DNA from: Comamonadaceae bacterium
GTDB lineage: Bacteria > Pseudomonadota > Gammaproteobacteria > Burkholderiales > Burkholderiaceae_C
Length of the DNA stretch: 61,382 nucleotides
Assembly: GCA_007280205.1 (NCBI GenBank)
Contig: QYPX01000072.1
Location: 1-61,382 of the forward strand
Reading direction: 5' to 3'
Part shown: piece after piece, positions 1 through 61,382 of the stretch
Numbering within the stretch: the first letter of the stretch is position 1
Layout of the letters: each line of letters opens with the position of its first letter
Translations under genes and position numbers: made by a program
The notes under the pieces: model-generated
What the model was told of the DNA's origin: nothing
Database searches by the model: none
What the model saw: the letters and a program-made list of their open reading frames with translations, nothing else

Positions 1-621
1 GGCGTGGCGCGCGCAGTGTATCGGTACGAAGGCCAGGAGAAGGGGGGGTTTACCGCGGGTGGCCTGGGCCTGCCGCCGGTCGACCCCATCATGCGTGCCC
101 ATCGGCGCCTGGGCAACCACGTGACGCTGATTGCGGGCTTCCGCAACTCCGACCTGCTGTTCTGGGTGAAAGACGGCGAGCGCGTTTCAGCACTCAAAGC
201 CGAGTTTGGCGATCAGCTTGACGTCATCTACACCAGCAACGACGGCAGCTTTGGCGAGAAGGGTTTTGTCACGACGCCGCTGGAAGCCATGCTGAAAGAC
301 GGCATGACGAGCAAGGGCCGCAAAATTGCCGAAGTGGTCACCATCGGCCCGCCGCTGATGATGCGCGCGGTGAGCGACCTGACCAAGCCCTATGGTGTCA
401 AGACCGTGGCCAGCCTGAACTCGATCATGGTCGACGCGACCGGCATGTGCGGCGCCTGCATGGTGCCAGTGACGATTGCCGGCAAGATGGTGCGCAAGCA
501 CGCCTGTGTGGACGGCCCCGAGCTCGACAGCCACATCATCGACTGGGACAAGTTCCTGCCACGCTTCAATCAGTTCAAGGTGCAGGAGCAGGAGAGCAGG
601 GTGATGCACGGGTTTGCGTGA
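1..621 (+). CDS. NfnA/SudB-like FAD/NAD-binding reductase subunit, 5'-truncated by window
   Basis: C-terminal part of a ferredoxin-NAD(P) reductase-fold protein of the sulfide dehydrogenase beta / NfnA / PyrK type, which passes electrons between NAD(P)H, FAD and a partner flavoprotein. The reading frame is open to the first base, so the start lies outside. The visible part holds the nucleotide-binding half (VVTIGPPLMMRAVSDL) and a C-terminal [2Fe-2S] motif ATGMCGACMV followed by HACVDGPE, giving three cysteines at visible residues 149, 152 and 168. Asp plus three Cys is the ligand set known for NfnA. Its usual partner is a GltD-like subunit, which should lie upstream or nearby. The YgfK-like protein at 36964-38772 is not adjacent, so no pairing can be claimed. 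Confidence 0.85.
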   Translation, partial: GVARAVYRYEGQEKGGFTAGGLGLPPVDPIMRAHRRLGNHVTLIAGFRNSDLLFWVKDGERVSALKAEFGDQLDVIYTSNDGSFGEKGFVTTPLEAMLKDGMTSKGRKIAEVVTIGPPLMMRAVSDLTKPYGVKTVASLNSIMVDATGMCGACMVPVTIAGKMVRKHACVDGPELDSHIIDWDKFLPRFNQFKVQEQESRVMHGFA

Positions 622-633
622 GACGTGACTGTC

Positions 634-654
634 ATTGCGGACCTGATCCGCAAT
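634..654. repeat. REP-like palindrome, ATTGCGGA-N5-TCCGCAAT
   Basis: Perfect 8-bp inverted arms ATTGCGGA and TCCGCAAT around the 5-nt loop CCTGA, preceded by GTC. The same arms with a different loop occur at 36863-36883, and the related pair ATCCCGGA/TCCGGGAT with the same loop lies at 36821-36841. It sits directly behind the reductase stop codon and could form a transcript-end hairpin, but there is no T-tract. Short palindromes of this kind are common intergenic repeats in proteobacteria. Confidence 0.75.
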
Positions 655-687
655 CCATGGCGCGCGTGGCACCTTCAGAAGAAATGG

Positions 688-708
688 ATCCCGGGTCACG
701 CCCGGGAT
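688..708. repeat. REP-like palindrome, ATCCCGGG-N5-CCCGGGAT
   Basis: Perfect 8-bp inverted arms around a 5-nt loop (TCACG), followed by GAC as a mirror of the GTC that precedes the neighbouring copy at 634. A further related unit starting GTCATTGCGAGCG lies at about 740-770. The stretch 622-797 therefore holds only a mosaic of small palindromic repeats and no gene. Confidence 0.7.
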
Positions 709-797
709 GACAAGTCCTGGATCGGGATGGCAACGTTGTTTGTCATTGCGAGCGTAGCGTGGCGATCCATGAATCCCGCGGCGATTCAGTTCAGTAG

Positions 798-1076
798 TCA
801 GCGACTACGTTTCATCGATGTCCTCTTTGGAATATTCAGGCCAACTTTTTCGCGCCATTCCCAGTGTTCTTCAAGAGTTTTCCCATGCTTCTCCGCGTTG
901 CATTGCTTGTGAGCTATTGCCAGGTTTGAAATGCTATGCGTTTCACCCTGAATCACCGGCGTGAGGTGATCAATCTGAGTGACATCCTTAGCCTTGGCCT
1001 TGCCAAACAACTCAGTCAATTGCTTTTGACTCAGCCACAGGGTTTCGACGTGCTTGGTGGTGATTCTGGTGGCCAT
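798..1076 (-). pseudogene. Chimeric remnant: RhuM-type N-terminus joined to HNH nuclease C-terminus
   Basis: A 92-residue frame. Residues 1-28 (VETLWLSQKQLTELFGKAK) match the start of RhuM/Fic-associated phage-regulator-like proteins that sit in type I and III restriction loci. From about residue 30 the sequence changes to an HNH-like nuclease end (QIDHLTPVIQGETHSISNLA, then HKQCNAEKHG, then EEHWEWR). Neither half is complete, and the join falls inside the helix-turn-helix of RhuM. The best reading is a deletion junction between two genes of a restriction island, not a working protein. A real short HNH protein is the alternative. It is followed upstream (minus strand) by an ORF6N gene and a Res stub. 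Confidence 0.6.
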
Positions 1077-1114
1077 GATGGTCTGGGGAATGCGTTGTTG
1101 ACAGTGAGTGCCGG

Positions 1115-1663
1115 TCAGAGGAAGCCGATACGGGGTTTGGCTTTGCGCGAATTGTCTTCGGTGATTAGTTGCTTGATGGCGTCGAACACCTGGGAGAACT
1201 GCTCGTCGTAACGGGTTTCCATGGCTTCGATGCGGCGTGCCAGGTCGCGGTTGGAGTCCATCAGGCGGCGCAGCTGCACAAACGTTCGCATGATGGCAAT
1301 GTTGACCTCGACTGCGCGTTGTGAGCGCAATACGCTGGAGAGCATGGCGACACCTTGCTCGGTGAAGGCGTAAGGGATGGCAGTGAGCTTGCGTCGGGAT
1401 GCGGTCACAATTTGTGACTTCATAGCCTTGTTTTCAGCGTATGAGGTCACAGTTTGTGACCTCATACCTTCCCATTCTTCGGACGTGAGCTGGAACATGA
1501 AGTCCACAGGAAACCGATCAAGGTTTCGTTTGACGGCCTGATTCAGCACTTTGGTAGCCACGTCATAGAGGTCAGCCAGGTCGGCATCGAGCAAGACCTT
1601 TTCGCCACGGACCAAAAAAACAAGACGAGCAAGGTTCTCGGGCTTGGGAATGACTTGCGTCAT
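1115..1663 (-). CDS. ORF6N-domain protein (restriction-island associated)
   Basis: A 182-residue protein with an N-terminal ORF6N DNA-binding domain (LVFLVRGEKVLLDADLADLY at about residues 14-33; NRFP-like segment RNLDRFPVDFMFQLT; then AIPYAFTEQGVAMLSSVL at about residues 95-112). The C-terminal part (residues 120-165) is charged and helical, possibly a coiled coil. Proteins of this kind occur in phages and between the mod and res genes of type III restriction systems, where their role is unproven. The start ATG overlaps the stop of the Res stub by 4 bp (ATGA), so the two were or are co-translated. It looks intact, unlike its neighbours. Confidence 0.8.
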   Translation of the reverse strand: MTQVIPKPENLARLVFLVRGEKVLLDADLADLYDVATKVLNQAVKRNLDRFPVDFMFQLTSEEWEGMRSQTVTSYAENKAMKSQIVTASRRKLTAIPYAFTEQGVAMLSSVLRSQRAVEVNIAIMRTFVQLRRLMDSNRDLARRIEAMETRYDEQFSQVFDAIKQLITEDNSRKAKPRIGFL

Positions 1664-1854
1664 AGAGTCAGCACCTCGGCGCGTTCATTGACATTGCGCT
1701 TCTTCGGCTTGGGGATCGGGGTGATGAACTCGGCGCGCCTGCGGGTTTCAAGAGTTTGCTGGGTGGGTTGACCGCCTGGGTCCAGTTCCCAATGCCGACG
1801 CAGGCACTCATAGGGTGAGTTCAGAACAGGTCGGTCAAAGAACGGATTGGACAT
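1660..1854 (-). pseudogene. N-terminal stub of type III restriction endonuclease Res subunit
   Basis: A 64-residue frame whose start (MSNPFFDRPVLNSPYE, RRHWELDPGG, RRAEFITPIPKPKKR) is the characteristic N-terminus of type III Res helicase-nuclease subunits, which are normally near 900-1000 residues. The frame stops soon after this segment and runs into the ORF6N gene, so the SF2 helicase and nuclease domains are gone. No mod methyltransferase gene is present in the window. I infer a decayed type III system, with this stub the remnant of the cleavage subunit. Confidence 0.65.
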
Positions 1855-1969
1855 AGTCGATTCAAATTCATGCCTCGATAGTGGCAGCGAACAGAATGTC
1901 AGTCTCCCTCATGCCTGCCTCCCGATACTTTCTGCATCCTATGCCTCTTTTTGGCGCTTCTTTAACGGT

Positions 1970-2467
1970 TTAAGAGTGGGCTGAAGCAATCAAACCTGCA
2001 TCGACTTCATTCGCCACCATCAAAAACGGATTGACGATGCGCAGCGTGCCGCCAAGCAACTGGTTGTGCTGCAGGTCTTCGCTGTAGAGAACGTCGGCGC
2101 CGGTCTGCAGGGCGGCGGCCAGCACCAGACAGTCGTAAAAACTGTAGTGCGTTTCCTGTTGCAAGTCGAGTGCGCTGCTTAGCAACCCAGGGCTGGAGCC
2201 GACGCGGTTCAGGGGCTGCATGGCCGCGTCGACAAACTGTTTGCATTGATCGGTGCTGAAGCGCTGCGCAAACTTGCGGGTGGCGACGTTGGCAAACTCC
2301 TGAATCACCTGGTAACTGGTGCAACCCAGGTGGCTGGCCAGGGCTTGCTCTATGAGTTGCAGGGCACGCTGCTTCTTCAGCGGCTCGCTCGCCAGCAGGG
2401 CGTAGACGAAGACGTTGGTGTCCAGAAAGAACAGCTCCCCTGCGCTGGCTTGACCCGCAGCGCTCAT
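1970..2467 (-). CDS. PIN-domain toxin (VapC-like ribonuclease)
   Basis: A 165-residue PIN-fold protein predicted to cleave RNA using clustered acidic residues: FFLDTNVFVYALL with Asp16, an acidic position in VIQEFANVA, and the SFYDCLVLAAAL and VLYSEDLQHN segments with the later aspartates. It ends with a short tail beyond the usual domain. The start overlaps the upstream antitoxin stop by 4 bp (ATGA), typical of toxin-antitoxin operons. An alternative start near residue 12 would trim a poorly conserved N-terminus. Function as toxin is inferred from fold and pairing. Confidence 0.85.
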   Translation of the reverse strand: MSAAGQASAGELFFLDTNVFVYALLASEPLKKQRALQLIEQALASHLGCTSYQVIQEFANVATRKFAQRFSTDQCKQFVDAAMQPLNRVGSSPGLLSSALDLQQETHYSFYDCLVLAAALQTGADVLYSEDLQHNQLLGGTLRIVNPFLMVANEVDAGLIASAHS

Positions 2468-2697
2468 GGCTGGCGCTCGTTCATTTCATCGCGCGTGAAA
2501 CTGCGACCTGCATCCAGTTGGCTGAGTTGCGTCATGACGTCGCGAAACCGGGTAACGGCGGCCTCGTCCTGCGTGCCGGCGTAGGTTTCCAGCCATTTGC
2601 GGAATTCGACGTTCAGTGTGCTTTGCGCGGCAACCGCTTTTTCACGGGCGCGGTTGATCAGTTGTTCGTCGGCGGAAAGGGTGATGTTGCGAAGCAT
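2464..2697 (-). CDS. Ribbon-helix-helix-like antitoxin
   Basis: A 77-residue protein beginning MLRNITLSADEQLINRARE, which fits a beta-strand plus helix ribbon-helix-helix DNA-binding module; the rest is helical and acidic and would bind the PIN toxin. It is the first gene of a two-gene operon with the PIN protein. A perfect 12-bp palindrome lies 12 bp upstream of the start (2710-2721) and is a plausible autoregulatory operator. Confidence 0.8.
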   Translation of the reverse strand: MLRNITLSADEQLINRAREKAVAAQSTLNVEFRKWLETYAGTQDEAAVTRFRDVMTQLSQLDAGRSFTRDEMNERQP

Positions 2698-2709
2698 GAT
2701 ATCGGAATG

Positions 2710-2721
2710 TAGTGCGCACTA
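2710..2721. promoter_or_regulatory. Candidate antitoxin operator, palindrome TAGTGCGCACTA
   Basis: A perfect 12-bp palindrome directly upstream of the antitoxin gene, where ribbon-helix-helix antitoxins usually autorepress. Position and symmetry are seen; binding is inferred. Confidence 0.45.
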
Positions 2722-2776
2722 TTTGTGATTTAGAGTGTACGCAAAAACTCCAATACTGGCAAGCAAGGCGATCGGA

Positions 2777-3613
2777 TCAGTTCGGTTGCATCGCCGACAG
2801 GCTTGACACCGGGCGGCGCAGGGTTGGGTCGAAGGGGTTGATCTTCGGGCTGATCAGTTGTGCTTCGCGCTTGAGCAGTTCCACCACCGTCGGCAGTCGC
2901 TCGGGGCTCAGGCGTGCCGAAATGGTGCCGACACTCAAGGCGGCCACAGCGCGACCGTCGCGGTCGCAGACCGGCACCGCCACCCCTGCCATGCCTTCGA
3001 GCAAGCCGGTGTTGCGGGCCGCATAGCCCAACTCGCGCACGCGCTCGATCTCGGTGCGAAGATAGACCTCGTCGAAGACGCCGAGTTCACGCACCCGTGG
3101 CAGGTTGTAGCGGATCACTTCCTCTCGCTCGGCCTCTGGCAAAAACGCCAGGATCGCCAGGCTACCCTGGCCGATGCCCAGGGCAACACGGCCACCAATG
3201 TCACCGGTGAAGGAACGGATCGGGAACGGCCCCTCGCTGCGGTCCAGGCAGACCGCATCAAAGCCGCTGCGTGCCAGCAGGAAGAGGGTGTCGCCCAAAC
3301 TGGCGCAAAGGCGCAGCAGCGTGGGGCGGCAGAGTTCGCGCAGATTCACCGGATTGCCGGCACGCGCGGCCAGCACAAAGAAGTCGATGCTCAAACGGTA
3401 GTGTTTGCTGCGTTCGTCCTGTTCCACCATATCCTGTGCAATCAGCGCTTGCAGCGTGCGGTGCACCGTGGCCTGCGTCAGGCCGACGGTCTGGGCAATC
3501 TGCGTCACGCGGGCGCCTTGCGTCTTGGCGTCGGCCAGAACGCGGATGATGGCAAAGGCGCGTTCCAGGGCGCCCACACCGGGGCCAATTTTTGTGTCGT
3601 TAGATGGAATCAT
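2777..3613 (-). CDS. IclR-family transcriptional regulator
   Basis: A 278-residue regulator with an N-terminal winged helix-turn-helix (residues about 15-75; LTQATVHRTLQALIAQDMVE is the recognition region) and a C-terminal GAF-like effector domain (about 90-260; GYAARNTGLLEGMAGVAVPV). IclR proteins sense small catabolic substrates and either repress or activate a neighbouring operon. It is divergent from the ABC importer/dehydrogenase operon that begins at 3786, so it probably controls that operon and itself. The ATG at 3611-3613 lies inside an 18-bp inverted repeat, so translation or transcription start may be autoregulated. Confidence 0.9.
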   Translation of the reverse strand: MIPSNDTKIGPGVGALERAFAIIRVLADAKTQGARVTQIAQTVGLTQATVHRTLQALIAQDMVEQDERSKHYRLSIDFFVLAARAGNPVNLRELCRPTLLRLCASLGDTLFLLARSGFDAVCLDRSEGPFPIRSFTGDIGGRVALGIGQGSLAILAFLPEAEREEVIRYNLPRVRELGVFDEVYLRTEIERVRELGYAARNTGLLEGMAGVAVPVCDRDGRAVAALSVGTISARLSPERLPTVVELLKREAQLISPKINPFDPTLRRPVSSLSAMQPN

Positions 3614-3617
3614 CTAA
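3600..3617. promoter_or_regulatory. Candidate IclR operator 1 (TTAGATG-GAAT-CATCTAA)
   Basis: Perfect 7-bp inverted arms TTAGATG and CATCTAA around GAAT, overlapping the start codon of the iclR-family gene. It contains the ATGGAAT core repeated twice more in the same intergenic region. Confidence 0.45.
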
Positions 3618-3634
3618 ACATTATGATGTATGTA

Positions 3635-3682
3635 ATTCCGTCAAATGGAATAAATAACAAAAATATGTCGTTCGATGGAATA
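3635..3682. promoter_or_regulatory. Candidate IclR operators 2 and 3 (ATGGAATA direct repeats)
   Basis: ATTCCGTCAAATGGAAT at 3635-3651 is an inverted repeat (ATTCC/GGAAT). A second copy of the 3' half, TTCGATGGAATA, follows at 3671-3682, giving cores spaced about 30 bp apart. The stretch is A+T-rich against the surrounding G+C-rich genes, as expected for a promoter between divergent genes. Assignment to the IclR protein is by position only. Confidence 0.45.
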
Positions 3683-3785
3683 CCCTGTTGACGGGGGAAT
3701 CTCTTTCCAACACCATTTGCCTTGAATTTCACGGCGCCGCGGCGGCGGCCGGAGCCAGTGGTGGAGTGATGACAAGGAGAGGTGG

Positions 3786-4832
3786 ATGTCTTTTCTGACG
3801 CTTGCAGATGTGTCCAAGGTGTACGGTTCGACCACAGTGGTGTCGCACCTGAGCCTGAGCGTTGCCAAAGGGGAGTTTGTTTCCTTGCTCGGACCCTCCG
3901 GCTGCGGTAAAACGACGACGCTGCAGATGATTGCCGGCTTCACCGAGGTCAGCAGCGGACGCATCCAGCTCGACGGGCGCGACATCACCGACACGCCACC
4001 CAACTCGCGCGGCCTGGGCATCGTGTTCCAGAGCTACGCGTTGTTTCCGCACATGTCGGTGTTCGACAACGTCAGTTTTGGCCTGGAGATGCGGCGCGTC
4101 TCCCGCGACGAGCGCCAGCAGCGCGTGAAGCGCACGCTGGCCCTGGTGCATCTGGAAGAGCTCTCGCACCGCTATCCGCGTGAGCTCTCGGGTGGCCAGC
4201 GTCAGCGCGTGGCGTTGGCGCGTGCGCTGGTGATCGAGCCCGCCGTGTTGTTGCTCGATGAACCTCTCTCGAATCTGGATGCCAAGCTGCGCGAGGAGAT
4301 GCAGTTCGAGTTGCGGCAAATCCAGCGCAAGGTCGGCACCACCACCATCATGGTCACGCACGACCAGACCGAGGCCATGTCGATCAGTGACCGCGTGGTC
4401 GTGATGCAGGCGGGGCGCGTGACGCAGATCGACGCGCCGTTCAAACTCTACGAACAGCCGCAATCGCGTTTCATCTCGACCTTTGTCGGCAAGGCCAATC
4501 TGCTGCCGGGCCGGGTCGGCAGTGCGGGTGCTCGCGCCCGCATCGATCTGGGTGCTCTGCAAGTCGAAGTGGATGGCACCGGACTTGCACCAGGATCCGA
4601 AATCATGCTCAGCCTGCGGCCGGAAAAAATCAGCTTTGTTCCGGCAGGGCAGGGTCAAATCGACGGCGTGGTGGCAGCGCGCTTTTTTCTGGGAAGCCAG
4701 TGGCTTTATCACCTCAGCACGGCGCTGGGTACCTTGCAGGTGGCGTACCCCAACGGGGATGTGCTGCCGCCCGAGGAGCAGAGCCGCACCGGTCTGGCAT
4801 GGGACGCCGCTTCCCTGCGTGTGCTGACATGA
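3786..4832 (+). CDS. ABC importer ATPase, spermidine/putrescine (PotA) type
   Basis: A 348-residue nucleotide-binding subunit that powers uptake with the two permeases downstream. Walker A GPSGCGKT is at residues 36-43, the Q-loop is VFQSYALFPH, the signature LSGGQRQRVALARAL, Walker B LLLDEPLSNLD and the H-loop VTHDQTEA. A C-terminal TOBE-like regulatory domain (about residues 240-340) is present, as in PotA/FbpC. It is the first gene of the operon, with ATGA overlap to the next gene. A purine-rich GGAG-like site lies just upstream of the ATG. The substrate is probably an amine or amino-acid-like compound judged by the downstream enzymes. Confidence 0.93.
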   Translation: MSFLTLADVSKVYGSTTVVSHLSLSVAKGEFVSLLGPSGCGKTTTLQMIAGFTEVSSGRIQLDGRDITDTPPNSRGLGIVFQSYALFPHMSVFDNVSFGLEMRRVSRDERQQRVKRTLALVHLEELSHRYPRELSGGQRQRVALARALVIEPAVLLLDEPLSNLDAKLREEMQFELRQIQRKVGTTTIMVTHDQTEAMSISDRVVVMQAGRVTQIDAPFKLYEQPQSRFISTFVGKANLLPGRVGSAGARARIDLGALQVEVDGTGLAPGSEIMLSLRPEKISFVPAGQGQIDGVVAARFFLGSQWLYHLSTALGTLQVAYPNGDVLPPEEQSRTGLAWDAASLRVLT

Positions 4833-5683
4833 AACTGGGCCGCCAAGCCACGCCCTGGGCGCTGTCGGCGCCGGCGCTGTTGCTGTTTGCCTGCATGCTG
4901 CTGGTGCCGCTGGGCCTGACGGCGGTGCTTTCCTTCAACGTCTTTGATCACAGCACCGGCGTCAAGAATGAGTTCACCCTGGCGCACTACCTTGCTGTGC
5001 TGAGTGACGAGTATTACTACGGCATCTTCTGGCGCACCTTCTGGATCTCGGGCGTCACCACCCTGATCTGTCTGGCCATCGGCGCGCCCGAGGCCTACGT
5101 GCTCAGCCGCATGGGCAACCCCTGGCGCTCGATTTTTCTGCTGGTGGTGCTGGCGCCCTTGCTGGTCTCCGTGGTGGTACGGGCTTTTGGCTGGAGCATG
5201 CTGCTGGGTCCTCAGGGCTTGGTCAACCATGCACTGCAGGCAGTGGGCCTGGGGCCGGTGCGCATTCTCTACACCGAGTGGGCGGTGGTGATTGCCCTGG
5301 TGCACGTGATGCTGCCCTTCATGGTGATCCCGGTCTGGACGTCCCTGCAAAAGCTCGACGCTGCTGTTGAAAACGCTGCGCTGTCGCTCTCGGCATCGCA
5401 ATTCACGACGCTGCGCCGCATCGTGCTGCCACAGGTGCTGCCCGGCATTCTGTCGGGCAGTCTGATCGTGTTCGGACTGAGCGCCAGTGCGTTTGCGATT
5501 CCGGGACTGCTCGGCGGCCGGCGTCTGAAGATGGTGGCCACCGTGGTCTACGACGAGTACCTGCATGAACTCAACTGGCCGCTGGGCGCGGCGCTGGCGC
5601 TGATCCTGCTGGTGGCCAATCTGCTGGTGATGCTGAGCTACAACCGCGTGCTCGAAGGCCGCTACAAGAAATCACTGGGCTAG
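4829..5683 (+). CDS. ABC importer permease 1, PotB type
   Basis: A 284-residue inner-membrane protein with about six hydrophobic segments and the EAA-loop region (ENAALSLSASQFTTLRRIVL at about residues 180-200) that docks on the ATPase. The ATG at 4829 overlaps the ATPase stop (ATGA). A longer frame starts at 4700 inside the ATPase gene, but those extra 43 residues are not membrane-like. It pairs with the permease at 5686 to form the translocation channel. Confidence 0.92.
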   Translation: MKLGRQATPWALSAPALLLFACMLLVPLGLTAVLSFNVFDHSTGVKNEFTLAHYLAVLSDEYYYGIFWRTFWISGVTTLICLAIGAPEAYVLSRMGNPWRSIFLLVVLAPLLVSVVVRAFGWSMLLGPQGLVNHALQAVGLGPVRILYTEWAVVIALVHVMLPFMVIPVWTSLQKLDAAVENAALSLSASQFTTLRRIVLPQVLPGILSGSLIVFGLSASAFAIPGLLGGRRLKMVATVVYDEYLHELNWPLGAALALILLVANLLVMLSYNRVLEGRYKKSLG

Positions 5684-5685
5684 TC

Positions 5686-6480
5686 ATGTCAAAGAACGGA
5701 CCCCTTGCCCTTGCCTTCAATGCGTTGGTGATCAGCTTCATGCTGGCGCCGCTGCTGATTGTCTGCATTGTTGCCTTCACACCCGCCAACACGCTGACGA
5801 TACCCACCACCGAGTTCTCGCTGCGCTGGTTCAGGGCGGTGTTCGCGCACCCGGACTTTGTCACCTCCTTCTGGAACAGCCTGTGGCTGGCGATTTCTTC
5901 GGCCACGATCGCCACACTGATCGCCATTCCCGCTGGTCTGGCCATCACGCGTTTCGACTTCGCCGGGCGCGACGCGCTGAACGCGCTGTTTCTGTCACCT
6001 CTGATCATTCCGCATCTGGTGCTGGGCGTGGCCATGCTGCGCATGTTTTCACTGATTGGCGCCACCGGCAGTTTCCAGTGGCTGGTGCTGGCCCATGTGG
6101 TGGTGATCACACCCTACGTGCTGCGGCTGGTGGTGGCGGCTTCCGTCGGCGCCGACCGCAGTTGCGAGCAGGCAGCGCTGTCGCTGGGCGCCAGCCATGG
6201 CACCGTGTTTCGCCGCGTCACCCTGCCCATGATCCTGCCGGGTGTCACGGGTGGCTGGCTGCTGGCTTTCATCAACAGTTTTGACGAAGTGACGATGTCG
6301 ATCTTTGTCACCTCGCCTGCCACGGTGACGCTGCCAGTGCGCATGTACATGTACGCCACCGAATCGATCGACCCGCTGATGGCTGCAGCGTCGGCGCTGA
6401 TGGTCGGATTCACGGCGGCGGTGATGGTGCTGCTGGACCGGCTGTACGGCCTGGACAAGATTCTGGTGGGCGAGAAATGA
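5686..6480 (+). CDS. ABC importer permease 2, PotC type
   Basis: A 264-residue inner-membrane permease with about six transmembrane segments and an EAA motif (CEQAALSLGASHGTVFRRVT at about residues 164-183). It starts two bases after the stop of permease 1 and its stop overlaps the start of the small Fe-S gene (ATGA), so the transport and enzyme genes are translationally chained. PotC-type subunits form a heterodimer with PotB-type subunits. Confidence 0.92.
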   Translation: MSKNGPLALAFNALVISFMLAPLLIVCIVAFTPANTLTIPTTEFSLRWFRAVFAHPDFVTSFWNSLWLAISSATIATLIAIPAGLAITRFDFAGRDALNALFLSPLIIPHLVLGVAMLRMFSLIGATGSFQWLVLAHVVVITPYVLRLVVAASVGADRSCEQAALSLGASHGTVFRRVTLPMILPGVTGGWLLAFINSFDEVTMSIFVTSPATVTLPVRMYMYATESIDPLMAAASALMVGFTAAVMVLLDRLYGLDKILVGEK

Positions 6481-6788
6481 GCCAGCCGGTCACCGGCCAG
6501 GCCCTGTTCAGGCGATTGAACGAGGCCGCGCGTGAGCGCATCCGCTTCACGCTCAACGGTCAGGCCTTGCACGCGCTGCAGGGCGACACCATCATGACTG
6601 CGATCCTGACGCAGCAAAGTCACCTGCGCCACTCGGAATTTGGCGCCACCGCGCGTGCCGGATTTTGCCTGATGGGCGCCTGCCAGGACTGCTGGGTGGA
6701 CAGCGAGTCCGGTGAGCGTTACCGCGCCTGCTCCACCCTGCTGCTACCCGGCATGCGTTTGCTCACCCAGGCGGAGCCCACAGCATGA
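6477..6788 (+). CDS. Small [2Fe-2S] subunit of Hcn-type dehydrogenase
   Basis: A 103-residue ferredoxin-like protein (Fer2_4 type, like HcnA and the gamma subunit of D-hydroxyproline dehydrogenase). The cluster motif is GFCLMGACQDCW followed by RACST, that is C-x4-C-x2-C-x12-C near the middle of the chain. It would carry electrons from the flavin subunits encoded by the next two genes, with which it overlaps by 4 bp. No signal peptide is seen, so the complex is cytoplasmic or peripheral to the inner face of the membrane. Confidence 0.88.
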   Translation: MSQPVTGQALFRRLNEAARERIRFTLNGQALHALQGDTIMTAILTQQSHLRHSEFGATARAGFCLMGACQDCWVDSESGERYRACSTLLLPGMRLLTQAEPTA

Positions 6789-8170
6789 GTGGTGCTTTGC
6801 AGCCTGTCATTGTGGGCGCGGGTCCGGCGGGAATCCGGGCCGCGCAGACACTGGTGCGACATGGCCTGCGCCCGGTTCTGCTGGACGAAGCCAGCAAGGC
6901 GGGTGGACAGATCTACCGCCAGCCACCGGACGGCTTTCGGCGCAGCGGTAAATCGCTCTATGGCTTCGAGGCGGGGCGTGCCGCATCGGTGCACGCGGCG
7001 ATGAGCGCCATCCAGGATGGCGTGGACTACCGTCCCGAAACCCTGGTCTGGAATGCCGAGGGCGGACAGCTCGACCTGCTGCAGTGCAGCCAGACCAAAA
7101 CCCTGCCCTATTCGCATCTGATCGTCGCCACCGGCGCCACTGATCGTGTGCTGCCCTTTGCGGGCTGGACCACACCCGGGGTCTACAGCCTGGGCGGCGC
7201 CCAGGTGGCGCTCAAGTTTCAGGGCTGCAGTGTCGGCGAGCGCGTTGTCTTCATGGGCACCGGTCCGCTCCTGTACCTGGTGGCCTACCAGTATGCGAAG
7301 GCCGGTGCCAAGGTGCTGGCCGTGCTTGACAGTGCTCGCCTGAGTGACCAGATTGCGGCCTTGCCGGCTTTGCTGCAGCAGCCAGCCACGCTGGCCAAAG
7401 GCATGTACTACGTGGCCTGGCTGCGCTCTCACGGCGTTCCATTGCACGGAGGAGTGCGACCGCTGCGTGCCCTGGGACAGGAACGTGTGACAGCGCTTGA
7501 ATGGCGTGACGATGCCGGTGAGCACCATCTGGACTGTGATGCCATCGCCTTCGGCTATGGCCTGCGCTCGGAAACGCAACTGGCCGACATTCTGGGTTGC
7601 TGCTTTGCCTTCGACGCCTTGCAGCGCGCCTGGCTGCCTGAGCGAGATGGCGCCGGGCGCAGCAGCGTCGGCGGCGTCTATCTGGCAGGCGACGGTGCCG
7701 GCATTCTGGGCGCGGATGCGGCCGAGTGGGCGGGGGAGCGTGCGGCGCTGGCCTTGCTGGCCGATGCCGGCGTTCAACTCGACAGCGCGAGCGTCGCTCG
7801 CGTCCTGACGCTGGAGCAAAAACTGGCACGCCAGCGGCACTTGCGCATCGGTCTGGAGCGCGCCTTTCCCCTGCCACCCGATTGGGCCGCGCAGGCAAGC
7901 GACGCGCTGCTGATCTGCCGCTGTGAAGAAGTCACGGCCGGCGATTTGCGCGCAACCGTGAAGGCGACGGGTGCGACCGAGATCAACCGGCTGAAAGCCT
8001 TGTCGCGTGTTGGCATGGGGCGTTGCCAGGGCCGCATGTGCGCGGCGGCGGCGGCCGAGATTCTCGCGCAGTGCACGGCTCAGCGCATAGAACAGACCGG
8101 TCGCCTGCGCGCGCAAGCACCGGTGAAGCCGATTCCATTTGCCTTGGCCGAACAGAAGGAGCCCTCGTGA
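6785..8170 (+). CDS. FAD/NAD-binding oxidoreductase subunit with BFD-like Fe-S domain (HcnB-like)
   Basis: A 461-residue flavoprotein. The N-terminal dinucleotide site is VIVGAGPAGIRAAQTL (residues about 9-24); a second nucleotide-binding region lies near residues 145-175; the end of the FAD domain is YLAGDGAGILGADAAEW. Residues about 375-435 form a bacterioferritin-associated-ferredoxin-like [2Fe-2S] domain with CRCEE and GRCQGRMCAAA. HcnB, opine oxidase A and the alpha subunit of D-hydroxyproline dehydrogenase have this design. With its two partner genes it forms a heterotrimeric amine/imino-acid dehydrogenase that feeds the electron transport chain. It overlaps both neighbours by 3-4 bp. 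Confidence 0.9.
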   Translation: MSGALQPVIVGAGPAGIRAAQTLVRHGLRPVLLDEASKAGGQIYRQPPDGFRRSGKSLYGFEAGRAASVHAAMSAIQDGVDYRPETLVWNAEGGQLDLLQCSQTKTLPYSHLIVATGATDRVLPFAGWTTPGVYSLGGAQVALKFQGCSVGERVVFMGTGPLLYLVAYQYAKAGAKVLAVLDSARLSDQIAALPALLQQPATLAKGMYYVAWLRSHGVPLHGGVRPLRALGQERVTALEWRDDAGEHHLDCDAIAFGYGLRSETQLADILGCCFAFDALQRAWLPERDGAGRSSVGGVYLAGDGAGILGADAAEWAGERAALALLADAGVQLDSASVARVLTLEQKLARQRHLRIGLERAFPLPPDWAAQASDALLICRCEEVTAGDLRATVKATGATEINRLKALSRVGMGRCQGRMCAAAAAEILAQCTAQRIEQTGRLRAQAPVKPIPFALAEQKEPS

Positions 8171-9303
8171 CCGAGCGCCTGCGCAGCGACGTGGCCATTG
8201 TGGGCGGCGGCATCGTCGGCACCTCGGCTGCGCTGGCGCTGCGCCGCATGGGTCTGTCAGTCACCTTGCTGGAACGCGACTTCTGTGGTTCGCGCTCCAG
8301 CGGCGTCAACTACGGCGGTGTGCGCCGGCAGGGGCGCTCGCTGGTCCAGTTGCCGCTAACCCAGCGCGCCCACGGCATCTGGGGACGCCTGCCGAAACTG
8401 ATCGGCATCGATGGCGAGTACATCCGCTGCGGCCACCTGAAGATCGCGCGCAGCCAGGCCGATATGGCGTCTCTGGCAGCTTACCGGGAACGCAGCCGGG
8501 GCTTTGGCATGGACCTGCAACTTTTGGCAGCCAGCACGCTGCGCGAGCGCTTTGCCTGGCTTGGCGAGCGCGCCGTCGGCGGCTCGCTGTGTCCGCAGGA
8601 CGGGCACGCCAATCCGCGCCTGGTGTCGCCCGCCTTTGCGCGCGCTGCAGCCAGGCTGGGCGCAGACGTTCGGGAGCAAACCCGGGTTGACGAATTGGCG
8701 CATGACGGCAAGGACTTTGTGCTGTTGACCGCCACCGGTTTGGAACTGCGCTCGCGTTTCCTGCTCAATTGCGCGGGTGCCTGGGCCGGGGCGATTGCAG
8801 AGCACTTTGGGGAGCTGGTGCCGATGGTGTCGGCGCACCCGGTGATGGCCGTGACGGAGCCGCTGCCGATGTTCATGAACCTGAGCCTGGGTGTGGAGGG
8901 CGGTGGTATTTATGCACGCCAGGCGCCGCGCGGCAATTGCGTCATCGGCGGCTCGCGCGGCTTTGCGCTGGACGCCCTGCGTGCGCGCCCGAGTCGGGAC
9001 GCGATCTCGCTGGTCCTGCGCGGCACGGTCGAGTTATTGCCCAGGCTGCGCCACGCCCACATCATTCGCAGCTGGAGCGGCACCGAGGGCTATCTGCCCG
9101 ACCACGAACCCGTGATTGGACCGAGTGCCAAGCAGCCCGGTCTGTTCCATGGCTTTGGTTTTGCCGGCGCCGGCTTTCAGATCGGCCCGGCCGTCGGCGA
9201 AGTGCTGGCCGAGCTGGTGCAGGGTGGCGCCAGCAGCACGCCCATTGCCGCGTTTTCCATTTCCCGTTTTTCCCCTGTTCCCGCATCCGCTACTTCAACC
9301 TAA
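8167..9303 (+). CDS. FAD-dependent oxidoreductase, DAO/sarcosine-oxidase family (HcnC-like)
   Basis: A 378-residue glycine-oxidase/DadA-like flavoprotein, probably the catalytic subunit that oxidises a C-N bond of an amino or imino acid. The N-terminal FAD motif is DVAIVGGGIVGTSAALAL, and the C-terminal FAD contact is GFGFAGAGFQIGPAVGE. I chose the GTG at 8167, overlapping the upstream stop (GTGA), because the first residues MTERLRSDVAIVGGG then match the family; an upstream extension to 8023 only reads through the preceding gene. The C-terminal tail is Ser/Pro-rich and short. Confidence 0.88.
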   Translation: MTERLRSDVAIVGGGIVGTSAALALRRMGLSVTLLERDFCGSRSSGVNYGGVRRQGRSLVQLPLTQRAHGIWGRLPKLIGIDGEYIRCGHLKIARSQADMASLAAYRERSRGFGMDLQLLAASTLRERFAWLGERAVGGSLCPQDGHANPRLVSPAFARAAARLGADVREQTRVDELAHDGKDFVLLTATGLELRSRFLLNCAGAWAGAIAEHFGELVPMVSAHPVMAVTEPLPMFMNLSLGVEGGGIYARQAPRGNCVIGGSRGFALDALRARPSRDAISLVLRGTVELLPRLRHAHIIRSWSGTEGYLPDHEPVIGPSAKQPGLFHGFGFAGAGFQIGPAVGEVLAELVQGGASSTPIAAFSISRFSPVPASATST

Positions 9304-9315
9304 AGGAGATTTTTC

Positions 9316-10389
9316 ATGAAATACAGTTCTTCCATTTTCAAGACGACACGTCCAGCGGCGCTGAGCCTCGCAGTGGGCACGCTTGCACTCTCGGCCGGGC
9401 TGGCCGGCGCACAAACCAGGACGCTCTACATCGGCATGAACGGTGGCTCGATGGAGAAGACCTGGACCGAACACGTCTTCCCCGCGTTCGAGAAAGCCAA
9501 CAACGCCAAGGTGGTGGTGGTGCCCGGTGGCTCGGCTGACATCCTGGCCAAGGCACAGGCGGCCAAGGACAAGCCGCAGATGCATGTGATGTTCCTTGAC
9601 GACGGCGTGATGGTTCGCGCCATCGGCATGGGCCTGTGCGAGAAGATGAAGCCCAGTGCGGCCCTGAACGAAGTGTTTCCCACGGCGCGCTTCAAAGGCG
9701 ACATGGCCACCGGCGTCACCATGGGCATGACAGGCCTCGCCTACAACAAGAAGATGTTCACTGAAAAGGGTTGGGCTGCACCGACCTCGTGGATGGACCT
9801 GGCCGACCCGAAATTCAAGGGCAAGGTGGTGTTCCAGTCGCTCTCGTCATCAACCTTTGGCCTGCACGGGTTCCTGATGTTCAACCGCATCAAGGGCGGC
9901 ACCGACACCAATGTCGAGCCCGGTTTCAATGCCTGGAAGAGCAGCATCGGCCCCAATGTGCTGGAGTACATCCCGAGCTCGGCCAAGCTCTCCGAGATGA
10001 TTCAGACCGGTGAAGCGGCGATTGCGCCACTGACACCGACCTCGGTGGCGACCTTGCAGGAAAAGGGCATTGCGGTGGAGTATGCGCAGCCCAAGGAAGG
10101 CTCGGTGGTGCTGATGGTGGGTGAGTGCGTGATCGCCAACAACAGCGAGCCCGCGCTGGCGCAAAAGCTGGCCGAGTACCTGCTGACGGCCGATGCCCAG
10201 GCTGCCGCATTGCAACACGGCAACCAGATCCCGTCGAACCCGAAAGCACCCGCTGTGGGCGACGATGCCAAGCTCAAACTCAAGCAGTTCGGTGAGTACA
10301 TGAAGACCGCGGTGGTGGTCGACTGGAACGCCATCAACGAGAATCGGCCGGCGTGGAATGCACGCTGGAACCGCACCATCGAAAAATAA
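9316..10389 (+). CDS. Periplasmic solute-binding protein, PotD/PotF-like
   Basis: A 357-residue binding protein with a Sec signal peptide (hydrophobic core about residues 14-30, cleavage near AGA-QT at 32). The mature part has the spermidine/putrescine-binding fold (VVPGGSADILAKAQAAKDKP, MTGLAYNKKMFTEKGWAAP). It lies 12 bp after the flavoprotein gene with a strong AAAGGAG ribosome site, and delivers substrate to the permeases encoded at 4829-6480. The acidic residues that bind polyamines cannot be assigned by eye, so an amino-acid-like ligand is as likely as a polyamine. Confidence 0.9.
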   Translation: MKYSSSIFKTTRPAALSLAVGTLALSAGLAGAQTRTLYIGMNGGSMEKTWTEHVFPAFEKANNAKVVVVPGGSADILAKAQAAKDKPQMHVMFLDDGVMVRAIGMGLCEKMKPSAALNEVFPTARFKGDMATGVTMGMTGLAYNKKMFTEKGWAAPTSWMDLADPKFKGKVVFQSLSSSTFGLHGFLMFNRIKGGTDTNVEPGFNAWKSSIGPNVLEYIPSSAKLSEMIQTGEAAIAPLTPTSVATLQEKGIAVEYAQPKEGSVVLMVGECVIANNSEPALAQKLAEYLLTADAQAAALQHGNQIPSNPKAPAVGDDAKLKLKQFGEYMKTAVVVDWNAINENRPAWNARWNRTIEK

Positions 10390-10398
10390 AGACTGACC

Positions 10399-11907
10399 AT
10401 GAGCTACTGCACCGACATCCAGACCCTCTTCAAAACGCTGGGCCTCGCCGCCCCGCCCGACAGCGCGGACGGCATCGAGGTCCGCACGCCGATTGACGGC
10501 AGCCCCTTGGCGCGAGTGGCAGTCACCACAGACGCCCAGGTCAACGCCGCCATCGCGCGCGCGCAGGCACGCAGCCTGAGCTGGCGCGAGGTTCCGGCGC
10601 CCAAGCGCGGTGAACTGGTGCGCGCCTTTGGCGAAGCGGTGCGTCGCCACAAGGAGCCGCTGGGTCGCTTGATCTCGCTGGAGACCGGCAAGATCGTGCA
10701 GGAGGGCTTGGGTGAGGTGCAGGAGGTGGTGGACATCTGCGAGTTCGCCGTGGGTCTGTCACGTCAGCTTTACGGCCTGACCATTGCCAGCGAGCGGCCC
10801 GAGCACAAGCTGCTGGAGACCTGGCATCCGCTGGGTGTGGTGGGCATCATCTCGGCCTTCAATTTTCCGATGGCGGTTTATGCCTGGAATGCGGCGCTGG
10901 CGCTGGTCTGTGGCAACACGCTGGTCTGGAAGCCGTCGGAAAAAGCGCCTTTGTCGGCATTGGCACTCTCCGGGCTACTGCTCAAGACCGCGAGCGAGCA
11001 GGGAATCGACCCGGTCGGCCTGGCCGAACTTCTGATTGGCGAACGCGTTGTCGGCGAGGCGCTGGTCTCGCATCCGGCGGTGAAACTGGTCAGTGCCACC
11101 GGCTCTACCACCATGGGGCGCGCCGTCGGTGTGGCTTGCGCCTCGCTGTTCAAGCGCTCGCTGCTGGAACTCGGTGGCAACAATGCGGCAATAGTCTGCC
11201 CCTCGGCCAATCTGGAACTGGTGGTGCGCGGCGTCGCATTTTCGGCGGCCGGCACAGCGGGACAGCGCTGCACCAGCTTGCGTCGACTGATCGTGCACCG
11301 TTCGGTCTATGCGGCGCTGGTAGCGTCCCTGGTTCGGGTCTTTGAGCGCCTTCCGGTGGGTGATCCGCTGGCCGCCGGCACGCTGGTGGGTCCCTTGATT
11401 GATCAGCGTGCTTTTGAGGCCATGCAGCAGGCGCTGGAGCGCGCACGCCAGGCCGGGGCCAAGGTGCACTTTGGGAATCGTGAAGTGGTGGGCGAGGCTG
11501 CCGCGTTCTACGTGCGCCCGGCCATTGTGGAGTTGGCCACGCAGACCGGGCCGATGTTGCAGGAAACCTTTGCACCGATTCTGTACGTGGTGCCTTACGA
11601 CAGTTTTGATGAGGCGATCGCGATCAACAACGCGGTCAGCCACGGCTTGTCGTCCGCCGTTTTTACACAGGATTTGCGCGAGGCAGAAATCTTTACCTCG
11701 GCGCGTGGCTCCGACTGCGGTATTGCCAACGTCAACATCGGCACCAGCGGTGCGGAGATCGGCGGCGCCTTTGGTGGCGAGAAGGAAACCGGCGGTGGCC
11801 GTGAATCCGGCTCCGACGCCTGGAAAGCCTATATGCGCCGGGCCACCAACACCATCAACTACGGCAGCACACTGCCGCTGGCGCAGGGGATCAGGTTTGA
11901 GGTGTAG
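10399..11907 (+). CDS. Aldehyde dehydrogenase, ALDH7 (aminoadipate-semialdehyde) family
   Basis: A 502-residue NAD(P)-dependent dehydrogenase of the antiquitin/AmaB type. Typical features are LGVVGIISAFNFPMAVYAWN (about residues 143-162), the catalytic Glu in LLELGGNNAAIV, and the nucleophile in GTAGQRCTSLRRL. Members oxidise alpha-aminoadipate semialdehyde (the open form of piperideine-6-carboxylate) in lysine/pipecolate breakdown. It follows the binding-protein gene by 9 bp and closes the operon, so it probably oxidises the aldehyde made by the Hcn-type dehydrogenase. Its last 49 bp overlap the 3' end of the convergent primase-helicase gene. Confidence 0.88.
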   Translation: MSYCTDIQTLFKTLGLAAPPDSADGIEVRTPIDGSPLARVAVTTDAQVNAAIARAQARSLSWREVPAPKRGELVRAFGEAVRRHKEPLGRLISLETGKIVQEGLGEVQEVVDICEFAVGLSRQLYGLTIASERPEHKLLETWHPLGVVGIISAFNFPMAVYAWNAALALVCGNTLVWKPSEKAPLSALALSGLLLKTASEQGIDPVGLAELLIGERVVGEALVSHPAVKLVSATGSTTMGRAVGVACASLFKRSLLELGGNNAAIVCPSANLELVVRGVAFSAAGTAGQRCTSLRRLIVHRSVYAALVASLVRVFERLPVGDPLAAGTLVGPLIDQRAFEAMQQALERARQAGAKVHFGNREVVGEAAAFYVRPAIVELATQTGPMLQETFAPILYVVPYDSFDEAIAINNAVSHGLSSAVFTQDLREAEIFTSARGSDCGIANVNIGTSGAEIGGAFGGEKETGGGRESGSDAWKAYMRRATNTINYGSTLPLAQGIRFEV

Positions 11908-14282
11908 GCGGGCATTTGCCCGTTCAGGATGAATTGGTCGGCCAGCCGATAGCCCATGGCTTTGTAGCCCCTTTGGCGCTTGTCCCACATCCGCAGCAAT
12001 ACTGGGTGGCCGGTGTCTACGAAATCGATGATGCGCACATCGGTCTTGCTGGCGTGCTCGCGGTGCAGACGGCCAGCATACTGCTGCAAGGTTCCTTTCC
12101 ATGAAATCGGCATAGCCAGTACAAGTGTGTCCAGCGGCGGGTGGTCAAAACCTTCGCCGACCAGTTTGCCGGTGGACAGCAAGACGCGTGGCTCACCTTG
12201 TGGCAGTGCGTTCAACTGGTCAACCACTGCAGCGCGCTGCTTCTTTGGCATTCGGCCGTACAAGGTGTAAAGAGTCTCCACCTTGCCTGCCAATTCCAAA
12301 GCGATAGCTTGTAGATGCTCGGTACGTTCGGTCAACAGCAGCACTTTGCGTCCGGCCTGGAAAGCTTCCATCACATCGGCGGCAATGGCGCTGGTGCGAT
12401 CGGAATCATTGATAAGGTGACTGAACACATCCTGAATCCCGGCTGCAGGGGGCAATTCGATATTTGTTGCCAGCGTATGCGGCACGATCAGCAAGTCATG
12501 CTGTGCATTGGTGGACTTTGTAGCGGTATGCCGGGTTGGACCGCACTGCATGAAGATGATCGGTTGCTGGCCATCACGACGAATAGGTGTAGCAGTGAGT
12601 CCGAGCAAATACTTCGCCCTGACTCGTTTGAGAATGGCATCAAACGATGCTGCCCCGATATGGTGGCATTCGTCTACGATGACATGACCATAGGTCTCGA
12701 CCAGTTCGTTGACCTCACCTTTGCGTGATAGAGACTGCATGACCGCGATGTCGATTTTTCCTGTGGGTTTGACCTTGCCGCCGCCAATCGTTCCGACCAG
12801 GCCCTTGCTCGCGCCAAGGAAAGCTTGCAGGCGCTCCTGCCATTGCTTGAGCAACTCCGTTCGATGCACCAGTACGAGGGTGTTCACACCACGTTGCGCG
12901 ATCAGCGCGGCAGCGGCGACGGTCTTGCCAAAAGCAGTCGGTGCGCAGAGCACTCCGGCATCGTGTTGCAACATCGCGGCCACGGCGGCCTGTTGGTCGG
13001 GTCGGAGTGTCCCGGCGAAAACTGCATCGATGGGCTGCCCCGCATAACGCTCGTCGATGATTTCGCATCTGATGCAGTTATCGCGCAGCAGTTCCTCGGC
13101 GGCATCAAGACAGCCCCGAGGTAGCGCGATGTGATTCGGGTAGTTTTCAGCGCAGCCGATCACGCGGGGTTCGTTCCAAACGCTGAAGCGCATCGCTTGC
13201 GCCTTGTAAAACTCGGGGTTCTGAAAGGCTGCGAGACGGATCAGACGGTTGGCCAATGGTTGTGGCAGGTGGGCTTTCTCAAAGTAAACGAGATTGGCCA
13301 ATGTGACCGTAAGTGACTTTGGCATTGGTATGGTCAATTTCTTAGCCAATGACCGAGACCGCTTCCATGGCTCCTTCTGGTCTTCCTCATCAATAAATGT
13401 GACATCCAGTGGGTGCACGCCGCCCGTAGCGCACAGGATGGTTGGCTCAACGTCATGTGCGGGCATAGTCCGAATGGACGCCAGGAACTCCCACTGATCC
13501 GGATAGGGATGCCATGCAGCGTCCACAAACACGCTACAGTCGTTTTCACGTGGTCGCTTTTGCAAAGGCAAAGCAATCAAATTGCCGAAGCCACCTTTTG
13601 GCATCGTGTCTTGATTTGGGAACAAACGGTCATAGGATTCCAGTTTCAATTGTCTTGTGCGGGCACAGGTATGACTGATGAGAGCTGTGCCAAGGCGGCG
13701 GGCATCCCGGGCTGAAACACTTCCCGAGAAGAATACCCAAGCGTGTGCGCCATTGCCAGATCTGGAGATTTCGAGCGCGACTGGTACACCCAACTCGTGG
13801 CAGGATTGCGCGAATGCCTGTGCATCTTCGCGCCAGTCGGATCCATCGAAATCGCAGGCGAGAAAATAGCAAGTGTCGTCCGGTAACAGTGGATAGACAC
13901 CGACCGTGCGTTTTCCGACAAGGTGCTCATAGATGACGGCGTCTGATAAGGGTGTCAGCAGGCGATTGCCGCAATCCGTGCATTTGATGTGCCGCTTGTC
14001 GCACACCCCGGCGAGCCACTCATTGGCGCAGGCCGGGGTGTAGCCCGACTTGCCGCCTTCCTTGGCTTCCCAACGGACCGGGAACACGTCAACGCGGCCA
14101 CGGAACAAGCGACGAAAGAGCGCGATTTTGTCTTTGGTGCTGAAGCGCGCAGGCTCAGACTCTGCAGCAATGATTGCGGACGATTTCGGCTCTGGGGGCA
14201 AGCGCCAGTGGATCCTGTGTTCGTCCAGGAGTTCGACGAGGCGGGCGTTTTCAGCCCGCAGCGTCGCTAGTGAATCATTCAC
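11859..14282 (-). CDS. TOTE-type primase-helicase (AEP primase plus SF2 helicase)
   Basis: An 807-residue two-enzyme protein. Residues 5-25 are a short coiled coil. C94 to C104 (CDKRHIKCTDC) resembles a zinc ligand group. The archaeo-eukaryotic primase domain spans about 45-300 with metal residues D143/D145 (LACDFDGSDW) and H180 (SGNGAHAW). The SF2 helicase spans about 420-800: Walker A APTAFGKT (447-454), DECH (537-540), GLTATPIRRDG, and the arginine-finger segment QQYAGRLHREH. This architecture is that described for TOTE conflict systems, thought to copy or restrict invasive DNA or RNA; no nuclease domain is visible. It overlaps the upstream AlbA_2 gene by 4 bp. The final residues read into the ALDH gene, suggesting a C-terminus formed at an insertion boundary. 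Confidence 0.85.
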   Translation of the reverse strand: MNDSLATLRAENARLVELLDEHRIHWRLPPEPKSSAIIAAESEPARFSTKDKIALFRRLFRGRVDVFPVRWEAKEGGKSGYTPACANEWLAGVCDKRHIKCTDCGNRLLTPLSDAVIYEHLVGKRTVGVYPLLPDDTCYFLACDFDGSDWREDAQAFAQSCHELGVPVALEISRSGNGAHAWVFFSGSVSARDARRLGTALISHTCARTRQLKLESYDRLFPNQDTMPKGGFGNLIALPLQKRPRENDCSVFVDAAWHPYPDQWEFLASIRTMPAHDVEPTILCATGGVHPLDVTFIDEEDQKEPWKRSRSLAKKLTIPMPKSLTVTLANLVYFEKAHLPQPLANRLIRLAAFQNPEFYKAQAMRFSVWNEPRVIGCAENYPNHIALPRGCLDAAEELLRDNCIRCEIIDERYAGQPIDAVFAGTLRPDQQAAVAAMLQHDAGVLCAPTAFGKTVAAAALIAQRGVNTLVLVHRTELLKQWQERLQAFLGASKGLVGTIGGGKVKPTGKIDIAVMQSLSRKGEVNELVETYGHVIVDECHHIGAASFDAILKRVRAKYLLGLTATPIRRDGQQPIIFMQCGPTRHTATKSTNAQHDLLIVPHTLATNIELPPAAGIQDVFSHLINDSDRTSAIAADVMEAFQAGRKVLLLTERTEHLQAIALELAGKVETLYTLYGRMPKKQRAAVVDQLNALPQGEPRVLLSTGKLVGEGFDHPPLDTLVLAMPISWKGTLQQYAGRLHREHASKTDVRIIDFVDTGHPVLLRMWDKRQRGYKAMGYRLADQFILNGQMPAYTSNLIPCASGSVLP

Positions 14283-15817
14283 CGCCGCCTTTCGATCTCA
14301 CTGCGCAGTTGTCGACCAAGTGGCGTTAAACGGTAACGTTGTCTCGTGCTGCGAGGGGTGTCTGGAAGAGTCATTTCCAGGTAGCCCGCTGCTATGGCGG
14401 GCACCAGGTACGCTTTACGGAAATGCTCTGCATTCCTTAGCCCCATCGCCGCCTGCAAGGCAGGCCTGGGCATCTCCCCTATCGTTACCTTTAGCAAGGC
14501 TGCGACTTCCCCGGTGACATCCGTGGTGACATCCGTGGTGACATCCGTGGTCGGCTGTTGCGCAAGCGGATGCACCGGCAGTCGAATCACATAGGCGCAG
14601 CGATCATCGTCTGTCTCAAACAACGGAGCCGGTGATCCATTGGCCGCCATTACATTCAAGATCTTGGGCATGCCGGTAGAACGTCCCTCGGTCAGTTCCA
14701 GCTCCTTCAAAAATTCACCAATGCGCCGGTTGCGGTAACGGCGGCTGACTGCGCGGCCGGCTTCAAAATCGGCCAACTTGATCGAGCGATCTGGCCCCGG
14801 AAAACTCAGTACCACCAGCTCTTCGCGGCTGATGCGCACCTCAATCGGTTCACGCTCTTCATACGATCGGTGGTACACGGCATTCACCAGTGCCTCTTCA
14901 ATCGCCACGTAGGGGAAATTCCAGAGCCGCGTGGCCTCGGCCCGGTCCGGGTGTTTGATGACGGTTTCAAACAGATAATTGCCTTGGATATACTCCAGCG
15001 CCCTGCGTGTGATGAGGTCCAACGGACCTTTGAAAATCTTTTCCACAAAGCGGTCACCACCTGCGCCCTCTGGAAACCACACCACGTCAATCTGCGTACA
15101 CGGAAAAAATCTTTCCGGTGTCTCGTTGAAAAACAACAAGCCTACATTCTTTGGCCAAGGCGATTCAGTCGGGCCACCCACCACATTCATTTGTCGGCCC
15201 AACGCTTCTACCGACAAAGCGGGTACTTCTTCGGCAAGTGCGCTACCTACCTCACGCAGATAGGCTTCCATCAGCGGCTTTGACAAATCGCTGACACTCG
15301 CGGTTTGGGCAAAGCGGTCGTCCCACGGTACCTTGGCCGTGAGGCTTAACAACTCTTGCTCGGTCTCGCCCTTGGCCTCTACCGTACTGCTGTAGCGGCG
15401 GATGTAGTAATGCCAGGTCTTGTGTTTGGCCTTCACGCTGGCAGGCACCTTGTAGGGCCGGGTCTGCCCGCCTGGGGCCCATAAAACCATCAGGTTACGG
15501 CCTTCCACCACTTCCACGCTCAGCGCCGGAAAGTAGGGTGGCTGAATCAACTGGCAGCCGGCCAGAAGCTCCTGCTGAATATTGTCGAGTTGATTGCTGG
15601 GTAGTCCCACCGGTGGAAACACTGGACGGCCGTGTGAATCGCAGTCCTGCCCGATGACCACATAACCGCCACCCAGATTCTCAAAGTCATTGGCGAAGGC
15701 GCAAACTGTGCGCAGGATCGGGTCCGGGTTCCAGCCTGCCTTGTATTCGATGCGCTCTCCTTCAACCTTGCGTTGGTGCAGCAGGTCGAGCAAATTGATG
15801 GGCAGTTTGTCGGCCAT
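14279..15817 (-). CDS. AlbA_2 (Schlafen-type) ATP-binding protein with winged helix
   Basis: A 512-residue protein. Residues about 15-140 match the AlbA_2/Schlafen-type putative DNA- or RNA-binding domain (ERIEYKAGWNPDPILRTV, FENLGGGYVVIGQD). A GHKL-like ATP-binding region (HATPase_c_4) lies near 305-400, with IEEALVNAVYHRSYEEREPI carrying the conserved N and H. A winged helix follows at about 430-505. A low-complexity linker with repeats of TTDV precedes the winged helix and is encoded by a 12-bp tandem repeat (14513-14548). It is the first gene of a two-gene unit with the primase-helicase (ATGA overlap). Such proteins are often annotated as transcriptional regulators; a role in defence is inferred from pairing. 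Confidence 0.82.
   Translation of the reverse strand: MADKLPINLLDLLHQRKVEGERIEYKAGWNPDPILRTVCAFANDFENLGGGYVVIGQDCDSHGRPVFPPVGLPSNQLDNIQQELLAGCQLIQPPYFPALSVEVVEGRNLMVLWAPGGQTRPYKVPASVKAKHKTWHYYIRRYSSTVEAKGETEQELLSLTAKVPWDDRFAQTASVSDLSKPLMEAYLREVGSALAEEVPALSVEALGRQMNVVGGPTESPWPKNVGLLFFNETPERFFPCTQIDVVWFPEGAGGDRFVEKIFKGPLDLITRRALEYIQGNYLFETVIKHPDRAEATRLWNFPYVAIEEALVNAVYHRSYEEREPIEVRISREELVVLSFPGPDRSIKLADFEAGRAVSRRYRNRRIGEFLKELELTEGRSTGMPKILNVMAANGSPAPLFETDDDRCAYVIRLPVHPLAQQPTTDVTTDVTTDVTGEVAALLKVTIGEMPRPALQAAMGLRNAEHFRKAYLVPAIAAGYLEMTLPDTPRSTRQRYRLTPLGRQLRSEIERRR
14513..14548. repeat. Three tandem 12-bp units inside the AlbA_2 gene
   Basis: GGTGACATCCGT repeated three times without interruption; on the coding (minus) strand each unit encodes one four-residue TTDV/DVTT repeat in the linker before the winged helix. 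The unit is a multiple of three, so copy-number change by slippage would keep the frame. Confidence 0.85.
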
Positions 15818-15852
15818 GATCTATCGACGAAAAAAGCTTTGCCGAAAGCACA

Positions 15853-16236
15853 TCATGCGCGGGACGCTGCAAAAAATGCAACACTCTGAATCCCCGCCAC
15901 GGTCAGCAGCAACGAGCCAAACAGATGCAGCGCGGCCGTGCCAAAAGCCAGCGCATAACGCTGTTGGCCCAGCATGCCAACCACTTCGGCCGAGAAGCTT
16001 GAGAAGGTCGTGAGCGCGCCCAGAAAGCCGGTGACCAGTGCCAGGCGCCAGACCGGGTCCAAGTCGGGCAGGCCCTGAAAAACAGCAACGCAGACGCCCA
16101 CCAGGTAGCCACCGATCAGATTGGCAGCGAGCGTGCCCAAAGGGATCACAGCGCCCGGGCTGAGCCAGAGCCCGAGGCCCCAGCGCAACAGGGCGCCAAG
16201 GCTGGCGCCGATGCAGATGGCAATGACGGACAACAT
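15853..16236 (-). CDS. crcB: Fluoride ion channel CrcB/FluC
   Basis: A 127-residue inner-membrane protein with four hydrophobic segments, the normal length for this family. It works as an antiparallel dimer that exports fluoride. The signature TGFLGALTTFSSFSAEV (about residues 69-85), with the conserved Phe residues and the Na+-site TTFS segment, and the N-terminal GASLGALLRW are present. It lies 9 bp downstream of the TRAP large permease on the same strand and may be co-transcribed with it, though no functional link is evident. I found no obvious fluoride riboswitch upstream. Confidence 0.93.
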   Translation of the reverse strand: MLSVIAICIGASLGALLRWGLGLWLSPGAVIPLGTLAANLIGGYLVGVCVAVFQGLPDLDPVWRLALVTGFLGALTTFSSFSAEVVGMLGQQRYALAFGTAALHLFGSLLLTVAGIQSVAFFAASRA

Positions 16237-16245
16237 GACGCTGCC

Positions 16246-17547
16246 CTATCGCATCATCTGCTGCGGCAGCCAGGTGACGATGCCGGGGAAAATGTAGATC
16301 AGCGTCACGGCAACGCACATCAGGAAAAACATGGGCATGGTCACCTTGGCAATCCAGGTCAACTGGCGCCCGGTCATTCCTTGCAATACGAACAGATTGA
16401 AGCCTACCGGCGGTGTGATCTGCGCCATCTCCACGACGAGCACGATGAAGATGCCAAACCAGATGGCGTCGATTCCGGCGGCCTGCACGGTGGGCATCAG
16501 CACGCCCATGGTCAGCACCACCATGGAGATGCCATCCAGGAAGCAGCCCAGGATGATGTAGAAAATGGCGAGCGCCACGATCAACTGCGCCTGGCTCAGA
16601 CCCAGCGATGCGATCCACTCCGCCAGATGGCGTGGCAGACCGATGTAGCCCATGGCCAGTGTCAGGAAGGCGGCCCCGGCAAGGATGAAGGCAATCATGC
16701 AATACAGGCGTGTCGCACCCATGATGGCATCGCGAAACGTGGCCCAGTTCATGGAGCCTTGCAGCGCCGAGATGACCAGCGAGCCCAGTACGCCAACGGC
16801 GGCAGCTTCGGTTGCGGTGGCAACGCCGGAGTAGATCGATCCCAGCACGGCAATGATCAGTGACACCACCGGAATCAGACTGGTGGAGGCTGCGAGCTTT
16901 TGCATGAAGCTGTACTTGCCATCGGCGGCCGGCACTTGCTGCGGGTTGCGCAGTGCCCAGACCATGATGTAGCCCGAGAACAGCATGGCCAGCATGATGC
17001 CCGGCAACACACCTGCAATGAACAGCCTGGAAATGGAAACTTCGGCCGCTACGCCATAAACGATCATGATGATGGAAGGTGGTATCAAGAGGCCCAGCGT
17101 GCTGGCACCGGCCAGGGTGCCGATCACCATGTGCTCCGGGTAGCCGCGCCGCGTCAGCTCAGGCAGGGTCATCTTGCCGATGGTGGCGCAGGTTGCGGCA
17201 CTCGAGCCAGACACCGCGGCAAAAATCGTGCAGCCGATCACGTTGGTGTGCAGCAGGCGGCCCGGCAAGCCCTGTACCCAGGGTGCCAGACCCTTGAACA
17301 TGTCGTTGCTCAGGCGGGTTCGAAAGAGTATTTCTCCCATCCACACAAACAGCGGCAGCGCGGTAAGCGTCCAGCTTGAGGAGGAACCCCACACGGTGAC
17401 GGCCATGGCGTCGCCCGCCGGGCGCGACGAAAACAGCGTCACCGCGATCCAGGCAACGCCGGTCAGGGTCAGGCCGACCCAGACACCGCTGCCCAGGATC
17501 AGCAGCAATGCAATCAAAAGTGCAGCGGTTATGACAAGATCATTCAT
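16246..17547 (-). CDS. dctM: TRAP transporter large permease DctM
   Basis: A 433-residue inner-membrane protein with about 12 hydrophobic segments, usual for DctM. The family region GSSAATCATIGKMTLPELTR (about residues 114-133), GASTLGLLIPPSIIMIVYGV, and the C-terminal ITPPVGFNLFVLQGM are recognisable. It uses a cation gradient to import an organic acid delivered by DctP. Operon order is dctP, dctQ, dctM on the minus strand, with a 12-bp gap after dctQ. The ligand is not readable from sequence; the divergent hydantoinase suggests an N-containing acid such as a carbamoyl- or oxo-amino acid. Confidence 0.93.
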   Translation of the reverse strand: MNDLVITAALLIALLLILGSGVWVGLTLTGVAWIAVTLFSSRPAGDAMAVTVWGSSSSWTLTALPLFVWMGEILFRTRLSNDMFKGLAPWVQGLPGRLLHTNVIGCTIFAAVSGSSAATCATIGKMTLPELTRRGYPEHMVIGTLAGASTLGLLIPPSIIMIVYGVAAEVSISRLFIAGVLPGIMLAMLFSGYIMVWALRNPQQVPAADGKYSFMQKLAASTSLIPVVSLIIAVLGSIYSGVATATEAAAVGVLGSLVISALQGSMNWATFRDAIMGATRLYCMIAFILAGAAFLTLAMGYIGLPRHLAEWIASLGLSQAQLIVALAIFYIILGCFLDGISMVVLTMGVLMPTVQAAGIDAIWFGIFIVLVVEMAQITPPVGFNLFVLQGMTGRQLTWIAKVTMPMFFLMCVAVTLIYIFPGIVTWLPQQMMR

Positions 17548-17559
17548 GGTCTGAAGACT

Positions 17560-18069
17560 TCACTCGTTGCGCAGGGCTTCGTCGCTGCTGCGCTCGACGC
17601 GCTTGCCGGAAATTTCAAGCACCAGTTCGTCCAAAAACGCAATGGCCAGGATCACTGTACCGACGGCCATGGCGATCTGCGGGATCCAGAGCGGTGTGGC
17701 GTCGTTGGAGGTTGATATGTCGTGAAAGGTGTGCGATTGCCAGGCCAGGCGGCAACTGTAGAACGCAAACATGGTTGACAGCGTCGTGGCAAAGCCAAAC
17801 GCCCAGATCTCAAGACCTTTCTTCCAGCGGCCTTTGAGAGCGCTCAGAACCAGTGTCACACGAATGTGTTCGCCGCGCTTCAAAGTGTGGGCCAGCGCCA
17901 GGAAGCCGCTGGCCGCCATCAGGTAACCCGCGTAGGCATCGGTGCCGGGCAGGTGAAAGTGCAACTGTCGCCCCAAAATCGATAGCAGCACCATGCCAAG
18001 CAGGCCAACCATGAAAAGCGCCGCCAGGGCGGCGGCGCTGTTGTACAGGGCGTCAAGCGCTTTGCGCAT
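17560..18069 (-). CDS. dctQ: TRAP transporter small permease DctQ
   Basis: A 169-residue membrane protein with four hydrophobic segments (about residues 10-32, 48-65, 88-108 and 130-152) as in DctQ. LSILGRQLHFHLPGTDAYAG and LAHTLKRGEHIRVTLVLSAL match the family. I chose the ATG at 18069, preceded by a GGAGG-like site; a longer frame to 18147 would overlap the end of dctP and add non-membrane residues. It links DctP to DctM. Confidence 0.9.
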   Translation of the reverse strand: MRKALDALYNSAAALAALFMVGLLGMVLLSILGRQLHFHLPGTDAYAGYLMAASGFLALAHTLKRGEHIRVTLVLSALKGRWKKGLEIWAFGFATTLSTMFAFYSCRLAWQSHTFHDISTSNDATPLWIPQIAMAVGTVILAIAFLDELVLEISGKRVERSSDEALRNE

Positions 18070-18086
18070 GGAGGACCCGTTTCCGA

Positions 18087-19073
18087 TCAGGGCTTCAGGA
18101 AAGCGTCCACCAGGCTCTTGCCTTCGGGTCCGGCCTTCTCCAGCCATTCTTTGAGCATCACGTCGCCCACCTTCTTCATGTCAGCCTTGAGCTGAGCCGA
18201 GGGTGCAACGATGTTCATGCCATTGGCCTTGAGTTTGTCCAAAGAGTCGGTATTAGCCTTCTTGGAGGCAATCAAGCCACGCGCTTCGGCGTCTGCGGCG
18301 GCCTTTTGCAATGCCTGCCTGGTGGGCGCATCCAAAGCGTCAAGAGCGGCCTTGTTGACGATCACAGCGTTCTTGGGCAACCAGGCCTGGGTGTCGTACC
18401 AGTACTTGATGTGCTCGTAGGTCTTGGTATCAAAACCGGTGGAGCCGGATGACATATAGGACTCGATCACGCCGGTGGCCATGGCCTGCGACAACTCGGC
18501 AGCCTGGACCGTGACGGGTTGCGCGCCAACCAACTCGGCAATGCGGGCCGTGGCCGGGCTGTAGGCGCGCCATTTGACGCCCTTGAGATCAGCGCCGGAG
18601 CTGATGGGTTTCTTGACGTAGATGCCTTGCGGTGGCCACGGCACAGCGTACAAAAGGGACATGCCCTGCTCAGCCAGCTTCTTCTCCAGGAAAGGTTTTT
18701 GCACCTTGTAGAGCTTCATGGCTTCGTCGTAGCTGTCGGCCAGGAAGGGCAGGCCGTCGGCACCAAAGAGCTGCCATTCGTTCTGAAAGTTCACCAGCAG
18801 AATTTCACCGATCTGCGCCTGACCACCCTGCACGGCGCGCTTGATTTCCGGCGCCTTGAACAGTGAGCCGTTGGCGTGCACCGTGATCTTCAATTTGCCG
18901 GCGCTGGCCTTGTCTACATCGTTGGCGAACTGGGTCAGGTTCTCGGTGTGGAAGTTGGTTGCCGGATAAGCGGCCGGCAGATCCCATTTGGTCTGGGCCG
19001 CAGCTGTGCCAGCGACTAACGTGATGGTCAAAGCGGTGACGGTGGTGCTCAAGGCGAACAGACGACGTTTCAT
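18087..19073 (-). CDS. dctP: TRAP transporter periplasmic binding protein DctP
   Basis: A 328-residue protein with a signal peptide (core residues 5-24, cleavage near AAA-QT at 26). Family features include WDLPAAYPATNFHTENLTQF near the mature start, the KGVKWRAYSPATARIAELVG segment containing the Arg that clamps the ligand carboxylate, and EAPTRQALQKAAADAEARG-like helices at the C-terminus (here DAPTRQAL). It is the first gene of the TRAP operon and is divergent from the MarR-like regulator, 177 bp apart. Confidence 0.92.
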   Translation of the reverse strand: MKRRLFALSTTVTALTITLVAGTAAAQTKWDLPAAYPATNFHTENLTQFANDVDKASAGKLKITVHANGSLFKAPEIKRAVQGGQAQIGEILLVNFQNEWQLFGADGLPFLADSYDEAMKLYKVQKPFLEKKLAEQGMSLLYAVPWPPQGIYVKKPISSGADLKGVKWRAYSPATARIAELVGAQPVTVQAAELSQAMATGVIESYMSSGSTGFDTKTYEHIKYWYDTQAWLPKNAVIVNKAALDALDAPTRQALQKAAADAEARGLIASKKANTDSLDKLKANGMNIVAPSAQLKADMKKVGDVMLKEWLEKAGPEGKSLVDAFLKP

Positions 19074-19165
19074 AAAAACTCCGGTTGATTTGGTTGGCGA
19101 ATCGGGTACCTAAATGTAAGCCATGTGGCGTCGATTTAAGGGCCACGGTTCTCGGTGTTTTCCCT

Positions 19166-19190
19166 AAATGTCGACAAATTGTCGATAAAT
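19166..19190. promoter_or_regulatory. Candidate regulator site between dctP and marR-like gene
   Basis: The palindrome TGTCGACA (19169-19176) is followed 11 bp on by a second GTCGA, giving AATGTCGA and ATTGTCGA as near-direct repeats one helical turn apart. The A+T-rich stretch sits between divergent genes. I infer an operator for the MarR-like protein; no binding evidence can be read from sequence. Confidence 0.35.
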
Positions 19191-19250
19191 CGTGCTTGTG
19201 CTGCCTACAATCGTTTTCACGCAACAAAGATGCCAACCAGGAGTTTGTTC

Positions 19251-19802
19251 ATGGCCAAGAAATCAGCGCTACCGGTATCGACTGCGCTGCAGCCGGCGCA
19301 AGCGCCGCCCATCGTCTCGTCGGCCCATCTGGTGTCGCCGCGCAGCGCCGAGATGAGCGAGTTCGAGTTCGGCCTGATCGTGGCTGGTAACGCTTTTCAC
19401 CGCTGGATCGCGCACTGCATGAGCAGCGCCGGCCTGAAAGACCTGACGCCGCTGGACGTGCTGGTGCTGCACCACGTGACGCACCCCGCCCGCGACAAGC
19501 GGTTGGCCGACATCTGCTTCATCATGAATGTGGAAGACACGCATCTGATCAATTACTCGCTCAAGAAGCTGCAGAACCTGACCGTCGTTGCTTCAAGCAA
19601 AAGCGGCAAGGAAGTGACCTACGCGGCGACCGATCTGGGGCGCAGCTATGTAGCGCGTTATCGCGAGATCCGCGAATCCTGTCTGATCAATGCGCTCAAT
19701 GCCGACGATGCGCTGAACCGCGACATTGGTGAACTGGCACGCTTGCTGCGTCTGCTCTCGGGTATTTACGACCAGGCGGCGCGCTCGGCCGCGAGCCTAT
19801 AG
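19251..19802 (+). CDS. MarR-like winged-helix regulator
   Basis: A 183-residue protein with a winged helix (about residues 65-145): LTPLDVLVLHHVTH, then CFIMNVEDTHLINYSLKKLQ as recognition helix, then the wing SSKSGKEVTYAATDLG. The first 40 residues are Ala/Pro-rich and probably disordered. I chose the ATG at 19251 because AGGAG lies 8 bp upstream; a frame from 19155 has no site. It sits between the divergent TRAP operon and the hydantoinase gene and probably controls both. Confidence 0.85.
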   Translation: MAKKSALPVSTALQPAQAPPIVSSAHLVSPRSAEMSEFEFGLIVAGNAFHRWIAHCMSSAGLKDLTPLDVLVLHHVTHPARDKRLADICFIMNVEDTHLINYSLKKLQNLTVVASSKSGKEVTYAATDLGRSYVARYREIRESCLINALNADDALNRDIGELARLLRLLSGIYDQAARSAASL

Positions 19803-19845
19803 AACTCACTTTTGAGCACTTTGAAAAAAGATGGAGAGCTATCCA

Positions 19846-22800
19846 ATGAGCACCCCACCCCAATCGCCTCCACGCTGGCAATTCTGGATCGATCGAGGCG
19901 GCACTTTCACCGACGTGGTGGGGCGCCGACCGGATGGCTCTCTTGTGACGCACAAACTGCTGAGCGAGAACCCGGAGCAGTACCGCGACGCAGCTGTGGC
20001 CGGCATCCGGCACCTGCTGGGTTTGCAGCCCGGTCAGGCGGTGACCCCAGAGCAGGTGGCCTGCGTGAAGATGGGAACCACGGTGGCCACCAACGCGCTG
20101 CTGGAGCGCAAGGGCGAGCCGACGCTGTTGGTGACAACGCGTGGTTTTCGGGATGCACTGCGCATTGCGTACCAGAACCGTCCCCGCATCTTTGACCGCA
20201 ACATCGTGCTGCCGGAACTGTTGTACAGCGCGGTGGTCGAAGCCAGGGAGCGCTGCGGTGCGCATGGTGATGTGATCGAAGCGCTTGACGAGGCACAGCT
20301 GAAGACAGAACTGTTGGAGCAGTACCAGCGCGGCCTGCGTTCGGTCGCCATTGTCTTCATGCACGGCTATCGCTATACGGCCCATGAAGTGGCGGCCCGG
20401 CGCATTGCGGCGGAGGTCGGCTTTAGCCAGATCAGTACCTCGCATGAGACCAGCCCGATGATGAAGCTGGTGAGCCGGGGCGACACCACGGTGGTTGACG
20501 CCTACCTGTCGCCGATTCTGAAACGCTACGTGCAGCAGGTGGCGCAGGAGATGCCCGGAGTGAAGCTGTTCTTCATGCAGTCCTCCGGTGGCCTGACGGA
20601 TGCCCACGCCTTCGCCGGCAAGGACGCCATTCTGAGCGGCCCGGCCGGTGGCATTGTCGGCATGGCGCGTACGGCGGCCATGGCCGGCATCGAGAAGGTG
20701 ATCGGCTTTGACATGGGAGGCACCTCCACCGATGTCTCGCATTACGCCGGTGAGTTCGAGCGCGAATTCGAAACCCAGGTCGCCGGTGTGCGCATGCGCG
20801 CACCCATGATGAGCATTCACACCGTGGCCGCAGGCGGTGGTTCGATTCTGGCCTTTGACGGTTCGCGCTTTCGGGTCGGTCCGCAGAGTGCCGGCGCCAA
20901 TCCGGGGCCGGTGAGTTACCGCCGTGGTGGGCCCTTGGCGGTGACCGATGCCAACGTGATGGTCGGCAAGATTGTTCCGCGCTATTTCCCCAAGGTCTTT
21001 GGCGTGGCCGCCAATGAGGCGCTGGACGGCGAAGTGGTGCGGGAAAAGTTTGCGGCACTGGCCGCGCAGACCGGCCGCGCGGCCGAGGACGTCGCCGAAG
21101 GCTTTATCAGCATCGCGGTGCAGCAGATGGCCAATGCCATCAAAAAGATTTCGGTGGCGCGCGGCTATGACGTCACGCGCTACACGCTGCAATGCTTTGG
21201 TGGCGCCGGTGGCCAGCATGCCTGCCTGGTGGCCGACGCACTGGGCATGACGCGTGTCTTCGTGCATCCGCTGGCGGGCGTGCTGTCAGCCTACGGCATG
21301 GGACTAGCGGACCAGAATGTGATTCGTGAACAGGCGGTGGAACTCAAGCTCGACGCGCAGGCGCTGCCGCAAATTGCGGCGCAGCTGGACCGTCTGGCTG
21401 CTCAGGCACAGGACGAGCTGCTGCGCCAGCAGGTCAGCCAGGGCGCGGTAGCCGTGCACCGGCGCGTGCATGTGCGCTACGAAGGCAGTGATGCTGCGCT
21501 GGTGGTGCCCTGTGCACCGCTCGCCGGTGACGCGCCCGAGGTGGTGCTGGCCGCGATCCAGTCCGCTTTTGAGGCAGCCTACCGGCAGCGCTTTTCTTTT
21601 CTGATGCAAGGCAAGGCGCTGGTGGTGGAGGCCGTTTCTGTCGAAGCGGTGGTAGCGGGCGATGCCCCGACCGAGCCGCGTCAGGCATTGCACGCTGTGC
21701 GTGATCTGCACGCCTGTGGCGCGGTGCGTGAGACCGTTCCCATGTACAGCGGTGGTCAGTGGGTGGATGCGGCGCTGCTGCTGCGCGAGGACCTGCGTCC
21801 GGGCGACATCGTGATGGGTCCGGCCATCATCGCCGAACAGAACGCAACCACCGTGATCGAACCCGGCTGGCAGGCCAGCGTGACCGAGCTCGATCACCTC
21901 GCGCTGCTGCGTCATGTCCCGCGCAGCGTGAAGTTTGCGGTTGGCACCAGTGTCGATCCGGTCTTGCTGGAAGTCTTTAACAACCTGTTCATGAACATCG
22001 CCGAGCAGATGGGGCTGCAACTGCAGAACACGGCGTACTCGGTCAACATCAAGGAGCGGCTGGACTTCAGCTGTGCGCTGTTCGATGCGGCGGGCAACCT
22101 GATTGCCAACGCCCCGCACATGCCGGTGCACCTGGGCTCCATGGGCGAGAGCATCAAGACCGTGATTCGTGAAAACGCCGGCAGCATGAACCCTGGCGAT
22201 GTTTATGTGCTGAACGACCCGTACCACGGTGGCACGCACCTGCCCGACATCACGGTCATCACGCCGGTGTACCTTGACGACAAGCCGACTTTTTATGTGG
22301 GCTCGCGTGGCCACCACGCCGACATTGGTGGCATCACGCCAGGATCGATGCCGCCGTTTTCCACGCGCATCGAGGAAGAGGGCGTGCAGATCAACAACGT
22401 CAAGCTGGTGGACCGTGGCGTGTTGCAGGAGGCCCAGATCATCGCGCTGCTAAGTGGACGCGCCGTCGCCGGGCCGCCCCAAGACGGCGCAGCCCCCTCG
22501 GGGGGCAGCGAGGACACGATAGTGCCGAGCGTGGGGGCCATGTACCCTTCACGCAACCCGCAACAGAATCTGGCGGATTTGAAAGCGCAGATTGCCGCCA
22601 ATGAAAAAGGCGTGCAGGAACTGCGCAAGATGGTCGAGCATTTCGGCCTCGACATGGTGCAGGCCTATATGCGCCATGTGCAGGACAACGCCGAGGAATC
22701 GGTGCGCCGCGTCATTACAAGCCTGAAAGACGGCAGCTTCACCTTGGCGCTGGACAACGGCGCGCAGATCCAGGTGGCGATCCGTGTCAACGTAACAGAG

Positions 22801-23553
22801 CGCAGTGCGGTGATCGATTTCACCGGCACTTCAATGCAGCAGAGCAACAACTTCAATGCACCCAAGGCCGTCTGCATGGCCGCGGTGCTGTACGTGTTTC
22901 GCACGCTGGTGGATGACGACATTCCGCTCAATGCGGGTTGCCTCAAACCACTTTCGGTGATCATTCCCGAGGGCTGCATGCTCAATCCCAATCCACCGGC
23001 TTCGGTGGTTGCGGGCAATGTGGAAACATCGAGTTGCATCACCAACGCGCTCTACGGCGCGCTGGGTGAGATGGCGGCCAGCCAGTGCACCATGAATAAC
23101 TTCACCTTTGGCAATGCACGCTATCAGTACTACGAAACCATCTCGGGTGGCTCCGGGGCCGGTAAGGGCTTCCACGGCACCGACGTCGTGCAAACCCACA
23201 TGACCAATTCGCGCATGACCGATCCCGAGGTGCTGGAGTTCCGCTTTCCGGTGCGGCTCGACAGTTACGCGATTCGCGCCGGATCGGGTGGTGCCGGTCA
23301 ATGGCATGGCGGCAATGGTGGCGTGCGCCGGGTGCGGTTTCTGGAACCCATGACTGCCAGTATTCTCTCCAACGGCCGGGTTCATCCTTCTTTTGGCATG
23401 GCCGGCGGGCTGTCCGGGCAGCCCGGTGTGAATCGGGTGCTGCGCGCCGATGGACGGGTGGAAGAACTGGCGCACATCGGGCAGGCCGAGATGCAGGTGG
23501 GCGACGTGTTCGAGATTGCTACGCCGGGTGGGGGAGGGTACGGCCGCCCATGA
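19846..23553 (+). CDS. Fused hydantoinase A/B, 5-oxoprolinase type
   Basis: A 1235-residue enzyme joining HyuA (about residues 10-690, with [11 protein letters not shown] at the start and [20 protein letters not shown] as ATP-binding segments) and HyuB (about 700-1230, [37 protein letters not shown]). The family opens cyclic amides such as 5-oxoproline or hydantoins with ATP. I chose the second ATG (19846), which has GGAGA 8 bp upstream; the frame is open from 19831. Residues about 874-898 are an insertion absent from relatives, encoded by a dispersed palindromic element (22467-22538) placed before the [13 protein letters not shown] segment. The divergent TRAP transporter probably supplies the substrate. 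Confidence 0.9.
22467..22538. repeat. Gene-invading palindromic element, copy 1 (inside hydantoinase)
   Basis: A 72-bp segment sharing most positions with 49425-49495. Its centre GCCCCC-TCG-GGGGGC is a perfect hairpin and its end is GAGCGTGGGGGC. It keeps the hydantoinase frame open and adds a Gly/Pro/Ser-rich peptide ([14 protein letters not shown]) not expected in the family. Confidence 0.85.
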
Positions 23554-23561
23554 TCATGTGG

Positions 23562-23587
23562 TGGCCGCAGCCTGGGTTGTGCGGCCA
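23562..23587. terminator. Hairpin between convergent hydantoinase and sulfatase genes
   Basis: TGGCCGCA (23562-23569) and TGCGGCCA (23580-23587) form a perfect 8-bp stem with a 10-nt loop in the 88-bp space between two convergent stop codons. There is no T-tract, so termination is a guess from position. Confidence 0.35.
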
Positions 23588-23641
23588 AGCATCCTCCGAC
23601 GACGCATTGCCATGGCTCTATGGGGCAAACGGCTCAGTGGC

Positions 23642-25456
23642 TCACAGGGGTTCAGTACCGATTCTGATCATGCGAGTGCGCCGCCGGTGTGCCAGCAGGA
23701 GTCCGCCGAAGAACAATACCAGACCGGGAATGGCCCACGGCCACGCCGCTTTGAGTTTTGGCACCAGGAAGTGCCAAACCGCATAGCGCATTGCCGTTTT
23801 TTGCAGGTCGAAACCTTGCGGGATCGGTAGCACGCCGTTGGCGCGCACGTATTCCTCGTAATCGATGAGCATGGATTTGAAGCGTTCGGGCTGGCTACTG
23901 CCCAGATCGTGCACCTCGCCCGGATCGGTCTTGAGATCGTAGAGACGCCACTGTCCATCGCCCAGGGGCGCAATGTTCTTCACCAGTTTGTAATCGCCCT
24001 TGAACAGCGCCGCGGATCCCGCCAACTCGTAGCCAAGCGCTTCATCGGATGCATGAACGTAGTCCGTCTTGCCCTGCAGCATGGGCAACATGCTGCGCCC
24101 GCTCAAGGGTTCGACTTTGTTGCCGCGGTAGGTTCCGTCATGCGGCTTGATGCCTGCGACATCGAGCAAAGTCGGGACAATGTCGTTCACATGGGTCAGC
24201 GCCTTGATCGTGCGCGACAAGGGCATGCCCGGCACGCCCGAAATGATGAGTGGAACGCGCAGGCCGCCCTCGCCGGCAAAGTACTTGTAGCCATTCAAGG
24301 GTGAGTTGGTGGCGCTGGCCCAACTCGGGCCATTCGCCGAAAACGTGCCTTTGCCTCCGGGTGGATCGGCGTCGGTATCGTAGTTCATGCGCACCCAGGT
24401 ACTGGAGGCGGGAATATTCAAGGGATCGGCCGGATCGGAGCCGTTGTCGGACAGAAAGACAAATACGGTGTTGTCGTACTGACCGCTGGCCTTGAGGTGG
24501 GCCAGCAAACGGCCCACCTGAAAGTCCATCGCTTCGGCCATACCGGCGTAGACCTCCATGTGGCGCGCTTGCTGGCGCTTCTTGTCCACAGTCAGCCGAT
24601 CCCAGTCTGTGGTGCTCGCCAGTGCAACCATGTCGGTCCCTGGCGGAATCAAACCCAAAGCAGCGGAACGGTCACGCCGCGCTTGACGCAGGGCGGTCCA
24701 GCCCTGGTCGTAGCGGCCGCGGTATTTTTGGACGAATTCGGCTGGGGCTTGCAGCGGAATATGGTTGGCCTGAAAACCGATGTAGGCAAAAAATGGCTTC
24801 TTGTCCCTGTCGCTGGCGGCAATGTACTCGATGGCCTTGTCAACAAAGAATTTCGACGAGTAATAGTCCGCTGGCAATCCGGCTTCGCGGCCCTGCTCGA
24901 ACCAGTAGGCTTTGTCGTACAGCATCATGTAGGTTCGCTTCTCCCAATTGTCCGAGCCGCTGTCGGCTTGAATGAAAGAGCGCTCAAATCCACGGTTGCC
25001 CGGCAGTTTGTCTGGCGTTTTTCCCAAGTGCCACTTGCCGGTGATGTAGGTGTGGTAGCCGTTGTCCTTGAGCATCGTGGCCAGAGTGACGGCGTTGTCG
25101 TTGAGCGTACCGGCATAGCCCGGCTGTCCCTCATGCTCGGCAGGCATGGTTTCTGGCATGTTGCCCACGCCATTGCGGTGATTGTCGACGCCGGTCAGCA
25201 GCATGGAGCGCGTTGGCGAGCAAACGGCGGCCACATGAAAGTTGGAAAACCTGGCGCCGTGTTTGGCCAGCTCGTCAAGGTTGGGCGTGGCGATCTCGCT
25301 GCCGTAGGCGCCGACATCGGTGTAGCCCCAATCGTCAGCCACCAGCACGATGATGTTAGGGCGTGGCTTGTCGTTCGCCGCGGAACAGACCAGGCAAGCG
25401 CTTGTCAACAGCACGCTTACAAAACCCTGGCGAATCGGTCCGCTTGCGTAACGCAT
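23642..25456 (-). CDS. Arylsulfatase-type sulfatase, secreted and membrane-anchored
   Basis: A 604-residue formylglycine sulfatase that hydrolyses sulfate esters outside the cytoplasm. The N-terminus carries a signal sequence (hydrophobic residues 11-25). Metal-binding Asp41-Asp42 are in LVADDWG, the formylglycine precursor Cys79 in AVCSPTRSMLLTG, and a later metal site in FLSDNGSDPADP. The C-terminus ends with one hydrophobic helix (PWAIPGLVLFFGGLLLAH) followed by Arg residues, a probable membrane anchor. I chose the ATG at 25456; the frame stays open to 26056, but those residues are antisense to the enoyl-CoA hydratase gene. Convergent with the hydantoinase gene. Confidence 0.9.
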   Translation of the reverse strand: MRYASGPIRQGFVSVLLTSACLVCSAANDKPRPNIIVLVADDWGYTDVGAYGSEIATPNLDELAKHGARFSNFHVAAVCSPTRSMLLTGVDNHRNGVGNMPETMPAEHEGQPGYAGTLNDNAVTLATMLKDNGYHTYITGKWHLGKTPDKLPGNRGFERSFIQADSGSDNWEKRTYMMLYDKAYWFEQGREAGLPADYYSSKFFVDKAIEYIAASDRDKKPFFAYIGFQANHIPLQAPAEFVQKYRGRYDQGWTALRQARRDRSAALGLIPPGTDMVALASTTDWDRLTVDKKRQQARHMEVYAGMAEAMDFQVGRLLAHLKASGQYDNTVFVFLSDNGSDPADPLNIPASSTWVRMNYDTDADPPGGKGTFSANGPSWASATNSPLNGYKYFAGEGGLRVPLIISGVPGMPLSRTIKALTHVNDIVPTLLDVAGIKPHDGTYRGNKVEPLSGRSMLPMLQGKTDYVHASDEALGYELAGSAALFKGDYKLVKNIAPLGDGQWRLYDLKTDPGEVHDLGSSQPERFKSMLIDYEEYVRANGVLPIPQGFDLQKTAMRYAVWHFLVPKLKAAWPWAIPGLVLFFGGLLLAHRRRTRMIRIGTEPL

Positions 25457-25541
25457 CTGTGTTGTCTCAGTGAGAACGGCATGTGATGTCACGTGAACCG
25501 CTATTATGTTTTCATTTTGAAGCTTCAACCTGGAGGTGCCC

Positions 25542-26285
25542 ATGACAGCTGACCTGGTGATTCGCAGTGATTCTGCCGGAGTTGCGACCCTGACGCTGAA
25601 CCGCCCCGACAAACTCAATGCCCTGACGCCGGCGGTCTTTGTTGCGTTGCGCGCGCACCTCGACGCCATTGCGGCAGACCCTGGCGTGGCATGCGTGGTA
25701 CTGACGGGTTCAGGACGTTCGTTTTGCGCCGGCCATGATCTGGCGGCCATTGCCGAGCACACACTGGCACCGAGTGCGCACTTCGAGGCCGAGACCATCG
25801 ATGCCCTTGAAGCCCTGCCGCAGCCTACCATTGCGCGCCTGCATGGCCATTGCTTTACCGGCGGGCTGGAGCTGGCACTGGGTTGCGACATTTTGCTGGC
25901 CGCCGAGTCGGCCCGGCTGGGCGACACCCATGGCCAGTGGGGGCTGGCTCCCATATGGGGCCTTTCGGTGCGGCTGCCGCGCCGTGTTGGAGTGTCGCGC
26001 GCCAAGGAGTTGATGTTTACCAGTCGTCGCATCAGCGGAAGTACCGCATTGGCCATCGGCCTGGTGGACTACTGCGTGGCAGATGACGAACTGGATGCGG
26101 CCGTTGCGCGCCTTGCGGCAGAGGTGCTGGCCAATTCCCGCGGTAGCAATCGGATTGCCAAGGCTTTGGTGGCAGCGGCCGGCGAGCGCAGTTGGCAGGA
26201 CGCGTTGCGCTTTGAGCGGCAGATGCCGTTTGGCATGCCTGAAGACATGGCGCAGCGTATGGGAGCAGCGGGTCGACCGGGCTAG
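25542..26285 (+). CDS. Enoyl-CoA hydratase/isomerase family protein
   Basis: A 247-residue crotonase-fold protein. The two oxyanion-hole segments are GRSFCAGHDLAAIAE (about residues 55-69) and GHCFTGGLELALGCDILLAA (about 98-117), followed by GDTHGQWGLAPIWGLSVRLP. The Glu usually used for hydration is not clearly placed, so isomerase or another CoA reaction is possible. The ATG at 25542 has GGAGG five bases upstream; an in-frame GTG at 25536 overlaps that site. It is divergent from the sulfatase with an 85-bp shared promoter region, and is not in an obvious operon. Confidence 0.85.
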   Translation: MTADLVIRSDSAGVATLTLNRPDKLNALTPAVFVALRAHLDAIAADPGVACVVLTGSGRSFCAGHDLAAIAEHTLAPSAHFEAETIDALEALPQPTIARLHGHCFTGGLELALGCDILLAAESARLGDTHGQWGLAPIWGLSVRLPRRVGVSRAKELMFTSRRISGSTALAIGLVDYCVADDELDAAVARLAAEVLANSRGSNRIAKALVAAAGERSWQDALRFERQMPFGMPEDMAQRMGAAGRPG

Positions 26286-26530
26286 ATGTGCGTCTATAGC
26301 AATGACGGCTTCACCGTCACAGAAGCCCTGGTCCAGGCGACCACGGGCAAGAGCTATAACCGGGGCTGATGGCGGTCGGTTTCGACGGCTGGGCCAAGGG
26401 TGGCGATGTCAACGACTACAGTGCGGCGATCGTCGTTTCACCGAAGGCGCAACTCGGCATCGTGGTGATTGGCGCCTCGGGCTTCGGCTCGACGCGATCG
26501 AGTGACTCCGTTGCGACCAGGATGCTGGTC
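26286..26530 (+). pseudogene. Serine hydrolase (beta-lactamase family) remnant
   Basis: Two short frames recall the C-terminal half of class-C beta-lactamase-like hydrolases. At 26286-26369 a frame reads VYSNDGFTVTEALVQATTGK and stops. From about 26367, in a different frame, it reads GFDGWAKGGDVNDYSAAIVV and SPKAQLGIVVIGASGFG. The segments are out of frame with each other and lack the SxxK active site. I infer a decayed gene reduced by deletion. From 26530 to 26798 I see nothing identifiable. Confidence 0.6.
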
Positions 26531-26798
26531 ATCCCGCAGTGTGGTTTCTCTGCCGGCGGGGAGCGGTCTTGGCTACATGATACTTTTTGGAGACCCCGGG
26601 CAGGCTGAGATACACGTTACTCAGCTTGGACGCCACCAGGCAGCCGTTGGGGAACAGCCGCTTAGGCAATTCGTGCAAAAGAAGTCGATTCCCGTGAACG
26701 TCGGCAATGTGTGGTCGTCTAGCGTTGAATTTGATTCTCGGCAGATCGCTAGCCACGCCGCTGCACAGCGCCTGCTCCGTAGTCCACAATAGAGACTG

Positions 26799-28112
26799 AT
26801 GAAACCCATGCCACTCCATCATCAGCCGTTGGCCGAGCGGCTGCGTCCCAAGAATCTGGCTGAAGTGATCGGCCAGCAGCACCTGCTCGGTGAAGGCATG
26901 GCACTGCGCATTGCGTTCGAGTCGGGTCAGCCCCACAGCTGCATTCTGTGGGGGCCGCCGGGCACCGGCAAGACCACCATCGCACGGCTGATGGCCGATG
27001 CCTTTGACGCGCAGTTCATCAGCATTGCAGCGGTGCTGGGCGGAGTCAAGGACATACGCGAAGCGGTCGAGAAGGCGCTGTTGGCGCAGGAGCAGGGTCG
27101 GCGCACCATCGTCTTTGTCGATGAAGTGCACCGTTTCAACAAGAGCCAGCAGGATGCTTTTCTGCCGCATGTGGAGAGTGGCCTCTTCACCTTCATCGGC
27201 GCCACTACCGAGAACCCATCCTTTGAAGTCAACTCGGCTCTGTTGTCGCGCGCAGCGGTCTACGTGCTGCAGCCTTTGTCGCATGCCGACCTGATGCAGA
27301 TCATCGAGCGGGCGCAGGCCGCGGACGCCCTGCCCAAGATCGAAGCAGCAGCAGCAGAGCGCCTGGTGGCTTACGCCGACGGCGATGCCAGGCGCTTGCT
27401 CAACACCCTGGAGACGCTGGCAGTCGCGGCCACCCAACAGGAATTGACCGAAGTGGGCGATGTCTGGCTGCTCAAGGTGTTGGGGGAGCGAATGCGCCGC
27501 TATGACAAGGGCGGCGAACAGTTCTATGACACGATCTCCGCCCTGCACAAATCGGTGCGTGGCTCCGATCCGGACGCGGCCTTGTACTGGCTGGTGCGCA
27601 TGCTCGATGGCGGTGTCGATCCGCGCTACCTTGGGCGGCGCCTGATCCGCATGGCGAGCGAAGACATTGGTCTGGCCGATCCCAGGGCGCTGCGGATGGC
27701 ACTCGACGCAACCGAGGTGTTTGAGCGCCTGGGCAGCCCCGAGGGTGAACTGGCGCTGGCCGAATGCGTGGTTTATCTGGCCGTGGCGGCCAAGTCCAAT
27801 GCGGTTTACAAAGCGTTCAAGGAGGTCAAGGCCTTTGTCAAGGACGATGGCACGCGGCCGGTACCGATGCACTTGCGCAACGCCCCGACCCGGCTCATGA
27901 AAGATCTCGACTACGGCAAGGGCTATCGTTACGCGCATGACGAGGCGGGCGGTTTCGCCGCCGGCGAGAGCTATCTGCCCGACGGCATGACGACGCCGGG
28001 CTTTTACCGTCCGGTGGAGAGGGGCCTTGAGATCCGGATCGCAGAAAAGCTGCGTCAATTGCGGCAACTCAACATCGACTCATCTAGACCGATCAAACCT
28101 CCGGTTGGGTAG
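26799..28112 (+). CDS. rarA: Replication-associated recombination protein RarA (MgsA)
   Basis: A 437-residue clamp-loader-like AAA+ ATPase acting at stalled replication forks. PLAERLRPKNLAEVIGQQHL at the N-terminus, Walker A GPPGTGKT (about residues 48-55), Walker B VFVDEVHRFNKSQQDAFLPH, sensor 1 FIGATTENPSFEVNSALLSR, and the tetramerisation region SEDIGLADPRAL (about 288-299) are all present; length is normal. The start could also be the ATG at 26808. It stands alone. A long antisense frame across it (26529-28067) is a codon-bias shadow. Confidence 0.95.
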   Translation: MKPMPLHHQPLAERLRPKNLAEVIGQQHLLGEGMALRIAFESGQPHSCILWGPPGTGKTTIARLMADAFDAQFISIAAVLGGVKDIREAVEKALLAQEQGRRTIVFVDEVHRFNKSQQDAFLPHVESGLFTFIGATTENPSFEVNSALLSRAAVYVLQPLSHADLMQIIERAQAADALPKIEAAAAERLVAYADGDARRLLNTLETLAVAATQQELTEVGDVWLLKVLGERMRRYDKGGEQFYDTISALHKSVRGSDPDAALYWLVRMLDGGVDPRYLGRRLIRMASEDIGLADPRALRMALDATEVFERLGSPEGELALAECVVYLAVAAKSNAVYKAFKEVKAFVKDDGTRPVPMHLRNAPTRLMKDLDYGKGYRYAHDEAGGFAAGESYLPDGMTTPGFYRPVERGLEIRIAEKLRQLRQLNIDSSRPIKPPVG

Positions 28113-28173
28113 CATTGAGTTGTCATAATGGCGCCTTGAGCACCATTTACATTGACTATTGAGGAGAACGATT

Positions 28174-29166
28174 GTGCGTTTTTGCAAGACCCTTTCTCTG
28201 TGTGTCCTGACAGCGCTGGTGGGACTGGCTTCCACCGCGGTCAGTGCTGAGCAGAAGCTGTTTGTCTATACCTCGATGAAGGAGTCGATGATCGGCGACC
28301 TGAAGACCGCTTTTGTCAAGAAGCACCCTGACGTCAAGGTCGATTTTCAGTCTGCCGGCGCCGGCAAGTTGATGGCCAAGATTGCCGCCGAGCGTGAATC
28401 GGGCAAGATCATGGCCGACGTGCTGTGGACCAGCGAGGTGCCCGATTTCTATCAACTCAAGGCACAGGGCATGCTGCTGCCCTATATCCCACAGGACATC
28501 AAGGCCCTGCTCAACCCGCTGCCCGATTACGATGGATCTTTCACCGCAGTGCGCCTTGGCACGCTAGGCATTGCCTACAACACGCGACTGATCAAGGAAG
28601 CGCCCAAGACCTGGGCCGATCTGCAGAAGCCCGCTTTCAAGGGCGCCTACGGCATCGCTAATCCGGCCCTGTCGGGTACCGCTTACATGAGCGTGGCGGT
28701 TCTTTCCAAGGCCTTCGGCTGGCCCTACTTTGAAGCGCTGCGCGCCAACGGTGCCAAGATGGGCAAGGGTTCGGGGCAGGTGGTCGATGACACCGCATCG
28801 GGCGATCTGGTGGCCAGTCTGGCAGTGGACTACATCACGCTGGACAAGATAGACAAGGGCGCGACCCTGGCGTTGGTCTATCCGCCCGAGATGCTGGTCA
28901 TTCCGAGTCCGATCGCGGTCTTTCGCAACAGCCCGAACGTCGATGCGGCCAAGAAGTTTGTTGACTTTGTTCTGTCCAAGGATGGGCAGATGATTATTGC
29001 CAATGAAGGAACGTTGCCGGTTCGCGCTGACGTCAAGGTGCCGGAGCGCTACAAGCTGCCGCCCGTGGAAGAAGCGATGAAGCGTGCCATGAAGATCGAC
29101 TACAAGCAGATCATGGCCGAGAAAGAGGCGACCATCAAGAAGTTCACCGACATCATGCAAAAGTGA
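28174..29166 (+). CDS. Periplasmic binding protein, Fe3+/AfuA-PhnS type
   Basis: A 330-residue binding protein with a signal peptide (core residues 5-21, cleavage near VSA-EQ at 25). LFVYTSMKESMIGDLKTAF and ADVLWTSEVPDFYQLKAQGM match the family that includes FbpA, AfuA and 2-aminoethylphosphonate or thiamine binders. I chose the GTG at 28174, 6 bp after GAGGAGA; a TTG at 28159 lies before that site. It is the first gene of an importer operon that runs into the XdhD-like and SsnA-like enzyme genes, so the ligand is more likely an organic N-heterocycle than iron. Confidence 0.88.
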   Translation: MRFCKTLSLCVLTALVGLASTAVSAEQKLFVYTSMKESMIGDLKTAFVKKHPDVKVDFQSAGAGKLMAKIAAERESGKIMADVLWTSEVPDFYQLKAQGMLLPYIPQDIKALLNPLPDYDGSFTAVRLGTLGIAYNTRLIKEAPKTWADLQKPAFKGAYGIANPALSGTAYMSVAVLSKAFGWPYFEALRANGAKMGKGSGQVVDDTASGDLVASLAVDYITLDKIDKGATLALVYPPEMLVIPSPIAVFRNSPNVDAAKKFVDFVLSKDGQMIIANEGTLPVRADVKVPERYKLPPVEEAMKRAMKIDYKQIMAEKEATIKKFTDIMQK

Positions 29167-29174
29167 ATTAAGCG

Positions 29175-30263
29175 GTGGCGAGTGTTCAGATTGAGGGGAT
29201 AAGCAAGAGCTACGCGGGGAGCTCGGTTCTGTCGGGCCTGTCGCTCGAGATCCAGGACGGCGAGTGCTTTACGCTGCTGGGTCCGTCGGGCTGCGGCAAG
29301 ACCGTTTTGATGCGCCTGATCGCCGGCTTCGAGTCGCCCGACAGTGGCAGTATCGCGATCGGTGGGGAAGTGGTTGCCAGCGCCTTGAGCGGTCAGGCTT
29401 TGCCGCCCGACAAGCGCGGTCTGGGCATGGTCTTTCAGGATTACGCCGTCTGGCCGCACATGAGCGTGTTCGCCAATGTGTCCTACCCGCTCAAACTGGC
29501 GCACACGGCAAGCTCCGCCCTGCAGGAACGCAGCCACCGCGCGATTGATCTGGTTGGTCTGAGCGGTCTGGAAGCGCGCTTGCCGTCGCAGCTTTCGGGT
29601 GGCCAACAGCAGCGCGTGGCATTGGCGCGTGCGCTGGTGTCCGAGCCGCGCTTGCTGCTGCTCGATGAGCCACTGAGCAACCTTGACGCGAATCTGCGCG
29701 AGGAAATGCGTTTTGAGATCAAGGCCTTGCAACGCAAACTCGGCATTACGATTCTCTACGTGACGCACGATCAGGAAATTGCGCTAGGGATCTCGGATCG
29801 GCTGGCGGTGATGGATGACAAAGGCGTGCTGCGGCAAATCGGCGCGCCGCAGGAAGTTTACGAACACCCGTCTGACGATTTCGTTTTTCGCTTTCTCGGC
29901 ATTGCCAATTTTTTGCCGGTCAGACGCGATGGCGCTGCGCTCTATATCGGCGGCTCCAGCGCAGCCTGGGTCGGCCCCGCGCCCGACAAGCAGGCGGACC
30001 AACTCAGCGCCGGCTTTCGCCCCAGCGACGTGTTGCTCTCGCGCAGCGGTGGCGGCTTGCCGGGCGTCGTCCGGCGTGCCAGTTTTCTGGGCGCACAGGT
30101 CGACTACCTGATTGATATCGCTGGCACCCTGATCCGCGCCGCGCTGCCCAGCCACGAGTGTCTTGAGCGTGGCCTGCTGTTTGTTGAGGGCGATCCGTGC
30201 TGCGTCGGTCTGGCGACGGTGCAGTGGTTTGTCGGCGACATGGCTTCGGGCGCCAGGGTGTAG
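29175..30263 (+). CDS. ABC importer ATPase 1, FbpC/PotA type
   Basis: A 362-residue nucleotide-binding subunit with Walker A GPSGCGKT (about residues 37-44), Q-loop VFQDYAVWPH, signature LSGGQQQRVALARAL and Walker B LLLDEPLSNLD. The C-terminal TOBE-type domain follows. It starts with GTG 8 bp after the binding-protein gene. A second, distinct ATPase lies at 31975, so the single fused permease may be served by a heterodimeric ATPase pair. Confidence 0.9.
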   Translation: MASVQIEGISKSYAGSSVLSGLSLEIQDGECFTLLGPSGCGKTVLMRLIAGFESPDSGSIAIGGEVVASALSGQALPPDKRGLGMVFQDYAVWPHMSVFANVSYPLKLAHTASSALQERSHRAIDLVGLSGLEARLPSQLSGGQQQRVALARALVSEPRLLLLDEPLSNLDANLREEMRFEIKALQRKLGITILYVTHDQEIALGISDRLAVMDDKGVLRQIGAPQEVYEHPSDDFVFRFLGIANFLPVRRDGAALYIGGSSAAWVGPAPDKQADQLSAGFRPSDVLLSRSGGGLPGVVRRASFLGAQVDYLIDIAGTLIRAALPSHECLERGLLFVEGDPCCVGLATVQWFVGDMASGARV

Positions 30264-30266
30264 CGC

Positions 30267-31961
30267 ATGGTCAGCACCGGTTCACGCTCCCGTTTCGGCA
30301 CGTCGCAGATACTGTTTGGCCTGTCGGTTGGCATTCTGGTCGTGGTTGTCGCCGTTCCGATGCTGCTGATATTTTTCAACGCTTTCTGGGTAGATGGCCA
30401 TTTCAATCTGGTCGACGTCCTCAAGGTCCTGCGGCACCCGCAGACCTACAAGGCCCTGCTCAATTCGTTGGTGCTGTCGGCCGGAGTCACGATCACCGGG
30501 ACCATTGTCGGAACCTTCTTTGCATGGCTGGTGACGCGCACCGATCTGCCCTTCAAGAAGACCATGAAGCTGTTGTTTCTGGTGCCCTTCATGTTGCCGG
30601 CCTTCATTGGCGCACTGGCCTGGAAGATGCTGCTGTCGCCGCGCGCCGGTTACATCAACCGCTTCTTCATCGATGTGCTGGGTTTTGACGGGCCCATCTT
30701 CGATATCTACACCTACGCCGGCATCATCCTGGTGGAGACCATGTACCTGTTCCCCTTTGTCTTCATCCAGGTCAGTGGCGCGCTCGAGCGCATGGACCCG
30801 ACGCTGGAAGAGTCGGCACGCATTTCGGGTGCTGACCTGTTCACGATCACGCGCAAGATCACTATTCCGCTGGTGCTGCCCTCCATTCTTTCGGGCTCGC
30901 TGCTGATCATGCTTTACTCGATGGCGCATTTCGGTACTGTGGCGGTGTTGGGCGTGGAGACCGGCATCTACAACATACCGACGCTGATTTACGAAAAGAT
31001 TCACCAAAGCGCCGGCAGCTTTGATTCGATCCGCTCGGCGACCGTTCTGGCGACCGTTCTGGTGCTCACCGCTGCGCTGATTCTCTGGCTGCAGAACCGT
31101 ATTCTCAGCAAGGGCCGCTACCAGATCATCGCCGGCAAGAGTTTCCGGCCGACCGAACTGAAACTGCGTGCCTGGCGTGTTCCGCTCTTCATCTTGTGCG
31201 TGACCTACATCGCGTTCACGATCGTGCTGCCGACGGTGACCATTTTTCTGGTCGGGGCGCTCAAGACCTACGGCCTGCCGTTTACCGCTGCCAATCTGAC
31301 GTGGTCGAACTACCACCACATCCTGTTCGAGTGGGACCTGACACGCGACGCGATCTGGAACAGCATCAGCCTGGGCTTGTCAGCGGCACTGATCACCATG
31401 TTTGCCGGCGTCATCATTTCTTATGTGATCGTCAAGATGAAAGTGCGCGGCAAGGGCATGCTGGAGTTTCTGGGCATGCTGCCGTTTTCGGTGCCGGGCT
31501 CGGTGATTGCGCTGGGCGTCATTCTGGCCTGGAGTGGCAAGTTTGGTGTCAACCTGTACAACACGGTGTGGATCATTTTGCTGGCCTATATCGCACGCTA
31601 CATGGCGTTCTCGCTGAAGGCCAATTCCGCTGCACTGGAGCAGGTTCACGATTCGCTGGTCGAGGCGGCGCGCGCTTCCGGCGCCACGGTGTGGCAGGCG
31701 CTGAAAGACATTGTCATTCCATTGGTGCGTCCGGGCATGGTGGCGGCCTTCTTCCTGATCTTTCTACCGGCCCTGCGGGAACTCACGGTGTCGGTGCTGC
31801 TGTACGGTCCCACCACCCGCACCATCGGGGTTGCGATCTACACCTTGAATGAAGATGGCGAGACGGTCTACTCTGCAGCACTGGCGGGCATCGCCCTGAT
31901 CATCATCGTGCTGGGCGAAGTGCTGATCAAGCGTCTGGTGACTGGCAAGAACAATTCCTGA
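30267..31961 (+). CDS. ABC importer fused permease, FbpB type
   Basis: A 564-residue inner-membrane protein with about 12 hydrophobic segments arranged as two tandem permease halves. Each half has an EAA loop: ESARISGADLFTITRKITIP (about residues 186-205) and EAARASGATVWQALKDIVIP (about 467-486). Fused permeases of this kind serve Fe3+, phosphonate or thiamine importers. It follows ATPase 1 by 3 bp and precedes ATPase 2 by 13 bp. Confidence 0.92.
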   Translation: MVSTGSRSRFGTSQILFGLSVGILVVVVAVPMLLIFFNAFWVDGHFNLVDVLKVLRHPQTYKALLNSLVLSAGVTITGTIVGTFFAWLVTRTDLPFKKTMKLLFLVPFMLPAFIGALAWKMLLSPRAGYINRFFIDVLGFDGPIFDIYTYAGIILVETMYLFPFVFIQVSGALERMDPTLEESARISGADLFTITRKITIPLVLPSILSGSLLIMLYSMAHFGTVAVLGVETGIYNIPTLIYEKIHQSAGSFDSIRSATVLATVLVLTAALILWLQNRILSKGRYQIIAGKSFRPTELKLRAWRVPLFILCVTYIAFTIVLPTVTIFLVGALKTYGLPFTAANLTWSNYHHILFEWDLTRDAIWNSISLGLSAALITMFAGVIISYVIVKMKVRGKGMLEFLGMLPFSVPGSVIALGVILAWSGKFGVNLYNTVWIILLAYIARYMAFSLKANSAALEQVHDSLVEAARASGATVWQALKDIVIPLVRPGMVAAFFLIFLPALRELTVSVLLYGPTTRTIGVAIYTLNEDGETVYSAALAGIALIIIVLGEVLIKRLVTGKNNS

Positions 31962-31974
31962 TGAGAGCGCACTC

Positions 31975-33033
31975 ATGGCCTATATAGAACTCAGGAATGT
32001 CAGCAAACGCTTTGGTAGCGTGGCGGCGGTGGACCGCTTGAATCTGGACATTGCCAAGGGCGAGTGCGTCGCCATGCTGGGTCCGTCGGGTTGCGGCAAG
32101 ACCACGACCCTGCGCATGGTGGCCGGCTTCGATGATCTCGATGAAGGAGAAATCCGGGTCGGTGACAAACTGCTGTCTTCAAGCCAGAAGAAGTATTACC
32201 TGCCGCCCGAGAAGCGCAATTTCGGCATGGTGTTTCAGGCCTTCGCGGTCTGGCCGCACCTGTCGGTGTTCGAGAACGTGGCCTTCCCCTTGCGCGTGCG
32301 CAAACTGCCCAATGCCGAAATCATGGCGCGCACCGAAGAGGCGCTGCGCCATACCAATCTGCTGGCGGCAGCGCAGGGCAGCCCGGATGACCTCTCGGGC
32401 GGCGGCAAGCAGCGGGTCGCACTCGCGCGTGCGCTGGTGATCCGGCCCGACGTCATGCTGCTCGACGAGCCCCTGTCCAGCCTGGACCCGCATTTCCGCG
32501 AAGAGATGCGTTTTGAGATCAAGGACTTGCAGCGTCGCTTTGGTTTTTCCATTTTGTACGTGACGCACGATCAGTCGGAGGCCATGGCTCTGTCGGACCG
32601 CATTCTGGTGATGCGCGCCGGTGTCGTTCAGCAAATCGGCACGCCGCTGGAGGTGTACGGCGCGCCGGCAAACCGTTTTGTTTTTGAGTTCATTGGCCTG
32701 TCGAGTTTTCTGCAGGCCGGACTGAGCCCTTCGGGCATGCAGATTGACGGAGTCACTTATCCCTGGCCAGCGGGATTGACGCCGCCGGCGGAACTTCTTG
32801 CCGGCGCTGCCGCTCTGTTGGCGGCGCGACCGACCGAAATCGACTTCGTCAGCGAGGGTGGGGTGCGGGGCAAAGTGCTGCAAAAGGCTTATCTGGGTGA
32901 AACCATCGATTACCGGATTCTGGTAGGTCAAACCGAGCTCAGGGTTCAGAAGACGCGTCGCATTGCGGGCCCCGCCATCGGCGAACATTGCGGTTTAAAC
33001 TTCACCCGCCCGCACTGGTATGCGCTGACCTGA
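31975..33033 (+). CDS. ABC importer ATPase 2, FbpC/PotA type
   Basis: A 352-residue nucleotide-binding subunit similar to but clearly different from ATPase 1. Walker A is GPSGCGKT (about residues 36-43), Walker B LLDEPLSSLDPHF and the H-loop VTHDQSEA. The signature reads LSGGGKQRVALARAL, with Gly-Lys instead of the usual Gln residues, a small deviation. It ends 22 bp before the molybdenum hydroxylase gene, tying transport to catabolism. Confidence 0.9.
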   Translation: MAYIELRNVSKRFGSVAAVDRLNLDIAKGECVAMLGPSGCGKTTTLRMVAGFDDLDEGEIRVGDKLLSSSQKKYYLPPEKRNFGMVFQAFAVWPHLSVFENVAFPLRVRKLPNAEIMARTEEALRHTNLLAAAQGSPDDLSGGGKQRVALARALVIRPDVMLLDEPLSSLDPHFREEMRFEIKDLQRRFGFSILYVTHDQSEAMALSDRILVMRAGVVQQIGTPLEVYGAPANRFVFEFIGLSSFLQAGLSPSGMQIDGVTYPWPAGLTPPAELLAGAAALLAARPTEIDFVSEGGVRGKVLQKAYLGETIDYRILVGQTELRVQKTRRIAGPAIGEHCGLNFTRPHWYALT

Positions 33034-33055
33034 GAGATGGACCGGAACTAGACCC

Positions 33056-35674
33056 ATGACAATCGAATTTGTGCTCAACGGCACTACCCGCCGCGTTGAA
33101 GCGCGTCCAGACGAACGACTTCTGGAAACGCTGCGCGAGCGCTGCGGTGTGACTTCACTGAAAGATGGTTGCAGTCCGCAGGGCCAGTGTGGCTGTTGCG
33201 TGGCGTTGGTCGATGGCTTGCCGAAAACGACTTGTGCCATGCCGACCAAAGTGGCGCAGGGCAAGACCATCATGACGATCGACGGCTTGCCGGAGGACGA
33301 GCGCAAGCAGATCGCGGACTGCTTTGCAGCGACCGCCGGACTGCAGTGTGGCTTCTGCATTCCGGGTATCGTGTTGCGCGCCAAGGCACTGACTGACCGC
33401 GAGCCACACCCGACGCGTGAAGTCATCGCGCGCTCTTTGGACCTGCACCTGTGCCGCTGTACCGGCTACGTGAAGATCATTGACGCGATCGAGATGCTGG
33501 CCGCGGCCAAGCACGGTGGCGCCATTCCGCCGCCCTGCACCGACGGCCGCGTCGGTCAGTCGCTCGAACGCATTGGCAGCGTGCCTACCGTGTTGGGGGA
33601 TAGGCCTTTTGTTGACGACATCAAGGTTGATGGCATGTTGCACGGCGCGCTGGCCTTGTCGGCGCATCCGCGGGCTCGTGTGCTGAGCATCGACACCTCC
33701 CGCGCGCGCGCACTGCCGGGGGTGCACAGCGTGCTGACCGCGGCCGACGTTCCGGGGGAGCGATGGTACGGTCTGCTTTACAACGACTGGCCAGGTTTTG
33801 TCGCCGTTGGCGAAGAAGTGCGCTGCGTCGGTGACGTGCTGGCGGCGGTGGCCGCAGTGGACCGCCACACCGCGCGCGAGGCCGCCAAGCTGGTGGAGGT
33901 CAGCTACGAGGTGCTGCCGCCGGTGCTTGATCCGCAGTTTGCACTGCAGGCCGATGCGCCGCGTGTCAACCCGCAGCACGCCAATTTGCTGGACTGCGTG
34001 GTTCTGCGGCGCGGCGACGCGGACGCAGCGTTTGCCAGCAGCGCGCACGTGGTCAGCGGCAGGTGGACGACGCAACGCATCGAGCATCTGTTTCTGGAGC
34101 CCGAGAGTGCGCTGGCCGAGCCTGTAGCAGGTGGCGGTTTGCGCCTGCGCACCCAGGGCCAGGGCATCTTTGATGACCGCCGGCAGGTGGCGCGTTTTCT
34201 GGGGATGCAAGAAGCACAAATTTATGTCGAACTGGTGCCCAATGGCGGCGCTTTTGGCGGCAAGGAAGACATGTCGGTGCAGGCGCAGACGGCCTTGCTT
34301 GCGCATCTCACGGGACGACCGGTGAGAATCACGCTGAGCCGGGAAGAGTCGATCCGCATGCATCCCAAGCGGCACCCGATCACCATGGATTACACGGTGG
34401 GCTGTGACGAGCAGGGGCACATCACAGCGGTGAAGGCGCGCATGCTGGGCGACTCCGGTGCCTACGCATCGGTCGGCGGCAAGGTGCTGGAGCGAGCTGC
34501 CGGGCACGCTTGTGGCCCGTACAAGGTGCCGGTGGTCGACATCGAATCGCGCGCCGTCTATACCAACAACCCGCCCTGCGGCGCCATGCGCGGCTTTGGT
34601 GCGAATCAGGCGCACTTTGCGATGGAAGGCTGTCTGGACTTGCTGGCGCAGAAGGCGGGGCTGGACCGCTGGGAGATCCGCTGGCGCAATGCGCTCTCGG
34701 TTGGCGACCTGTTCTCCACCGGGCAGTTGATGGACAAGGCGGTTGGCATCCGCAAGACGCTGGAAGCGATGAAGCCGCACTACGACGCCGCGTTGCGCAG
34801 CGGGCGTGCTGTTGGCATTGCCTGCGGCATCAAGAACAGCGGCATTGGCAATGGGGTGGTGGAACTGGGCAAGGTGCGCCTGGTGGTGGAAGCGGACGGC
34901 ACGATCTCGCTCTACAACGGCTTCACCGAGATGGGGCAGGGCCTGTTGACGGTGCTGGTGCAGTTTGCGGTGGAAGTCACCGGTTTGCCAGCAGCGCTCT
35001 TTGTGCCCAAGGTGAATTCCACTTTCGATCTGCAATGCAGCCAGACCACCGGTTCGCGCGGCACGCTGCTCAGCGGTCGCGCCGCACTCCTGGCAGCCGC
35101 CAAACTCAGGGCCGATCTGGACGCCGGGCACGCGCTGGCCGAACTGATCGGGCGTGTCTATGCCGGCGACATCGTGATCGACGACACCACGGTGCTTGGT
35201 GCGGCAGTCGACAAGGTGAAGACGCACACCACCTTCAGCTATGCCACCCAGCTCGTGGTGCTCGACGAGAAGGGCCGCGTCGATCGTGTGGTTGCGGTGC
35301 ACGATGCAGGTCGCGTCGTCAATCCGGCGTTGTGCTCCGGACAGATTGAGGGCGCCGTCCACATGGGGCTTGGCTATGCGCTGACCGAAGAACTGGAGTG
35401 CGAGAACGGTATGCCGGTGACTTTCAAACTGAAGGAAATCGGTGTGCTGCGAGCGCGCGATATGCCGACGGTCGAGGTGATTCTGGTGGAAGAACCCGAG
35501 CCGGAAGGGCCACTCGGTGCCAAGGGCGTTGGCGAGATCGGTCTGGTGCCCACCGCAGCGGCAGTTGCAGGGGCGCTGGAGGCCTTTGATGGTATTCGAC
35601 GCACCACGCTGCCGATGCGGGATTCACCGGCGGCCCGGGCCATGAGTGTGGGGCGGCCGGCAGCGGCAAAATGA
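33056..35674 (+). CDS. XdhD-like molybdenum hydroxylase, fused [2Fe-2S] and Mo subunits
   Basis: An 872-residue xanthine-dehydrogenase-family enzyme. Residues 1-155 carry two [2Fe-2S] centres: Cys39, 45, 48 and 60, then Cys97, 100, 132 and 134. Residues about 165-860 are the molybdopterin domain, with [46 protein letters not shown] and the catalytic Glu in [13 protein letters not shown]. There is no FAD domain, nor a neighbouring FAD-subunit gene. Fused enzymes like this are XdhD of Escherichia coli and the selenium-dependent hydroxylases, which sit with ssnA and ygfK as here. Hydroxylation of a purine-like N-heterocycle is inferred. The stop overlaps the next start (ATGA). Confidence 0.87.
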
Positions 35675-36666
35675 GCGCGGCGGGCCGGGTCAACGCGCAC
35701 ACGCATCTGTACTCCGGGCTGGTGCCCTTTGGCATGCCCGAGCCCCAAGCGGTGCCGGAAAACTTTGTGCAGATTTTGCAGCGCGTCTGGTGGAAGCTGG
35801 ACCGCGCGCTCGATGCCGATTCACTGCGCGCTTCCGCCCGCTGGTACGTTGCAGAGGCGCGTCGCCTGGGTACGGTCGGGTTGATCGACCATCATGAGTC
35901 GCCGAACCTGATCGAAGGCTCGCTCGACATCCTGGCCGACGCTTGTCAGGAAGCTGGCATGCCCGCCGTGCTTTGCTACGGTGCGACCGAGCGCAACGGC
36001 GGACGTGAAGAAGCCCGACGTGGCCTGGCCGAGTGCCGCCGGTTTATCGAGTGCAACACGCGCTCCCTGGTGCGGGGCGTGATTGGGCTACATGCCTCCT
36101 TTACCGTGTCGGATGAAACGCTGCGTGAGGCCGCAGACTTGTGTCGCGAATTGCAAACGGTGATGCACGTGCACGTCGCTGAGGATCTCGCCGACGTGGC
36201 GGACGCACTGCGGCGCGGCTGGCCGGGCCCGCTGGAGCGGCTCGCTGAACTGGGTGCACTGCCGCCGGGCTCCATCATCGCGCACGGGGTTCACCTCGAT
36301 GCCTCACAGGTGCGGCGCTGCGAGCAGATGGGCTGCTGGCTGGTGCAAAACCCGCGCTCGAATCGTGGCAACCGCGTGGGCTATCCGGCCGCGCTGCGAG
36401 AGAGCCAGCATGTGGCACTGGGCAGCGATGGCTATCCGTCTGACATGCAGGCAGAACATCTGGCACTGCTGGAAGATGCGCCAGGCCACGGTGATTCCAT
36501 CGATGCAGCGTCGCAGCGTGCGGCCGCAAGTTATGCCCTGCTGGCTGAGCGCTTTGGTGGCAGCGTACCTTCGCTGGGCACTGGCACCGGCATGGATAGG
36601 GAAGCACTTCGCTCCGAAGCCATTGCCCAGGCAGCACGGCTATGGGAACGCATGGCCAATTTCTAA
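35671..36666 (+). CDS. SsnA-like metal-dependent amidohydrolase, compact form
   Basis: A 331-residue TIM-barrel hydrolase of the amidohydrolase superfamily. Metal ligands are visible: His10 and His12 ([10 protein letters not shown]), His166/His168 with Glu171 (MHVHVAED), His205/His208 (AHGVHLD) and Asp253 (LGSDGYPSD). It resembles SsnA/guanine-deaminase-like enzymes but lacks the N-terminal and C-terminal beta-sandwich found in the usual ~440-residue proteins. It is translationally coupled to the molybdenum hydroxylase. Opening or deaminating a hydroxylated heterocycle is the likely role; the exact substrate is unknown. Confidence 0.8.
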
Positions 36667-36670
36667 AACT

Positions 36671-36817
36671 GTCATCCCGGACAAAGGAGTTGTCACCCCA
36701 GACGGAGCGCTTGTCATCCCAGACGGAGCGCTTGTCATCCCAGACGGAGCGCTTGTCATCCCAGACGGGGAGTTTGTCATCCCAGACGGAGCGCTTGTCA
36801 TCCCAGACGGGGAGTTT
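36671..36817. repeat. Tandem array of seven 21-bp units
   Basis: Seven directly abutting 21-bp units of the form GTCATCCCAGACGGAGCGCTT, with variants ending GGGGAGTTT or ACAAAGGAGTT. The array starts 5 bp after the amidohydrolase stop codon. There are no spacers, so it is not a CRISPR array. The unit begins with the same GTCATCCC as the palindrome at 36818-36841, suggesting it grew from one half of that element. Confidence 0.9.
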
Positions 36818-36820
36818 GTC

Positions 36821-36841
36821 ATCCCGGACCTGATCCGGGAT
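36821..36841. repeat. REP-like palindrome, ATCCCGGA-N5-TCCGGGAT
   Basis: Perfect 8-bp arms with loop CCTGA at the end of the 21-bp array; same arm length and loop as the copy at 634-654. It could act as a 3'-end hairpin between the convergent SsnA-like and YgfK-like genes. Confidence 0.75.
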
Positions 36842-36862
36842 CCAGTGCCACGCTGAGACTGG

Positions 36863-36934
36863 ATTGCGGATCGAGTCCGCAATGACAATTGAAGGGCGCA
36901 ATGACAATTGAAGGGCGCAATGACAATTGAAGGT
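36863..36934. repeat. Palindrome ATTGCGGA-N5-TCCGCAAT followed by three 19-bp tandem units
   Basis: The palindrome occupies 36863-36883. Its right end is then copied as CGCAATGACAATTGAAGGG at 36878, 36897 and 36916 (third unit ends in T), with a partial fourth start at 36935. Together with the 21-bp array this fills the whole 297 bp between the two convergent genes; no gene is present in it. Confidence 0.85.
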
Positions 36935-36963
36935 CGCAATGACACGGCAACGCCGATGTGCCC

Positions 36964-38772
<1,809 letters not shown>

Positions 38773-39022
38773 GCGAAGATATTAACAGCAGGAAAATCGC
38801 CATTGAAGCAGGCAACAGTGGCCTGCTTAGGGTAAACCTTGGGGGATTGGGCGCGAAGCACACCCACCCCTTGGCTACAATCGCCTGCACCACCTGCCGG
38901 AACCTATTCTGATCTCTGTGTTGGCAGGTTTATTGCTATAGAACTGGTAGAGCTCACAAGGCGGCGCCGCTCGTCAGCAACGAGGCTGATTTCCAGGCGC
39001 CGGTCAAAAATCGGAGAAGTTT

Positions 39023-39952
39023 ATGGATACCTTCATACAGCAGATCATCAATGGTCTGGTGTTGGGCAGTATGTATGCCCTGGTAGCGCTGGGCTACACC
39101 ATGGTGTACGGCATCATCGGGCTGATCAACTTTGCCCATGGCGAGGTGCTGATGGTCGGAGCACTGACCAGTTGGTCGATCATTGGACTGATGAAAGACG
39201 CGATGCCCAATGCGCCGGGCTGGCTGATTCTCTTGATTGCCACCGTGATTGCCTGCATCTGTGCCGCAAGCCTCAATTTCGTCATCGAAAAAGTCGCTTA
39301 CCGGCCGCTGCGCAACAGCCCGAAACTCGCTCCCCTGATCACCGCCATCGGCATGTCGCTGCTGCTGCAGACGCTGGCCATGATCATCTGGAAGCCGAAC
39401 TACAAACCCTATCCGACCTTGATGCCCAGCACGCCGTTTGATATCGGTGGTGCCGTCATCACACCCACCCAGGTGCTGATCCTTGGGATGACGGCGACGG
39501 CGCTGGCGGTGCTGATGTGGCTGGTCAACTACACCAAATTGGGGCGTGCCATGCGCGCCACGGCAGAAAATCCACGCGTTGCCGCCTTGATGGGCGTCAA
39601 GCCCGACGTGGTGATTTCTGCCACCTTTGTGATTGGCGCCGTGCTGGCGGCGATTGCCGGTGTGATGTGGGCAGCCAACTACGGCACAGTGCAGCACAGC
39701 ATGGGCTTTCTGCCAGGGCTGAAGGCCTTCACGGCCGCCGTATTTGGCGGCATCGGCAACCTGGCCGGCGCCGTGGTCGGCGGCATCCTGCTGGGCTTGA
39801 TTGAGTCGCTGGGTGCGGGCTACATCGGCGCCCTGACGGGTGGTGTGCTAGGCAGCCATTATTCCGACATTTTCGCGTTCGTTGTTTTGATCGGCGTGCT
39901 GACGCTGCGGCCCTCGGGTCTGCTCGGCGAGCGCGTGGCGGATAGGGCATGA
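39023..39952 (+). CDS. livH: Branched-chain-type ABC permease LivH
   Basis: A 309-residue inner-membrane permease with about eight hydrophobic segments. Typical motifs are GLVLGSMYALVALGYTMVYG and INFAHGEVLMVGA near the N-terminus, and FTAAVFGGIGNLAGAVVGG (about residues 235-253). It is the first of four Liv-type genes in order H-M-G-F; no LivK binding-protein gene lies nearby. The 250 bp upstream of it hold the divergent promoters with ygfK; a TACAAT box at 38876 is a possible -10, with no convincing -35. Confidence 0.93.
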   Translation: MDTFIQQIINGLVLGSMYALVALGYTMVYGIIGLINFAHGEVLMVGALTSWSIIGLMKDAMPNAPGWLILLIATVIACICAASLNFVIEKVAYRPLRNSPKLAPLITAIGMSLLLQTLAMIIWKPNYKPYPTLMPSTPFDIGGAVITPTQVLILGMTATALAVLMWLVNYTKLGRAMRATAENPRVAALMGVKPDVVISATFVIGAVLAAIAGVMWAANYGTVQHSMGFLPGLKAFTAAVFGGIGNLAGAVVGGILLGLIESLGAGYIGALTGGVLGSHYSDIFAFVVLIGVLTLRPSGLLGERVADRA

Positions 39953-39956
39953 AACC

Positions 39957-40006
39957 TTGCGGGACAGACCGTAGTTACGCGTAGCGAACCAGTTCTGTCC
40001 CCAACT
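39957..40006 (+). repeat. GGGACAGA/TCTGTCCC element, copy A (livH-livM gap)
   Basis: A 50-bp element with ends TTGCGGGACAGACC and TTCTGTCCCCAACT, able to form a hairpin through GGGACAGA/TCTGTCCC. It fills most of the livH-livM gap, directly before the livM ribosome site AAGGA. Confidence 0.85.
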
Positions 40007-40020
40007 GATTAAGGATTGTT

Positions 40021-41097
40021 ATGAAACAACAAAGAAAAGTCACCGTGTTCCTGCTGACCGCAGCGGCCCTGCTGGTGTTGCCGCTGCTGTTGCAGGGCTT
40101 TGGCAACGCCTGGGTCCGCATTGCCGACATGGCGCTGCTTTATGTGCTGCTGGCGCTCGGGCTCAATATTGTGGTGGGCTACGCCGGTCTGCTCGATCTG
40201 GGCTATGTCGCCTTTTTTGCCATCGGCGCCTACATGTATGGACTGCTGGCGTCACCCCATTTGACCGAGACTTTTCAGCTGTTCACCGCCATGTTCCCGC
40301 AGGGCATGCACACGCCGCTGTGGATTGTGGTGCCGGCCGCCGCTGCGCTGGCCGGATTTTTTGGGGTCCTGCTGGGCGCGCCCACCTTGCGCTTGCGTGG
40401 CGACTATCTGGCCATCGTGACCTTGGGCTTTGGTGAAATCATCCGCGTCTTCATGAACAACCTGGATCATCCCGTCAACATCACCAACGGACCCAAGGGG
40501 CTGGGGCAGATTGACTCGCTGAGTTTCTTTGGTTTGAATCTGGGCAAGAGCGTGACGGTGGCGGGTTTTGAAGTGGCGTCGGTCTCGCTTTACTACTATC
40601 TGTTCCTGGCGCTGGTGGTGTTCAGTGTGGTGATTTCGCACCGGCTTGAAATGTCACGTGTCGGTCGTGCCTGGATGGCGATTCGCGAAGATGAAATCGC
40701 CGCCAAGGCGATGGGCATCAACACGCGTAATCTCAAATTGCTGGCATTCGGCATGGGCGCCACTTTTGGTGGCGTTTCGGGTGCGATGTTTGCGTCGTTT
40801 CAGGGTTTTATTTCACCCGAATCGTTCAGCCTGATGGAGTCGGTGATGATCGTCGCGATGGTGGTGCTCGGCGGCATCGGCCATTTGCCAGGCGTCATTC
40901 TGGGCGCCGTGCTGCTGTCGGCTCTGCCTGAAGTCTTGCGCTATGTGGCCGGGCCGCTGCAGGCCATGACCGATGGCCGCCTGGATTCAGCCATCCTGCG
41001 CCAACTGTTGATCGCCCTGGCCATGATCACCATCATGCTCTCCAGGCCGCGCGGTTTGTGGCCTTCGCCGGATCACGGCAAGGCACTGCAAAAGTAA
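40021..41097 (+). CDS. livM: Branched-chain-type ABC permease LivM
   Basis: A 358-residue inner-membrane permease with about ten hydrophobic segments. The motifs ALGLNIVVGYAGLLDLGYVA (about residues 44-63) and AIREDEIAAKAMGINTRNLK (about 220-239, contact with the ATPases) are clear. It forms the heterodimeric channel with LivH. It is separated from its neighbours by repeat copies A and B. Confidence 0.93.
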   Translation: MKQQRKVTVFLLTAAALLVLPLLLQGFGNAWVRIADMALLYVLLALGLNIVVGYAGLLDLGYVAFFAIGAYMYGLLASPHLTETFQLFTAMFPQGMHTPLWIVVPAAAALAGFFGVLLGAPTLRLRGDYLAIVTLGFGEIIRVFMNNLDHPVNITNGPKGLGQIDSLSFFGLNLGKSVTVAGFEVASVSLYYYLFLALVVFSVVISHRLEMSRVGRAWMAIREDEIAAKAMGINTRNLKLLAFGMGATFGGVSGAMFASFQGFISPESFSLMESVMIVAMVVLGGIGHLPGVILGAVLLSALPEVLRYVAGPLQAMTDGRLDSAILRQLLIALAMITIMLSRPRGLWPSPDHGKALQK

Positions 41098-41102
41098 TGA
41101 AA

Positions 41103-41152
41103 TTGCGGGACAGACCGTAGTTACGCGAAGCGAACAAGCTCTGTGCCCAACT
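41103..41152 (+). repeat. GGGACAGA/TCTGTCCC element, copy B (livM-livG gap)
   Basis: Same orientation and same length (50 bp) as copy A, with few substitutions (TCTGTGCCC on the right arm, so one stem mismatch). It fills the gap between the livM stop and the livG ribosome site. Confidence 0.85.
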
Positions 41153-41166
41153 GAATAAGGATCAAC

Positions 41167-41934
41167 ATGACAGACACAGTACTCAACGTCGCCGGTGTGT
41201 CCAAGCGCTTCGGCGGCCTGCAGGCCCTGAGCGATGTGGGCATAAAAATCCTGCGCGGCCAGGTTTATGGCCTGATCGGACCCAATGGCGCCGGCAAGAC
41301 AACCTTCTTCAATGTGCTGACCGGGCTTTACACCCCGGACGGTGGCAGCTTCGAGCTGGCCGGCAAGACCTACCAGCCGACAGCAGTTCACGAAGTGGCC
41401 AAAGCCGGCATTGCACGCACGTTCCAGAACATTCGCCTGTTTTCAGAGATGACGGCGTTGGAAAACGTCATGGTCGGACGCCATATCCGCACCCATTCGG
41501 GACTGATCGGAGCGATGTTTCGCACCCGTGGCTTCAAGGCCGAAGAGGCAGCCATCGCGGCGCGCGCGCAGGAGTTGCTCGATTATGTTGGCATTGGCAG
41601 GTTCACAGACTACAAGGCACGCACCCTGAGTTACGGTGACCAGCGCCGTCTTGAAATTGCCCGTGCGTTGGCCACCGATCCGCAGTTGATTGCGCTGGAC
41701 GAACCGGCCGCCGGCATGAATGCGACCGAGAAAGTCATGCTGCGCGAACTGATCGACAAGATTCGCAATGACAACCGCACCATCCTGCTGATCGAACACG
41801 ATGTCAAACTGGTGATGGGCTTGTGTGACCGGGTCACCGTGCTGGACTATGGCAAGCAGATTGCTGAGGGCACGCCGGCGGACGTGCAGAAGAATGAAAA
41901 AGTGATTGAAGCGTATCTGGGCACCAGTCATTAA
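41167..41934 (+). CDS. livG: Branched-chain-type ABC ATPase LivG
   Basis: A 255-residue nucleotide-binding subunit with Walker A GPNGAGKT (about residues 38-45), the insertion RTFQNIRLFSEMTALENVMV typical of LivG, signature LSYGDQRRLEIARAL, Walker B LIALDEPAAGMN and H-loop LIEHDVKLVMGLCDRV. Length is normal. It pairs with LivF to drive the LivHM channel. Confidence 0.94.
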   Translation: MTDTVLNVAGVSKRFGGLQALSDVGIKILRGQVYGLIGPNGAGKTTFFNVLTGLYTPDGGSFELAGKTYQPTAVHEVAKAGIARTFQNIRLFSEMTALENVMVGRHIRTHSGLIGAMFRTRGFKAEEAAIAARAQELLDYVGIGRFTDYKARTLSYGDQRRLEIARALATDPQLIALDEPAAGMNATEKVMLRELIDKIRNDNRTILLIEHDVKLVMGLCDRVTVLDYGKQIAEGTPADVQKNEKVIEAYLGTSH

Positions 41935-41936
41935 TC

Positions 41937-41969
41937 AGTTGGGGACAGAGCTAAAGATCTGTCCCACAA
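41937..41969 (-). repeat. GGGACAGA/TCTGTCCC element, short copy C (livG-livF gap)
   Basis: Inverted relative to copies A and B and shorter (33 bp): AGTTGGGGACAGAGC at the left and GATCTGTCCCACAA at the right. The loop between the arms is reduced to a few bases. Confidence 0.8.
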
Positions 41970-41993
41970 AAAATAGGTCTCAAGGAACTAACG

Positions 41994-42707
<714 letters not shown>

Positions 42708-42713
42708 TTGCGC

Positions 42714-43799
42714 ATGAAGATTTACAGAATTGCCTGCATTCCCGGCGACGGCATTGGCAAGGAAGTCGTGCCGGCTGGTCAGGCAGTGCTGGCGGCACTG
42801 GCTTCAAGCAGTCGCAGTTTCAGCTTCGAATTCGAGAACTTCGGTTGGGGCGGTGACTGGTACCGCGCGCACGGTGAGATGATGCCGGCCGATGGACTCG
42901 ACGCCTTGCGTCAGAAGGACGCCATTCTGTTTGGCTCGGCCGGTGACCCGGATATTGCGGACCACATCACGCTCTGGGGGCTGCGCCTGAAGATCTGTCA
43001 GGGCTTTGACCAGTATGCCAACGTGCGACCGACGCGCATCCTGCCCGGCATCGACGCGCCACTCAAGCGCTGCCGACCGCAAGACCTCGATTGGGTCATC
43101 GTGCGCGAAAACTCCGAAGGCGAATACGCCGGCGTCGGTGGCCGGGTTCATCAAGGGCAACCGATCGAAGCCGCCACCGATGTTTCGATGATGACGCGCG
43201 CCGGTGTCGAGCGCATCATGCGCTTCGCTTTCCGCTTGGCGCAGTCGCGCCCGCGCAAACTGCTGACGGTGGTGACGAAATCCAATGCGCAGCGTCATGC
43301 CATGGTGATGTGGGACGAGATTGCGCTGCAGATTTCCAGAGAATTTCCGGACGTGAAGTGGGACAAGGAACTGGTTGATGCGGCGACGGCACGCATGGTC
43401 AATCGCCCGGCGACACTCGACACCCTGGTTGCCACCAATCTGCACGCTGACATTCTGAGCGACCTGGCGGCGGCGCTGGCGGGCAGCCTGGGTATCGCGC
43501 CCACCGGCAACATCGATCCCGAGCGCCGTTACCCGAGCATGTTCGAGCCGATCCATGGCTCGGCGTTCGACATCATGGGCCAGGGCCTGGCCAATCCGGT
43601 CGGTACTTTCTGGAGTTGCGTGATGTTGCTTGAGCACCTCGGCGAGTTGGACGCGGCGCGCACTCTGATGCAGGCCATCGAACAGGTCACTGCCGAGCCT
43701 GCGCTGCACACGCGCGATCTGGGCGGAACTGCGACCACGCAGCAGGTGACGCAAGCGACCTGCGACTGTATTGCTGCCATGGCCAGGCCACTCGTTTGA
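42714..43799 (+). CDS. ttuC: Tartrate dehydrogenase/decarboxylase (D-malate dehydrogenase family)
   Basis: A 361-residue NAD-dependent beta-decarboxylating dehydrogenase of the isocitrate/isopropylmalate family. IACIPGDGIGKEVVPAG at the N-terminus, DWVIVRENSEGEYAGVGGRV (substrate loop, about residues 124-143), the catalytic Lys in VVTKSNAQRH, and metal aspartates in NLHADILSDLAAAL are present. Members act on tartrate, D-malate or isopropylmalate; the glycerate kinase two genes on favours tartrate to glycerate. I chose the ATG at 42714 with GGGGAG 9 bp upstream; a TTG at 42708 is also in frame. Confidence 0.88.
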   Translation: MKIYRIACIPGDGIGKEVVPAGQAVLAALASSSRSFSFEFENFGWGGDWYRAHGEMMPADGLDALRQKDAILFGSAGDPDIADHITLWGLRLKICQGFDQYANVRPTRILPGIDAPLKRCRPQDLDWVIVRENSEGEYAGVGGRVHQGQPIEAATDVSMMTRAGVERIMRFAFRLAQSRPRKLLTVVTKSNAQRHAMVMWDEIALQISREFPDVKWDKELVDAATARMVNRPATLDTLVATNLHADILSDLAAALAGSLGIAPTGNIDPERRYPSMFEPIHGSAFDIMGQGLANPVGTFWSCVMLLEHLGELDAARTLMQAIEQVTAEPALHTRDLGGTATTQQVTQATCDCIAAMARPLV

Positions 43800-43828
43800 A
43801 TTCGATACAACAACTTGAAGGAGAGGCG

Positions 43829-44776
43829 ATGAAGAAGCTGTTTTTTGCACTGTGTTTGGTGCTGCTGGCGCCGCTGGCACTGGCGCAAAGTTGCCCCGAC
43901 AAGAACCTGCTCTACTGGCAGGCTTTTCCGCCCGGTGGTGAGTCCGATCTGTCGGCTCGTCATCAGCAGGTGGTGCTGAAAAAGAGATGCCCAGCCATCG
44001 ACACCATCATCCAGTACAAGGCGGGTGCGGGTGGTGGCCTGATGTGGGGACAGATGAACCAGTTGCCCGGCGATGGTCTGAATATCGTGGGCGTCAATCT
44101 GCCGCATATCGTTTTTCAGCCGCTGGAAGGACAGGTGCAATACAAGACGCAGGATGTAACTCCTGTTTTCTGGTTTCATTTCACACCCGATATTCTGGTG
44201 GTGCCCGAGCAAAGCGCGATCAGAACCTTTGCTGACTTCATCAAGGCCGCCAAGGCCACACCGGGTGCGCTCAATCTTGGTGGGTCCGGCTTGAATTCTG
44301 CCAACCATGCTGCTCACGAGCGCATGAACGCCGCCTTCTCGGTCAAGACCAATTACATCCCCTACAAGGGCACTGGCGACATGGCCACTGCCGTGCTGGG
44401 GGCGCAGATTGACGGCGCGATGACCTATTCCGCCTTTGCCATCAACAACAAGACCCGCGTGCGGGGCCTGGCGATTGCGATGGACAAGCGCCATCCCTTG
44501 CTGCCCGACGTACCGACCTTCAAGGAACTCGGCGTGGACTGGGTCGACGGTGCTTACCGCGGTATTGGTGTTCCAAAATCGGCTACGCCGGAGGTGCGCA
44601 AGCGTTTATCGGAGCTATGGGCGGCTCTGAACAATGACCCCGAGATGAAAGAACTGGCGGCCAAAAGTGGTTTTGAACTGGTCAATGTCGGACAGGATCA
44701 GATGGACGCCTTCATGAAGGAAAAAGTGCGTCTCTACACCGAGGGCGCGCAGCGTCTGGGACTGGGCAAGAAATAG
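43829..44776 (+). CDS. TctC/Bug-family periplasmic binding protein (orphan)
   Basis: A 315-residue binding protein with a signal peptide (core residues 4-17, cleavage near ALA-QS at 19). It belongs to the tripartite-tricarboxylate-transporter receptor family, which is greatly expanded in Burkholderiales and binds carboxylates. Segments NLPHIVFQPLEGQVQ, NLGGSGLNSANHAAHERMNA and VDGAYRGIGVPKSATPEV fit. AAGGAGA lies 7-8 bp before the ATG at 43829. No tctA or tctB membrane genes are nearby; the Liv permease is the only transporter in this operon. Confidence 0.88.
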   Translation: MKKLFFALCLVLLAPLALAQSCPDKNLLYWQAFPPGGESDLSARHQQVVLKKRCPAIDTIIQYKAGAGGGLMWGQMNQLPGDGLNIVGVNLPHIVFQPLEGQVQYKTQDVTPVFWFHFTPDILVVPEQSAIRTFADFIKAAKATPGALNLGGSGLNSANHAAHERMNAAFSVKTNYIPYKGTGDMATAVLGAQIDGAMTYSAFAINNKTRVRGLAIAMDKRHPLLPDVPTFKELGVDWVDGAYRGIGVPKSATPEVRKRLSELWAALNNDPEMKELAAKSGFELVNVGQDQMDAFMKEKVRLYTEGAQRLGLGKK

Positions 44777-44783
44777 CCAATCA

Positions 44784-46097
44784 ATGGCACCGGACCCGTT
44801 CCTGCAGCCAGCGCAATTTTTGCGCTACCTTTTTGAGGTGGCAGTAAAGCGGGCCTTGCCCTTGCATAACACGGCCGCTTTTTTGCCAACGCCACCCAAA
44901 GGCAGAACCCTGGTGCTCGGTGCCGGCAAGGCTGCGGGCGCGATGGCGCAGGCGGTCGAAGCCCACTGGCCGGCTGACGCAGCGTTGTCGGGTCTGGTGG
45001 TGACGCGCTATGAGCACATCCCGCCGCGCCCCGCCAGTTTGGTGCAACGCATTGAGGTGGTACAGGCGGCGCACCCGGTGCCTGATGCCGCCGGCATCGC
45101 CGCGGCGCAGCGCATCATGGACCTGACCCGCGGCTTGACCGAGGACGATCTGGTGCTGTGCCTGATCTCGGGCGGCGGCTCGGCTTTGCTCAGCTTGCCG
45201 GCCGAAGGATTAACGCTGCAGGACAAGCAGCGCATCAACAAGGAGTTACTGCAGTCGGGCGCGACCATCGCCGAGATGAATTGCGTGCGCAAGCACCTCT
45301 CCGCTGTCAAGGGTGGGCGGCTGGCACTGGCCTGTGCCCCGGCGCGGGTGGTGACGCTGGCCATCAGCGACGTGCCGGGCGACGAGCCTTCTGTCATTGC
45401 CAGCGGGCCCACCGTTCCCGACACCAGCACTTGTGCCGATGCGCTGTCGATCCTGAAGCGATTCGGCATTGCGCTGCCGCAAGCGCTGATGGATGCGCTG
45501 CGAGGTGGCACGCTGGAGACGCCCAAGCCCGGGAGGCCTGAATTTGACCAGACCGAACTGCATCTGATCGCAACGCCCGGCCAGTCTTTGCAGGCAGCCG
45601 CCCAGGCGGCGCGCCAGGCCGGCTTGTCGGCCTATGTTCTGAGCGACGAGATGGAAGGCGAATCTCGCGAGGTGGGCAAGGTTCACGCTGCGCTGGCGCG
45701 CTTTGTTGCGAACCAGGGCGAGCCGTTCGCCAGGCCTTGCGTCATTATCAGCGGCGGTGAAACCACGGTAACGGTGCGTACCCCTGCAACCGGCAGCGTG
45801 CGTGGCCGGGGCGGTCGCGCCGGCGAGTTCTGCCTGGGACTGGCGCAGGCACTGCAGGGTCAGCCCAAGGTCTGGGCACTGGCAGCCGATACAGATGGTA
45901 TTGATGGCATGGAAGGCAATGCCGGTGCCCGGGTCGAACCGGCAACGCTAAGTCGGGCGCTGGCGGCTGGAATGAAAATCGAGAATTTCCTTGAGCGCAA
46001 CGATGCCTACGGGTACTTTTGCGCGCTGGATGATCTGGTGATGACGGGTCCGACTTTCACCAATGTCAACGATTTCCGAGCTTTGCTGGTCTTGTGA
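44784..46097 (+). CDS. ttuD: Glycerate 2-kinase, MOFRL family (TtuD/GckA)
   Basis: A 437-residue protein phosphorylating D-glycerate to 2-phosphoglycerate; older annotation calls it hydroxypyruvate reductase TtuD. LVLGAGKAAGAMAQAVEAHW near residue 42, CLISGGGSALLSLPAEGLTL (about 130-149), ISDVPGDEPSVIASGPTVPD (about 193-212) and the C-terminal MOFRL segment ALAADTDGIDGMEGNAGA are typical. It follows the TctC gene by 7 bp. With TtuC it gives a short route tartrate to glycerate to 2-phosphoglycerate into glycolysis. Confidence 0.92.
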   Translation: MAPDPFLQPAQFLRYLFEVAVKRALPLHNTAAFLPTPPKGRTLVLGAGKAAGAMAQAVEAHWPADAALSGLVVTRYEHIPPRPASLVQRIEVVQAAHPVPDAAGIAAAQRIMDLTRGLTEDDLVLCLISGGGSALLSLPAEGLTLQDKQRINKELLQSGATIAEMNCVRKHLSAVKGGRLALACAPARVVTLAISDVPGDEPSVIASGPTVPDTSTCADALSILKRFGIALPQALMDALRGGTLETPKPGRPEFDQTELHLIATPGQSLQAAAQAARQAGLSAYVLSDEMEGESREVGKVHAALARFVANQGEPFARPCVIISGGETTVTVRTPATGSVRGRGGRAGEFCLGLAQALQGQPKVWALAADTDGIDGMEGNAGARVEPATLSRALAAGMKIENFLERNDAYGYFCALDDLVMTGPTFTNVNDFRALLVL

Positions 46098-46165
46098 GAC
46101 TTTTACTCAAGATTGTTTGATTTTGCTCAAGGTCTGGAGGGCTCAAGCGCGGCACAGTCGCATCC

Positions 46166-46789
46166 ATGCTGACCGCTGAAATTATTGAACTGCCTGCTGA
46201 AACACGGGTTCTGGCGCGGGGCGAGCGATTGCTCACGCGCTCCGAGACTTCACGTTGGGTTACCTATATCGAGTCCGGCCGGATTGCCCTGGGCATCATG
46301 GAAGAGGCCGTCATGGAGCACCAGCTGGGTGTGGTGGAAGGGCCGTGCTGGCTCGATGCGAGCTCTGCAGTCCTGGGCCTGCCCCATGCGGTGGATGCAG
46401 TGTCAGAAACCGATATTTCTCTTCGTCAGGTGCCGATAGCCGACTTTCATCGGTCGCTGGCGGCCATGTCGCCCTCAGCGCAGGCGGTCCTGCACGATGT
46501 GGCCATGGCGCATCGTCAGCAAACCGAGTTTTCGGTCAGCCGGCTCGCCAAGGATGCCGAGGCGCGCTGCGCCGAGTGGTTGCTGCGTCACGCACAGACT
46601 GGCGACAAAGGCCTGATGGCGGTGCAACTGCAACAGCGCAAGCGCTCGATTGCGGCGCAGCTCGGGATCGCGCCCGAAACCTTGTCCAGGGTGTTGCGCC
46701 ATTTGCGCGAGCGCAGCCTTATCAGCGGGTCAGGGCGATTGGTGAAGGTGGACGATCCAGGTGGCCTTCGTTCTCTCGCCGGCATCTGA
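46166..46789 (+). CDS. Crp/Fnr-family transcriptional regulator
   Basis: A 207-residue regulator with an N-terminal cyclic-nucleotide-like beta barrel (about residues 10-110) and a C-terminal winged helix (about 145-200; KRSIAAQLGIAPETLSRVLR is the recognition region). No N-terminal cysteine cluster for an Fe-S centre is present, so it is not a classical oxygen sensor. It lies 68 bp behind the glycerate kinase gene on the same strand and might regulate the tartrate operon or the neighbouring bkd operon. Three copies of a palindromic repeat follow its stop codon. Confidence 0.87.
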   Translation: MLTAEIIELPAETRVLARGERLLTRSETSRWVTYIESGRIALGIMEEAVMEHQLGVVEGPCWLDASSAVLGLPHAVDAVSETDISLRQVPIADFHRSLAAMSPSAQAVLHDVAMAHRQQTEFSVSRLAKDAEARCAEWLLRHAQTGDKGLMAVQLQQRKRSIAAQLGIAPETLSRVLRHLRERSLISGSGRLVKVDDPGGLRSLAGI

Positions 46790-46810
46790 ATTCACGAACA
46801 TCCTGTTTCG

Positions 46811-47011
46811 AGTTGGGGACAGAGCTGGCCCACAACGCGCGAGCTGCGGTCTGTCCCGCAAGATAGACAGCCGACATCCCGTTTCAAGTTGGGGACAGAG
46901 CACGCTCACTTCGTGTAGCTTTGGTCTGTCCCACAAGATAGACAGCCGACATCCTGTTTCAAGTTGGGGACAGAGCACGCTCACTTCGTGTAGCTTTGGT
47001 CTGTCCCACAA
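46811..47011 (-). repeat. GGGACAGA/TCTGTCCC element, copies D-F in tandem
   Basis: Three copies begin with AGTTGGGGACAGAGC at 46811, 46887 and 46962, each ending CTGTCCC(A/G)CAA (46861, 46936, 47011). They are joined by a conserved spacer (GATAGACAGCCGACATCC, then GTTTCA), so the true repeat unit is about 75 bp. Copies E and F are nearly identical; D differs in its centre. They fill the space between the Crp/Fnr gene and the convergent lpd stop and may act as bidirectional hairpins. Confidence 0.9.
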
Positions 47012-47015
47012 AATC

Positions 47016-48416
47016 TCAGATATGCAGTGCGTGGCCGAGCGCGCGCAGTGCGGCTTCCTGCACCGCTTCACCCAGTGTCGGGTGCGCATGGATGGTGGCT
47101 GCAACGTCTTCCAGACAGGCACCCATTTCCAGTGAATGTGAGAACGCCGTGCTCAGTTCGGAGACCCCGATCCCCACGGCTTGCCAGCCGACGATCCTGT
47201 GGTTGTCGCGCCGCGCCACCACGCGCACAAAACCGTCGCCGGCTTCCAGCGTCATGGCGCGTCCGTTGGCAGCGAACGGGAAACTGGCCTGGATGCAGTC
47301 CAGACCAGCCAGCGCCGCCTGCTGCGGCATCTGGCCCGCCACCACAATTTCGGGGTCCGTGAAGCAGACCGCAGCAATCGCCGCCGGCGCAAAGCGACGC
47401 CGCTTGCCGGCGATGATTTCGGCCACCAGTTCGCCTTGCGCCATGGCACGGTGCGCCAGCATGGGCTCACCCGTCACATCCCCAATCGCCCAGACGTTGC
47501 GCATCGAGGTTTTACACTGATCGTCGATCTTCACGGCGCGGCCATTCATGTCGAGCAGCAGGGACTCCAGGCCAAAGCCCTGGCTGCGCGGCGCGCGGCC
47601 AATCGCCACCAGCACCTGATCGGCTGGCAGTTCCGAGATTTCACCACTCGCGTTGCTGAGCTGCACCGCATCGCCCGCTGCGTTGAGCCCCCGCACCTTG
47701 CAGCCCAGCAGCACTTGCACGCCGAGTTTGCGCAGCGAGGCAGCGACCGGCTTCACCAGTTCCTCGTCGTAGATCGGCAGGATGCGCTCCAGCGCTTCCA
47801 CCACGGTCACTTCAGCGCCGAGCTTGCGGTAGACGATGCCGAGTTCGAGGCCGATATAGCCGGCGCCGACCACCACCATGCGTTTCGGTAGTGTGGTCGG
47901 TGACAGCGCCTGTGTCGAGGAGATGACGCGACCGCCAAACGGCAGACCCGGCAGGGTGACTTCGCTGGAGCCGGTCGCCAGCAGCAGGTGCTCGCAAACG
48001 ATGCGTTGCGCTGCTGCGGCGTTGGCTGGCTGCACCTCGACCGTCTTGCCGTCGACGACCCGCGCCCAGCCTTTGATGACGGTGACGCCGTTCTTCTTGA
48101 GCAAGGCTGCCACACCCTGCGTCAGACGCCGGACGATGCCGTCTTTCCAGCGCACGGTCTGCGTCAGGTCAATGCGCGGCGCGTCAACCTGGATGCCCAG
48201 GGGCGATTTGCCGGCGTAGTGGCAGGTTTGGTGAAACGCCTCGGCGGCATGGATCAGTGCCTTGGACGGAATGCAGCCAATGTTCAGACAGGTGCCGCCG
48301 AGTTGTTCGCCCTCGATCAGCGTGGTGGTGATACCGAGTTGCCCGGCACGAATGGCGGCGACATAGCCACCGGGACCGCCGCCAATGATGAGCAGCGTGG
48401 TTTGCAGTGTCTCCAT
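47016..48416 (-). CDS. lpdV: Dihydrolipoyl dehydrogenase (E3) of the branched-chain complex
   Basis: A 466-residue flavoenzyme that reoxidises the lipoyl arm of E2 with NAD+. FAD site [20 protein letters not shown], redox disulfide [20 protein letters not shown] (about residues 40-59), NAD site [20 protein letters not shown] (about 180-199), and catalytic His in [16 protein letters not shown] are present. Last gene of the operon E1alpha-E1beta-E2-E3, 3 bp after the E2 stop. Confidence 0.93.
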
Positions 48417-48419
48417 GGC

Positions 48420-49754
48420 TTACTCCACGAACAGGGTGGCCGGGCACTCAAGATAGCCCCGCAGCAGTTGGACAAACTCGGCGCCGTGCATGCCGTCCAC
48501 CACGCGATGGTCGAAAGAGGAAGACAGGTTCATCATCTGCCGCGCCACCACCGCGCCATTGCGGATCATGGGTCGCTCGACCATGCGGTTCACGCCCACG
48601 ATGGCGACTTCCGGGTGGTTGATGACCGGTGTGCTGACGATGCCGCCGAGCGCTCCGAGGCTGGTGATAGTGATGGTGGATCCTGTCAGTTCCTCGCGTG
48701 TGACCTTGCCGGCGCGCGCCGCCTCGCTCAGGCGCAGCACCTCGGCGGCGCAGGCCCACAGGTCGCGCGTTTCGGCGTGGCGCAAGACGGGCACCATGAG
48801 CCCGCCATCGGTCTGCGTTGCCACGCCCAGATGCACGGCTGCATAGCGCGTCACCACCGCGCCCTCGTCGTCGTAGCGCGCGTTGACCTGCGGAAACTCG
48901 CGCACCGCCAGTACCACGGCACGCACCAGGAAGGGCATCAGGGTCAGGCGAGGGCGCTGTGTGCCGTACTTGGCATTCAGGCGCGTGCGCAGGGCTTCAA
49001 GCTCGGTCACATCGATCTCTTCGACGTAAGTGAAGTGCGGTATGCGGCGCTTGGCCTCCTGCATCTTCTGCGCAATCTTGCGCCGCAGGCCAATCACCGG
49101 GATCGATTCTTCGGCGCTGCGCTGGGTGTAACGCTGGTCGGCCTGCGTCGCACTGGTCGCTTGTCCGGCACGGCCCGCATAGGCGTCCAAGTCCTGCTGC
49201 GTGATGCGCCCCGCCATTCCCGTACCCGCTACAAACTGCAACTCAATGCCAAGGTCCCAGGCGCGGCGTCGCACTGCGGGGGAGGCGATCGGTTTGTCGC
49301 CGCTGGCGCGGGCATGAACGGTGGCAACTCCCGTTGCAGCGGCCGCTTCCCGCTGTGCAGGCGGTGGTGCCGCGACCGTCGCTGTCGGCTCGACGACGGT
49401 CGCGGGTGCCGACGATCGATCCGGCGCCGGGCCGCCTCAAGCCGGATCAGCCCCCTCGGGGGGCAGCGACGACGCGATGCGCGGAGCGTGGGGGCTTGAT
49501 TTTCCCGTGCCTTCGACTTCAATCTGAATCAGGTCAGAGCCAACAGCCATCACCTGGCCGACGGCGCCACCCAGCAAGAGCACCTTGCCAGCCACCGGTG
49601 ATGGAATTTCGACCGTGGCCTTGTCGGTCATGACATCGGCCAGAATCTGGTCTTCGGCCACCAGATCGCCGACCTTGACATACCAGGCGACAAGCTCGAC
49701 TTCGGCAATGCCTTCGCCAATGTCGGGCATCTTGATTGTGTGAATTCCCATCAT
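48420..49754 (-). pseudogene. bkdB: Dihydrolipoyl acyltransferase (E2), interrupted by in-frame TGA
   Basis: E2 of the branched-chain 2-oxoacid dehydrogenase complex, broken into two same-frame pieces by TGA at 49437-49439. The first piece (105 residues from the ATG at 49754, overlapping the E1beta stop) is a lipoyl domain with the lipoylated Lys in MTDKATVEIPSP. Beyond the stop an Ala/Pro linker continues to the subunit-binding domain (SPAVRRRAWDLGIEL) and the catalytic domain with SSSFDHRVVDGMHG. The stop lies in a palindromic element inserted in the linker; the other copy has TGG at the matching codon. Read through, the protein would be about 444 residues, a normal length. Readthrough, restart downstream or a sequencing error are alternatives to loss. 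Confidence 0.85.
49425..49495. repeat. Gene-invading palindromic element, copy 2 (inside E2 linker)
   Basis: A 71-bp segment matching 22467-22538 over most of its length, with the identical core GCCCCCTCGGGGGGCAGCGA and identical 12-bp right end GAGCGTGGGGGC. E2 reads it in the antisense orientation compared with the hydantoinase. The position 49437 is T where copy 1 has C, which creates the stop codon. Confidence 0.85.
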
Positions 49755-50772
49755 GCCTCCAGCGTGCGTTTGAACGCAGCGCCCACGCGCGCCGGTCCGG
49801 GAAAGTAAGCCCATTCCTGGGCATGCGGGTAGGGTGTGTCCCAGCCGGTCACGCGCTCGATCGGTGCTTCCAGGTGATAGAAACAGTGCTCCTGGATCAG
49901 TGACACCAGTTCCGCGCCGAAGCCGCTGGTGCGTGTTGCTTCATGCAGCACGATGCAGCGTCCGGTCTTCTTGACGGAGTTGACGATAGTCTCCAGATCA
50001 AGCGGCCAGATCGAGCGCAGGTCGATGATCTCGGCGTCGATGCCGGTCTCGTTGGCGGCGGCCTCGGCCACAAAAACCATGGTGCCGTAGGTAATGACGG
50101 TCAGGGCCTGGCCCGGCCTGAATACTGCTGCCGTGTCCAACGGAACTGTGTAATAGCCCTCGGGCACATTGCCCATAGCGTGCTTGGACCAGGGCACCAC
50201 CGGCTTGTCGTGGTGGCCATCAAACGGGCCGTTGTAGAGGCGTTTGGGTTCCAGAAAGATCACGGGGTCGTCGTTCTCGATCGAGGCAATCAGCAGACCC
50301 TTGGCGTCGTAGGGATTCGATGGCATCACGGTGCGCAGACCGCAGACCTGGGTGAACACGGATTCCGGGCTCTGGCTGTGTGTCTGGCCGCCGTAGATGC
50401 CACCGCCGCAGGGCATGCGGATCGTGATCGGTGCCGTGAAATCGCCGACCGAGCGGTAGCGCAGGCGCGCTGCCTCCGACACGATCTGATCGGTTGCCGG
50501 GTAAACGTAATCTGCAAACTGGATTTCGATCACCGGGCGCAGGCCGTAGGCACCCATGCCCACCGCTGTGCCAACGATGCCGCCTTCGGAAATCGGCGCG
50601 TCGAACACGCGCGAGGTGCCGTACTTCTTCTGCAGACCTTCGGTGCAGCGAAAGACGCCGCCAAAATAGCCAACGTCCTGGCCGTAGACAACGACGTTGT
50701 CGTCGCGCTCCAGCATCACATCCATGGCCGAGCGCAGCGCCTGGATCATCGTCATAGGGGTGGTTTCCATCA

Positions 50773-50773
<1 letters not shown>
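49751..50773 (-). CDS. bkdA2: Branched-chain 2-oxoacid dehydrogenase E1 beta subunit
   Basis: A 340-residue transketolase-like subunit. DNVVVYGQDVGYFGGVFRCT (about residues 24-43), FDAPISEGGIVGTAVGMGAY (about 58-77) and the C-terminal TRTSGFGAELVSLIQEHCFY are typical. Together with E1 alpha it decarboxylates the 2-oxoacids of valine, leucine and isoleucine and transfers the acyl group to lipoyl-E2. It overlaps both neighbours by a few bases (ATGA). Start choice among several early ATGs is uncertain by a few residues. Confidence 0.93.
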
Positions 50774-52074
<1,301 letters not shown>

Positions 52075-52077
52075 TTA

Positions 52078-52111
52078 GCCAGCGTTGCCCAAACCATGCG
52101 GCAACGCTGGC
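52078..52111. promoter_or_regulatory. 12-bp perfect inverted repeat upstream of the bkd operon
   Basis: GCCAGCGTTGCC and GGCAACGCTGGC with a 10-nt loop, 64 bp upstream of the E1alpha start. No T-tract follows on either strand. It could be an operator, an attenuator-like leader hairpin or another repeat. The rest of 52015-52423 holds the inverted repeat at 52253-52270 and no convincing gene. Confidence 0.4.
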
Positions 52112-52252
52112 GGGATCACCGCTCGCCTTGCTTGCAGGGGGAAGCATAACGGATTTTGACGATCATGCCCGCCGCTTGCTGTGGCAGAGCTTGGGGTGCG
52201 AGTCCCCGCCTCATACTGTCAAATGCCCAGAAAACGAAGTTCCAGTGCAGAC

Positions 52253-52270
52253 TAACTTGCTTGCAAGTTA
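52253..52270. promoter_or_regulatory. Inverted repeat TAACTTGC-TT-GCAAGTTA
   Basis: Eight-base perfect arms with a two-base centre in the gap between the divergent bkd operon and GNAT gene, about 155 bp from the GNAT start. The spacing suits a dimeric regulator site; no regulator gene is adjacent. Confidence 0.35.
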
Positions 52271-52423
52271 TGTCGCAACTAAGTCGGCGGGAACCCATAC
52301 CCCAAGCTCTGCGGGTGGCGTTTGTAGTTGACCTTCCATAAGCAGCGCAAGCCGACGTTCAAACTTGTCCGCCAATTCGACATGCGAGAAAGCATAGACT
52401 AGTGCACCAAATTTCTCTTTCGC

Positions 52424-52993
52424 ATGAACACCCTAGTTGCAGACCTCTGTATTCTCGAACCTCAAGCGGTAAGTCATGCTCGTGAGATGTTCGCAGTCTT
52501 GTCCGATCCAGCAATCTACGAATTTGAGAACAGTCCGCCGCAGTCAGAAGATTGGCTGGTTAACCGCTTCAAGAAGCTTGAGTCGAGACAGTCCCCGGAT
52601 GGAAAGCAACATTGGCTGAACTGGGTTATTCGACTTTCCAACAAGGAACTGGCTGGCTATGTTCAGGCAACTGTCCTTGAAACCGGACTGTGCTACGTCG
52701 CGTACGAACTCTCAAGCAAATATTGGCGAAAGGGTTTGGGTCGCAGTGCGGTAGCCGCAATGCTGCGTGAACTTGCTTCAAATTACAAAGTTAGCACAGT
52801 CGTTGCAGTGCTCAAGGCACAGAACTTTCGTTCTCACGCTCTGCTGATGAATCTTGGCTTCCATTCAGCAGAAGCAGAAGTGATTTCATTGGTCAATCCA
52901 GAGGCGGATGAAGTTGTTTTGTCTAAGCCACTTCTAAGTTCAGGAAGCCCATCGCAAGGCGTGGGGGTGTATGGTTGTTTGCCGCTGGCGTGA
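52424..52993 (+). CDS. GNAT-family N-acetyltransferase
   Basis: A 189-residue acetyltransferase. The acetyl-CoA loop is YWRKGLGRSAVAAMLRELAS (about residues 101-120, R-x-x-G-x-G type), and AQNFRSHALLMNLGFHSAEA (about 137-156) forms the typical C-terminal part. It resembles RimJ/RimL- or resistance-type enzymes; the target cannot be told. Its codon use is visibly more A+T-rich than the neighbours, which suggests recent acquisition. The last ~18 residues look like run-on sequence. Confidence 0.8.
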   Translation: MNTLVADLCILEPQAVSHAREMFAVLSDPAIYEFENSPPQSEDWLVNRFKKLESRQSPDGKQHWLNWVIRLSNKELAGYVQATVLETGLCYVAYELSSKYWRKGLGRSAVAAMLRELASNYKVSTVVAVLKAQNFRSHALLMNLGFHSAEAEVISLVNPEADEVVLSKPLLSSGSPSQGVGVYGCLPLA

Positions 52994-53038
52994 AATTGGT
53001 ATATATTTGGTATCTATCACTTGCTCCAGAAAGCTGCC

Positions 53039-53311
53039 ATGAAGTCCAACATCGATTCGCCCGCGCGCGCCAAGCTGTTTTTCCACGGGCGCAGCCAGGC
53101 GGTGCGCCTGCCCAAAGAGTTTCGCTTTGAAGGGACAGAGGTTTTTGTTCGCCGCGTGGGGGCCGACGTGGTGCTGAGCAGCCAGGCAAAGGCGCCGATG
53201 CAGAACCTGCTGAGCGCGCTCGATGAGTTTGAGCCGGGGTTCATCATGGAGCGTTCGCAGCCTGCGCGCCAGGATGATCGTGAAGCGCTGTTCTCTGTGG
53301 CCAAGGGCTGA
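53039..53311 (+). CDS. vapB: VapB-type antitoxin (SpoVT/AbrB fold)
   Basis: A 90-residue swapped-hairpin DNA-binding antitoxin: [20 protein letters not shown] is the diagnostic N-terminal motif, followed by a toxin-binding tail. I chose the ATG at 53039; a longer frame from 53021 has no ribosome site. TTGGTATATATTTGGTATC just upstream (about 52997-53015) contains direct TTGGTAT repeats and may hold promoter and operator. First gene of a VapBC pair. Confidence 0.88.
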
Positions 53312-53319
53312 GTCGGGCC

Positions 53320-53742
53320 ATGAGTACTGCCTCACAAAGCCTGCCCATTCGCTATTTGCTCGATACCCATATTTGCACCTACGTGATCAATGCCCGGCCG
53401 GCTGCCGTGCTGGCGCGCTTTGTCGAGCACGAAGTCGACGGCTTGGGCATTTCAGCGATCACCGCCAGCGAGCTGTACTGGGGCGTGTGCAAGAGTGGCT
53501 CCGTGCGCAATCGCACGACGCTGGAGAAGTTTCTGTCTCCTTTGGCTGTGCTCGACTACGACCTTGGCGCTGCGCGCAAATACGGTGAGCTGCGGGCTTA
53601 CCTGGAGCAGCAAGGCACGCCAATAGGCCCGCTTGACCAGCAGATCGCTGCCCACGCGCTTGCGCTTGACGTCACGCTGGTGACCAACAACGTGCGCGAG
53701 TTTGAAAGAGTACCGGGGCTGCGGCTGGAAAACTGGATTTGA
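53320..53742 (+). CDS. vapC: VapC-type PIN-domain toxin
   Basis: A 140-residue PIN ribonuclease; VapC proteins usually cleave initiator tRNA or rRNA. Active-site acids are Asp15 (YLLDTHICTYVI), the Glu in ISAITASELYWGV, and Asp residues in GPLDQQIAAHALALD and VTNNVREFERVPGL. It begins 8 bp after vapB. It is a different subfamily from the PIN toxin at 1970-2467. Confidence 0.9.
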   Translation: MSTASQSLPIRYLLDTHICTYVINARPAAVLARFVEHEVDGLGISAITASELYWGVCKSGSVRNRTTLEKFLSPLAVLDYDLGAARKYGELRAYLEQQGTPIGPLDQQIAAHALALDVTLVTNNVREFERVPGLRLENWI

Positions 53743-53848
53743 AGCACCGCCGAGCGCCTGTATCAGCCTGAACGCCAGGTCATTTGCCTTATGATTCCCG
53801 ACGACCTGCCGGCGCTCCCGCGTCGACGCCCGCTATTGGAGAATCCTG

Positions 53849-54466
53849 GTGCAATTAGTTTGTCTTGATCTTGAAGGTGTGCTGGTTCCGGAAATCTGGA
53901 TTGAATTTGCGCAGCGTACCGGCATTGCGGAATTGCGCCGCACGACGCGCGACGAGCCCGATTACGACAAGTTGATGAAATACCGGCTCGATCTGCTGCG
54001 CCAGCATGGGCTCGGTTTGCGCGACATCCGCGAGGTCATTTCCGGGACGCATCCACTGGCTGGTGCCAAGGAGTTTCTCGACACACTGCGGCGCGACTAC
54101 CAGGTGATCATTCTTTCTGACACTTTTTACGAATTCGCCATGCCGCTGATGGAGCAACTTGGCATGCCAACGCTGATGTGCCACAAGCTCGAAGCCGACG
54201 CCAACGGCATGCTGGTGAACTACCACCTGCGCATGCCGAACCAGAAGATGGAAGCGGTGCGACGCTTCAAGGAAATCAGGTTCAAGGTTATTGCCGCCGG
54301 CGATTCCTACAACGACACGGCGATGCTGGCCGAGGCCGATGCAGGCATACTGTTTTGCCCGCCGCAAAACGTGATCGATGAATTTCCGAATTTTCCCGTC
54401 ACACGCAACTATGCAGAGTTGCGTACGGAAATCGACAAGGCGAGCGCAAGTCCACCCACAGCATGA
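53849..54466 (+). CDS. thrH: ThrH, phosphoserine phosphatase/homoserine phosphotransferase
   Basis: A 205-residue HAD-superfamily enzyme, normal length for ThrH. Motif I is CLDLEGVLVPE (the family has Asp-x-Glu in place of Asp-x-Asp), motif II VIILSDTFYEF, motif III/IV VIAAGDSYNDTAMLAEADAG. It dephosphorylates phosphoserine and can phosphorylate homoserine, linking serine and threonine synthesis. It starts with GTG and its stop overlaps the start of the ABC ATPase gene (ATGA), an unexpected translational coupling. Confidence 0.93.
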   Translation: MQLVCLDLEGVLVPEIWIEFAQRTGIAELRRTTRDEPDYDKLMKYRLDLLRQHGLGLRDIREVISGTHPLAGAKEFLDTLRRDYQVIILSDTFYEFAMPLMEQLGMPTLMCHKLEADANGMLVNYHLRMPNQKMEAVRRFKEIRFKVIAAGDSYNDTAMLAEADAGILFCPPQNVIDEFPNFPVTRNYAELRTEIDKASASPPTA

Positions 54467-56055
54467 CGACAGCGCGCCTTCAGCTTACTGACATCAGCAA
54501 GGGCTATCCTGGTGTGCGCGCCAATGACGCGGTGTCGATGAGCGTCATGCCGGGCGAAATCCATGCGGTTCTGGGTGAAAACGGCGCTGGCAAATCGACC
54601 CTGATGAAGATCATTTACGGTGCGGTCAAGCCCGACGCCGGCAGCATTCTGTTCAACGGCCAGCCGGTGCAGATCCGCAACCCGCAGGAAGCGCGCGCCT
54701 TGGGCGTCGCCATGGTGTTTCAGCACTTCAGCCTGTTTGGCACCATCACCGTGGCCGAGAACGTCTGGCTGGGGCTGGACAAGAGCCTGAGTCTGGCCGA
54801 AGTGACGCAGAGCATCACTGCCAAGGCGTCCGAGTACGGACTCGACATAGACCCGACGCGCCCGGTGCACACCTTGAGTGTGGGTGAGATGCAGCGCGTT
54901 GAAATCATCCGCGCTTTGCTGACGCAGCCGCAACTGCTGATTCTCGATGAGCCGACGTCGGTGCTGGTGCCGCAAGCCGTGGAGAAGCTGTTTGTGGTGC
55001 TGAAAAAAGTGGCCAGCGCGGGTTGCAGCATTCTGTACATCAGCCACAAGCTGCATGAAATCCGCGCGCTGTGCGACGTCTGTACCGTGTTGCGCAGCGG
55101 CAGGGTGACCGGAGTTTGCCAGCCGGCGCAGGAGTCCAATGCCTCTTTGTCGCGCCTGATGATTGGGGCTGAGCCGCCCAAACTGACGCGGCGGCAGTCG
55201 CAACTGGGTGCACCGGTGCTGCGTGTGTGCGCGCTGTCGCTGCCGCGCGAGGACCAGTTCGGTGTGGATCTCCACGATGTCACGCTCGAAGTTCATGCCG
55301 GCGAGGTGGTGGGCATTGCGGGTGTTTCGGGCAATGGGCAAAAGGAGTTGCTCTACGCCTTGTCGGGCGAGGATGTTCGCTCGCCAAAGGGAACGATTGA
55401 GATCGGCGACGTCGACGCATCGGGCTTGCGTCCGAAGGCGCGGCGCCAGCTTGGCCTGCATTTTGTTCCCGAGGAGCGGCTTGGACGGGGCGCGGTACCG
55501 ACGTTAGGCCTCTCACACAACCTGTTGCTGACACGCAGCGAAGCCATTTCGCATCCGCGCTTTGCCGGTGGCTGGATCGGTGTCAAGCAGCTTGAAGGCC
55601 ATGCCAGGCGCATCATCGAACGCTTCCATATCAAGGCTTCCGGTCCGACTGCAGTGGCGCGCTCACTCTCCGGCGGCAATCTGCAGAAGTACATCGTCGG
55701 TCGGGAGATTGACGCCAATCCCAAGTTGTTCATCGTGTCGCAGCCGACCTGGGGTGTGGATGTAGGCGCAGCAGCGCAGATTCGGGGTGAAATTCTGGCC
55801 ATGCGCGACGCCGGCTGTGCCGTGCTGCTGGTCAGCGAAGAGCTCGACGAGTTGTTCGAACTCTGCGACCGCGTGCACGTGATGGCGCGCGGTCGCCTCT
55901 CGCCGGCCTTGCCGATCGCCCAGGCGACGGTTGAGAAAGTGGGGGAGTGGATGAGCGGTCTTTGGGATCTTGCGGGACAGACCGCAGTTACGCGAAGCGA
56001 ACCAGCTCTGTCCCCAACACGAAACGAGATGTTCACCGGGGCGCAGCATGCTTAG
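54463..56055 (+). CDS. BMP-type nucleoside ABC importer ATPase (double ATPase)
   Basis: A 530-residue protein with two tandem nucleotide-binding domains, as in YufO/RbsA-like importers. The N-terminal half has Walker A GENGAGKS (about residues 38-45) and signature LSVGEMQRVEIIRAL. The C-terminal half has a degenerate Walker A near GVSGNGQKEL (about 286-295) and LSGGNLQKYIVGREI. The last ~30 residues after MSGLWDLA are encoded by repeat copy G (55970-56018) and run to the stop at 56053-56055, a tail foreign to the family. Overlaps thrH and the first permease gene. Confidence 0.9.
   Translation: MTTARLQLTDISKGYPGVRANDAVSMSVMPGEIHAVLGENGAGKSTLMKIIYGAVKPDAGSILFNGQPVQIRNPQEARALGVAMVFQHFSLFGTITVAENVWLGLDKSLSLAEVTQSITAKASEYGLDIDPTRPVHTLSVGEMQRVEIIRALLTQPQLLILDEPTSVLVPQAVEKLFVVLKKVASAGCSILYISHKLHEIRALCDVCTVLRSGRVTGVCQPAQESNASLSRLMIGAEPPKLTRRQSQLGAPVLRVCALSLPREDQFGVDLHDVTLEVHAGEVVGIAGVSGNGQKELLYALSGEDVRSPKGTIEIGDVDASGLRPKARRQLGLHFVPEERLGRGAVPTLGLSHNLLLTRSEAISHPRFAGGWIGVKQLEGHARRIIERFHIKASGPTAVARSLSGGNLQKYIVGREIDANPKLFIVSQPTWGVDVGAAAQIRGEILAMRDAGCAVLLVSEELDELFELCDRVHVMARGRLSPALPIAQATVEKVGEWMSGLWDLAGQTAVTRSEPALSPTRNEMFTGAQHA
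55970..56018 (+). repeat. GGGACAGA/TCTGTCCC element, copy G (within ATPase 3' end)
   Basis: TTGCGGGACAGACCGCAGTT at the left and CAGCTCTGTCCCCAAC at the right, nearly the same as copy A (39957-40006). Here it lies in frame inside the coding sequence and encodes AGQTAVTRSEPALSPT. Confidence 0.88.
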
Positions 56056-57103
56056 GCTCGAAGCCCGGCCTGCGCCGTCCAGTGTCTGGAGCTATGCCTC
56101 GCCCCTGCTGGCACTGCTGCTGACCGTGCTGATTGGCGTAGCGCTGTTTGCGGCGCTGGGCAAGGACCCGGTGAGCGGCTTGCGCGTCTTCTTCTGGGAG
56201 CCGATCCGCAGCGCCTACGCGCTGGGTGAGCTGACCGTCAAGGCAACGCCTTTGCTGCTGATTGCGCTGGGTCTGGCGGTCTGTTTTCGCTCCAACGTCT
56301 GGAACATCGGCGCCGAGGGCCAGTATGTGCTGGGCGCCATTGCTGCCGGTGGCGTGGCTTTGCTGGCCGACCAGAACAGCAGTGGCTGGATTGTGGTCCC
56401 CATCCTGCTCGCGGGCGTGGCCGGTGGCATGGTCTGGGCTGGCATCACAGCCTGGCTGCGCGATCGCTTCAACGCCAACGAGATTCTGGTCAGCCTGATG
56501 CTGGTCTATGTCGCCGTGCAGTTGCTGAGCTACCTGGTGTCGGGCCCATGGAAAGACCCGCAGGGCTACAACTTTCCGCAGACCCAGACCTTTGCCCTGG
56601 TGACGCGCATCCCGCGCCTGTTTGACGGCTCACGCATCAGCATTGGCGTTTTTCTTGCGCTGCTGGGCGTGCTGGCGTCCTGGATCTTCCTGTTTCGCAC
56701 GCGCGCCGGCTTTTCGTTGCAGGTGGGTGGTCTGGCACCGGCCGCGGCGCGCTACGCCGGGTTTTCTTCGCGCAGTGCCCTGTGGGTTGCCTTGTTGATC
56801 TCGGGTGCCAGTGCCGGCCTGGCTGGCGCGCTGGAAGTGGCCGGTCCCATCGGGCAACTCACGCCCTATGTGCCGGCGGGATACGGCTTTGCCGCCATCA
56901 TCGTCGCTTTTGTCGGTCGCCTGCATCCGGTGGGCATGGTTCTTTCCGCTTTGCTGATGAGCATGTTCTACATTGGTGGCGAACTGGCGCAGTCGCGCCT
57001 GGGCTTGCCCAAGTCGCTGACCGGCGTTTTTCAGGGACTCTTGCTGTTTTGCCTGCTGGCCTGCGACACGCTGGTCAATTACCGACTGAAGTGGGGCAAG
57101 TGA
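56048..57103 (+). CDS. BMP-type ABC importer permease 1 (YufP-like)
   Basis: A 351-residue inner-membrane permease with about nine hydrophobic segments; RSNVWNIGAEGQYVLGAIAA (about residues 79-98) and VPAGYGFAAIIVAFVGRLHP (about 276-295) are typical of the BPD_transp_2 family. I chose the ATG at 56048, overlapping the ATPase stop by 8 bp; an earlier in-frame start at 55970 would only translate the repeat. Confidence 0.9.
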   Translation: MLRLEARPAPSSVWSYASPLLALLLTVLIGVALFAALGKDPVSGLRVFFWEPIRSAYALGELTVKATPLLLIALGLAVCFRSNVWNIGAEGQYVLGAIAAGGVALLADQNSSGWIVVPILLAGVAGGMVWAGITAWLRDRFNANEILVSLMLVYVAVQLLSYLVSGPWKDPQGYNFPQTQTFALVTRIPRLFDGSRISIGVFLALLGVLASWIFLFRTRAGFSLQVGGLAPAAARYAGFSSRSALWVALLISGASAGLAGALEVAGPIGQLTPYVPAGYGFAAIIVAFVGRLHPVGMVLSALLMSMFYIGGELAQSRLGLPKSLTGVFQGLLLFCLLACDTLVNYRLKWGK

Positions 57104-58023
57104 TGGAATCCTACGCACTGCTGATTGCAGCCACCCTGAACGCCGGCACCGTGCTGGCGCTGGCTTCGCTGGGGCTGCTGATCAACGAGAAGGCCGGCAT
57201 CGTCAATCTGGGCGCCGAGGGCATGATGCTGTGCGCCGCGATTGCCGGCTTTGCCGCCGTGGTTCATTCCGGCAGTGACACGCTGGGCTTTGTTGCCGGC
57301 ATTGGCGCCGGTGCCTTGCTGGCGCTGATTTTTGGCGGCCTGGTGATCTGGCTCAATACCAACCAGTACGCGACCGGTCTGGCGGTCAGCCTCTTTGGTG
57401 CTGGCTTCTCGGCTTTTGCCGGCATCAGCTATGTGCAGGAAAGAATTCCGCCACGGCCCAACTTTGCCGTGCCCTGGCTGTCAGACATTCCACTGCTCGG
57501 CCCGGCGTTCTTTCAGCATCATCCGCTGGTTTACCTGACCGTGCTGCTGGCCCTGGGCATGATCTGGTTTCTGTACCGCACACGCGCCGGTCTGGTGCTG
57601 CGCTGCGTTGGCGAGAGTCCGGAAGCCGCGCATGCGCTGGGCTATCCGGTGCGCCGCATTCGCCTGCTGGCAGTGATGGCTGGGGGCGCCCTGTGCGGCC
57701 TGGCCGGGGCCTATGTTTCCATCGTCTACACACCTTTGTGGGTCGAGGGCATGGTCGCCGGTAAGGGCTGGATTGCCTTGGCTCTGACGACATTTGCCAC
57801 CTGGCGCCCGGCCCGTGTGCTGCTTGGGGCCTATCTGTTTGGTGGTGTGACCATGCTGCAGTTTCACTTGCAGGGGGCAGGGGTGGAGATTCCAAGTCAG
57901 TTCCTGACCATGCTGCCTTACCTTGCGACTATCGTGGTGCTGGCACTGATCTCGCGCAACCCGCAGTGGATCCGCATCAATATGCCGGCCTCCATGGGCA
58001 AGTCGTTTCACCCCGGAAACTGA
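57103..58023 (+). CDS. BMP-type ABC importer permease 2 (YufQ-like)
   Basis: A 306-residue inner-membrane permease with about eight hydrophobic segments; SLGLLINEKAGIVNLGAEGM (about residues 20-39) and VAGKGWIALALTTFATWRPA (about 220-239) fit the family. The ATG shares one base with the preceding stop (TGATG), so it is translationally coupled. With permease 1 it forms the channel of a nucleoside-type importer. Confidence 0.92.
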   Translation: MESYALLIAATLNAGTVLALASLGLLINEKAGIVNLGAEGMMLCAAIAGFAAVVHSGSDTLGFVAGIGAGALLALIFGGLVIWLNTNQYATGLAVSLFGAGFSAFAGISYVQERIPPRPNFAVPWLSDIPLLGPAFFQHHPLVYLTVLLALGMIWFLYRTRAGLVLRCVGESPEAAHALGYPVRRIRLLAVMAGGALCGLAGAYVSIVYTPLWVEGMVAGKGWIALALTTFATWRPARVLLGAYLFGGVTMLQFHLQGAGVEIPSQFLTMLPYLATIVVLALISRNPQWIRINMPASMGKSFHPGN

Positions 58024-58092
58024 TTTTTCCGGTTCATAATCCTGTTTTTCTCCACCCCCTCCCGCAAACTGTCCAACAATAAAGGAAATCAC

Positions 58093-59256
58093 ATGACCGA
58101 CCTGCAAAAACGTTCCCTACTGCGAATCGCTGCACTGACGGCAGTCGCTTCGGCCGCCCTGGTGGGCTGCGGCAAGAAAGAGGCGGCGGCACCTGCCACG
58201 CCGGCCGCATCGGCTCCCGCAGCCGCTGCTTCAGCGCCCAAGGCCGAGCCATTGAAGATTGCGTTTGCCTATGTCGGCCCGGTGGGTGACGGTGGCTGGA
58301 CTTTTGCGCACGACAACGGCCGCAAGGCGCTGGAAAAGGAATTTGGCGACAAGATCAAGACTTCGTTTGTCGAAAGCGTGCCCGAGTCGGCCGATGCCGA
58401 GCGCGTTATCCGCGACATGGTAGGCCAGGGCAACAAGCTGATCTTTGGCACCACCTTCGGCTACATGGAGACCATGCTCAAGGTCGCCGCCGACAGCAAG
58501 GACGTCAAGTTGGAGCACGCTACCGGCTACAAGCAAGCCGAGAACCTGCGCACCTATGACAGCCGCACCTATGAGGGTGCCTACATGGCCGGCGTGATTG
58601 CGGGCAAGATGACCAAAACCAACACGCTGGGCGTGGTGGCCTCGGTGCCAATTCCGGAAGTGGTGCGCAACATCAACAGCTTCACGCTCGGCGCGCAGTC
58701 GAGCAACCCCAAGATCAAGACCAAGGTGGTGTGGGTTAACGAGTGGTTCAACCCACCGAAGGAAACCGAAGCCGCTACCTCGCTGATCAACGGTGGTGCT
58801 GACGTGCTGTTCCAGAACACCGATTCACCCGCTGTGCTGAAGACCGCCGAGGCCAAGGGCAAGCGCGCTTTCGGCTGGGATTCGGACATGACCGCCTATG
58901 GCCCGAAAGCCCATCTGGCCTCGGCCGTGATCAACTGGGGTCCGTACTACATCAAGGCCACCAAGGAAGCGCTGGACGGTACCTGGAAGGGTGGCACAGG
59001 CGCGTGGTGGGGTGTGAAGGAAGGCGCGATCGACATCGTCTCGATCGCTGAAGACGTGCCCGCCGAAACCAAGGCCAAAGTGGCCGAAGTCAAGAAGGGT
59101 CTGGCTGACGGCAGCTTCGTGATCTGGAAGGGCCCGATCACCGACAACACCGGCAAGGTGCAGGTGGCCAAGGACGCCGTCGCAGACGACAAGTTCCTCG
59201 GTGGACTTAACTTCTTCGTCAAGGGCGTGGAAGGTAAGGTGCCGGGCGCGAAGTAA
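58093..59256 (+). CDS. BMP-family lipoprotein binding protein
   Basis: A 387-residue basic-membrane-protein-family ligand receptor. It has a lipoprotein signal peptide ending in the lipobox LVGC with Cys26, then an Ala/Pro-rich tether (residues about 30-52), then the sugar-binding-like fold (FAYVGPVGDGGWTFAHDNGR, FNPPKETEAATSLINGGADV, FGWDSDMTAYGPKAHLASAV). BMP proteins of this group bind purine nucleosides or related compounds. It is the last gene of the importer operon and ends just before a strong terminator. AAAGGAAA lies before the ATG. Confidence 0.92.
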   Translation: MTDLQKRSLLRIAALTAVASAALVGCGKKEAAAPATPAASAPAAAASAPKAEPLKIAFAYVGPVGDGGWTFAHDNGRKALEKEFGDKIKTSFVESVPESADAERVIRDMVGQGNKLIFGTTFGYMETMLKVAADSKDVKLEHATGYKQAENLRTYDSRTYEGAYMAGVIAGKMTKTNTLGVVASVPIPEVVRNINSFTLGAQSSNPKIKTKVVWVNEWFNPPKETEAATSLINGGADVLFQNTDSPAVLKTAEAKGKRAFGWDSDMTAYGPKAHLASAVINWGPYYIKATKEALDGTWKGGTGAWWGVKEGAIDIVSIAEDVPAETKAKVAEVKKGLADGSFVIWKGPITDNTGKVQVAKDAVADDKFLGGLNFFVKGVEGKVPGAK

Positions 59257-59276
59257 GCACTCCAGCCGGGCATCGG

Positions 59277-59298
59277 AGCCGCCTTCGGGCGGCTTTTT
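59277..59298 (+). terminator. Rho-independent terminator of the BMP importer operon
   Basis: Stem AGCCGCC/GGCGGCT with a TTCG tetraloop followed by TTTTT, 20 bp after the binding-protein stop codon. This is the clearest intrinsic terminator in the window. Confidence 0.92.
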
Positions 59299-59301
59299 AA
59301 T

Positions 59302-59442
59302 GGCGTGGTGCTGATCGGGCCGCAACACCAGAACGTGGAAGAGCTATTGAAGTGGGCCGATGCGACGATGTACCGCGCCAAGGAACAGGGGCGTAATCGA
59401 GTTCTATTCATGATGGAAAGGCGTGCCAAGCAGCGTCCTTGA
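59302..59442 (+). pseudogene. C-terminal relic of a GGDEF (diguanylate cyclase) gene
   Basis: The frame reads LLKWADATMYRAKEQGRNRV, the characteristic last helix of GGDEF domains, and ends at TGA 59440-59442. The catalytic GGDEF signature and everything upstream are missing because the terminator of the preceding operon is directly adjacent. I infer a gene fragment left by rearrangement. Confidence 0.75.
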
Positions 59443-59502
59443 ACGCAAGGCCATCGTCGGCGACAATAGGTTCCCCATCGCGTCATTCCAAGCACATTCC
59501 GG

Positions 59503-59898
59503 ATGCAAATTCAGCTGCCCTCTGAAGCGCTCAGCTCTAACAGTCAAGCACAACGCAAACCGCGCAAGCCGGGCTGGAGGGTTGTGCTTGGCACGGCCGC
59601 CTGGTCAAGGCACACGCATGAACGGCCCGAAGGTGATGAGTTAAAGCTGCTGGGCAGCGTAAGCAAGGGCGCCCAGGTTGGCGCGCTGGCCGTGACGCCT
59701 GATGGTGAGTATGTGCAGGTGGTTGGCGATCACGTGACGCCGCTCAAGACCAAGGAGGTAGCGAAGGCAGTTGCCAACGCGTCCAAGGACGCAAAGCAGG
59801 AGTTTTCAAGAGAGTCCCCGCCCTGGCCGCTGGCCCGCAATGAAGCCCCTGCACCGGTGGTTATCCTGAAGAAGCGCCGGGTCGCGGTGATGCCGTAG
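59503..59898 (+). CDS. Hypothetical protein
   Basis: A 131-residue protein I do not recognise. The N-terminal 40 residues are basic and polar; the middle (LGSVSKGAQVGALAVTPDGE, then YVQVVGDHVTPLKTKEVAKA) looks like a compact beta-rich unit followed by a helix; the end is basic (ILKKRRVAVMP). No signal peptide or membrane helix. The ribosome site is weak. The frame lies between a GGDEF relic and a hydrolase and may belong to accessory DNA. Confidence 0.5.
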   Translation: MQIQLPSEALSSNSQAQRKPRKPGWRVVLGTAAWSRHTHERPEGDELKLLGSVSKGAQVGALAVTPDGEYVQVVGDHVTPLKTKEVAKAVANASKDAKQEFSRESPPWPLARNEAPAPVVILKKRRVAVMP

Positions 59899-59940
59899 AC
59901 GACATTTTTCAGCTCCATGACGTGAACTGAGGTGATCGCG

Positions 59941-60786
59941 ATGCTCAACCCCACCGAACTTGACCGCCAATACAACGCCCGTGCAGCGGTGCCTGACCAT
60001 TCTGCCTATTTTGCGCGGTGGCGAGCCGACTCGGTTCGCACGCGCAAGGCCTTGACCGCCGAGATTGACCTGGCCTACGCAAGCTCAAGTGACGAAAAGC
60101 TTGACTTCTTTCACGCCGAGAGGCGGGGTAAGCCGCTTCTCGTCTTTATTCATGGAGGCTATTGGCGTAGCCTCGACAAAAGTGATTTCAGTTTTCTTGC
60201 GCCGGCGTTTGGCGCCAGAGAGGTCAACCTCTCGGTAGTGAACTATGGTCTTGCTCCCGGCACTTCGATGGAGGAAATGGTTCGGCAACTCTTGCGCGCA
60301 GTCGGCTGGCTTTACAAGAACGCCGCAGCCATGGGCTTCGATCCGCAAAGAATCGTGATTGCTGGCCACTCTGCCGGTGCCCACCTGGCTGCGATGATGG
60401 CCGCCGCCGACTGGTCGAATTGGGATCACTCGCTTCCAGCCGATGTCGTGCATGGCATTGTGTGTATCAGTGGTCTGTACGATCTTGCACCGTTGGCACG
60501 CGCACCCTTTCTGAAGGATGACATTCGGTTGAATCGAGTTGGCGCGGCCAAGCTCAGTCCTGTCAACTATCGACCCAGACTGGCTGTGCCGATGGTCACC
60601 GCCGTTGGTGGAGATGAAAGTGCGGAGTTCCATCGCCAGAACGCGCTCATTCGAAGTTCCTGGCCCCACTGTTTTCGACACGACGTGCCGCTCCCGGGGC
60701 GCAACCACTTTTCAGCAGTCGATGCCCTGGCGGACTCGAATCACCTTCTGTTTCTTTCCACTCTTGGTCTTGTTGGCGCCAACTGA
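59941..60786 (+). CDS. Alpha/beta hydrolase, arylformamidase-like esterase
   Basis: A 281-residue serine hydrolase. The oxyanion-hole motif HGGYWRSLDKSDFSF (about residues 67-81) and nucleophile motif GHSAGAHLAA (about 143-152) match kynurenine-formamidase-like and carboxylesterase-like enzymes; a C-terminal His in LPGRNHFSAVD completes the triad. I chose the ATG at 59941 with GAGG 8 bp upstream; a GTG at 59932 is in frame but overlaps that site. No kynurenine pathway genes are adjacent, so the substrate is open. Confidence 0.85.
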   Translation: MLNPTELDRQYNARAAVPDHSAYFARWRADSVRTRKALTAEIDLAYASSSDEKLDFFHAERRGKPLLVFIHGGYWRSLDKSDFSFLAPAFGAREVNLSVVNYGLAPGTSMEEMVRQLLRAVGWLYKNAAAMGFDPQRIVIAGHSAGAHLAAMMAAADWSNWDHSLPADVVHGIVCISGLYDLAPLARAPFLKDDIRLNRVGAAKLSPVNYRPRLAVPMVTAVGGDESAEFHRQNALIRSSWPHCFRHDVPLPGRNHFSAVDALADSNHLLFLSTLGLVGAN

Positions 60787-60829
60787 GGTCGGGAAAGCGC
60801 AAGAGCAAGAGACCCCGGCGTTTGCGGAT

Positions 60830-61382
60830 CTAGCGCCAGTGACGACTGTGCCGATGTCCGTGGCTGCCAAACCATATCCCCATTCCCATCAAGGCGGCGA
60901 TCGGCACGTAATTGGCTTGGCTGTAGTAAGCCGGATAGCCGTAATAGGCCCGCGGCTCGGAGACGATGTAGGTGGGCTCCTGATAGAGCGGCTGCGCATA
61001 AGTCACCGTGCTGGTTGGCGCTGCGATCTGCGAGACGGTTCCCACTGGCGTGACTTGGAGCTGCAGGGTAGGTCCGGGGTCAGAAGGCATTTGCACGGTG
61101 TACTGTTTGCCTCCAAATTCATAGACGACGCTGTAGGCAATGGCCCTGTTTTCAAGAGCGTTCTGCGTGGTGCAGCGCTGGATGTTCTGAAATTGCGCGC
61201 TGGGCGAGCCCTCCAGGCTGTCGCCGAGAGCCGCGCCGCCAATGATGCCAAGCACAGTGGCTGCCGCCTTGCCGGCGCCACCACCGACCGCATTGCCCAT
61301 GGCGCCACCTGCAATGGCGCCCATCAAGGCACCTGCGCCTGATCTGGTTTGTTGGGAAGCGACTTGCTCGGTCGTGCAGACC
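60830..61382 (-). CDS. Glycine-zipper envelope protein, 5'-truncated by window
   Basis: The frame is open to the window edge, so the start is outside; the first internal ATG is at 61327. The visible part has a glycine-zipper segment of small residues (GAIAGGAMGNAVGGGAGKAA and GIIGGAALGDSLEG) as in 17-kDa-antigen/Rick_17kDa-like surface lipoproteins. A beta-rich middle (YSVVYEFGGKQYTVQMPSDP) follows, then a Tyr/Pro-rich tail and a basic end (HGHRHSRHWR). Location in the outer envelope is inferred; function unknown. Convergent with the hydrolase gene. Confidence 0.75.
   Translation of the reverse strand, partial: VCTTEQVASQQTRSGAGALMGAIAGGAMGNAVGGGAGKAAATVLGIIGGAALGDSLEGSPSAQFQNIQRCTTQNALENRAIAYSVVYEFGGKQYTVQMPSDPGPTLQLQVTPVGTVSQIAAPTSTVTYAQPLYQEPTYIVSEPRAYYGYPAYYSQANYVPIAALMGMGIWFGSHGHRHSRHWR

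Follow-up and report, generated by a model that had tools for sequence, protein, structure and literature searches.

Palindromic repeats that lie in frame within genes are best known from Rickettsia. The accessible part of the literature describes the Rickettsia palindromic elements (RPEs) as repeats placed in frame in numerous genes whose products are likely functional proteins (PMC3733652). Two further groups resemble the element treated here by description, namely the GTAG/CGTC REP elements, short palindromes found inside ORFs with hosts in DNA repair and replication (PMC3733652), and the enterobacterial RU elements, small mobile repeats with open frames that lie within genes (PMC2759123). 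The Beta-proteobacterial Repeat Element (BRE) is a GC-rich repeat of 75-91 bp, with partial copies of 40-60 bp and tandem arrays whose units are separated by few bases, described in Bordetella and in Comamonadaceae (Polaromonas, Rhodoferax, Acidovorax, Delftia) (Hot et al., 2011; PMC3110155). BRE copies are usually intergenic, with some lying entirely within coding sequences, and their genomic contexts differ between species, the published Bordetella loci being lexA and sphB3; furthermore, one BRE locus of Bordetella is reported to yield sRNAs (Hot et al., 2011; PMC3110155). Frames, host proteins, empty sites and structure are not analyzed in the portion of that report available to us (PMC3110155), and a literature search, with most subscription journals outside it, found no in-frame BRE copies beyond the remark of Hot et al.

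The DNA analyzed here (the window, 61,382 nt from a Comamonadaceae bacterium) is one contig (C239) of a 276-contig, 4.19 Mb assembly that is 84.2% complete. It carries a gene with an insertion:

19831-23553, plus strand: fused hydantoinase/oxoprolinase HyuAB, 1240 amino acids, open frame, host of the insertion.
22459-22542, plus strand: inserted codons in HyuAB, from the orthologue alignment, with ends uncertain by a few bases.

HyuAB translates without a stop through the element, and a protein-family scan finds Hydant_A_N, Hydantoinase_A, Hydant_A_C and a single Hydantoinase_B match (residues 709-1240) that crosses it. The original prediction of a palindromic segment in frame inside a hydantoinase gene is thus borne out; the inserted codons reach slightly wider than the predicted extent of 22467-22538, from about 22459 to 22542. 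Relative to empty sites the insert is a net gain of 78 bp in the DNA alignment, and its GC content, measured on 22460-22541, is 78% as against 61% for the window. The encoded peptide is loop-like. In the alignment with the solved N-methylhydantoinase 7hk5, two residues (866-867) stand opposite query residues 176-207, and the insert is shown to fall at a two-residue turn of this relative. An AlphaFold model of the HyuB half (26-row alignment) reached a mean pLDDT of 48.2 and is readable only as coil between two helices, at 176-210.

When 89 genomes of the genus were searched with the protein, 60 had a match, and 30 HyuAB loci were read, of which L045 ends before the site, so that 29 sites were readable, the window included. 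The site is filled in the window (L031) and in G062 (L033) and is empty in the other 27, where the protein reads like LLxSGxYPSRN or YPARN and the DNA alignment shows a gap. Relatives with an empty site include G073, G069 and G077, whose match rows show 95-96% identity to the window protein. The orthologue alignment had been named in the original prediction as the check that could overturn it, and since 27 of the 29 readable sites are without the peptide, it is read as an insertion and not as an ancestral loop. For the 12 named plasmid homologues listed, the closest of which is Acidovorax sp. DW039 (77.9%), subtraction of match coordinates makes the HyuAB span 72-88 bp shorter than the query stretch, which suggests that these homologues lack the insert as well. 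In HyuAB, G062 is farther from the window than are relatives without the element, so that recombination or loss must be invoked; a search for an identity tract from a G062-like HyuAB donor found no clear raised identity outside the element itself.

The element is about 80 bp long and is built from a variable stem P1 with a fixed loop, a GCCCCC/GGGGGC hairpin P2 and a variable stem P3, arranged as follows in the window copy:

22460-22490, plus strand: hairpin P1, with arms GCGCCGTC (22460-22467) and GACGGCGC (22483-22490), from folds and arm covariation.
22468-22482, plus strand: conserved loop of P1, GCCGGGCCGCCCCAA.
22492-22506, plus strand: hairpin P2a, GCCCCC tc GGGGGGC, from folds.
22512-22526, plus strand: hairpin P3, a short covarying stem, placed in the window copy by eye.

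The GCCCCC of P2 can alternatively pair with the terminal GGGGGC (22533-22538), a pairing that is mutually exclusive with P2a. Covariation was scored on 42 of the 45 extracted copies (80-84 bp as cut by the pattern; L186, L195 and L217 omitted). Paired cells in the proposed structure amount to 89.1%, compared with 74.9% in shuffles and 38-51% in slid versions, and the covariation score is 0.371 compared with 0.129 (0/500 shuffles for both). Two of the five measures separate less from the shuffles, namely the number of pairs changed on both sides (11 versus 8.7; 2/500), which includes all seven P1 pairs, and further pair types (32 versus 28.7; 20/500). The mean complementary run of the P1 arms is 5.5 versus 3.2 in shuffles, the highest of 300 shuffles giving 3.6. 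By a count from the covariation table, G-U pairs make up only 8 of the 426 paired cells of P1 and P3. RNA helices usually pass through G-U pairs. Because the stems covary with almost no G-U, the pattern suggests that P1 and P3 pair at the DNA level, or that their arms are renewed together. The fold energy of the window copy is ordinary for its composition (z of -0.80 as DNA and -1.16 as RNA), and such energies of single copies are uninformative.

A second copy lies in the gene of an E2 acyltransferase:

49418-49495, plus strand: second copy of the element, with its host gene on the minus strand.
49437-49814, minus strand: N-terminal part of the E2 acyltransferase (lipoyl domain), ending at a TGA inside the element.
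48420-49274, minus strand: E3-binding and catalytic portion of this E2, sharing the frame of the N-terminal part.

Indeed, the recurrence that had been noted near 49425-49495 is found as an ungapped 58-nt stretch of 88% identity common to 22463-22520 and 49421-49478. The 19-nt core (up to three mismatches) occurs twice in the window, whereas 100 shuffles contain it 0.03 times on average and never twice, and a chance repeat is ruled out by this test. The copy is antisense to its host, between the lipoyl and E3-binding domains, and the ORFs on its two sides share one frame, interrupted by one TGA within the element. Among ten relatives, the E2 gene carries the element with an open frame in four (G074, G062, G078, G073) and lacks it in six; G069 and G071, which gave no match, are outside the ten. 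Thus, intact E2 copies exist in relatives of the genome whose own copy holds a stop.

The original prediction proposed a search of the genome for the repeat and a list of its intragenic copies. This search gave 39 matches at E <= 0.01 (40 of the 46 initial candidates were scored), of which 30 are the loci of the genome search and nine come from a later extraction. As judged from coding character and protein-family matches, 21 of these copies lie in frame in 19 genes that stay open through the element: HyuAB, threonine aldolase, ComEC, PutA, HrpA, GcvT, TopB, IcmF, MurD, FdhD, acetoacetyl-CoA ligase (three tandem copies), an RND pump, a DUF2126 protein, an AMP-ligase, a DAO/GCV_T protein, a BoxA-like reductase, an APH-fold (AmgK-like) kinase, a MetX-like hydrolase and an Mpl-like Mur ligase. 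The names BoxA, AmgK, MetX and Mpl are what we take broader family matches to mean. One further copy, that in E2, is inside a gene with a stop, and 11 copies are at junctions between ORFs of two different families:

L003: between adenylosuccinate lyase and YaeQ.
L007, L009 and L028: in a branched-chain transporter run.
L011: between Era-type and RecO genes.
L022: between two different families.
L026: between T2SSE and T2SSF.
L030: between HPr and a PEP-utilising enzyme (PtsI-type).
L173, L174 and L179: between ExbB and ExbD-type genes.

The remaining six, which lie at contig ends or offer one flank only, are L002 and five copies at contig ends (L006, L020, L021, L171, L178). That copies outside open frames are gene breakers was considered and rejected, the 11 tested sitting between two different families; several of the intergenic copies (L009/L028, L011, L026, L030, L174, L179) are at tight junctions of consecutive genes.

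The frame is open in 21 of the 22 intragenic copies of this genome, whereas 29% would be expected at random placement (binomial 1e-10, or 1e-9 with the three tandem copies counted as one). The codon-score classifier needs 20 codons on each side and missed L008 and L015, which were added to the spanning copies because ComEC and acetoacetate-CoA ligase match on them. All six frames of the element are mostly stop-free (32-39 of 42 copies). The 45 spanning copies classified, which are not all independent and include the doubtful L137 and L139, fall into forward frames 0, 1 and 2 in 21, 8 and 1 cases and into the reverse frames in 6, 8 and 1 cases, with up to four mismatches in the loop allowed for 13 of them. 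A chi-square test of frame use gave p 2.6e-6 for 32 copies, treated as independent although they are not; 12 spanning copies without the exact loop, seven of them in reverse orientation, were left out of it and were classified later together with L008. Two variants of the element keep the frame of their hosts. L008 (ComEC) and L177 (Mpl-like) are composite, with about 75 nt of further hairpins nested in P2, and in ComEC the composite copy is followed by a normal one; in L023 (FdhD) and L025 (AmgK-like) an extra palindrome, ATCGGC..GCCGAT, is nested in the right half.

Relatives differ at fixed sites in whether they carry the element, as read for 11 genes with the own-genome duplicates L073, L086, L103 and L115 excluded from the relatives. 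The site is empty in all relatives read for GcvT (10/10), the BoxA-like reductase (8/8), the RND pump (6/6), TopB (5/5), IcmF (3/3) and HrpA (3/3). Further relatives with split matches at the same sites, such as G069 in GcvT, G062 in TopB and G078 in the BoxA-like gene, may be filled. For the MetX-like hydrolase three of five relatives are empty, and two (L065, L080) have a 30-nt in-frame stretch that resembles the right end of the element; for the AmgK-like kinase four of five are empty and one (L093) has a short in-frame stretch like a remnant. PutA is empty in five of six, and the sixth, G071, carries an independent copy that lies a few codons away in reverse orientation. None of the four relatives read for MurD has an intact element, L085 being longer and hard to interpret, nor has the one read for threonine aldolase; no relative was obtained for ComEC and FdhD in this comparison. 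From this insertion polymorphism we infer that the element is mobile, as the original prediction had it, although no transposase was found. A MITE would be expected to have terminal inverted repeats and a constant target-site duplication. By eye, direct repeats are visible at GcvT (GACAT) and HrpA (CCAG) and are not clear at the other sites read, so that a consistent target-site duplication was not found among them; the left end of the element varies with the P1 stem.

These site comparisons bear on two rival readings. An open frame and a loop-like peptide are what would be seen if the peptide were an ancestral surface loop of HyuAB and its palindrome a coincidence of codon choice; this is refuted by the 27 empty HyuAB sites, and related DNA lies within the open frames of 18 other genes in the same genome, in either orientation and in several frames, which leaves the idea with hardly any probability. 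A more serious proposal is that copies shared by distant relatives (MetX-like, TopB, IcmF, AmgK-like, AacS) each go back to one ancient insertion per gene that was kept as useful. Peptides at apparently the same sites in G002, G003 and G302 (seen by eye), the remnants in MetX-like genes of relatives and the near absence of the Arg-rich frames (2 of the 45 classified copies, versus 21 in forward frame 0) would fit with it. However, the site is empty in several close relatives, and PutA took two insertions of opposite orientation; hot spots in tolerant loops are therefore favoured, and single ancient insertions are regarded as possible but rather doubtful.

Genomes in one or two contigs served as a control for errors of assembly. 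In G302, a single-contig genome of another genus, 41 matching places were found (40 of 105 candidates scored), and 18 of the 30 copies read span a frame, L165 doubtfully so. Sixteen of the 18 spanning ORFs were scanned (L170 was not), and all 16 match Pfam families, although in some the matched domain itself does not cross the element; the hosts include RecQ, GlnD, dihydroxy-acid dehydratase (IlvD), a PurL-type protein, biotin carboxylase, TopB and pyruvate dehydrogenase E1, and two copies (L152, L169) lie 0.9 kb apart within one P-type ATPase. Six of 20 copies span an open frame in G002, G003 and G030 (1-2 contigs each; L137 is doubtful). G302 and the genome of the window are a non-random choice. 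The element is present in 78 of the 89 genomes of the genus, with G005 and G060 among those that gave no match, in 212 of 250 sampled genomes of the family (107 of 115 genera) and in 38 of 299 of the order, and BRE-like elements occur on Variovorax, Acidovorax and Azoarcus plasmids. A phage origin was rejected, with no match in a phage collection of 50,697 records.

By description the element likely belongs to the BRE family, as far as the accessible part of the original report allows a comparison (PMC3110155). Like BRE, it is short (80-84 bp in 42 copies) and GC-rich (0.78 in the window copy), it has shorter matches in its own genome, its hosts include Bordetella and Comamonadaceae, and it forms tandem units, as in arrays of period 76 and 81 (L215, L217) and in the three copies within the acetoacetyl-CoA ligase gene. 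The same architecture is found in Bordetella genomosp. 2 AU8256 (three matches below E = 1e-4), where the one array read has 3.4 copies of period 76 and lies between a metallophosphatase and an Na/H exchanger, and in Achromobacter veterisilvae LMG 30378 (54 matches at E up to 10, with an array of period 81). By contrast with the usually intergenic position reported for BRE, 21 of the 39 matches in the genome of the window are read through in conserved genes. The statement that no such element was known from this lineage has to be corrected in that a described family fits and some of its copies were placed within coding sequences (PMC3110155), whereas the resemblance to RPEs holds in behaviour, since the element lies in frame in many unrelated proteins and differs in presence between relatives. 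This likeness is one of behaviour only, seen here for 19 genes with 21 copies between them; beta-proteobacteria, whose GC-rich genomes measure several Mb, take the place of obligate intracellular bacteria as hosts, and covariation of the stems across copies is shown for the element described here (RPEs by the available description in PMC3733652). The element shares with the GTAG/CGTC REPs, as partly described in PMC3733652, hosts in repair and replication (RecQ, TopB and a UvrA-like ORF), but it is longer, has three stems and no linked RAYT was found. RU elements, compared by description, belong to another lineage and are longer (103-168 bp; PMC2759123, as far as accessible).

How such an element might be moved, and whether it is kept for a function, can be weighed with the same data. 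Its size and palindromes are REP-like, and 79 of the 89 genomes analyzed for the genus have a match to PF01797 (Y1 transposase), in many cases within a single frame of about 230-300 amino acids, as would be expected if a Y1 (RAYT) transposase mobilized an element of REP type. However, neither the BRE core nor the loop pattern occurs in any of 30 PF01797 loci read (L240-L269), and G061, G069 and G071 have BRE with no PF01797 match, the reverse case also occurring, so that such a transposase is quite an improbable agent. A role as functional RNA or as regulatory signal (a terminator, attenuator or source of sRNAs), with selection for regulation keeping the element within genes, is likewise unlikely. 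This would account for the strong covariation of the stems, the two mutually exclusive pairings of P2 and the copies outside genes at junctions inside apparent operons, and it would agree with the sRNAs reported, in the available part of the source, from a Bordetella BRE locus (Hot et al., 2011; PMC3110155); but copies inside genes have either orientation, hardly any G-U pairs occur, no common theme is visible among the host genes and presence is not conserved at the sites read in relatives. Furthermore, an Rfam search of the window gave two weak matches at E up to 1, neither of them at the element, and membership in a known RNA family was rejected.

Other repeats were observed alongside the element. 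A second, unrelated in-frame element of about 72-90 bp, with inverted ends AATTAATTGGGGTCAGAC and GTCTGACCCCAATTAATT, lies elsewhere in HyuAB of L033 (G062) and L043 (G069), with shorter stretches of it in L035 and L048. Its ends match the GGGGWSAS motif given for tyrosine-transposase TIR families in the accessible part of PMC3733652, and 26-nt matches to its end occur in two PF01797 loci, L262 and L269. The window holds another repeat family with GGGGWSAS-like ends such as GGGGACAGAGC and GTCTGTCCC, at 39957-40016, 41103-41162, 46796-47018 and 55963-56032; two of its copies stand immediately before successive ORFs (ATG at 40021 and 41167) that by eye look like transporters, where an AAGGA in each could serve as ribosome site. 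A tandem array of the 21-bp unit TGTCATCCCAGACGGAGCGCT occupies 36649-36850.

Taken together, the element is very probably a mobile, non-autonomous structured repeat, most likely the BRE of Burkholderiales, that was inserted in frame in HyuAB within the genus. New copies would land in either orientation, and those that break genes would be purged, so that the survivors would be copies between genes or copies that add 3n bases in a tolerant loop. Surviving intragenic copies would then be near-neutral, putatively translated passengers that in-frame deletion may erode over time and recombination may sometimes spread. Because the variable stems keep Watson-Crick pairing with almost no G-U, the element may move, or be copied, as a single-stranded DNA hairpin. 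A bolder proposal, which we consider tentative and rather unlikely, is that BRE is a single-stranded DNA hairpin element of an unnamed mobility system, with arms renewed by templated copying in such a way that their sequence drifts while they still pair, that has been tuned by the peptides of its usable frames for life inside genes.

Judged by their gene sequences, these bacteria apparently produce proteins that contain a stretch of mobile DNA in translated form. RPE-like behaviour is now seen in beta-proteobacteria with large genomes, for about half of the copies that a widespread repeat has in the genome of the window, and the hosts include MurD, GcvT and TopB as well as, in another genus, PurL, IlvD and RecQ. 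Since natural filled and empty alleles exist in close relatives, the effect on the enzyme, the movement and the unused frames are testable with matched pairs. If the view of BRE as a hairpin element tuned for life inside genes is true, BRE would supply core enzymes of free-living beta-proteobacteria with translated insertions throughout the order.
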